Origin: Lujinxingiaceae bacterium
Lineage (GTDB): Bacteria; Myxococcota_A; Bradymonadia; Bradymonadales; Bradymonadaceae
Direction of reading: 5' to 3'
Assembly (NCBI GenBank): GCA_013697635.1
Contig: JACCWM010000116.1
Span: 1-36,584 of the forward strand
Length of the DNA stretch: 36,584 bases
The notes below the pieces were generated by a model. That model did not search any database. It saw only the letters and a program-made list of their open reading frames with translations, and had not been told where the DNA came from. This document shows positions 1 to 36,584 of this stretch, piece after piece. Both the position numbers and the translations under genes were made by a program. Within the stretch, counting starts at the first letter, position 1. Each line of letters opens with the position of its first letter.

Positions 1-559
1 GCTGCGACGTCTTCGAGCAGCGTGCGATCGCTTCGCGCACGCGAGGCGCGCGCAAATTGGCCGCGTTGGACAGCACAACGAGCACCGCGGGCGCTTTGGC
101 CTCGATCGCCTGAATGCGCTCGGCAACTTCGGCGATTCGGCGCACAAAAGGCGCGCTCTCGAACTCCTCGAGCGTGCACAAGACCACGAGCTGGTCGGGC
201 ATCTCACGCTCGATCGCCTTGAACGAGATCTCCTGGTCGTCTTGGGTGCGTGCGTCGAGCAAACGCAGCGCGCCGCGCGGCGTTCGATAGTCGTACCAGC
301 GGCCGCGCCCGAGCTGCTCTTTGACCTCGAGCGCGGCGTTGATGTCCTCACCCATGACGGCGCTTACAAAGCGGCCAAGCGGTGCCTCGGGGGCGCCGAA
401 GATGGCGATTTGCGCGGGCCGACGATTCAGCAGTGTGGCATGCAGCAGATCGATCTGGGAGTGAAGTTCCTCACGCTGTTTGTCGCTCAGGCCTTGCATG
501 CCCTTGAGTACGAGCAAACGCTCGGCGACGCGAAAGATCGACTGCGAAAAGTCCTGCAT
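1..559 (-). CDS. GTPase-like protein with degenerate P-loop (partial, runs off left edge)
   Basis: An open frame of 186 codons starts at the ATG at 559 and continues past the left edge. It begins MQDFSQSIFRVAERLLVLKG. After a helical stretch of about 45 residues comes a beta-strand-loop resembling a small-GTPase G1 region, IAIFGAPEAPLGRF, about residues 52-65. It lacks the Lys-Ser/Thr of a working P-loop. A later LLDART takes the place of a DTPG-type G3 motif. The frame is the same as that of the upstream response regulator: its stop lies 15 nt before this ATG, so the two are probably co-transcribed. I infer a pseudo-GTPase or GTPase-derived scaffold linked to the LytSR-type system. The C-terminal part is not visible, so the family cannot be fixed. 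Confidence 0.6.
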   Translation of the reverse strand, partial: MQDFSQSIFRVAERLLVLKGMQGLSDKQREELHSQIDLLHATLLNRRPAQIAIFGAPEAPLGRFVSAVMGEDINAALEVKEQLGRGRWYDYRTPRGALRLLDARTQDDQEISFKAIEREMPDQLVVLCTLEEFESAPFVRRIAEVAERIQAIEAKAPAVLVVLSNAANLRAPRVREAIARCSKTSQ

Positions 560-574
560 GTGGGCCTCGAATGC

Positions 575-1360
575 TCAGGGAGACTCGCCGTCAAAGACGT
601 TGGCCGACCAGGGGATCAGGCTCTTCAAGTCTCCGGCGCGGCTGCGGGCAAGCGGTACGCCTAGATCGCGCCCGCGCGACAAAATCAGCCGGTAGGTGCC
701 CGCGCCCCAGGGGGCGATACTCTCGATCGCATCGAGCTGCACGATGAAGCTGCGATGCGAGCGAAAGAACCTCTGAGCGTCGAGGTTGTGTTCCAAGAAC
801 TTCAAGCTGAAGTCGGTGATCAGCCGCTCGCTGGCTGTTTGTGCGAGCACGATGCCCTCGACGGCCTCGAAGAAGAGGATGTCCTCGATCGCGATCACGC
901 GGTAGACGCCGCGATCTTCGACCGAGATGCGTGCCAGCGGCCGTGTCGTCGCGCCGACAAAGGTGGCCGCGGTGAGCGGGCCGTTGGCCTCGAGGCGAAG
1001 GCGAGCCTTCTCCAGGGCGGCCTGCAGCCGAGCCAGGCGCACGGGCTTGAGCAGATAGTCGACGGCGTCAACGCCGAAGGCCTCGACGGCGTGCGCCTCG
1101 TAGGCCGTCACGAACACGACCAGCGGGCGGCGCCCGGCCGGCAAATCTTGCCACAGCTCGGCCAGGCGCATGCCACCGATGCCGGGCATGTCGACGTCGA
1201 GAAAGACGAGCTCGGCCAACCGGTGCTCACCGTCGAGCGCCTCGAAGGCGGCCTCGGCGCTTGCTGCCTGTCCGACCACCTCGACATCGGTGCATTGGCG
1301 CAGCAACCAGGCCAGCTCCTCGCGCGCGGGAAGCTCATCGTCGACCACATAGACTCTCAT
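575..1360 (-). CDS. LytTR-family response regulator
   Basis: This 261-residue two-domain regulator has an N-terminal receiver domain. It carries the acidic pair D7/D8, the phospho-acceptor D55 in FLDVDMPG, T85 and the conserved K105 in LLKP. The C-terminal part (about 150-250) matches a LytTR DNA-binding domain: an RISVEDRGVYRVI strand, then IEDILFFEA and FRSHRSFIVQLDAIESI. Such proteins bind direct repeats upstream of target genes after phosphorylation by a LytS/AlgZ-type kinase. The ATG at 1360 is preceded by a good GGGAG ribosome binding site and overlaps the stop of the kinase gene in an ATGA, which implies translational coupling. Family assignment is firm; the targets are not visible here. 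Confidence 0.93.
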   Translation of the reverse strand: MRVYVVDDELPAREELAWLLRQCTDVEVVGQAASAEAAFEALDGEHRLAELVFLDVDMPGIGGMRLAELWQDLPAGRRPLVVFVTAYEAHAVEAFGVDAVDYLLKPVRLARLQAALEKARLRLEANGPLTAATFVGATTRPLARISVEDRGVYRVIAIEDILFFEAVEGIVLAQTASERLITDFSLKFLEHNLDAQRFFRSHRSFIVQLDAIESIAPWGAGTYRLILSRGRDLGVPLARSRAGDLKSLIPWSANVFDGESP

Positions 1361-2661
1361 GCTCTCTCCCTTCGTTGGTCGCTGATCACCTCGAGCAGCT
1401 TTGAGCGGCGCTGGCGCCCAAAGCTAAGCGGAACACAGAACTCGGCGCAAGCGCCTGGCGCGTCCTCGCGCGCGCTCAGCTTCAGGGTAGCCTGACCGAT
1501 ATAAAAGCGCTCCAGGCGCTCCTGGACGTTTTGCAAACCGACGCCGCTTCGCGTCGGGCGCGCACGCCGAGCCGAGCTGTGCGCGCCGGGGCCGGGGCCG
1601 TCGTCGAGCACGCGGATGCGCGCCGAATCGGCGCTGCAAACCACCTCGATGCTCACCCGCACGCGCGCATCTTTCGATCCGTGTCGGATCGCATTCTCGA
1701 CGAGCGGCTGCAAGATCAAGGGTGGCACGAGCAGCTGCGCGCACTGCTCGTCGAGCTCGCCGGTGATCTCGAAGTTCAGGCCGTCACCAAAGCGGGCGCG
1801 CTCGAGATCGACGTAGCGCTCGATCTGTTTGAGCTCGTCGCGAAGGGTGGTCTCGTCGTTCTCGCGCGCAAGGGTGTAGCGAAGAAATTCCGAGAGATCG
1901 AGCGTAAGCTCGCGCGCGCGCACCGGATCGGTGCGGATCAAGTAGGCCAGCGTGTTGAGCAGATTGAACAAAAAGTGGGGTTTGAGCTGGTATTGCAGGG
2001 CTTCGAGGCGCGCCGAGCGCGCCAAGTCGCGCGAGCTCTGGGCCTCGCGGCGCGCATGCTCGAGCTCGCGAAACAAGTTGAGCAGACCCATGAACAAGGT
2101 GATGCCCACGGCGTTGGCCGTGATCTTGGCGAAGTGCAAGGTGATCTTGCTGGCGTGAAAGGCGGCCATCTCAAAGTTCACTGCGCCCATGACCGTGGCC
2201 AGTCCGACGTGGTGGACGCCCTGGATCGTGAGCGCACCCAACATGATCGCGAGCAGGCCCGTACCAAAGCGCTTGCTCCACCAGCCGGCCAGCGCGCCGT
2301 CGAGCACGCTGGCGGCAAAGACGTAGTAGGCCAGCTCCGGCGGCACCTCCACGGCGTAGAGCACCCCGGCGGCGGCGCCCACGATCAGGCCGACCCATAC
2401 GCCGCCCAAATAGCCGGCCACGATGATGCCGACCATGCGGATGTTGAACTGCATGCCGTCGATCTCGAAGCCCAAAAAGGTGCCCCAGATCGCCATCGCC
2501 CCGAGCAGCCCGACCAGAAACACCCGACGGCGCACCGAGGCGCGCGAGCCGGTCTCGCCAAGCCACACCTCGGCCGGGCGCAGCAAGAGCAAGACCAGCG
2601 CCGCCGAGACGACCACCGAGACCTTTTCGAGCAGATGTAGGACCAGCTCAACAGCTTCCAA
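1357..2661 (-). CDS. LytS-type sensor histidine kinase (5TM-LYT domain)
   Basis: This 434-residue membrane kinase pairs with the overlapping LytTR regulator. Residues 1-195 hold five to six hydrophobic segments with the NIRMVGIIVAGYLGG signature of the 5TM-LYT sensor domain. A His-kinase region follows with the phospho-accepting H229 in LKPHFLFN. The ATPase domain has N323 in LQPLVENAIRHG, the DDGPGPG loop and GVGLQNVQERL. The start is set at the TTG at 2661, because an in-frame stop (TAG) lies immediately upstream and the hydrophobic N-terminus is typical of the family. No clear ribosome binding site is seen. The start codon lies only 14 nt past the U-tract of a terminator, so the gene may depend on readthrough from the 6S-like RNA or on a weak promoter inside it. 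Ligand unknown. Confidence 0.92.
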   Translation of the reverse strand: MEAVELVLHLLEKVSVVVSAALVLLLLRPAEVWLGETGSRASVRRRVFLVGLLGAMAIWGTFLGFEIDGMQFNIRMVGIIVAGYLGGVWVGLIVGAAAGVLYAVEVPPELAYYVFAASVLDGALAGWWSKRFGTGLLAIMLGALTIQGVHHVGLATVMGAVNFEMAAFHASKITLHFAKITANAVGITLFMGLLNLFRELEHARREAQSSRDLARSARLEALQYQLKPHFLFNLLNTLAYLIRTDPVRARELTLDLSEFLRYTLARENDETTLRDELKQIERYVDLERARFGDGLNFEITGELDEQCAQLLVPPLILQPLVENAIRHGSKDARVRVSIEVVCSADSARIRVLDDGPGPGAHSSARRARPTRSGVGLQNVQERLERFYIGQATLKLSAREDAPGACAEFCVPLSFGRQRRSKLLEVISDQRRERA

Positions 2662-2675
2662 CTACGTCATTTCTC

Positions 2676-2712
2676 AAAAAACGAAAGGCAACGCATCAAG
2701 CGTTGCCTTTCG
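2676..2712 (-). terminator. Intrinsic terminator after the 6S-like RNA
   Basis: A perfect 13-bp stem (2682-2694 with 2700-2712) has a 5-nt loop. On the minus strand it is followed directly by six T residues (2676-2681). It would end the 6S-like transcript and lies just upstream of the kinase start codon at 2661. Confidence 0.88.
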
Positions 2713-2721
2713 GGTTGATTT

Positions 2722-2905
2722 CCACCACTGTGCCGGTATCGAGGCTAGGCATGAAACCCTGGAGTTCACCAGGTGGGTACAGTAGATGAAGCTCGTTGGC
2801 CTACTCTCCCAAAAGAGAGCCTGACCGTCGCACTTCAGGGACCGTTCCCAAGTTTCACATTACGGGGTTTCAAATGGACTGTCTCTCACGAACACGGCAG
2901 AAAAC
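2722..2905 (-). ncRNA. ssrS: 6S RNA (candidate)
   Basis: The region has no plausible reading frame but shows features of 6S RNA, which binds the sigma70 holoenzyme and inhibits transcription in stationary phase. On the minus strand the 5' part contains GTGTTCGTGAG followed by CAGTCC, as at the start of proteobacterial 6S RNAs. The 3' part has CCCACCTGGTGAACTCCAGG, like the conserved small hairpin of the 3' strand, followed by GGTTTCATGCC. The termini pair through TGCCG (near 2899) and CGGCA (near 2731), giving about 170-185 nt, the usual size. An apical hairpin, CTCTC/GAGAG, is also present. A promoter lies upstream and an intrinsic terminator downstream. The exact ends are estimates; a covariance-model search would settle it. 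Confidence 0.8.
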
Positions 2906-2939
2906 CAATTCCAAATAGCAAGTCAGTGTCACGCCCATC

Positions 2940-2968
2940 ATAGTAGGCACCTTTGGTCATTGTGACAA
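2940..2968 (-). promoter_or_regulatory. Sigma70-like promoter of the 6S-like RNA
   Basis: On the minus strand, TTGTCA (2963-2968) and TACTAT (2940-2945) are separated by 17 nt, predicting a start near 2933. That would give a short 5' leader before the 6S core at about 2900. The surrounding stretch is AT-richer than the genes. Confidence 0.55.
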
Positions 2969-3044
2969 GTGACCAACTCACCTAAGCTCCCGATGGCGGC
3001 GTACTGCAAGGCTCAACCCTTCTTCGAGCACATCGCCCGAACCT

Positions 3045-3992
3045 ATGATTGAGCGCACTCTAAAAGTCGACGCGATCAGCTCAGCGAGCTCGGTATTTTC
3101 AACGAGGGTTGATCGCGCGAAATTCCTGGCGATGCTTTGCTGGTGGCTGCTCATGCTGATGGGCCTGCCGGCCATGGCCCAGCTCAAGCCGGCGGCGCCC
3201 GCGCTGCCCCAGCCTGTGGTACAGCCACTGGGCGAGCCCGGCGTGATCGCTCTTCGCGATCGCGATCCAAACCGCATTCACGACGGCCTTGGCTGGCGCA
3301 TGGGCCTGCTCGCTCACGGCATGGTCAGCAGCGGCCAGGGCCGCCCGTTTGTCTATCCCGACTTCGGTCTGCGCTATAAGCATGGCGACTTCTACGTCGA
3401 TCTCAAGGCTCCCTTCTGGTTCGGCCTGCTCGACGCCTTGCAGTTCATCGTGCAGCGCGAATTGTTCGACAGCGCCGATCCCCGCTCAGTCTTTGAGGCC
3501 CTCAACCCGATCGAGCACCTGGTCTACTTCGAGGTGGGCCATCTGCGCCTTGGCCAGACCTTCTCCTTTCATGTCTTCGATGACCCCGACGAGGGCGTCG
3601 CCGGCATGCCGCTTCGCCTCTCCGTGGGCATGATGGTGCTCGTCGAGTGGGCCGTGGTCGACTCCCTGTTGATCGACGCGATCGAGACCTTTGAAGATCC
3701 CAGCCTGCACGATCCGCTCTTCCTCGCCCCCGGCGCCTTCGTCGCGCTCGGCAGCGACGCTCCGCGCACCCGCTATGACCTGGCGCTCGGCATTGGGCGC
3801 GACATCTTCGCGCTGGATAACTACCAGGCGACCAACTCCTGGATCGTCTCGCTCGATCTCGACCTGCAGATCGCGCTGCTCCCCGATCTCGCGGCCTACT
3901 TTCGCGCCCGCGCCTCGACCTACACCCACGTGATCGAGCCGTGGATCTTCACCTCGGCCGTGTCCATGGGCGTAATCATCCGGGTGTGGTAG
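3045..3992 (+). CDS. Exported protein of unknown function, possible outer-membrane protein
   Basis: This is a 315-residue protein. Its hydrophobic stretch (about 30-44) ends in PAMAQ, a good signal-peptidase I site, after a leader of roughly 29 residues that contains RVDRAKF. The mature part starts with a Pro/Ala-rich linker and then shows alternating hydrophobic and polar strands with aromatic residues (DFGLRYKHGDFYVDLKAPFW and similar). It ends IIRVW, with a terminal aromatic residue, as seen in outer-membrane beta-barrels. No family is recognised. The start is uncertain: there is no clear ribosome binding site at 3045, and ATG at 3132 is an alternative giving a short signal peptide. The gene converges on mnmE with only 2 nt between the stop codons and no terminator. 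Confidence 0.7.
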   Translation: MIERTLKVDAISSASSVFSTRVDRAKFLAMLCWWLLMLMGLPAMAQLKPAAPALPQPVVQPLGEPGVIALRDRDPNRIHDGLGWRMGLLAHGMVSSGQGRPFVYPDFGLRYKHGDFYVDLKAPFWFGLLDALQFIVQRELFDSADPRSVFEALNPIEHLVYFEVGHLRLGQTFSFHVFDDPDEGVAGMPLRLSVGMMVLVEWAVVDSLLIDAIETFEDPSLHDPLFLAPGAFVALGSDAPRTRYDLALGIGRDIFALDNYQATNSWIVSLDLDLQIALLPDLAAYFRARASTYTHVIEPWIFTSAVSMGVIIRVW

Positions 3993-3994
3993 TC

Positions 3995-5377
3995 CTATTT
4001 GCCGACGCAGAACTCGCTGAAGATGCGGTTGAGTATATCGTCGCTGGTCACGCGGCCCGTGATGTCGCCCAGCGCGTCGAGCGCGTCGCGCAAATCCAGG
4101 GCGATGAACTCGTGTTGGAGCTCGTCGTCGAGCGCCTGGCGAGCGCGCTGCAGGGCTTCTAGCGCGCGCAGCACGGCCTGGAGGTGGCGCGTGCGGCTGA
4201 TCAGCACGCCCTCGGCAGCCGTGAGATGGGCGCAGACGGCGGCCAGCGTGGCGCGAAGCTCGCTGGTGCCCTCGGGGGGCTGGGCGGTGAGCGCAGTGGC
4301 GACGACGTGCTCGAACTCTTTGAGCAGGCGCTCGTCTTCGGGACTCAGGGCGGCGGGCAGATCACTCTTGTTGGTGACGACGAGCGTGGGGCGGCCCTGG
4401 GCGAGCAGGTTCTCGAGCTGGTCGCGCTCCTCGGGCTCGAGGCCAACGCTGCGGTCGACGAGCCAGATCACCAGATCGGCGCGCTGGCCGAGCTCGCGGC
4501 TGCGGGCAATGCCGATCGCCTCGACCTGGTCCTCGGTGACACGAAGGCCGGCCGTATCGACCAGTCGAAGCGCAACGCCGCCCAGGTGGATCTCCTCTTC
4601 GAGAAAATCACGGGTGGTGCCGGCGACCGGGGTCACAATGGCGCGCTCGGTACCGTGGAGCAGATTGAAGAGGGTGCTCTTGCCGGCGTTGGTCGGGCCT
4701 AAAATCACGGCGTGCACGCCCTCTCGCTGGCGGCGGCCCTCGTCAAAGCGGGCGCGCAAGCCGGTGAGCTCCGCTAAGACACGGTCGATGCGCGCGGCCA
4801 CCTCGGCGTGCTCGATCTGGTAGACGTGCTCCTCGTGGCTAAAATCGATCGCTGCCTCGACGAGCACCGCGGCCTGGGCGATCAACTCAGCAAGCTCGCC
4901 GATTGCCTGACCCAGACGGCCCTGCAGGTGTTCGACGGCCAACTTGTGGGCGCTCTCGGTGGTCGCATTGACGAGATCGGCGACGGCCTCGGCCTGGGTC
5001 AAGTCCAGTCGCCCGTTCAAGAAGGCGCGCTGGGTGAACTGGCCGGGCTCGGCCACCTCGGCGCCGGCCAAGAGCACGGCGTCGAGCACGCGGCGCAAGA
5101 TGATCGGGCCGCCGTGGCACTGAAACTCGACGACGGGCTCACCGGTATAGCTGTGGGGAGCGCGCATCAATACAGCGAGCGCGACGTCGATCAGCTCGCC
5201 GGTGGCATCGACGATGCGCGAGTGGCGCAGTTTGTGGCTGGCAAAGTCGGCGGGGAAGTCCGCCACCAGAGCTTGCAAGATCTCGGCGGCCCGTGGGCCG
5301 CTGACGCGCACAATCCCCACGCCTCCCTTGCCGGGGGGCGTGGCGATCGCGGCGATGGTCGTGATCGAGGTGCTCAA
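3995..5377 (-). CDS. mnmE: tRNA modification GTPase MnmE (TrmE)
   Basis: MnmE, with MnmG, forms the 5-carboxymethylaminomethyl group on U34 of certain tRNAs, using a folate-bound one-carbon unit. The 460-residue protein has the N-terminal folate-binding domain (TIAAIATPPGKGGVGIVRVSG), a helical domain, and an inserted G domain: G1 GPTNAGKS (227-234), G2 TTRD (254-257), G3 DTAG (274-277) and G4 TNKSD. It ends in the invariant CVGK. The frame is open further upstream, but that extension is antisense-like overlap with jag. The family N-terminus fits the TTG at 5377, behind a GGGGCG stretch and 13 nt after the jag stop. It is the last gene of the rpmH-mnmE run, the usual neighbourhood. Confidence 0.96.
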   Translation of the reverse strand: MSTSITTIAAIATPPGKGGVGIVRVSGPRAAEILQALVADFPADFASHKLRHSRIVDATGELIDVALAVLMRAPHSYTGEPVVEFQCHGGPIILRRVLDAVLLAGAEVAEPGQFTQRAFLNGRLDLTQAEAVADLVNATTESAHKLAVEHLQGRLGQAIGELAELIAQAAVLVEAAIDFSHEEHVYQIEHAEVAARIDRVLAELTGLRARFDEGRRQREGVHAVILGPTNAGKSTLFNLLHGTERAIVTPVAGTTRDFLEEEIHLGGVALRLVDTAGLRVTEDQVEAIGIARSRELGQRADLVIWLVDRSVGLEPEERDQLENLLAQGRPTLVVTNKSDLPAALSPEDERLLKEFEHVVATALTAQPPEGTSELRATLAAVCAHLTAAEGVLISRTRHLQAVLRALEALQRARQALDDELQHEFIALDLRDALDALGDITGRVTSDDILNRIFSEFCVGK

Positions 5378-5390
5378 GGACGCCCCGCGC

Positions 5391-6755
5391 TCAGGGCTGC
5401 GGATCGATCCGCAGCTTTCGGAAGACGCCGACGTCGGTGCTCTCGGTCTTGAGACCCTTCTCCTCGCCCAGGCTCTGGTGGATCGCCCGACGCTCAAACG
5501 AGTTGAAGCCGGCGATCGTGAGCGCCTTGTTGATCTTGCGGGCAGTCTGCGCGAGGCGGCCAGCGATCGAGACGAGCTGCTCCTGGCGACGCTGGCGGTA
5601 GCCGCCAATATCGACGATGACGCGGCCTGTACCCTTCTCGGAGAGCACCTCAGCGAGCACGGTTTGGATCGACTCGAGCGTGGTCGGCGAGAGGGCGTTG
5701 TTGATCGACTCGTCGGCATCGTCGCCACCGACGTTGAAGAGCAGATCTTCCTTTTGCTCGCTTGCCTCGATCTTGACGTCGAGCTTCATGCGCTCAAAGA
5801 GCCCCTCGAGCCAGCGCGTTCCTCGCTCGAGCAGCACGGCCGGGCTCGTCGCCGGTTCGCTGCGCGGATCGGTGGACGGCTTCGAAGCACCGCTAGCAGC
5901 GATTGGCGAGCTCTTTTGCTCCTTGCCACCGCGGCTTCGTGGACCACGGCTGGCCGTCTCGGGCTTCTCGGCCGGTGCGGGCGCAGCGGCCTGCTCGGGC
6001 GCCGGTGCGGGCGCAGCTTTTGTGGCCTTGGCATCGTCCTTCTTTTCGCCACGACGCGTCGCGCCACCGGTCTTGGCAGCAGGCTTGTCGGCCTTTGCCT
6101 CGGGCTTGGCCGCAGGAGCGCTCGTCGCAACAGCTGCTTTGGGCGTGCGCGTTCGGCGAGCAGCGGGCTTGTCGGCCGCGGCCTCGACTGCAGGCTCTGC
6201 GGCCTTGAGTGCGGGCTTCTCGGCTTTGGGGGCTTTGGCCTTGGTCTCCTTGGCTGCTTTGGGCGCGGGCTTGTCGGCGACGGCTGCAACCGGCTCGGCC
6301 TTCTTGCTTTGGGCCTTTTTCGGCTCGGGCGCAGCCTTGTCAGCCTTGGGTGCGGGCTTCTCGGCCGCTACGGGCTTGGCAGCTTTGGGAGCGGGCGTGG
6401 CAGCTTTCGGCGCAGGCGTGGCAGCTTTGGGCGCGGCAGCCTTTGGCTTCTCGGCGCTGGCCTTTGCGATGGGCGCGGCCTTTGTGGCTTTGGCTGCGGG
6501 CTTCTCGACGACGGCCTCGACCGGCTCGGCCTTCTTGCCTCGGGCCTTCTTTGGCTCGGGCGCGGGCTTGGCGGCTTCTTTGGCAGGCGCTGCGGCCTTT
6601 TCAGCAGCCTTCTCGGCGGGCTTGGGAGCGGGCTTGGCCTTGGCCTTCGTAGCAACTGTGGGCGCGGCTTCTACTTTCTTGGCTGTGCCGGCGCGCGCCG
6701 ATTTTCGACCCTCTGTGGCGTCCTTGCCTGTCTTTTTCTTCTTATCATCTGCCAT
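5391..6755 (-). CDS. jag: Jag/KhpB RNA-binding protein with long Ala/Lys/Pro-rich N-terminal tail
   Basis: The C-terminal ~145 residues of this 454-residue protein match the Jag (KhpB, SpoIIIJ-associated) family. They hold a KH domain (TRWLEGLFERMKLDVKIEASE ... GRVIVDIGGYRQRR) followed by an R3H domain (SFERRAIHQSLGEEKGLKTES). The family binds RNA and is encoded next to yidC and mnmE, as here. The first ~305 residues are low-complexity repeats of Ala, Lys, Pro and Glu (KPAPKA, AKPKA and similar), like histone H1 tails. They replace the short Jag_N domain of other bacteria. Start ATG at 6755 has an AGGA 10 nt upstream. The tail is probably disordered and nucleic-acid binding (inference). It sits 46 nt downstream of yidC and 13 nt upstream of mnmE, so it is probably in the same operon. 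Confidence 0.92.
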   Translation of the reverse strand: MADDKKKKTGKDATEGRKSARAGTAKKVEAAPTVATKAKAKPAPKPAEKAAEKAAAPAKEAAKPAPEPKKARGKKAEPVEAVVEKPAAKATKAAPIAKASAEKPKAAAPKAATPAPKAATPAPKAAKPVAAEKPAPKADKAAPEPKKAQSKKAEPVAAVADKPAPKAAKETKAKAPKAEKPALKAAEPAVEAAADKPAARRTRTPKAAVATSAPAAKPEAKADKPAAKTGGATRRGEKKDDAKATKAAPAPAPEQAAAPAPAEKPETASRGPRSRGGKEQKSSPIAASGASKPSTDPRSEPATSPAVLLERGTRWLEGLFERMKLDVKIEASEQKEDLLFNVGGDDADESINNALSPTTLESIQTVLAEVLSEKGTGRVIVDIGGYRQRRQEQLVSIAGRLAQTARKINKALTIAGFNSFERRAIHQSLGEEKGLKTESTDVGVFRKLRIDPQP

Positions 6756-6801
6756 AAGACCAAATCCTAATTTTCAGCGAAGCGTTTTGAGCAACCGTAC
6801 T

Positions 6802-8463
6802 TTAGATCGCCGCGCCGGCCTGGGCGGCACGCGCAAACTTGCGCTTGATCCAGACCTGCTGGCCGAGGCCGAGCACGAGGTTGACGAAGTAGTAGAGTAC
6901 GAGGCCCGAGGGCAAAAACAACATGAAAGCCGTAAAGACGATGGGCATGATCTTCATCATCATGGCCATCTGTGCGTTGCCGGTGTCGATCGTGGTCATG
7001 CGCTGCTGGATCACCATGATGGCGCCCATCAAGATCGGCAGCACGAAGTACGGATCGGGCGCGGACAGGTCGACATACCACAGGGCGAAGTGCGCCTGAT
7101 AGAGCTCGACCGAGTTGTAGATCATCACGAAGAGGCCGTAAAGCACGGGCATCTGGATGAGCATGGGTAAGCAGCCCAAGGCGCTGACGTTGTGCTCCTT
7201 GAAGAGCTTCATCGTCTCTTCGGTCATACGCTGCTGATCGTTCTCGTACTTCTTTTTGACCTCTTGGAGCTTGGGCTGGATGAGCTTCATGCGCTCGGCG
7301 TTGACGTAGGCCTTGTCGGTGATCGGCCAGGTCACGATCTTGATCAGCAGCGTGAGCAAAATGATCGCCAGGCCCCAGTTACCCACCCAGCCGTTAAAAA
7401 GCACGAGCAGCCAGCGCAACGGGCGGGCGAGCACGGTGAGCAGGCCGTAGTCGACGCTCTCCTCGAGGCGGTGTCCGATATCCGAGAGCACGCCGTAGTC
7501 CTTGGGGCCCATGTAGAGCAGGTGGCTCTGGGTCAAGGTCATGCTCGGCGCGACGGTGAAGCTCTCGCTGGTCACGCGGGTGCGCATGTACATCGAGTCG
7601 ACGCGCGAGATCTCGCAGCGCGCAGCGCGATCGGCCGGCACGTTGGCCAACAAAAAGTAGCGCGTATCGATCGCGCCCCAGATCGTCTGGGCCGTGAAGA
7701 GCTGCGTCTTGTCTTCGACCTTTTGAAACAGGTAGCGCTCGGTGTCGTCGAGCAGACGGCAGACGCCCTCGAGCTCATCGGGTCGAAAGTCGAGGAAGTT
7801 GCGCTCAACGCTGGGATCGGGTGTGCCGAAAACGTCGACCGCGAGCCGGGCGCCGAGGGTATCGACGTGGCGGTTGTTGATCCGCACGTCCATGTTGATC
7901 ACGAAGGGCTGCTCGGCATCGATGCTGAAGATCTTGTCGATGTCGTAGCGGTTGCGCGGATCTTGATAGCGGTAGGTGATGCGCGAATAGCCATTGCCCG
8001 AGCGCACGCTCTCGGTGTCGATAAGCTCAAAAACCGTGCCCTGGGGCACGGAGAGCACGGTGCTGTCGAGAAAGGCGATGCTAAAGGGTCGGTAGGGAGA
8101 GTCTTCGGGAAAAGCGTTGAGCAGATCTCCGCGGCGCGAGTACTGCTCCGGATCGATGATGTGCACGCTTTGAACCGCAGCGTCGCGGTTGGTCAGCTCG
8201 ACCTTAAAGTGGGGCGTGACGAGCGTGTCGGTGCGCACCGCAATCTGGCGCGCGCTCGGCGGCGTCTCGCGCTCGTCGGGCTGCCTGTCGACCACGGGAG
8301 GCTGGTCGGGGCGCGGCTCAGGCGTAACCTCAACCTTCTCCACCCGACGCTCGGGCGTGGTTGCTGGCACCAGCTCGCCGGGCTTGGGAGCAAAAAAGAC
8401 TTGCCAGACCAGCAGCACGAGCCCACTCAAGACCATTGCGAGAACGAAACGCTTTTGCTCCAT
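6802..8463 (-). CDS. yidC: Membrane protein insertase YidC
   Basis: YidC inserts and folds inner-membrane proteins, alone or with the Sec translocon. The 553-residue protein starts MEQKRFVLAMVLSGLVLLVW, an N-terminal membrane anchor typical of Gram-negative YidC. A large periplasmic domain of about 300 residues follows. The conserved C-terminal part has five transmembrane segments, including NWGLAIILLTLLIKIVTWPI, LGCLPMLIQMPVLYGLF, a segment around PYFVLPILMGAIMVIQQRM, and FMLFLPSGLVLYYFVNL. An in-frame ATG eight codons upstream lies inside a 44-bp palindrome. I prefer 8463 because it gives the family N-terminus and has GAGA just upstream. Gram-negative-type length agrees with the outer-membrane context of the window. 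Confidence 0.96.
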   Translation of the reverse strand: MEQKRFVLAMVLSGLVLLVWQVFFAPKPGELVPATTPERRVEKVEVTPEPRPDQPPVVDRQPDERETPPSARQIAVRTDTLVTPHFKVELTNRDAAVQSVHIIDPEQYSRRGDLLNAFPEDSPYRPFSIAFLDSTVLSVPQGTVFELIDTESVRSGNGYSRITYRYQDPRNRYDIDKIFSIDAEQPFVINMDVRINNRHVDTLGARLAVDVFGTPDPSVERNFLDFRPDELEGVCRLLDDTERYLFQKVEDKTQLFTAQTIWGAIDTRYFLLANVPADRAARCEISRVDSMYMRTRVTSESFTVAPSMTLTQSHLLYMGPKDYGVLSDIGHRLEESVDYGLLTVLARPLRWLLVLFNGWVGNWGLAIILLTLLIKIVTWPITDKAYVNAERMKLIQPKLQEVKKKYENDQQRMTEETMKLFKEHNVSALGCLPMLIQMPVLYGLFVMIYNSVELYQAHFALWYVDLSAPDPYFVLPILMGAIMVIQQRMTTIDTGNAQMAMMMKIMPIVFTAFMLFLPSGLVLYYFVNLVLGLGQQVWIKRKFARAAQAGAAI

Positions 8464-8476
8464 AATTCTCAATCTT

Positions 8477-8520
8477 TTCGAATCCAAGAGGCGCCCTCGA
8501 GGGCGCCTCTTGGATTCGAA
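8477..8520. repeat. 44-bp perfect palindrome between yidD and yidC
   Basis: Positions 8477-8498 are the exact reverse complement of 8499-8520, with the centre at CTCGAG. It begins at the yidD stop codon and ends 13 nt before the yidC ATG. No T-run follows on either strand, so it is not a standard terminator. In mRNA it would form a ~20-bp hairpin that could stop or process the transcript or shield the yidC start. Confidence 0.9.
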
Positions 8521-8832
8521 CTACGGGACGGGATCGTAGCCTCCATCATGGAAGGGGTGACACCGTCCGATGCGCTTGATTCCCAGCCAACCCCCACGAA
8601 AGAGGCCGTAGCGGCGTAGGGCGACAAGCATGTATTGCGAGCAACTGGGCTGGTAGCGGCACGCGGGAGGTAACAAGGGGGAGATAAAGCGCTGGTAGAA
8701 GAGCACAAAGAGCACCCCACACCAGGTCAATGGGCCCAGGCGCCGAGGTGAGCTGACGGGCTGCTCGTCGCTGGTGTTCAGCGCCGTTTGCTCGTCGTGC
8801 TGGCTGTCAACGCGCGGCTCATCGACTTGCAC
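8521..8832 (-). CDS. yidD: Membrane protein insertion efficiency factor YidD
   Basis: This 103-residue protein carries the full YidD signature: a hydrophobic helix ([16 protein letters not shown]), then [46 protein letters not shown]. Three conserved cysteines are present. YidD is a small membrane-associated helper of YidC-dependent insertion. The first ~30 residues are polar and extra to the family. The start is GTG at 8832, 3 nt after the rnpA stop, so the genes are co-translated or coupled. Gene order rpmH-rnpA-yidD-yidC is classical. Confidence 0.95.
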
Positions 8833-8835
8833 TGC

Positions 8836-9252
8836 TCAATCTCCCTTACGCCGTGTCGGCGTGAAAGCCGACAGTCGCACGAGCTCCTCGCTCAGAGCGG
8901 TGAGCGAGGGCAATTGGGCGCCGGCCTTGACGATGATGACCATGTCGAAGCCTGCGGGAAAACGGGCCTTGTTTTGGCGAAAGATCTCGCGAATGTGCCG
9001 CTTCCAGACGTTTCGCACCACGGCATTGCCCACCTTGCGCGCCACGGTCAATCCGATGCGCGAGCACTCCAACCCGTTGTTGCTCGTGTACACCACCAGG
9101 AATTTGCCCGATCGCCGCTGACCCCTTCGCTGGGTCCTCAAAAAGTCGGAGCGCTTTCGCAGTCGTTCTTCTTTGCGAAAACGCTCGTCGTCGCGATACG
9201 ACGCCAGCACCTCTGGCTCAATCGATGGGCTGGGGCACGCGTCGCTCGGCAT
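8836..9252 (-). CDS. rnpA: RNase P protein component
   Basis: RnpA binds the RNase P RNA and helps it cleave the 5' leader of pre-tRNAs. Family motifs are visible: FRKEERLRKRSDFLR, GKFLVVYTSNN, and the RNR-type helix RIGLTVARKVGNAVVRNVWKRHIREIFR with several basic residues. There is an extra polar N-terminus of about 25 residues. The ATG at 9252 is chosen; a GTG two codons upstream (9258) is equally possible, and neither has a convincing ribosome binding site. It lies 17 nt after rpmH. Confidence 0.94.
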   Translation of the reverse strand: MPSDACPSPSIEPEVLASYRDDERFRKEERLRKRSDFLRTQRRGQRRSGKFLVVYTSNNGLECSRIGLTVARKVGNAVVRNVWKRHIREIFRQNKARFPAGFDMVIIVKAGAQLPSLTALSEELVRLSAFTPTRRKGD

Positions 9253-9269
9253 GGGCACTACATCTTTGG

Positions 9270-9422
9270 TTACTTGGTGTACTTTGGCACGGCAAGGCTC
9301 TTGCGACCCTTGGCGCGACGGCGTTTGAGGACGAGACGTCCACCAACGGTCTTCATACGGGCACGAAAGCCGTGCGTGCGGCGACGTTTTACTTTGCTTG
9401 GTTGATACGTTCTTTTGCTCAT
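9270..9422 (-). CDS. rpmH: 50S ribosomal protein L34
   Basis: This 50-codon gene translates to [20 protein letters not shown] and continues [25 protein letters not shown], an unmistakable L34 of the large ribosomal subunit. It ends PKYTK, slightly longer than the common 44-47 residues. The start codon is ATG at 9422, with GGAA/CGGATC upstream. It is the first gene of the rpmH-rnpA-yidD-yidC-jag-mnmE series and has a promoter about 130 bp upstream. Confidence 0.98.
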
Positions 9423-9552
9423 GATCCGTTCCTTACTAGCGTTCTATGATTCATCCAAAAAGACTTCGAAAAGCCTAAGCAGCCCAGTTGACCAACCTCA
9501 GCGTCAAAAACACAAAGGCGGTCCCCTTATTCCCAGGGGGCAGAGCGCCGCC

Positions 9553-9581
9553 ATAAAACATCATCGGGGCGGGGAAGTCAA
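9553..9581 (-). promoter_or_regulatory. Sigma70-like promoter upstream of rpmH
   Basis: On the minus strand TTGACT (9576-9581) and TTTTAT (9553-9558) have 17-nt spacing, predicting a start near 9546 and a leader of about 120 nt. It lies between the dnaA stop and rpmH and would drive the rpmH-mnmE genes independently of dnaA. Confidence 0.6.
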
Positions 9582-9612
9582 GTTCACAAGGGCGCAATGA
9601 TGGCGCCGCTGT

Positions 9613-11100
9613 TCAACGAATAAGCAGCGCTTCGAGCTCGTCGATCAAGGCGATCAGCTGGTCGTCCTCGTCTTGCACGAGTCCCTCGATTTTGCGACAG
9701 GCTGCGAGCACGGTGGTGTGGTCCTTGCCGCCGAATTTGCGCCCGAGCTCGGGAAAGGAGTCGCTGGTGTGCTTTCGTGCCAGATACATGGCGATCTGGC
9801 GCGGCTCGCTGATGTTGCGCGTGCGCCGCGCGCCCTTGATATCGGCTGCCTTGAGATCGAAGTGCGCGGCGACCACTCGGATGATCTGCTCGACGTTGAC
9901 CTGGCGTCCTTGTTCGACGTGCATGCGCTTGAGCATCTGGCGCGCAAAATCCAGGGTCAGCGGGCTACCGACCAAGAGGGCCTGCGCGCCCAGGCGAATC
10001 AGCGTGCCTTCGAGCTCGCGCACGTTGGTGCGGATGCTGCTGGCAAGCAGCATGCCGACCTCTTTGGAGAGGCTGATGCCGTCGGCCTCGGCTTTTTTCT
10101 CGAGGATCGCCAGGCGTGTCTCAATCTCGGGAGGCTGGATGTCGGCGATCAGCCCCCAGGCAAAACGGCTGGCCAGGCGCTCCTCGATGCCGGGAAGCTC
10201 CTTGGGCGGCTTGTCCGAGGTGACCACGATTTGCTTGCCCCCCTGGTGCAGAGCATTGAAGGTGTGGAAGAACTCCTCCTGGGTGGAGTCCTTGCCACCG
10301 ATGAACTGGATGTCGTCGACGAGCAGCACGTCGCAGTTGTTGCGAAACTGCATGCGAAACGAGTTCATGTCCTTGTTGCGAAGCGAGGTGATCAGCTGGT
10401 TCATGAAGTGTTCGGAGGACAAGTTGAGCACGCGCGCCGCCGGGTTGTTGCGCAAGATCTCGATGCCCACGGCCTGCAAGAGATGGGTCTTGCCAAGGCC
10501 GACGCCGCCAAAGACGAACAGCGGATTGTAGCTCTGGGCGGGTTTGCTCGCCACGGCGGCGCAGGCCGCGTGGGTGAACTGGTTGGAGGGCCCGACGACA
10601 TACTCCTCGAAGGTGTAGCGCGGGTTGAGGCCGGCCGCTTGAATGCGCCGCTGAAGCTCCTCCTCACGGGAGAGCGTAGCCCGGATTACGGGGTTGGCGC
10701 CGATCTCGGCGCCGCCAAGGGGCACAAGCTCGACGCGCTCGGGAAACAAGCTGCCCTGGGTGTCGTCTTGCGATACGCGCGCGATGCGCGCCATTCTGGC
10801 CGCGACCGGGCGCTCTTCGAGATCAATCACGGCGTCGAAGGCCTCGCTGATCGCGTCGAAGGCGCCCTCGACATCGATGACCACTTCAATGCGCGCGCCG
10901 GTCGTGCTGCGCAAGGCATCCTCGATCAGATCGAGATAGTTGTCTTCGATCCAGGCCTTGAAGAAGTCATCGGAGACCTCCAGATAGACCGTCAGATCTT
11001 GCTGGTGATGGAAGCGAATGTTCCGAAACCAGGCGTCGAAGTTGTGAGCGCTGACTTTGGCTTTGAGGTCGCAAAGCGCTGTCTGCCAGATGTCTGTCAT
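9613..11100 (-). CDS. dnaA: Chromosomal replication initiator DnaA
   Basis: This 495-residue DnaA has all four domains. Domain I starts MTDIWQTALCDLKAKVSAHNFDAWF. Domain II is a variable linker (about 85-155). The AAA+ domain III has Walker A GGVGLGKT (198-205) and Walker B LLVDDIQF (259-266). Domain IV has the DnaA-box-binding signature with GKDHTTVLAACRKIEGL near the C-terminus and RNISEPRQIAMYLARKHT. DnaA-ATP opens the origin and loads helicase. The gene is followed on the same strand by rpmH, whereas in most bacteria rpmH and dnaA diverge around the origin; no dnaN is in the window. No good ribosome binding site precedes the ATG at 11100. Confidence 0.98.
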   Translation of the reverse strand: MTDIWQTALCDLKAKVSAHNFDAWFRNIRFHHQQDLTVYLEVSDDFFKAWIEDNYLDLIEDALRSTTGARIEVVIDVEGAFDAISEAFDAVIDLEERPVAARMARIARVSQDDTQGSLFPERVELVPLGGAEIGANPVIRATLSREEELQRRIQAAGLNPRYTFEEYVVGPSNQFTHAACAAVASKPAQSYNPLFVFGGVGLGKTHLLQAVGIEILRNNPAARVLNLSSEHFMNQLITSLRNKDMNSFRMQFRNNCDVLLVDDIQFIGGKDSTQEEFFHTFNALHQGGKQIVVTSDKPPKELPGIEERLASRFAWGLIADIQPPEIETRLAILEKKAEADGISLSKEVGMLLASSIRTNVRELEGTLIRLGAQALLVGSPLTLDFARQMLKRMHVEQGRQVNVEQIIRVVAAHFDLKAADIKGARRTRNISEPRQIAMYLARKHTSDSFPELGRKFGGKDHTTVLAACRKIEGLVQDEDDQLIALIDELEALLIR

Positions 11101-11448
11101 GGGCCGAGTCTACTACTACTACAAAAAAAAATGCACTTTCGGGGAAGTTCTTGGAGCGGTGACGAGCTCTGAAGTTATCGATCAACGCCCGCGCAATGAA
11201 AAGTCGATTCTCGTTGAACCGTCGTCAGCAAGCCGGCAAAACGCCGTGAATGTCCCGTGTTTTCAACAACTTAATGCCGTCTTAAAAAATGTGTTGAAGT
11301 TGGCCGCAAGGGTGTTGGCCAGGGTCTTGGCATCGCTCGCCAGCACAGCCTGGGCATGCCGAGAGATGGCCAAGGTGGTGGAAATCCATCGAAACTCTCG
11401 CCCTGCCCGCAAACCTTGGGCGATGCGATCGGGTGGGCAGCCAGGCGA
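11101..11448. other. 348-bp gap upstream of dnaA: TAG-trinucleotide run, A-tract, no clear origin
   Basis: No gene is supported here. Directly before dnaA the minus strand has four TAG trinucleotides (11111-11122) preceded by nine Ts (11123-11131), resembling a DnaA-trio element beside an AT-rich patch. A site TTATCGATC near 11174 and TTCAACA-like sites near 11260-11300 are only weak matches to the DnaA box TTATCCACA. The 5' regulatory region of dnaA must lie here. A replication origin is possible but not shown. Confidence 0.35.
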
Positions 11449-12105
11449 TCAGGCGATGCCGGATTTGCCCATCATCAAGAAGGCCGTCGGATCGACGCCC
11501 AGGCGGTTCAAGGCCTGATCCCAGTTGTAGGCGGGAATCGAGTCGAAGAAGAGATCCTCTTCGAAGTCGAGGATCAGCCAGGAGCCATCCTCGATCTCGG
11601 CCTCGAGTTGGCCGGGGCCCCAACCGGAGTAGCCGATGAAGGGCCGGTAGTTGCCCTCCTGCAGACCAAGCGCGAAACCCTCGATCACGTCGCCCGAGGC
11701 GGCCAGAAACCAACCCTCGGCAAAGGCCAGCGTGGAGTTGTCCTCCAAACTCTTGAGAAACTGCTTGGAGTGGCGCGTGGTGTAGCCGGCGCCCGGGGCC
11801 AGGTGCTCCTGGAAGATCAACCAGAGTTGCTCGATGCGCACCGGACCCCCAAAATAGACATGCACATCGAAGCTGTTCGGCACCACCTTTCGGGCAATGT
11901 CCTCGTTGACGCTCTGGATCAGCGAGCCAAAGTCGATCTCGAGCGGCTTATTGATGATAAAGCCCATCGCGCCTTCCTCGTCGTGGTGAACGATGACCAC
12001 CACGGCGCGCTCAAAGGGGCTACCGTCGAGCTTTGGCGAGGCGATCAGGAATCCTGGCGAAAGCGAGCGGGCGGTGGGCAGGGCACGATTTGGATTAAAA
12101 GACAT
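11449..12105 (-). CDS. YqgE/AlgH family protein
   Basis: This 218-residue protein matches the YqgE/AlgH (DUF179) family. Motifs are: an N-terminal SLSPGFLIASPKLDGSPFERAVVVIVHHDEEGAMGFIINKP, then VYFGGPVRIEQLWLIFQ, LEDNSTLAFAEGWFLAASGDVIE, and FIGYSGWGPGQLEAEIEDGSW. The biochemical function is not settled; in Pseudomonas AlgH has been linked to alginate regulation. It has no signal peptide. The ATG at 12105 follows an AGGAG about 8 nt upstream. It is transcribed alone, with dnaA 348 bp downstream and the tRNA cluster divergent on the other side. Confidence 0.94.
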   Translation of the reverse strand: MSFNPNRALPTARSLSPGFLIASPKLDGSPFERAVVVIVHHDEEGAMGFIINKPLEIDFGSLIQSVNEDIARKVVPNSFDVHVYFGGPVRIEQLWLIFQEHLAPGAGYTTRHSKQFLKSLEDNSTLAFAEGWFLAASGDVIEGFALGLQEGNYRPFIGYSGWGPGQLEAEIEDGSWLILDFEEDLFFDSIPAYNWDQALNRLGVDPTAFLMMGKSGIA

Positions 12106-12500
12106 ACCAGTGTTCTCCTGTGTGTTCCTATTTTACGGGGCGTCGGCGGATTCGGGAGTCAAGGCGCTCATGCCAGAGGTCGCCACAACGCGGCCCTTTT
12201 GGCAGAGCAGACGGCCCTCGACTCCAGGGCACACCAGGGCACAAAGGCGACGCGCTCCATCAAGTTTCTAACTCATTGTAAGTTCTGCGCTTCTTACGAC
12301 TCCGAATCTAAGATTGTGGGTCTAAAGTCAATATCGGCACGGGAATTTCCCGTCAATTATTGTCGCGCACGGCCAACGGCCGGCGCGTCTGCCTCAAAGT
12401 TGCTCACGTGTTGCTTGACAGCCCCTGGTTAGCCGATTATGTTGCCCAGCCTGTCTGCTCCTGCTTTTTGAGAGCAGGTCAGGCATGAACAGCCCGGTAA
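12106..12500. other. 395-bp gap upstream of tRNA cluster: promoter and short palindrome
   Basis: No gene is visible. It holds the yqgE 5' region at its left end, a 7-bp inverted repeat with one central base at 12339-12353 (ACGGGAA/TTCCCGT) that could be an operator, the tRNA promoter at 12415-12443 and a 6-bp leader hairpin near 12460-12478. Confidence 0.5.
12415..12443 (+). promoter_or_regulatory. Strong sigma70-like promoter of the tRNA cluster
   Basis: A perfect -35 TTGACA (12415-12420) is 17 nt from TATGTT (12438-12443), predicting a start near 12450, about 50 nt before tRNA-His. It may also feed tRNA-Leu and tig if the hairpin at 12917-12949 is read through. Confidence 0.75.
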
Positions 12501-12575
12501 GGTGGGTGTAGCTCAGTTGGTTAGAGCGCAGGTTTGTGGTACCTGAGGTCGCGGGTTCAATTCCCGTCATCCACC
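12501..12575 (+). tRNA. tRNA-His (GTG)
   Basis: Complete cloverleaf: acceptor GTGGGTG pairs with CATCCAC with one G-U, D-arm GCTCAGTTGG, anticodon stem CAGGT/ACCTG with loop TTGTGGT (anticodon GTG), and T-arm GGGTTCAATTCCC. A G at 12501 supplies the histidine-specific G-1 opposite C73. CCA is not encoded. Confidence 0.97.
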
Positions 12576-12641
12576 CTTGCTCCGTATCACTGGTCCACCA
12601 GGGCCGGTGTGGGGTATGGCAGGACACGTCAGTTTTTGTGC

Positions 12642-12715
<74 letters not shown>

Positions 12716-12772
12716 TCGACGCTTCAGACGTGTGTTTCATCCCAGGTAGGCGCTTGTATCTTCGCCGCCCTC

Positions 12773-12846
12773 GGGCCAGTAGCTCAATCAGGCAGAGCAG
12801 CGGACTCTTAATCCGGAGGTTGAAGGTTCGATTCCTTCCTGGCCCA
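12773..12846 (+). tRNA. tRNA-Lys (CTT)
   Basis: Complete cloverleaf: acceptor GGGCCAG with CTGGCCC, anticodon stem CGGA/TCCG with loop CTCTTAA (anticodon CTT), T-arm AAGGTTCGATTCCTT, discriminator A. CCA is not encoded. Confidence 0.97.
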
Positions 12847-12916
12847 TTTGCAAGAGCGGCGGTGCGTACACACTCACACCGCGTACCCTTCAGTTAAGAA
12901 AGTTAAGAGTGAACCG

Positions 12917-12949
12917 GAGAGCCGAGTTGAGGGTATCGACTCGGCTCTC
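12917..12949 (+). other. Hairpin between tRNA-Lys and tRNA-Leu, possible weak terminator
   Basis: An 11-bp perfect stem (12917-12927 with 12939-12949) has an 11-nt loop. It is followed by GGTCGTTTCC rather than a clean T-run. It could end or pause the His-Arg-Lys transcript or guide processing. Confidence 0.5.
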
Positions 12950-13051
12950 GGTCGTTTCCAGGCAGGCCGAAGGCGTGCGCAGCATCTGAAGTGGATGCGT
13001 TCGCCAGGTTGTTTTGAAAGAACTCGGCGTTTTTTTAAGTTGAGATCTTTT

Positions 13052-13133
<82 letters not shown>

Positions 13134-13262
13134 TCTTCGTGGCCGATCGGCATTTTGTGATCGCGCAGGCTTTTTGAACGTTTGAACCCCAAACCGAACC
13201 CATATTTTGGCCGGCCTCGTCACTTGCGAGCGGGCGCCGGTCTGAACCTAAGGAGATGATCG

Positions 13263-14630
13263 ATGCCTATCGAGGTACAAGAAACAGGCCCCTTGACGCG
13301 CCTTGCTGCCGTAACCGTACCTGCCGCGGAGTATCGCCGCGAGGTCGACAAGTCGCTCAAGCAGCTCGCCGGACGCGTCAAAGTCAAAGGCTTTCGCAAG
13401 GGCCACATCCCACTCTCGGTGATGCGCCAGCGCTACGGCGACGCCGTCACCCGCGAGGTGATCGAGGAGCTGGTCCAAAAGTACGTCAGCGATCTGGTCA
13501 AGCAACACGACAACGTGCTGTTCTTGGGCACGCCCCAGATCAACGAATTGCCCGTCGAAGACAAGGGCGCGCTGCAATTCAACATCGACCTCGAGCTTCG
13601 CCCGAACATCGATCCGATAGGCTACATGGGCCTGGAGGTCGAGAAGCCCGAGCCGGCGGTGGATTCGGCCGCGATCGACGCCCAGCTCGAGCAGCTGCGC
13701 GAGCAGGCCGCCAGCCTCGAGCCCGTCTTGCACCGCACGACGATCCTCGAGGGTGATACGGTCGTGGTCGACTTTGCCTTTGTCGGCGACAACCCTGAGC
13801 TCGAGAATTTCAAGGGCGACGATGCCCAGCTCGAGGTCGGCTCCAAGAATGCGCTCCCCGGCATCAACGAGGCCTTGATCGGCGCGGAGTTTGGCGCCGT
13901 GCTCGAGCCCGAGATCACGCTCGACGACAACTTCCCCGTTGAGAATCTGCGTGGCCAGAGTGTGGCCGTGCGCCTGACGGTCAAGGCCGTCAAGAAGCGC
14001 GTTTTGCCCGAGATCAACGACGACTTTGCCAAGGCCAGCGGCCAGGCCGAGACCCTGCTCGATCTGCGCTCGAAGCTGCGCAAGGAGCTCGAAGCCCAGC
14101 GCGAGCACCAGGCCATGCACCTGGCCGAGGAGAGCCTGATGGATCGGCTGATCGCTCAAAACGACTTCGAGCTGCCCCCGCTCTTTGTCGACTCCCAGCT
14201 CGAGCACGGCGCGCGCCAGCGCGTCCAGCAGATGCTCGGACAACAGGAGGTCGACCTCGAGGCGCTTGGCCTCGACCTCACCCAGATCAAGGAGGCGATC
14301 CGTGAGGAAACCATCGCCCAGATCAAGGGGGAGTTTTTGTTGATGGCGATCGCCGAAAAAGAGCAGCTCAAGCTCGATGACGCCGACATGAAGGCCTACT
14401 TCGAGCATCGCGCCGCTCACGCCAACGTGCCGGCGCGCCAGATCGAGGGCTATATGCGCCAAGATCGCGAGCGCTGGCGCCAGGCGACCGCGCTGGCCCT
14501 GCTCGAGAAGACGCGCCAGTTCTTGCTCAAGGAGGCTACGCTCAAAAATGTCGCGTGGCCCAGCGAGAGCGCTGAGCTCGACGAGCTCGGCGCCGATGCC
14601 CCGGCCGAGGTTGGCGACGAGCAGGAATGA
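13263..14630 (+). CDS. tig: Trigger factor (ribosome-associated chaperone and prolyl isomerase)
   Basis: Trigger factor binds ribosomal protein L23 at the exit tunnel and shields nascent chains. The 455-residue protein has the ribosome-binding domain with the signature GFRKGHIP (about residues 43-50), a central FKBP-type domain (GDTVVVDFAFVGD ... PGINEALIGAEFGAVLEPEITL) and a long helical C-terminal chaperone domain. It ends in an acidic tail. The ATG at 13263 is preceded by AAGGAG nine nt upstream, the best ribosome binding site in the window. It heads the tig-clpP-clpX-lon quality-control series. Confidence 0.97.
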   Translation: MPIEVQETGPLTRLAAVTVPAAEYRREVDKSLKQLAGRVKVKGFRKGHIPLSVMRQRYGDAVTREVIEELVQKYVSDLVKQHDNVLFLGTPQINELPVEDKGALQFNIDLELRPNIDPIGYMGLEVEKPEPAVDSAAIDAQLEQLREQAASLEPVLHRTTILEGDTVVVDFAFVGDNPELENFKGDDAQLEVGSKNALPGINEALIGAEFGAVLEPEITLDDNFPVENLRGQSVAVRLTVKAVKKRVLPEINDDFAKASGQAETLLDLRSKLRKELEAQREHQAMHLAEESLMDRLIAQNDFELPPLFVDSQLEHGARQRVQQMLGQQEVDLEALGLDLTQIKEAIREETIAQIKGEFLLMAIAEKEQLKLDDADMKAYFEHRAAHANVPARQIEGYMRQDRERWRQATALALLEKTRQFLLKEATLKNVAWPSESAELDELGADAPAEVGDEQE

Positions 14631-14685
14631 AACTTGCGCAACGCGCACTTAGCCAATAAGCCTTGAGCGACTACTTTACGCCAGG

Positions 14686-14728
14686 GGCCAGGGCGCGCCG
14701 GCCTCCAAAAAGCCGGCGCGCCCTGGCC
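14686..14728 (+). other. Strong 17-bp hairpin between tig and clpP, no T-run
   Basis: Positions 14686-14702 pair perfectly with 14712-14728 around a 9-nt loop; the stem is almost pure GC. No T-tract follows on either strand. It may stabilise the tig mRNA 3' end, cause partial termination or mark a processing site that sets the tig:clpP ratio. Confidence 0.8.
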
Positions 14729-14776
14729 AAGTGCCTGTTGTATGTGATTTTACCCACTAGCTAGCCGAGTTTATCC

Positions 14777-15367
14777 ATGGCCTTCATACCAAGCGTCGTC
14801 GAACAGACCCACCGCGGTGAACGTGGCTGGGACATCTTCAGCCGTCTGCTCAAGGATCGCGTGATCTTTTTGGGCACGCCGGTCAACGATCAGGTGGCCA
14901 ACGCCATCATCGCCCAGCTGCTCTTCTTGGAGAGTGAGGACCCGGAAAAGGAGATCTCGCTCTACATCAACTCGCCGGGCGGCAGCGTCACCGCCGGTCT
15001 GGCGATCTACGACACCATGCAATACGTGCGCGCGCCGGTGATGACGATCTGTCTGGGCCAGGCCGCCTCAATGGGCGCGCTGCTGTTGTCGGCTGGCGCC
15101 AAGGGTCGGCGGCTGAGCCTTCCCAACTCGCGCATCCTGATCCACCAGCCCCTGATGGGTGGCTTGAGTGGCCAGGCCACCGACATTGACATCCAGGCGC
15201 GCGAGATCTTGAAGCTGCGCGAAACGCTCAACCAGATCTTGATGCGCAATACCGGCCAGACCAAAGAGCGCATCGAGAAGGACACCGACCGCGACTTCTT
15301 CATGGGCCCGGCCCAGGCCAAGGAGTACGGTCTGATCGATGAGGTCATCGAGCACCGCACCAAGTAA
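14777..15367 (+). CDS. clpP: ATP-dependent Clp protease proteolytic subunit ClpP
   Basis: ClpP forms the 14-mer serine protease chamber fed by ClpX or ClpA. The 196-residue protein shows the catalytic triad: S98 in GQAASMGA, H123 in [10 protein letters not shown], and the Asp near 173 in DTDRDFFM. The oxyanion-region motif [18 protein letters not shown] is also present. The N-terminus [20 protein letters not shown] is family-typical with a short propeptide. Only a weak ribosome binding site precedes ATG 14777. It is separated from clpX by 169 bp. Confidence 0.97.
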
Positions 15368-15536
15368 GTGCATCGCGGGTCGCCGCCGGGGGGCCGTTTG
15401 AAATAAGATGTCCAGGCCCTCCGTTGTCCAATGCGTAGGATGGTTGCATGCTTGAGACCGATGGCCACACCCTGTTCCAAAGCCTTGCCTGGAAATGATC
15501 TGCACCGTGAACGTCAACCCGTTTTAGGAAATCCTC

Positions 15537-16787
<1,251 letters not shown>

Positions 16788-16790
16788 ACC

Positions 16791-16811
16791 CCGGCGAAGT
16801 TCTTTCGCCGG
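16791..16811 (+). other. Hairpin between clpX and lon
   Basis: An 8-bp stem (16791-16798 with 16804-16811) with a 5-nt loop lies directly after the clpX stop. There is no T-run, so it looks more like an mRNA 3'-end or processing element than a terminator. Confidence 0.55.
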
Positions 16812-16842
16812 TCATTGCCAGTACACCCGTTTAGAGAGGACC

Positions 16843-19326
<2,484 letters not shown>

Positions 19327-19347
19327 GCTCGTTGTAGAACGCATCAC

Positions 19348-19382
19348 AAAGCGCGGCCCGCAAAACGGGCCGCGCTTTTTTT
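19348..19382 (+). terminator. Intrinsic terminator after lon
   Basis: A 13-bp perfect stem (19348-19360 with 19366-19378) with loop CAAAA, ending in a run of seven Ts (19376-19382). It closes the tig-lon block and separates it from the minus-strand genes that follow. Confidence 0.95.
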
Positions 19383-19391
19383 GTGGCGCGG

Positions 19392-19613
19392 CTATTGTCG
19401 TAGCTGCTCGATTCGAATTTGCGCGCGCTGCTCTCGGGCCTTACCGGCTTCTTCGAGGGTGCGAAATTTCACGACCCCATGCGGGATGTCCACCGCAGCG
19501 CGAATGTGCGCTCTTTCCCACACCGCCGCGATCCGGACAATGCGCTCTTCGATGTCTACGACGCGCTGGGGCGGCGGAACCTCCGAGATGTCACGATAGC
19601 GGCGAATACCCAT
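19392..19613 (-). CDS. Small protein coupled to nucleotidyltransferase (possible antitoxin)
   Basis: This 73-residue charged protein begins MGIRRYRDISEVPPP and ends with an amphipathic helix rich in Arg, Glu and Gln (FRTLEEAGKAREQRAQIR). No fold signature is certain. Its ATG follows the stop of the upstream nucleotidyltransferase with no gap (TGAATG), so translation is coupled. Small proteins starting with an RRYR-type motif beside nucleotidyltransferases of this kind suggest a two-gene toxin-antitoxin-like module, but that is inference. It lies just beyond the lon terminator, on the opposite strand. Confidence 0.65.
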   Translation of the reverse strand: MGIRRYRDISEVPPPQRVVDIEERIVRIAAVWERAHIRAAVDIPHGVVKFRTLEEAGKAREQRAQIRIEQLRQ

Positions 19614-20090
19614 TCAATCCTCCTCATTGATGTCGAACGAGAGCGCCAGTCGCTGGGCATCGGCTCGATCGATGGCTCGGACCGTGCCACGCTTCAACTT
19701 GAAGAGCGTTTGAGGCGTCGCCACGCGGATATCGACATCGCGCACCCGTATGGACTCCCAGGCCAAATCATCATACGTTGCCAATTCCCCGATTCTGGTC
19801 AGAATGTCGACGTAGAGCGTGCCATGCGGTGGTCCGTAGCGAATGACAGGATAGTCACCGCAAAGATCGCTCGCCATGATTTCATCAATGCAAGGGTCAT
19901 CCCAGACCCCGCGTAACGCTGCTTTGAGCCGCTCGATATTCGCCTCAATGGGTGCAACAAAGATGTCCACATCCTCGGTGGCCCGAATCAATCCATGGAC
20001 ATTGAGCGCGGCGCCTCCAATGAGAATGTAGTCGACCTGATGGTCGTTCAAACTCGCGATCAATTTGAGGAGCTCCGCGATAAAATCCAT
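19614..20090 (-). CDS. Nucleotidyltransferase (AbiEii/MNT-like)
   Basis: This 158-residue protein has the polymerase-beta fold signature: LIGGAALNVHGLIRATEDVD, with the GG motif at 25-26 and the paired acidic residues D40 and D42 in EDVDIFV. A third acidic residue is likely in LYVDIL (about 95-100). Such proteins transfer NMP groups to protein or RNA targets and occur as AbiEii-type toxins or MNT-type antitoxins. ATG 20090 has AAGGGA about 5 nt upstream. It is directly followed by a small coupled gene, which supports a two-gene module. Whether it is toxin or antitoxin cannot be told from sequence alone. Confidence 0.82.
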   Translation of the reverse strand: MDFIAELLKLIASLNDHQVDYILIGGAALNVHGLIRATEDVDIFVAPIEANIERLKAALRGVWDDPCIDEIMASDLCGDYPVIRYGPPHGTLYVDILTRIGELATYDDLAWESIRVRDVDIRVATPQTLFKLKRGTVRAIDRADAQRLALSFDINEED

Positions 20091-20257
20091 CTTGTCCCTT
20101 CGTGCGCGACGGCCGTGGCGATCGAGTCGTCAGACTGGGTTAATGATACATCCCGACGGCTCAAGATCCACTTCAACCTGTGGCAAGCGCGAAGCTCGAC
20201 CTCCTCGGGGCTGCCAGGTGCGAGCAGCTCGCCCGGAGTCGATGCGCGACTGCAGGC

Positions 20258-20650
20258 TCAGTCCTGACTGTCAGGGCCCAGATGCTCGGGATCGAGATGC
20301 TCGGCATCGATGATCTGTTGTGCGCGGTGCTGGGCCTCGATGCCGGCGCGATCTTCGAGGCCGGGTTGCAGCCCGGAGTCGTGGTGGCGATCGGGATCGT
20401 CGTGGCCCTCGATACCCTCGAGGCCCTCTTCATAAGGGTCGGATGCGCCGGCGACGATCTGGAGCAGGTGGCCGCTGACCTCGTCGGCGTCGTCGAAGGA
20501 GCGCCCGGGCAGCTCGTTGAGCGCGCGCATGGTCTCGCTGCCAAAGCCGCGCTTACGAGCGGCGTGGACGATGTCGCGCTTGTCGGCGGGAAAGTCGAGC
20601 TGGCGAATAAAATTGATGATGCTCTCGGGTATTTGTTGCTGACCTTCCAT
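20258..20650 (-). CDS. DUF2795-domain protein
   Basis: Residues 1-80 of this 130-residue protein (IPESIINFIRQLDFPADKRDIVHAARKRGFGSETMRALNELPGRSFDDADEVSGHL) match the DUF2795 pattern of small helical proteins. The tail is hydrophilic, rich in Asp, His, Glu and Gln, and probably disordered. The role is unknown. ATG 20650 is preceded by GGAGG with 5-nt spacing. It is 107 bp downstream of the dipeptidase gene. Confidence 0.8.
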   Translation of the reverse strand: MEGQQQIPESIINFIRQLDFPADKRDIVHAARKRGFGSETMRALNELPGRSFDDADEVSGHLLQIVAGASDPYEEGLEGIEGHDDPDRHHDSGLQPGLEDRAGIEAQHRAQQIIDAEHLDPEHLGPDSQD

Positions 20651-20757
20651 AAACGCCTCCGCCGGGGACTTCGTGTAAGTGCGTGGTGAAGCCCAGGCAC
20701 CTCTATAAAAGAAGCACCCGAGCGGCAGCGATCAAGTAATCGCGTGAATCCGTGCTG

Positions 20758-21828
20758 CTACCAGGTGCTCGCGAGCACGCGCAGCCAATTCTGGTGGCCG
20801 AGCTTTGCCAGCGCCGAGTCGTCGTAGCCGTGCTGTCGCAGGGCGGCGACGAGTTGAGGCAGGCCGCTTGCGTCCTGGATATGGCGAGAGATCTTCGTGC
20901 CGTCAAAGTCCGATCCCAGGGCAACGTGATCGATGCCGATGCGCCGAACCACATAATCGACGTGGCGCACGAGTTGGCTGAGCGGGACGTCGTCGTCGTA
21001 GCGGCCGTCTTCGCGCAGATCGCGAACAGCGAAGTTGATCCCGATGATGCCGCCCGAAGCGCCGACGGCGTCGATCTGGCGGTCGGTGAGGTTTCTGGCC
21101 GATGCACAGATCGCGTGGCAGGCACTGTGGGTGGCGACCAGCGGGCGATCCGAGAGCTTTTCAACGTCCCAAAACCCCTGCTCGTTGAGATGGCTCAAGT
21201 CGAGCATGATCCCAAGCGCGTTGCAGCGGCGCACCAGGCGCTTGCCCGCATCGCTCAGCCCCGCTCCGGTGTCTGGCGAGTGCGGAAAGCGAAAGGGTAC
21301 GCCGTGGCCAAAGGCGTTGGGCCGGCTCCAGACGATGCCAAGCGAGCGCAGCCCCTGCGCATAGTAGCTATCGAGGGCTTCGAGACCCTCGTCGATCGGC
21401 TCGGCGCCCTCAAAATGCAATACGGCGGCCATGGTTTCTTGGGCGATGGCCTGGGCAAGCTCGGACGCGCTGCGCACCACCTTGAAGCCACCCTTGGAGT
21501 CGCGCTCGAGCTTGAACAGCGCCTCGATCGCGCGCGCGGCAAACAGCACGGCCTCGGCGCGCGCGACCGGCGATGCCATGGGATAGAAGTAGCCGCCAGC
21601 GCGGGTCTCCTCGGCCCTACCGAGCAGGGAATCGTCAACGCTTTGGGAGGGTACGAAGACGGCAAAAAAGCCGCCGGCAAAACCGCCGCGCTTTGCGCGC
21701 GGATAGTCCAGGTGGCCGAGCGTATTCTCCTCGAAGAACGACCAGGTGGAGTCTTCGCCGGCCAGCGCCAGGCGCAGCAGCAGGTCATTGTGGCCATCGA
21801 AGATCGGCACGCGCTGATCGGAATTCAT
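20758..21828 (-). CDS. Membrane-dipeptidase family (peptidase M19) dipeptidase
   Basis: The family hydrolyses dipeptides with a binuclear zinc centre. All expected ligands are visible in this 356-residue protein: H13 and D15 in FDGHNDLL, E140 in LHFEGAEPID, H213 in DLSHLN, H234 in ATHSACHAI and D307 in ALGSDFDG. There is no signal peptide, so it is probably cytoplasmic. The start is ATG 21828, 11 nt after the stop of the upstream methyltransferase gene, so the two form an operon. The substrate is not predictable. Confidence 0.95.
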   Translation of the reverse strand: MNSDQRVPIFDGHNDLLLRLALAGEDSTWSFFEENTLGHLDYPRAKRGGFAGGFFAVFVPSQSVDDSLLGRAEETRAGGYFYPMASPVARAEAVLFAARAIEALFKLERDSKGGFKVVRSASELAQAIAQETMAAVLHFEGAEPIDEGLEALDSYYAQGLRSLGIVWSRPNAFGHGVPFRFPHSPDTGAGLSDAGKRLVRRCNALGIMLDLSHLNEQGFWDVEKLSDRPLVATHSACHAICASARNLTDRQIDAVGASGGIIGINFAVRDLREDGRYDDDVPLSQLVRHVDYVVRRIGIDHVALGSDFDGTKISRHIQDASGLPQLVAALRQHGYDDSALAKLGHQNWLRVLASTW

Positions 21829-21839
21829 CGTTTTTGCCT

Positions 21840-22955
21840 TTAGATGCTGACCCAGAAGCGCACGGGAATGCCGCCATTTTTGAAGTGAGCGCGCTCTTCG
21901 AAGCGAAGCGTTGATTTGGGCAGACGCTGGGCGGCGGGCAGCAACGCGGCCATGCGCCAGCCCTCGAAGTTCGAGGCGACACGCTCGACGAGCGCGTCGA
22001 CGATCCCTTCGCTCGCCATGCGCTCACCGTAGGGCGGATTGCAGATGATCAGGCCCTTGTCTTTGGTCGGAGGCACGATTCGGGCGGCGTCGCCGCTTGC
22101 AAAGTGGCAAAACGCCTCGACGCCGGCGCCGGCGGCGTTGTCGCGCGAGGCGACGACCATCTCGTGGTCGATGTCGCGCCCGAAGAATTGCTTTTCCGGC
22201 TCGCGGTATTCGGCGGCGGCCGCGGCGACGATCTCCTGCCAGAGCTCGGGTTGAAAGTTCTTCCAGCGCCACAGGGCGAAGGAGCGCCCCTTGCCGGCAG
22301 CGATGTTGGCCGCCCGCTGTGCAGCCTCAATCACAAACGTGCCGCTGCCGCACATGGGATCGAAGAGCGGCTCGTCGAGCTTCCACTCGGCCAGGCGCAG
22401 CAATGCCGCAGCGATCGTCTCGCGAAGCGGCGCCGCACCAATGCGGATGCGCCAGCCACGCCGATACAAGAGCTCGCCGGAGCCGTCGAGGCTGAGCTGG
22501 CAGCGGTCGTCCTCGAGGCGAGCGAGCACAAGCTGATCGGCAGCGGGCTCCTCGGCGGCAAAGGCCGGCGCGGGCTTTTTCAGATCGTCGACGAAGTGAT
22601 CGCGCAGGCCGTCTTCGACGGCTTTGGCGATGCGCCCGGTGTGGATGAGCTTGGAGCGGCGCGCCGCGCCGCGCACGAAGACGGCGTTGTCGGCGCCGAG
22701 CAGACGCTCCCAGGCGTAGCGACGCGACTTCTGATAGAGCTCGATCGGATCACGGGCGCGAAAATCGTCGACACGAAGCACCACGCGGTTGGCGCAGCGA
22801 AGCGCGTAGTTGGCCCGGTAGAAGGTGGCGTTGGTGCCCTCGAACTCGACGCCGCCGTTGACGACGACGGCCTTGCGCGCGCCAAGAGCGCGCAGCTCAG
22901 TGAGAAGCGGTGCTTCGAGCCCTGGCGAGGTGATCGCAAAATAGCGTTGAGACAT
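21840..22955 (-). CDS. RlmL-like THUMP-domain rRNA methyltransferase
   Basis: The 371-residue protein has the N-terminal THUMP-type region of RlmL/YpsC enzymes (YFAITSPGLEAPLLTELRALG, GGVEFEG, YRANYALRCANRVVLRV). The class I SAM-dependent methyltransferase domain follows, with motif I DPMCGSGTF (199-207) and the NPPYGERM catalytic motif (306-313). Such enzymes make N2-methylguanosine in 23S rRNA. The open frame reaches upstream to 23090, but that extension is hydrophobic and atypical. ATG 22955 gives the family N-terminus. It lacks the RlmK half present in the E. coli fusion. It is the first gene of a minus-strand series leading into the dipeptidase. Confidence 0.9.
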   Translation of the reverse strand: MSQRYFAITSPGLEAPLLTELRALGARKAVVVNGGVEFEGTNATFYRANYALRCANRVVLRVDDFRARDPIELYQKSRRYAWERLLGADNAVFVRGAARRSKLIHTGRIAKAVEDGLRDHFVDDLKKPAPAFAAEEPAADQLVLARLEDDRCQLSLDGSGELLYRRGWRIRIGAAPLRETIAAALLRLAEWKLDEPLFDPMCGSGTFVIEAAQRAANIAAGKGRSFALWRWKNFQPELWQEIVAAAAAEYREPEKQFFGRDIDHEMVVASRDNAAGAGVEAFCHFASGDAARIVPPTKDKGLIICNPPYGERMASEGIVDALVERVASNFEGWRMAALLPAAQRLPKSTLRFEERAHFKNGGIPVRFWVSI

Positions 22956-23041
22956 AGAGGACTTCTTGAATTTAGAGTTCGCAAAAGATGCGCAGCGCGC
23001 GGCAATCAAGGGCCATCGCCTGGCGATGCACAATGCGCAGA

Positions 23042-23069
23042 TTGCCAGGAGGCCGGCTGCGAGTATAGT
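23042..23069 (+). promoter_or_regulatory. Sigma70-like promoter of the ABC exporter genes
   Basis: TTGCCA (23042-23047) and TATAGT (23064-23069) with a 16-nt spacer predict a start near 23076, about 45 nt before the GTG start. It lies in the gap divergent from the methyltransferase gene. Confidence 0.65.
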
Positions 23070-23121
23070 CCCTTCCCATTGAGGTTCCACTCCCTACTCC
23101 ATAATCATCCAAGGTCTTTGT

Positions 23122-23871
23122 GTGAGCGAGCCGGTCGTCGTCGTCGAAGGGTTGTCCAAGTCGTTTGGGGGTGTGGAGGCGGTGTGCGGGCTCAATTTCA
23201 CCGTCGGGCCCACCGAGGTGCTCGGCCTGCTCGGGCCCAACGGTGCGGGCAAGACGACCACGATCCACATGCTGCTCGGCCTGGTGACGCCCACGGCCGG
23301 CCGGGTGCGCCTCTTCGGCATGGAGCTCGACACGAATCGTGTCGCGGTGCTCTCGCGGCTGAATTTCTCGTCGGCCTACATCGCGCTGCCAAGCAACCTG
23401 ACGGTCTGGGAGAACTTGAACGTTTTTTCCAGGCTCTACGGACTGAAAAAACCGCGCAAGAAGATCGAGGAGTTGCTCGAGCTCTTCGAGATCTCCCACG
23501 TCTTGAACCGTGTCACCGGCGGACTCTCCTCGGGCCAACAGACGCGGGTCAATCTGTGCAAGTCTTTTCTCAACGACCCGGAGTTGTTGATCCTCGACGA
23601 GCCCACAGCGAGCCTCGATCCGGACATCGCCGACAAGGTGCACCAGGTGCTCAATCGCATCCGCAACGAGCGCGACATGGCGATGATTTACACCTCGCAC
23701 AACATGGCCGAGATCGAGAAGATGTGCGATCGCATCGCCTTCATCTCGCAGGGGCGCTTCGTGCTCGAGGGCACAACGGCCGAGCTTTTGGCCCAATCGG
23801 GGCGAGCCTCGCTCGAGGAGTTGTTCATCGCGATCGCGCGCGATCGAGGCCTTCCAGGGGAGGCGCCGTGA
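23122..23871 (+). CDS. ABC-2 type transporter, ATP-binding protein
   Basis: This 249-residue ATPase has Walker A GPNGAGKTT (38-46), the Q-loop region after SSAYIALPSNLT, signature LSSGQ (135-139), Walker B LLILDEP (155-161) and the switch His in TSHNM. It would energise an exporter or membrane-complex transporter with the next gene. The GTG start at 23122 follows AAGG at 7-8 nt. The frame overlaps the permease by four bases (GTGA), showing coupling. Substrate unknown; ABC-2 exporters move polysaccharide, lipid, peptide or drug substrates. Confidence 0.95.
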   Translation: MSEPVVVVEGLSKSFGGVEAVCGLNFTVGPTEVLGLLGPNGAGKTTTIHMLLGLVTPTAGRVRLFGMELDTNRVAVLSRLNFSSAYIALPSNLTVWENLNVFSRLYGLKKPRKKIEELLELFEISHVLNRVTGGLSSGQQTRVNLCKSFLNDPELLILDEPTASLDPDIADKVHQVLNRIRNERDMAMIYTSHNMAEIEKMCDRIAFISQGRFVLEGTTAELLAQSGRASLEELFIAIARDRGLPGEAP

Positions 23872-24653
23872 TCAATCGGGTCAGTGCGCTGGTGCTTCGC
23901 TACATGTATCTCTACCGACGCAGCCTGGCGCGACTTGGCGAGGTGTTTTTCTGGCCGGTCATGGAGCTGTTGGTTTGGGGCTTTTTGACGATGTATCTGG
24001 AGTCCGAAGACGTGGGCATGACCGTCTCCTATCTGCTCGGAGCGATCATCTTGTGGGATGTGCTCTACCGCGCGCAGATGGCGATTTCGCTCTCGTTTAC
24101 CGAGGAGATCTGGGTGCGAAACCTGCTCAACCTCTTCGTCGCGCCGCTTCGCACCTTCGAGATCCCGCTGGCCACGGCAAGCGTGGGGGTGATCCGGGCG
24201 TTGGTCAGTTTGACGCTGCTCAGCGTGCTGGCGGCCGTCTTGTATGCCTTCGACATCACGGCGGTGGGTTTTGCGCTGGTGCCGTTCGTGGCGAGCTTGC
24301 TGCTGTTTGGCTGGGCGGTGGGCCTGGTGACGATGGCGCTTGTGCTGCGCTTTGGGCAGGCGGCCGAGGCGCTGGTCTGGGGTGTGCCGTTTCTGATCCA
24401 GCCCTTTTCGGCCGTGTTCTACCCGGTCTCGATTCTGCCCGTCTGGCTGCAGCCGCTGGCCTGGTCGCTGCCATCGACCTACGTCTTCGAGGGCATGCGC
24501 GCCGCCTTGGCCAGCGGCGTGCTGGATGGCTCGCTGCTGGCCATGGCCTTTGTGCTCAACGTCGTCTACCTGATTTTGGGCACGTTGTTTCTGGGGCTGA
24601 CGCTCAAGACGGTGCGTGAGAAGGGCTATTTGAGCCGAATTGGCATGGAGTGA
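23868..24653 (+). CDS. ABC-2 type transporter, permease
   Basis: This 261-residue membrane protein has about six hydrophobic segments, among them FFWPVMELLVWGFLTMYL, VIRALVSLTLLSVLAAVLYAF, LVPFVASLLLFGWAVGLV and VVYLILGTLFLGLTLKTV. It shows the ABC-2 pattern PFSAVFYPVSILPVWLQPLAWSLPSTYVFEGMR. The GTG start at 23868 overlaps the ATPase stop. Its last 50 nt are antisense to the 3' end of murC. It forms the membrane half of the exporter. Confidence 0.93.
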   Translation: MINRVSALVLRYMYLYRRSLARLGEVFFWPVMELLVWGFLTMYLESEDVGMTVSYLLGAIILWDVLYRAQMAISLSFTEEIWVRNLLNLFVAPLRTFEIPLATASVGVIRALVSLTLLSVLAAVLYAFDITAVGFALVPFVASLLLFGWAVGLVTMALVLRFGQAAEALVWGVPFLIQPFSAVFYPVSILPVWLQPLAWSLPSTYVFEGMRAALASGVLDGSLLAMAFVLNVVYLILGTLFLGLTLKTVREKGYLSRIGME

Positions 24654-25992
24654 GCGCGGCCTTGAGCGAATCGATCTGCTGACCGATATCTCCGGCGCCG
24701 GCGGTGACGAGCACATCGAGCTCGCTCGATTGCAGCCGCTGTGCGAGCTGCTCGAGGGTGCAATGGGAGCGGTTTCGCATCGGGATCTGATCGAGCAACC
24801 AGCGCGCATCGATGCCGGCGATCGCCTCCTCGCGCGCGGCGTAGATGTCGAGCAAGATCAGCTCGTCGGCAAGCGCGAGGCTCTCGGCAAAGCCGGCGGC
24901 CAGATCGCGCGTGCGGCTGAAGAGATGGGGTTGAAAGACCAGGGTAATCTTGCGGCGCGGATAGATCGCGCGCACGCCGCCGAGCAGCGCACGAAGCTCG
25001 GTGGGGTGGTGGGCGTAATCGTCGATGAAGACGAGCTCGGGGCTGTCGCAGACGAACTCGAAGCGGCGCTTGACGCCGCGAAAGCTGCCCAGTGCATCGC
25101 GGATCAAGCGCGCTGAGACGCCCAACGCCTGGGTCACGGCCACGGCGGCCACGGCGTTCTCGATGTTGTGGTAGCCGGGCATGCGCAGGGCCAGATCGCT
25201 GATGTATTCGACCGGGCTTTTCACGTCGAAGTAGCACGTCGCGCCCTCCATTCTGATCGCGCGGGCGTGGTAGTCGCTGCCGCGCGGGCACCAGGCGTAA
25301 GTGCGCGAATTCGGCAGGCCGATCCTGGAGGCGATCGGCAGGCCGTGGCGCATAAAGAGCGTGCCGCCGTCGACGATGCGCCCGCAGAACTCGACGAAAG
25401 CATCTTGCATGGCCTGCGCGTCGCCATAGATCTCGAGGTGGTCGGCATCGGTCGAGGTGATGATCGCCACGTTGGGGCGCAGGTGCAAAAAGGAGCGATC
25501 GTACTCGTCGGCCTCGACGACGGCCACGTTGCCCGGGCCGGCCAGAAAGTTGCTGGCGTAGTTGGTGCAAATTCCGCCCAAGAAGGCCGTGCAGTCCAGA
25601 GGGGAGCGCTTGAGAATGTGGGCGATCATGGCGCTGGTGGTGGTCTTTCCGTGGGTGCCGGCCACGGCGATCGTGAACATCGACTCGGTCACCTCACCGA
25701 GCAGCTCGGCGCGCTTTTTGATCGCATAGCCCTGCTCACGGTAAAAGCGCAGCTGCGGGTGGTGCTCGGGGATGGCCGGCGTGATCACGACCAGATCGAC
25801 GTCCGCGGGCGCCTGGCTGCGCGCCCCGTCGAATTGCACGCCGATGCCCTGCGCCTCGAGCTCGGCGGTGAGCACCGAGGGGCTACGATCGTAGCCGCAA
25901 ACGCGCGCGCCGCGGTGGTGAAAGTAGCGCGCCAGCGCGCTCATGCCGATGCCGCCAATGCCGATGAAATACAGCCGTTTGAAATCGTTCAC
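24604..25992 (-). CDS. murC: UDP-N-acetylmuramate--L-alanine ligase MurC
   Basis: MurC adds L-Ala to UDP-MurNAc, the first peptide step in peptidoglycan synthesis. The 462-residue protein has the N-terminal GIGGIGMSALA (11-21) Rossmann loop, the ATP-binding GTHGKTTTS (112-120), a VEADEYDRSFL metal-binding segment and the C-terminal DDYAHHPTE substrate motif. The GTG at 25992 is the best start. The gene stands alone, away from the usual division and cell wall cluster. The related enzyme Mpl is less likely because of the DDYAHHP motif in the MurC context and the N-terminal sequence. Confidence 0.93.
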   Translation of the reverse strand: MNDFKRLYFIGIGGIGMSALARYFHHRGARVCGYDRSPSVLTAELEAQGIGVQFDGARSQAPADVDLVVITPAIPEHHPQLRFYREQGYAIKKRAELLGEVTESMFTIAVAGTHGKTTTSAMIAHILKRSPLDCTAFLGGICTNYASNFLAGPGNVAVVEADEYDRSFLHLRPNVAIITSTDADHLEIYGDAQAMQDAFVEFCGRIVDGGTLFMRHGLPIASRIGLPNSRTYAWCPRGSDYHARAIRMEGATCYFDVKSPVEYISDLALRMPGYHNIENAVAAVAVTQALGVSARLIRDALGSFRGVKRRFEFVCDSPELVFIDDYAHHPTELRALLGGVRAIYPRRKITLVFQPHLFSRTRDLAAGFAESLALADELILLDIYAAREEAIAGIDARWLLDQIPMRNRSHCTLEQLAQRLQSSELDVLVTAGAGDIGQQIDSLKAALTPCQFGSNSPSHAPS

Positions 25993-26113
25993 GTCCGATG
26001 CCTCCCTGTCGTAAAGGATACAGCATACGGGCGACCGTCTCGCAATCTGGCACTGCTCAGTGGCCAGAGCGGCCCCATCTGGCTGCTGGATGAACGCTCA
26101 ATATAAGAACGGC

Positions 26114-26551
26114 TCAGGCGATGCCCATCTCCGTTTTCAACTTGGCCACCATGCGAAAATAGGCATCGCGCGAGAACTTCTGGTTGAGGATGTGAAACTC
26201 CTTTTTGACCAGGCCCACGCAGCCAAAGCAAAAGATGCACTCGTCGCAGTGATCGCTCATGATCACATAGGAGCATGCCGACAAGTTGCGTGAGTTGACG
26301 CAGTAGCTCGACTGGTGACAGCCCTGGCAGCCGTGGCAATGCGTGCACTGGCTGCAGTCCGTGCAGTGGCCGCAATAGGTGCAGCCAAAGCAGCCCGTGC
26401 TGTCGGTGGTGAACATGCACTGGCGGCAGTCCTTGCAGCGCTCGCAGCGATAGCTGCCCGGATTCTGATCGGCCTCTTGCAGCGCTTGTTGCTGGAGATC
26501 GCGCAAGGCGCGCTCGAATTCGCGTTTTTCCAGGGGAATGCTCGATTGCAT
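26114..26551 (-). CDS. Small protein with period-3 cysteine ladder
   Basis: A 145-residue protein with a charged helical N-terminus (1-33), a cysteine-rich middle (36-111) and a helical C-terminus. The 19 cysteines are at 36, 39, 42, 45, 54, 57, 60, 63, 66, 69, 72, 75, 78, 84, 93, 102, 105, 108 and 111, every one in a single three-residue register. Gaps are filled by Ser, Thr or Val in that register. It has no signal peptide, so a metal or Fe-S cluster binding protein or a repeat solenoid is likely (inference). ATG 26551 is chosen because AAGGA lies 6 nt upstream; an upstream in-frame start at 26590 would add 13 residues. I cannot assign it to a known family. Confidence 0.85.
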   Translation of the reverse strand: MQSSIPLEKREFERALRDLQQQALQEADQNPGSYRCERCKDCRQCMFTTDSTGCFGCTYCGHCTDCSQCTHCHGCQGCHQSSYCVNSRNLSACSYVIMSDHCDECIFCFGCVGLVKKEFHILNQKFSRDAYFRMVAKLKTEMGIA

Positions 26552-26637
26552 ACAACGTCCTTGGGGGCCGATAGGTCCTTGAAAATGCACAAAAATATGG
26601 GTTTTAGCTTATAACGGGAAAGTTTTTGCAAAGAAAC

Positions 26638-26664
26638 TTGACGCTGCTCCAGCCCTACTGTAAT
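26638..26664 (+). promoter_or_regulatory. Putative promoter of the C-rich-loop RNA
   Basis: TTGACG (26638-26643) and TGTAAT (26659-26664, five of six consensus bases) are separated by 15 nt, shorter than the 17-nt ideal. The predicted start near 26671 coincides with the first base of the RNA's outer stem. Confidence 0.5.
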
Positions 26665-26670
26665 TTTGCC

Positions 26671-26848
26671 GTGATATTGAGTGTTTTGGATGGTGTCCCC
26701 CCCTCATTCATCCAAAAGTTGCTCCTCCCTCAAACAGAGAGCCTGCTCAATATCATCGGTCGACAAGGTTCCCCCCGACTAAGTCGACCACTTATCTGTT
26801 TCCCCCGAAGCAGATAGAATCCCCCGGGCAATCCCCGGGGGTTTTTTT
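26671..26848 (+). ncRNA. Candidate structured small RNA with C-rich hairpin loops
   Basis: No credible reading frame is present, yet 26671-26848 folds into a tidy chain. A 10-bp outer stem (26672-26681 with 26746-26755) encloses a 9-bp hairpin (26684-26692 with 26709-26717) whose loop holds seven Cs. Between them an open stretch contains CTCCTCCC (26722-26729). A 7-bp hairpin (26758-26764 with 26783-26789) has six Cs in its loop. A 6-bp hairpin (26793-26798 with 26811-26816) has five. A C-rich terminator hairpin closes it. Total about 178 nt. It lies between two minus-strand genes and has its own promoter and terminator. Exposed C-rich loops and a CUCCUCCC stretch are typical of RNAs that pair with Shine-Dalgarno sequences (inference). 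Confidence 0.65.
26821..26848 (+). terminator. Intrinsic terminator of the C-rich-loop RNA
   Basis: An 8-bp GC stem (26821-26828 with 26834-26841) with a 5-nt loop is followed by seven Ts (26842-26848). No T-run follows in the minus direction, so this terminator serves the plus strand. Confidence 0.9.
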
Positions 26849-26868
26849 GCTCTGTGGCCCGCTCGCGT

Positions 26869-27765
26869 TCACGCGCCGCCGCGTTCGCGACCCAAAAGCT
26901 CGACGATCAAGCTGCCGTAGTCGCCGCCGGCTTGCAGCTCGGGGATGTAGCCGCGCACGTAGCGAAGGCCGGGGCCCTCGAGCCATGCAAGCACAGCCGG
27001 CTTGAGTACAGGCGCGTCCTCGGAGCGCAGACCGCGACCATGGATGATGCGAACGAAGACGGCCTGCTCCTTCCAGTGGCGATGCACAAAGAGCTCGAGC
27101 AGGCGAAGCGCGTCCTCGAGCGAATCGCCGCGCAGGTTGAGCTCGGGCGCGTCATTTGCGATCGTGGCCTTTCGAAAGCGATTGAGCATGGCGCGCTGGG
27201 AGCCGACCAGCGGCGCGACCGAATGCAGGCCTTCGCCGCTGCGAGGCAGTCGCGGGGTGATCATCTTGGAGTCGTCGTCTTTGGTCGAGGTGAAGGGCGC
27301 TGCGCTGACGTTTTTTTGCTTGCGTCCCAGGGTCGGGCGCAGCTTGTTCTCGACCGGCTCGACGGCGCCCACGGCACGCTCGAAGCGCGCGCGCTCACGC
27401 TCCTCGAAGACCAGATCGCGTGCGTCTGTTTGTTCCTGCTCGCTGAGCACGGGGGTGATGGTTGGCTCGGGCTCGGGCTCGGGCGGCAAAGGGCTGGCCT
27501 TACCCTCGTACTTGGCGCGAAAGAGATCGGCGCGCTCGACGTCGTTGATCGCCAGCGCGAAGAGCTCCTCGTCGGAGAGGGGCTTGGGCGCCAAAGGAGC
27601 AGGTGGTTGGGGTTGTGCGGCGTGGGTCTTGGGGGCTGTCGGCGCGCTTTTTTTGGGAGCCGGCGCGCGGTTGGCCAACGTCCCGGGCCCGGGCTTGTCG
27701 AGCTTTTTGAGCTGATCGGCCAGGGTTCCTTTGGGCTTGGGCGCGTCGATCTTCTTTTTGCTCAA
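26869..27765 (-). CDS. Smr-domain protein
   Basis: The 298-residue protein has a C-terminal Smr domain (about 205-290): LNLRGDSLEDALRLLELFV, the IHGRGLRS motif (HGRG at 242-245), and the closing GGDYGSLIVELLG. Smr domains of MutS2 and related proteins have nuclease activity on branched DNA or RNA. The first ~165 residues are Lys/Pro/Ala-rich and charged, probably disordered. The start is TTG at 27765, with GGAG about 11 nt upstream and 5 nt after the stop of the preceding lipoprotein gene, so they are co-transcribed. Confidence 0.9.
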   Translation of the reverse strand: MSKKKIDAPKPKGTLADQLKKLDKPGPGTLANRAPAPKKSAPTAPKTHAAQPQPPAPLAPKPLSDEELFALAINDVERADLFRAKYEGKASPLPPEPEPEPTITPVLSEQEQTDARDLVFEERERARFERAVGAVEPVENKLRPTLGRKQKNVSAAPFTSTKDDDSKMITPRLPRSGEGLHSVAPLVGSQRAMLNRFRKATIANDAPELNLRGDSLEDALRLLELFVHRHWKEQAVFVRIIHGRGLRSEDAPVLKPAVLAWLEGPGLRYVRGYIPELQAGGDYGSLIVELLGRERGGA

Positions 27766-27770
27766 GGCGC

Positions 27771-28835
27771 TTAATTCTCCGCCTTCTTCTGCATTTCCTT
27801 GGGCTTGTCCGGCGTCTTGTGCTGGTAGGGGATGTTGACGCGGATCAGGCCGTTGCCCTCGAAAACGGCGGCGGGCAGCTCCAACATGACGGCCTCGACC
27901 TCCTTGCCGGGCGGCTCGAACATGACGAAGTCCTTGACCGACGTGCCGGCGTCGACACTTGCAGCGCGCTCGACCTGGCCTTGGGCTGAGCTCGTGGCCG
28001 GAAAGCGCACGCGGCTAAAGGCGCCGTTGCTGGCAAAGAGTGCGGCGCCGCGTCGACCGGCCAGCTCGCGATGACCGGGATCGTAGCGCAGCGCCTCGGA
28101 GGAGTTGTTGGTGATCGTATAGCTGATCTTGAAGACCGGCTCGGTGCTGAAGCCCTCGCCCTGGGCCGTGTCGTTGATCTTGACAAAGGTGGTCTCGGCG
28201 GCGCTGACCGTGAATTCGACGTTGCCGATCGTGACAGCCTCACCAATCTCGTGAACCGGCGGGCCCTGCGGCTTGGTCGGCTTGAAGGCCATGCGAAAGA
28301 TCACCGGCAGCTCGCCGCGGTGCATCGCCGGGGGCAAGCTGAAGATCAGGTTTGTGCTCGCGGCGTCGGGAACCTCGAACAAAAAGACATCGTTGATGCT
28401 CTCACCGGCTTTAAGCGTGCGTCGCTCGGTGATCTGCTCCTTCATCACACCTTTTTGTAAGAAGACGCCATTGATCGGCGCTTTCTGTGCCGTGGCCAGA
28501 TCGACCTCGGCGCCCGGATCGGGGTAGAGCAAGGGCGTGGCCGCCTCGGTCATCTGCTGGGCGTTGTAGGTCGGGTTGTAGACGAAGTCGCCCTCGCCGG
28601 AGTTCTTGATGCTCACCGGGATCACGAGCACCGGGCGAGGGTACTCGTAGGTATTGCCTTCGCCAGAGAGTTCCAGGTAACGAACGCTGTACTCTTGGAC
28701 CTGAAAATTGATGCCACCGACGGTCACCGATTCCCCGGCTGCGGCGATGAGGGGTTTTTCACAGGCAGGAAGCGCGGCGAGCAAAGCTAAAACGGTCAAA
28801 ACGTAGAAAATACGCGCTCCAAACGGAGTCGTCAT
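27771..28835 (-). CDS. Lipoprotein with duplicated DUF4352-like domain
   Basis: This 354-residue protein begins with a lipoprotein signal (FYVLTVLALLAALPAC), lipidated at C25. It contains two similar beta-rich halves: about 35-185 (GESVTVGGINFQVQEYSVRYLE) and about 200-340 (GEAVTIGNVEFTVSAAETTFVK). Both run on to a VLVIPVSIKNSGE-like or VFKISYTITNNSSE-like strand pair, as in DUF4352/Telomere-length domains of secreted proteins. The role is unknown; such domains occur in extracellular binding proteins. ATG 28835 follows GCAGG. Its gene precedes the Smr gene by 5 nt. Confidence 0.83.
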   Translation of the reverse strand: MTTPFGARIFYVLTVLALLAALPACEKPLIAAAGESVTVGGINFQVQEYSVRYLELSGEGNTYEYPRPVLVIPVSIKNSGEGDFVYNPTYNAQQMTEAATPLLYPDPGAEVDLATAQKAPINGVFLQKGVMKEQITERRTLKAGESINDVFLFEVPDAASTNLIFSLPPAMHRGELPVIFRMAFKPTKPQGPPVHEIGEAVTIGNVEFTVSAAETTFVKINDTAQGEGFSTEPVFKISYTITNNSSEALRYDPGHRELAGRRGAALFASNGAFSRVRFPATSSAQGQVERAASVDAGTSVKDFVMFEPPGKEVEAVMLELPAAVFEGNGLIRVNIPYQHKTPDKPKEMQKKAEN

Positions 28836-29084
28836 GGTCAAAACCTGCGATTGGGTTCAAGTACGTCGAAAACCAGGGCAACAGCGAATATGGCTGCCGC
28901 GGGCGGTTGGCACCGAATCCGGGCGGCGATTTCCCGAAAAACGCTGCCCGAGACTACCAAACGCTTGATCGGCGGGTCAACTATGACTCGCACGCGACGG
29001 GTTTCATGTTGGCGATGAATTCTGGTAGCGTGACCTGAGCTTTGGCAATGGGCATGGCAAGTGCGCAAATGTGTGATGGAGTTT

Positions 29085-32000
29085 ATGTCTTCTTCGATGG
29101 GCTTGAGAGTAAGCATTTTGGTCGCGTGCGGACTGATTTTCGGTCTTGGATGCCTCAAAGAATATGACTTCGAGCGGCCCGAGCAAGCGCGCGGCACGCT
29201 GGGACAAGAGCTCTTCACGATCTGGAAGAAGGACACCGCGCGCAGTGCCACGGCGCCCCAGGCGCGCCTGGCTCTGTTGGAGGAGCGCGGCGAGGACTTC
29301 GTCGATGCGGTCGATGCGACGATCCCGCTCGACCACTTGGGCGAGTTCGACACGTTTTTGCAAGACACGCTTCCCTTGATCGATTCGGGGCTGATGCCGG
29401 GTTTGACGCGCAAGTTGACGGTCTCGATGGAGGAGGCTGCCGCCAGTCCAGGGCTCCTGGCAGCGATCAGCGGGCAACGCCGTCCACCCGCTGGCAGCTT
29501 CATAACGCACAGGGTAAATCCAGATTTTGCCGTTCACGCACTCTCTTTTGGGCAAATGCGCGCACTGAGCTTGCGCACCACCGATCGGGTGGTCAAGGCC
29601 GACGGCTTGCACGAGGACGGACGCGTCTTCTTTGAGGAGTCGACCAGCGTCAGTGATCTGCTGCGCGCCTGGAAGTTGTCCACTGACGCGCCTTTGGCAA
29701 GCAGCGCGCCCTCGGAGCGTTGGCCGATGGCGCTCTCGACCTTGCTGTTCAGCGAAGATGCACGTTTTGAGCGTGCCGCTGCGGGCACGCCGCTGTTCGT
29801 TGCGCGCTACGACGAGCGGGGATTTCCCAAAGCTGCGCTAAGCTCGACGGGCATCGCGTTTCCTTTTGTCGATCACGACGGCGACGGCCTGGCCGACGTC
29901 GATCAGGCTGGCCGCTTCGTGCTCTCCGATGGCTCGGCGGCCTCAATTCTGGCCTTCTCCAGCGGCGACTTGAGCGAGCCGGTCTCGCGCGACGCCTTTG
30001 GGCGCGCCACGCGTGGCCAAAGCGGCTTCGCCTTCGACTATGTCGATCTCAATCGCACGGGCCTGGGCTTTTTGGTGCGCAGCGGTGCGCGTCTGGCCAA
30101 CGAGGAGGTGCTCTACCATCTGTTGGCCGCCGCCCCGGTGGTCATGGGCCCACTGGCTGTCGGTGAAGATGCCCGAGGCAGCTATGTCGCCCTGGCCGAA
30201 GATCATCCGCTGCTCGACGTGCTCGACGCCCTGGTCGCCACGCTCAACGTCGAGAGTTTGCCTGAGGTACTCGGCGCCGTCGCAGGCTTTCTCGATCGCG
30301 CAAGCGCCCAACTGGCGCAACTCTTCTGGGCCTTGCAGCACGCCAGTGAGGCGATCGATCGCCATCCGGCGGCAACACTTCGTGACAACCAGACGCTACT
30401 CTACGACTTGCTGCCGATCTTGCGCGACATTGCCCAGTCTCCTGCGTTGTGGGCGGACTTCATGGAGGCGCTTCGCGACCCGATCATCCGGCGAGCCGGC
30501 GAGGCGATGCTCACCTTGCTCAAGCACAAAAATGTGCGGGCCGTGCCGGCGGTCGGCGGCCCGTATGACACCTGCTTTCAGCCTTGTCTGGCGCTGCCCA
30601 TTGGCACCGACCGACGTTTTGACTGCATCCGCGCCTGCCCCAATCAGGAGATCTTCTCGGTGCCGATGGACTTTGCCAGCGCCGAGGCCGAGACCAATCG
30701 CAGCATGATGCAGCGCATGTTCCACCTGCTTCGCGATACGGCCGGCGTCAGCTACACGATGAATATTGTCGAGGCGCGGGTGCCCGGCATCACGTTGCCG
30801 GCCAATCTGCCGCCCATGGTCACCTTGCCGGGCGCGGCCGAGGCCTTCATTGCAGCCGTCGCCGGTAACCTCAACTTGGCCGACTACATCTCTGAGGAGT
30901 TTACCAACAGCGATCTGGGCCAGCTCGTCCGTCTGCTCGACGCGATACTGCCCTTCGATCTGGGTAACGAGACGGTGGCCAGCGCGCTGAGCATCGCCAG
31001 CGGGCTGTTCGGCGTGCATCTTGATACGGTGCCTTCGCCGGATCAGATCACGCGCCTTTTCAACCAGCCCGATCTGCGCTTCGAGAGCGATGACGGCTCG
31101 ATCGTGTTAGCCGTCTCCAATCCGGTTTGCCGCGACGGCTTTGTCATGTCCCACCACCACGCCGATGGCCTTTATGCCGGCGAAGCCAGCGGGCTGATCG
31201 ACACGATTTATCCGCTGGCGCGCGCCTTTAGCAATCACGGTCGCGAAGACCTGCTCGCACAGCTCTTCGTCGTCGTGCATGCCCACTACTCGAGTCGCAC
31301 GGATCTCTACCGCACCGCGCAGGGCTCACCGACGCCGATGAAGGGCTCCAATCTGGTCAGCTTCGAGCCGATATTGATTGAGGTGTTCGAGGCAGGCCAC
31401 TTCTTTGACGCGCTCTACGAGTTCGCCCACGCCACCAAGCAGATCAAGGCTCCGGGCGAGATCGACTTCGACGAGCACATGCGCCGGCTGGTCTTCCAGG
31501 CCACGCGCACCGACGATGGTTTCAAGAGCCGCAGCGGAAAGAGCGCAGTGCAAGTCGCCGATGGGCGCAACCTGAGCCCGATCAGCCGGCTGCACATCGT
31601 GCTCAACGGCATCGAAGAAGCCATCGAGCGCGTGCCCCCAGGCGAGCCGTCGCGCCGCCATCTTGACCTCGCGCTCGAAGGGATCACCAACGTGCTGCTC
31701 GAGGTCGAGAAGGCCGACGGCGAGCCGGCAAAATTCGTCGAGCCTGGCGGCCTCGCGCTGACCTCGCGCGCCATACGCCAACTCAGTGAGCGCGCCGCCA
31801 CCTTGCAAGAGCGCGGCGAACTCTCAACATGGCTTGACCAGACGCTGATCGACGAGCTCGCCTCGCTTTGGAGCTCGCGCGGCTTTTACGCGATGCTGCG
31901 CTTTGGCAACGAGTTGCACGCCGAGGCCGAGATGCGCGCGCTGCTGAGCGACTTTCTCCAACACATCGCCAACTCGCCAGCCGGCTATCAGCAAACCACG

Positions 32001-32420
32001 CTCGCGCTCTACACGCTGTTTTTGCATGCGGTCAACACCGAGTTCTGGACGCCGTTTGCGCGCTTTTTGGCGACCTTGCTCGATCCTGACCGTCGCTGGG
32101 ACGCGCCGCCGCTGTCCGATCTGCCGCTGGCCTCGCATGTGGCCCTGATTACGCGCGAAATGCTCACCTATGACGCGCCGGGCACGATCCTCGAAGTGCT
32201 GCACCGCGGCTTGCGCAGTGAGGGCCAGGCGCTGTCGCCGTTGGGCGTGATCGTCGAGCTCGTCGCCGACTACTACCGCGCAGATCCGAGCCTTGCCGGG
32301 CCGCTTGGCGAAGAGGACTATCGGCGCGTCTTCAGCTCGATCGCCGGCTGGCTGGCTCACCGCGTCTACGGTATTGAACAATACTACAAGCTCGCTGCCC
32401 AGCGGCGCATCCACCCTTGA
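29085..32420 (+). CDS. Large secreted lipoprotein of unknown function (~1,110 residues)
   Basis: It starts MSSSMGLRVSILVACGLIFG with C23 as probable lipidation site (relaxed lipobox FGLGC). No family is recognised. Visible features: a calcium-type motif DHDGDGLADVD near residue 263, a Cys pair module (CFQPC ... CIRAC) near 495-520, and many hydrophobic helices suggesting an alpha-helical, surface or periplasmic protein. Starts at GTG 29061, ATG 29076 or ATG 29097 are also in frame. The GGAG at 29078-29081 is only 3 nt from 29085, so the start is not certain. It is followed 32 nt later by the first IgGFc lipoprotein. Confidence 0.8.
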   Translation: MSSSMGLRVSILVACGLIFGLGCLKEYDFERPEQARGTLGQELFTIWKKDTARSATAPQARLALLEERGEDFVDAVDATIPLDHLGEFDTFLQDTLPLIDSGLMPGLTRKLTVSMEEAAASPGLLAAISGQRRPPAGSFITHRVNPDFAVHALSFGQMRALSLRTTDRVVKADGLHEDGRVFFEESTSVSDLLRAWKLSTDAPLASSAPSERWPMALSTLLFSEDARFERAAAGTPLFVARYDERGFPKAALSSTGIAFPFVDHDGDGLADVDQAGRFVLSDGSAASILAFSSGDLSEPVSRDAFGRATRGQSGFAFDYVDLNRTGLGFLVRSGARLANEEVLYHLLAAAPVVMGPLAVGEDARGSYVALAEDHPLLDVLDALVATLNVESLPEVLGAVAGFLDRASAQLAQLFWALQHASEAIDRHPAATLRDNQTLLYDLLPILRDIAQSPALWADFMEALRDPIIRRAGEAMLTLLKHKNVRAVPAVGGPYDTCFQPCLALPIGTDRRFDCIRACPNQEIFSVPMDFASAEAETNRSMMQRMFHLLRDTAGVSYTMNIVEARVPGITLPANLPPMVTLPGAAEAFIAAVAGNLNLADYISEEFTNSDLGQLVRLLDAILPFDLGNETVASALSIASGLFGVHLDTVPSPDQITRLFNQPDLRFESDDGSIVLAVSNPVCRDGFVMSHHHADGLYAGEASGLIDTIYPLARAFSNHGREDLLAQLFVVVHAHYSSRTDLYRTAQGSPTPMKGSNLVSFEPILIEVFEAGHFFDALYEFAHATKQIKAPGEIDFDEHMRRLVFQATRTDDGFKSRSGKSAVQVADGRNLSPISRLHIVLNGIEEAIERVPPGEPSRRHLDLALEGITNVLLEVEKADGEPAKFVEPGGLALTSRAIRQLSERAATLQERGELSTWLDQTLIDELASLWSSRGFYAMLRFGNELHAEAEMRALLSDFLQHIANSPAGYQQTTLALYTLFLHAVNTEFWTPFARFLATLLDPDRRWDAPPLSDLPLASHVALITREMLTYDAPGTILEVLHRGLRSEGQALSPLGVIVELVADYYRADPSLAGPLGEEDYRRVFSSIAGWLAHRVYGIEQYYKLAAQRRIHP

Positions 32421-32452
32421 AAGCGTTGATTACCTCGATTTGGAGTTTCACG

Positions 32453-34312
32453 GTGCGTCTATTCTCGTATTTGAGTGTGTGTTTGACGGTGCTCGCCATG
32501 TTGGCCGGCTGCAGTGATGACTCTGAGCGCGGTTCAAAGCAGGTGACCTGCCCGCCAGGTCAGACCTTGAATCCCATATTTAACACCTGCCATGCCAACA
32601 GCGGTGGCGGGAATCTCGATACCGGCGGCGGCAGCGACGTCGATCAAGACACCAGCACCGGGCCCGGCCCAGACACCGGCGGCGGCCAGCCCGACACGGG
32701 CCATCAGATCCCGCCCGATACCGGCGAAGCGTGCGAGGCCAATGCGCGCCACTGTGAGAGCGACTCGATGGCCGCCGTCTGCGTCGACGGCAGTTATGTC
32801 AAGTCCACTTGTCCGCAGGGCTATCTTTGCCGGCGCGGTCACTGCGAGGCGACGGGCTGTCTGGCCAACGCCGTGCGCTGCACCTCGAACACTCAATACC
32901 AGGTCTGTTTGGCCAGCGGTGAGTTTGGTGAGGCGACGACCTGCGCCGATGGAAAGGCCTGCGTGGCCGGCCAGTGCGTGGGCGGCTGCTCGGTCAACCT
33001 CAAGGAGAAATCCAACCTGGGCTGCGACTACATCAGCCTTCGCCACGACATCGTCAACCCGCCCTTTGGTGGCGCGTTTGTTCACTCGGTGGTGGTTTCC
33101 AACCCGGGTAATGCCGCAGCCAACCTGGTCGTAACCAGCCCGGAGTTGCCCAACTTGAGCTTCCCCAACACGCGGGTTGAGCCGCTGAGCAGCCTGGTGC
33201 TCGATTTTCCCAACACCATTCCGGTCAACACCGCCGGCGTCTCGCGGCGCATCTTTCGCATCGCAAGCGATCAACCCGTGATCGCCACACAGTTCGCGCC
33301 GCTGAACAACCCGGGCGCGCTCAAGGAGAGCAGCGATGCGACCTTGCTCTTGCCGGTCAACGCGCTGGGCTCCAAGTACATCACGCTGGGCTGGCGCGGC
33401 TTGAGTCCGCGTGGCGGCTACGTCGACATCGTCGCGGCAAGCCCGGGCACGACCAACGTCACGGTCAGCTCGCCAATCAAGCTCAATGGCGGCGCGGCCG
33501 GATCCGTTGCTGCCGGCGGCACGACGGTCTTCACCATTCACGCCAACCAGGTGCTTCACCTGGTCGAGGACCAGGGATTTGGTGCCTCGCAGCCCTCGCG
33601 CGACGTCTCGGGGATCATCGTCGAGGGCACCCAGCCTATCGCCGTGTACACGGGCGCAACGCTGGTGAACATCCCCGACGGCCCAGACGCGCTGGCCGCA
33701 GGCGATCATATCGAGCAGCAGATGTTCCCCACCAACACCTGGGGCACGACCTATTTGGCTGTGCCCTTCAAGTCGCGCGCTGCAGCGGACTTCTCGATCT
33801 TTCGCGTGCTGGCCATGGAGGACGCGACCACGGTCAACTTCAATCCGGCCGTCACCAACAATACGAGCTCGACCGTGCTCAACCGCGGTCAGTACTTCGA
33901 GTTTCGAAGCGCGCTGGCCGTCGAAGTCACCGCTGACAAACCAATCCAGCTTGGCCAGTTCATGATCGGCGGTGAGATCAACCCCTCGCCAGGTGACGGC
34001 GATCCGGCCTTCGTGCTGCCGGCGGCCATCGAGCAGTTTCGCGACGATTACGTCTTTTTGGTGCCGGCCGGCTACCGCAGGAATTTCGTCACGATCGTCG
34101 CACCGTCCGCCGAGCAGGTCGTGCTCAACGGCAGCACGGTCGACGCTAGCCAGTTCCAGAGCTTTGGCTCGGGCGCCTGGAAGTACGCGATCATGCCGAT
34201 CACGGCCGGCATCCACACCGCCTCGTCGAGCAAGCCGTTTAGCGTGCTCTTGCACGGCTACGATTCCTACATCAGCTATGCATTTGTCGGCGGGATCATC
34301 TTGCCGGAGTAG
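32453..34312 (+). CDS. IgGFc-binding-domain lipoprotein, copy 1
   Basis: This 619-residue protein starts at a GTG with GGAG 7 nt upstream; the paralogue's start shows the same layout. A lipoprotein signal ends LAMLAGC (C20). A Cys-containing head (CPPGQTLNPIFNTC) and an Asp/Thr/Gly/Pro-rich linker follow. Next come two related cysteine modules (C-x6-C-x8-C and similar, about 70-155) and then about 450 residues of beta-sandwich matching an IgGFc-binding N-terminal domain (PLSSLVLDFPNT, RIASDQPVIATQFAPLNNP, PAAIEQFRDDYVFLVPAGY). Such domains occur in secreted surface or adhesin-type proteins of deltaproteobacteria. It is nearly identical over much of its length to the next gene. Confidence 0.88.
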   Translation: MRLFSYLSVCLTVLAMLAGCSDDSERGSKQVTCPPGQTLNPIFNTCHANSGGGNLDTGGGSDVDQDTSTGPGPDTGGGQPDTGHQIPPDTGEACEANARHCESDSMAAVCVDGSYVKSTCPQGYLCRRGHCEATGCLANAVRCTSNTQYQVCLASGEFGEATTCADGKACVAGQCVGGCSVNLKEKSNLGCDYISLRHDIVNPPFGGAFVHSVVVSNPGNAAANLVVTSPELPNLSFPNTRVEPLSSLVLDFPNTIPVNTAGVSRRIFRIASDQPVIATQFAPLNNPGALKESSDATLLLPVNALGSKYITLGWRGLSPRGGYVDIVAASPGTTNVTVSSPIKLNGGAAGSVAAGGTTVFTIHANQVLHLVEDQGFGASQPSRDVSGIIVEGTQPIAVYTGATLVNIPDGPDALAAGDHIEQQMFPTNTWGTTYLAVPFKSRAAADFSIFRVLAMEDATTVNFNPAVTNNTSSTVLNRGQYFEFRSALAVEVTADKPIQLGQFMIGGEINPSPGDGDPAFVLPAAIEQFRDDYVFLVPAGYRRNFVTIVAPSAEQVVLNGSTVDASQFQSFGSGAWKYAIMPITAGIHTASSSKPFSVLLHGYDSYISYAFVGGIILPE

Positions 34313-34352
34313 TCCGATTCAAAACCGGCCTTGGCCGCTACCACGACCACCA

Positions 34353-34383
34353 CGTCGCGCTCATCTGGCGCGACGAATTTTTT
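34353..34383 (+). terminator. Intrinsic terminator between the two IgGFc lipoprotein genes
   Basis: An 8-bp perfect stem (34353-34360 with 34368-34375) with a 7-nt loop is followed by AA and six Ts (34378-34383). It ends 5 nt before the GGAG of the second gene, leaving no room for a promoter after it. It would limit readthrough into copy 2 or act as an attenuator. Confidence 0.85.
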
Positions 34384-34399
34384 AGTATGGAGCTCCACC

Positions 34400-36241
34400 G
34401 TGCGTCTCTTCAGGTTTTTGTGCGCTCTGCTTCTCCTCATGGTGCTTTCAGCATGCAGCGACGATTCCAAGGGAGGCGAGCCCCAAACGCGTTGCCCCGA
34501 AGGTCAGAGCTTCAATCCGATCTTTGGCCAATGCCAGCCCAACGTCGCCGGCCTCGACGACACCTCGCCATCGGATAGCGCCATAATCCCCGACCAGGAT
34601 GTCGTGGCCGTGCCCGATGTGCCCTTTGAGCAGCCGCAAGACAGTGGCAACCAGGCCTGCGAGCCAAATGCACGTCAATGCGTCAACGACAGCGTCTCCG
34701 AGGTGTGCATCCACGGTATCTGGGAGCGCCACGTCTGCCCGGCCACCTACGTTTGCAGCCGCGGTCACTGCGAGGCGACGGGTTGTCTTGCCAACGCCGT
34801 GCGCTGCGTCTCGAACAATCAGTTTCAGGCTTGCGGCGAGAATGGCGAGTTTGGCGAGGCGACGACCTGCGCCGATGGAAAAGCCTGTGTGGCCGGCGAG
34901 TGCGTGGGCGGCTGCTCGATCAACATCAAGGAGCGATCCAATCTGGGCTGCGATTACATCAGCGTTCGCCACGACATGTACACCCCCTCGTCAGGCGAGC
35001 TGCTCGCCCACTCGGTGGTCGTCTCTAATCCGGGCACCGCAGCGGCCACGCTGGTGATCACCAGCCCGGAGCTGCCCAATTTGAGCTTTCCCAACACGCG
35101 CGTTGAGCCGCTGAGCAGTCTGGTGCTCGATTTTCCCACGACCATTCCTGTGATCACGCCCGGCGTCTCGCGGCGCATCTTTCGCATCGCCAGCGATCAA
35201 CCTGTGATCGCCACACAATTTGGCCCTTTGAACAATCCCGGCAGACTCAAGGAGAGCAGTGATGCAACCTTACTCTTGCCGGTCAACGCCCTGGGGCCCA
35301 GGTACATCACGCTGGGCTGGCGGGGCATCCAGCCGGGCACGGCCTACGTCGACATCGTTGCGGCAAGCCCGGGCACGACCAACGTCACGGTCACCTCGCC
35401 CATCAAGCTCAACGGAGGCGCGGCCGGATCGGTTGCAGCCGGCGGCACGACGGTCTTCACTATTCACGCCAACCAGGTGCTCCACCTGGTCGATGCCCAG
35501 GGCTCTTCGGCCCCAATCTTGCGCGACGTGTCGGGCATCATCGTCGAGGGCACCCAGCCGATTGCCGTCTACACCGGGGCGCGCCTGGTCAACATCCCTG
35601 ATGGTCCCGACGTGATCTTGGCCGGCGATCACATCGAGCAACAGATGTTTCCCACCGACACCTGGGGCACAACCTATCTGGGCGTACCGTTTGAGTCGCG
35701 TGCGGCGGCGGACTTCACGATCTTTCGCGTGCTCGCCATGGAAGACGAGACGACGGTCACCTTCGATCCGCCCGTCGCCAACAATACCAGCGCGACCGTG
35801 CTCGCCCGCGGCCAGTTCTTCGAGTTTAAAAGCTCCGAGCCCGTTGAGGTCAGCGCCGACAAACCGATCCAGCTTGGCCAATACATGATCGGCGGCAGCA
35901 TCAATCCCTCGCCGGGGCCCGGTGACGGCGATCCGGCCTTCGTGCTGCCCGCTGCCATCGAACAGTACCGCGACGACTACGTCTTCTTGGTGCCGGCCGG
36001 CTACCGCAAGAACTTCGTCACGATCATGGCGCCGGCGGCCGAAGAGGTCGTGCTCAACGGCACCCCGGTCGCCGCCGCGTCGTTTCGAACCTTTGGCTCG
36101 GGCGCCTGGAAGTTCGCCACGCTGCCGATCACGGCCGGCATCCACACGGCCACCTCAAACCAGGCGTTTGGCGTGCTCTTGCACGGCTACGATTACTACA
36201 TCAGCTACGCTTTTGTCGGCGGGATCATCCTGGCGGAGTAG
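34400..36241 (+). CDS. IgGFc-binding-domain lipoprotein, copy 2
   Basis: This 613-residue paralogue of the upstream gene starts at a GTG 7 nt after GGAG, with the same VRLF N-terminus. The signal ends LMVLSAC (C19). The short cysteine head (CPEGQSFNPIFGQC) is kept. The linker differs most (DDTSPSDSAIIPDQD), while the cysteine modules and the IgGFc-binding beta domain are almost the same as in copy 1. Differences are spread across the domain and frames are intact in both, so neither copy is a pseudogene. A tandem duplication is the simplest explanation. No gene is seen between its stop at 36241 and the right edge. Confidence 0.88.
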   Translation: MRLFRFLCALLLLMVLSACSDDSKGGEPQTRCPEGQSFNPIFGQCQPNVAGLDDTSPSDSAIIPDQDVVAVPDVPFEQPQDSGNQACEPNARQCVNDSVSEVCIHGIWERHVCPATYVCSRGHCEATGCLANAVRCVSNNQFQACGENGEFGEATTCADGKACVAGECVGGCSINIKERSNLGCDYISVRHDMYTPSSGELLAHSVVVSNPGTAAATLVITSPELPNLSFPNTRVEPLSSLVLDFPTTIPVITPGVSRRIFRIASDQPVIATQFGPLNNPGRLKESSDATLLLPVNALGPRYITLGWRGIQPGTAYVDIVAASPGTTNVTVTSPIKLNGGAAGSVAAGGTTVFTIHANQVLHLVDAQGSSAPILRDVSGIIVEGTQPIAVYTGARLVNIPDGPDVILAGDHIEQQMFPTDTWGTTYLGVPFESRAAADFTIFRVLAMEDETTVTFDPPVANNTSATVLARGQFFEFKSSEPVEVSADKPIQLGQYMIGGSINPSPGPGDGDPAFVLPAAIEQYRDDYVFLVPAGYRKNFVTIMAPAAEEVVLNGTPVAAASFRTFGSGAWKFATLPITAGIHTATSNQAFGVLLHGYDYYISYAFVGGIILAE

Positions 36242-36333
36242 GCGGTCGGGCCGAAGAACTCACCAGATCCATTCCACACCGACGCCCGCGCTGATTGACA
36301 AAGCCCGCTCGAGGTAGGACGCCGAGGTGTAGC

Positions 36334-36584
36334 GCGCGAATGTCGGTATCCCTACCGACATTTTCGGACCCAAGTGAGAGAATACCGGCACCCCTACCGC
36401 ACCCGCGTTCAGTTAAGCCGGAAAATGCCGGTAGGGGTACCGCCTCCGATCACATCCGAGTCAGAAAATGCCGACCCCCTATCGACATTTTCGCATCCGA
36501 GTCAGAAAATACCGCCCCCCCTATCGCCTCCGCTCGATGTTGAGTCAGAAAATGTCGACCCCCTATCGCCTCCGCTCGATGTTG
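36334..36584. repeat. Degenerate palindromic repeat array, continues past right edge
   Basis: From about 36334 a unit containing GAAAATRCCG then CCCC then TAYCG recurs. Units starting GAGTCAGAAAAT lie at 36458, 36499 and 36542, with a next one beginning at 36584, giving a spacing of 41-43 bp. Earlier units (36339, near 36376, near 36421) are more divergent. Most cores are inverted repeats flanking a C- or G-rich loop, such as CGGTA/TACCG around TCCC or GGGG. There is no gene here. It is not CRISPR-like because spacers are not unique and repeats are palindromic around short loops. It resembles a mobile or satellite-like intergenic repeat. Confidence 0.75.
36339..36366 (+). terminator. Perfect 10-bp hairpin with T-run, probable terminator of the IgGFc genes
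   Basis: Positions 36339-36348 pair with 36353-36362 around loop TCCC. The stem ends in TT and continues with TT, so a run of four Ts (36361-36364) follows. It is the first unit of the repeat array and may serve as the terminator about 100 bp after copy 2. Confidence 0.55.

Follow-up and report, generated by a model that had tools for sequence, protein, structure and literature searches.

The plus strand of the window (the whole stretch of 36,584 nucleotides that was analysed) carries at 26,671-26,848 a free-standing small-RNA gene with its own promoter and terminator, present as a single copy in its own genome and found in 13 of the 21 genomes of its family (class Bradymonadia). The best explanation of the locus as a whole, to which we assign a probability of about 0.68, is that the gene encodes a regulator, most likely trans-acting, whose C-rich loops would pair with mRNAs independently of Hfq. 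The structure that the earlier note had proposed from the letters is present in both sequence and fold, and the comparison with relatives defines its layout, its strand and its probable mode of action.

Gene boundaries, fold and selection

The RNA would be ~178 nt in length with a probable start at about 26,671-26,672, and across homologues its size is about 175 to 210 bases. The gene is predicted to be transcribed from a promoter composed of a -35 box, TTGACG (26,638-26,643, plus strand), and a -10-like box, TAATTT (26,661-26,666, plus strand), located 17 bases past it. A strict sigma-70 consensus scan of the window did not detect this promoter, but the promoter-like pair that the earlier note had described holds its position, with TTGAC occurring 33-35 bases 5′ of the first model position in 13/13 homologues. 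A/T tracts precede the TTGAC box in the homologues, the -10-like box is of the TAATTT, TATCTT or TAGCTT type, and it ends 4-5 bases ahead of the first RNA base (5 in the window). Judging from the TTGAC box, the promoter is of the housekeeping type. At the other end, a terminator scan placed an intrinsic terminator at 26,821-26,848 on the plus strand, consisting of an 8 bp G+C stem-loop (26,821-26,841) and the run of seven T (26,842-26,848) on which the RNA had been said to end; its helix corresponds to conserved helix 7 of the covariation alignment. Hexamer repeats of the GAACTC or GAGACC type occur directly 3′ of the terminator in three relatives (L012:2416-2521, L014 after 2317 and L026 1450-1498) and are absent from the window.

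The plus strand of 26,660-26,860 folds at -77.1 kcal/mol, compared to -48.2 ± 4.2 for shuffled sequences (z -6.9; 0/200), and from 5′ to 3′ the layout is an enclosing stem P1 around hairpins H1 and H2, followed by H3, H4 and the terminator. P1 is a stem of 10 bp with a 5′ arm UGAUAUUGAG (26,672-26,681) and a 3′ arm CUCAAUAUCA (26,746-26,755), for which six of the eight modelled pairs have two-sided changes and 97.7% of cells are paired. H1 (26,684-26,717) displays a C7 loop (26,697-26,703), with two-sided changes in 7/7 pairs of its outer helix and 5/6 pairs of its inner helix, and its C-run has an unpaired probability of 1.0 in all homologues tested. H3 (26,758-26,789; 10/12 pairs with two-sided changes) displays a C6 loop (26,771-26,776), and H4 (26,793-26,816; 8/10 pairs, 98% of cells paired) has a C5 run at its tip (26,802-26,806). 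Loops of C6-C9 occur on H1 and H3 in 11/11 copies tested and on H4 in all of them except the window copy, and in every copy tested the probability of being unpaired is 0.98-1.0 for the C-runs of H1 and H3. Because part of the H4 C-run is base-paired in the minimum-energy fold, the window copy exposes 4 to 5 C at this position (mean unpaired probability of the run 0.80).

The small hairpin H2 (26,721-26,742) has a nearly invariant GCUC/GAGC stem and a CU-rich loop, holding CUCCUCCC (26,723-26,730). The loop reads CUCCCUC in most homologues and instead CUUCUUU in genomes of the genus Lujinxingia. The same positions had been described as an open stretch, CTCCTCCC, which requires correction as the 5′ part falls within the conserved hairpin; CTCCTCCCTC has on average a probability of 0.51 of being unpaired in the window, the values for the H2 loop in relatives being 0.44-0.87. 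Further, the last C-run sits paired in the terminator stem. Thus, of the four C-carrying hairpins and enclosing stem previously described, the stems are all present, but the RNA has three C-run loops and one CU-rich loop.

Covariation far beyond chance indicates that this structure is under selection. In the model-based alignment, which was fitted to the structure and so flatters the figures, 95.1% of cells are paired, two-sided changes occur in 40 of 59 pairs compared to 17.8 ± 2.8 in shuffles, and all measures exceed those of all 500 shuffles. When the partners are displaced by one to three columns, pairing falls to 35-44%. Independently of this alignment, ten copies folded singly share one layout, and a plain MAFFT alignment submitted to RNAalifold retains 12 two-sided pairs. 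The alignment of homologous intergenic regions that the earlier note had called for is therefore in agreement with its expectation of covarying stems and C-rich loops. Whereas the sequence of the P1, H1, H3 and H4 stems differs between copies, the C-runs hold invariant columns, and a constant loop on a freely changing stem has the look of a loop that recognises something.

Distribution and genomic neighbourhood

The carriers include Lujinxingia vulgaris TMQ2. DNA similarity alone provided one relative, and the remaining relatives were reached through the neighbouring gene for a Cys-rich protein. A first covariance model (R1), built from six relatives with the window left out, scored the window at 79.2 bits, with a genome-wide E of 2e-19, and recovered ten further copies at E below 1e-25. 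A second model (R2) added a copy in genome G015 (E 1e-13), which was part of its building set, and a copy in genome G010 (E 7e-7), which was outside of it. By eye, the G010 copy departs from the layout by an additional hairpin and has C5/C6/C6/C6 loops, and both of these copies adjoin the Cys-rich gene. The covariance model search found no copy in eight family genomes and a pattern search for series of C-runs in the same genomes returned nothing convincing, and therefore loss or strong divergence of the RNA is likely there.

Outside of the family, no convincing member was found in 57 genomes of the class or 237 genomes of the phylum, searches in which stricter filters may lose weak matches, and a plasmid search returned no match. 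Nearly all of the weak off-locus matches (E 3e-4 to 0.2) were ordinary gene-end terminators, none with the layout, as were the matches in G037 and G016:C2. Matches in two genomes from another family of the class (G056 and G045; loci L101, L103 and L104) are intergenic C5-C6 motifs without the layout and are possibly unrelated C-loop RNAs. Some of these motifs lie in hairpin loops, and in L101 a terminator follows.

The small RNA adjoins and diverges from the Cys-rich gene (26,114-26,551, minus strand, with the start at 26,551 placed from the alignment) in 10/10 genomes for which the contigs permit checking. The protein has CxxCxxC repeats and a C-terminal FGCVGLxxKEFHILN. It matched neither a Pfam nor an NCBIfam family, and homologues occur in Bradymonadia, other delta-proteobacteria and Patescibacteria. 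On the other flank, a gene whose product has an Smr domain converges with the RNA, such that both neighbours are on the opposite strand.

Several other features of the window can be recorded. A 6S RNA (RF00013, 49.3 bits) is located at 2,718-2,906 on the minus strand, about 24 kb from the small RNA. In mycobacteria, the C-loop RNA 6C is close to the 6S-like Ms1 gene (PMC9569102), and the sharing of this window by a 6S RNA and a C-loop RNA is probably a coincidence. From the translations, the order of open reading frames at 3,995-11,100 (minus strand) resembles the usual mnmE-jag-yidC-yidD-rnpA-dnaA cluster near the replication origin, and two adjacent, strongly alike lipoprotein-like frames (32,417-34,312 and 34,331-36,241, plus strand) constitute a tandem duplication.

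Mode of action and competing explanations

A closed multi-branch core (P1, H1 and H2) together with H3 and H4 presents three unpaired C-runs, mostly of 6-9, and H2 offers a CU-rich loop resembling an anti-Shine-Dalgarno sequence. In the favoured mechanism, the C-loops would initiate base pairing at G-runs or at ribosome-binding sequences of the GGAG type, and this pairing would block the translation of a limited set of mRNAs without Hfq. Trans-action, mRNA pairing and repression are suggested here by analogy: an Hfq-independent, trans-acting regulator is proposed because published C-loop RNAs pair with G-rich mRNA, the Xanthomonas RNA sX13 functions without Hfq, and Hfq was not found in the family. 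The Hfq model, positive in E. coli, B. subtilis and other controls, was empty in 21/21 family genomes, and thus Hfq seems to be unavailable to these organisms.

The earlier note had proposed a trans-acting RNA that represses many mRNAs. A plus-strand small-RNA gene is real, but the computed pairing with ribosome binding sites provides no excess in its own genome. Among the 577 genes from home-made calls in 0.97 Mb (about a sixth of that genome), AGGAG/GGAGG peaks at the expected place, and the loops find no better pairing partners in start regions than in shuffled or coding-internal sequence; for the H1 and H3 loops the pairing is rather worse than for shuffled sequence. Runs of four or more G near starts are likewise not in excess (24 compared to 23 in the control window, of 577). 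This result is compatible with a limited target set but does not support the idea of many mRNAs. Over 0.4 Mb of one Lujinxingia genome, GGGGG peaks at the ribosome-binding position (11 compared to 1-5 in other bins), which as a target signal is suggestive only, and some of the top matches may be miscalled starts. A comparison of G-runs between orthologs had 12 usable pairs, one of which had a G-run at the start, in one genome only.

The lack of excess complementary sites at start codons in its own genome would also suit a different role, in which the RNA would titrate a single-strand-binding or cold-shock-type protein through binding sites repeated in its C-rich loops, much as CsrB does for CsrA, and several similar loops are indeed repeated within one rigid RNA. 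The length of the runs, however, ranges from C4-C5 to C9 and their flanks differ, which suits pairing over a fixed protein site, and published C-loop small RNAs act on G-rich mRNA (PMC3771888, PMC12395582, PMC5869019). We consider titration of a protein unlikely, while granting it some weight.

Reading the locus on its minus strand would convert the loops to GGGGGA and the RNA to a CsrB/RsmZ-like decoy for CsrA. CsrA is encoded in 19/21 family genomes, many minus-strand loops read GGGGA by eye in the alignment, and the minus strand of the same stretch folds as well (z -3.35). A decoy of this type would be transcribed from the strand with GGA loops and would have its own terminator there, but both the promoter and the terminator lie on the opposite strand. 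Because the fixed-distance promoter is on the plus strand in 13/13 homologues, the T-run terminator occurs only on that strand, and wobble pairs suit it (35 G-U compared to 9 A-C cells), a minus-strand decoy is very unlikely; the plus-strand fold is also twice as strong by z score. The earlier note had itself disfavoured this strand for want of a terminator, a judgement that the promoter now reinforces.

The position of the RNA between two genes and a 30-codon frame in the window copy could point to a cis element (a leader, an attenuator or the 3′ UTR of a neighbour) or to a short peptide mRNA. The RNA, however, has its own promoter and terminator with both neighbours on the other strand, and the frames in homologues vary in length and sequence, have no ribosome-binding site and include no conserved frame, making such an origin highly improbable. 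Finally, C-runs are present in the intergenic DNA of G+C-rich genomes, but a chance or repeat element that happens to fold can be practically dismissed given the single copy, the covariation far outside shuffles, the E-value of 2e-19 and the conserved neighbour.

The trans-acting, mRNA-pairing regulator thus remains the favoured explanation, and it provides a concrete candidate regulatory RNA for the Bradymonadia, which are facultative predators (PMC11509652). It is conceivable, if rather doubtful, that the RNA is a main post-transcriptional regulator of this predatory, Hfq-less lineage, with two kinds of aiming loop and a link to the Cys-rich protein. Should this be the case, a single molecule would combine pure C-runs with an anti-Shine-Dalgarno CUCCUCCC loop in a closed junction, and the link to the Cys-rich protein, which is positional, would perhaps be functional.

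Relationship to known C-loop RNAs

The earlier note recognised no named family, and in agreement no Rfam family scores above its threshold at 26,671-26,848; matches at a loose threshold fall mostly on the terminator. A search of the open-access literature for small RNAs of the Bradymonadales yielded no paper. RsaE and RoxS had been offered for comparison, but 6C, sX13 and ar14/NfeR1 are closer in design. Small RNAs with C-loops or anti-Shine-Dalgarno loops pair, or are predicted to pair, with G-rich mRNA sites (PMC3771888, PMC12395582, PMC5869019, PMC10746234, PMC3927594).

The Bradymonadia RNA shares with 6C/B11 the loops of at least six C in stable hairpins, and pairing with mRNA has been demonstrated for the C-rich loop of mycobacterial B11/6C (PMC12395582). 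The 6C model (RF01066) scores 35.6, 35.6 and 34.0 bits on three homologues from the genus Lujinxingia, below the threshold of 47, and in two Lujinxingia genomes its best whole-genome match falls exactly on the small RNA; there was no match on the window copy. 6C is specific to Actinobacteria (PMC9569102), while the hosts here belong to the Bradymonadia. The 6C model has 75 positions, and B11 has three stem-loops, its terminator bearing a C9 loop, unlike the 175-210 nt, the enclosing stem, the three C-loops, the CU-rich loop and the separate terminator of the Bradymonadia RNA.

ar14/NfeR1 (RF02344) of the Rhizobiales has three hairpins with CCUCCUCCC in each loop (PMC10746234, PMC3927594), whereas the Bradymonadia RNA has a single CUCCUCCC, in H2, and pure C-runs in its other loops. 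The ar14 model scores 36.5 bits on one homologue (L021), below the threshold of 58.8, and did not match the window copy. The near-matches to 6C and ar14 are compatible with either distant kinship or convergence, and layout and size differ.

sX13 of Xanthomonas has three stable stems with C-rich apical loops of 4C, 4C and 5C, and it represses, independently of Hfq, mRNAs with G-rich motifs near their starts (PMC3771888). The Bradymonadia RNA likewise has stable hairpins whose unpaired C-runs are conserved across homologues, but sX13 is 115 nt in length, has an unstructured 5′ region, lacks the enclosing stem and belongs to another phylum, and it had no match in the loose Rfam scans. In GsrN of Caulobacter, the exposed C-rich 5′ loop is the most conserved part and base-pairs to a G-tract within the leader of katG (PMC5869019); GsrN is about 106 nt with one C-loop described, has a sigma-T promoter and activates katG, while the Bradymonadia RNA has a housekeeping-type TTGAC promoter. 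Pxr of Myxococcus xanthus, from the same phylum, is also a hairpin-chain small RNA (PMC5684412), and its description, with three stem-loops, sets it apart.

By analogy with these systems, the Bradymonadia RNA most likely represents a new family that acts like 6C, sX13 and ar14/NfeR1 without being a member of any of them, and its mechanism would be of a known kind. Small RNAs with C-rich loops had previously come from Actinobacteria, Xanthomonas and alpha-proteobacteria; a family in the Myxococcota adds a lineage and suggests that C-run hairpins may be a recurring, Hfq-free mode of pairing with mRNA.
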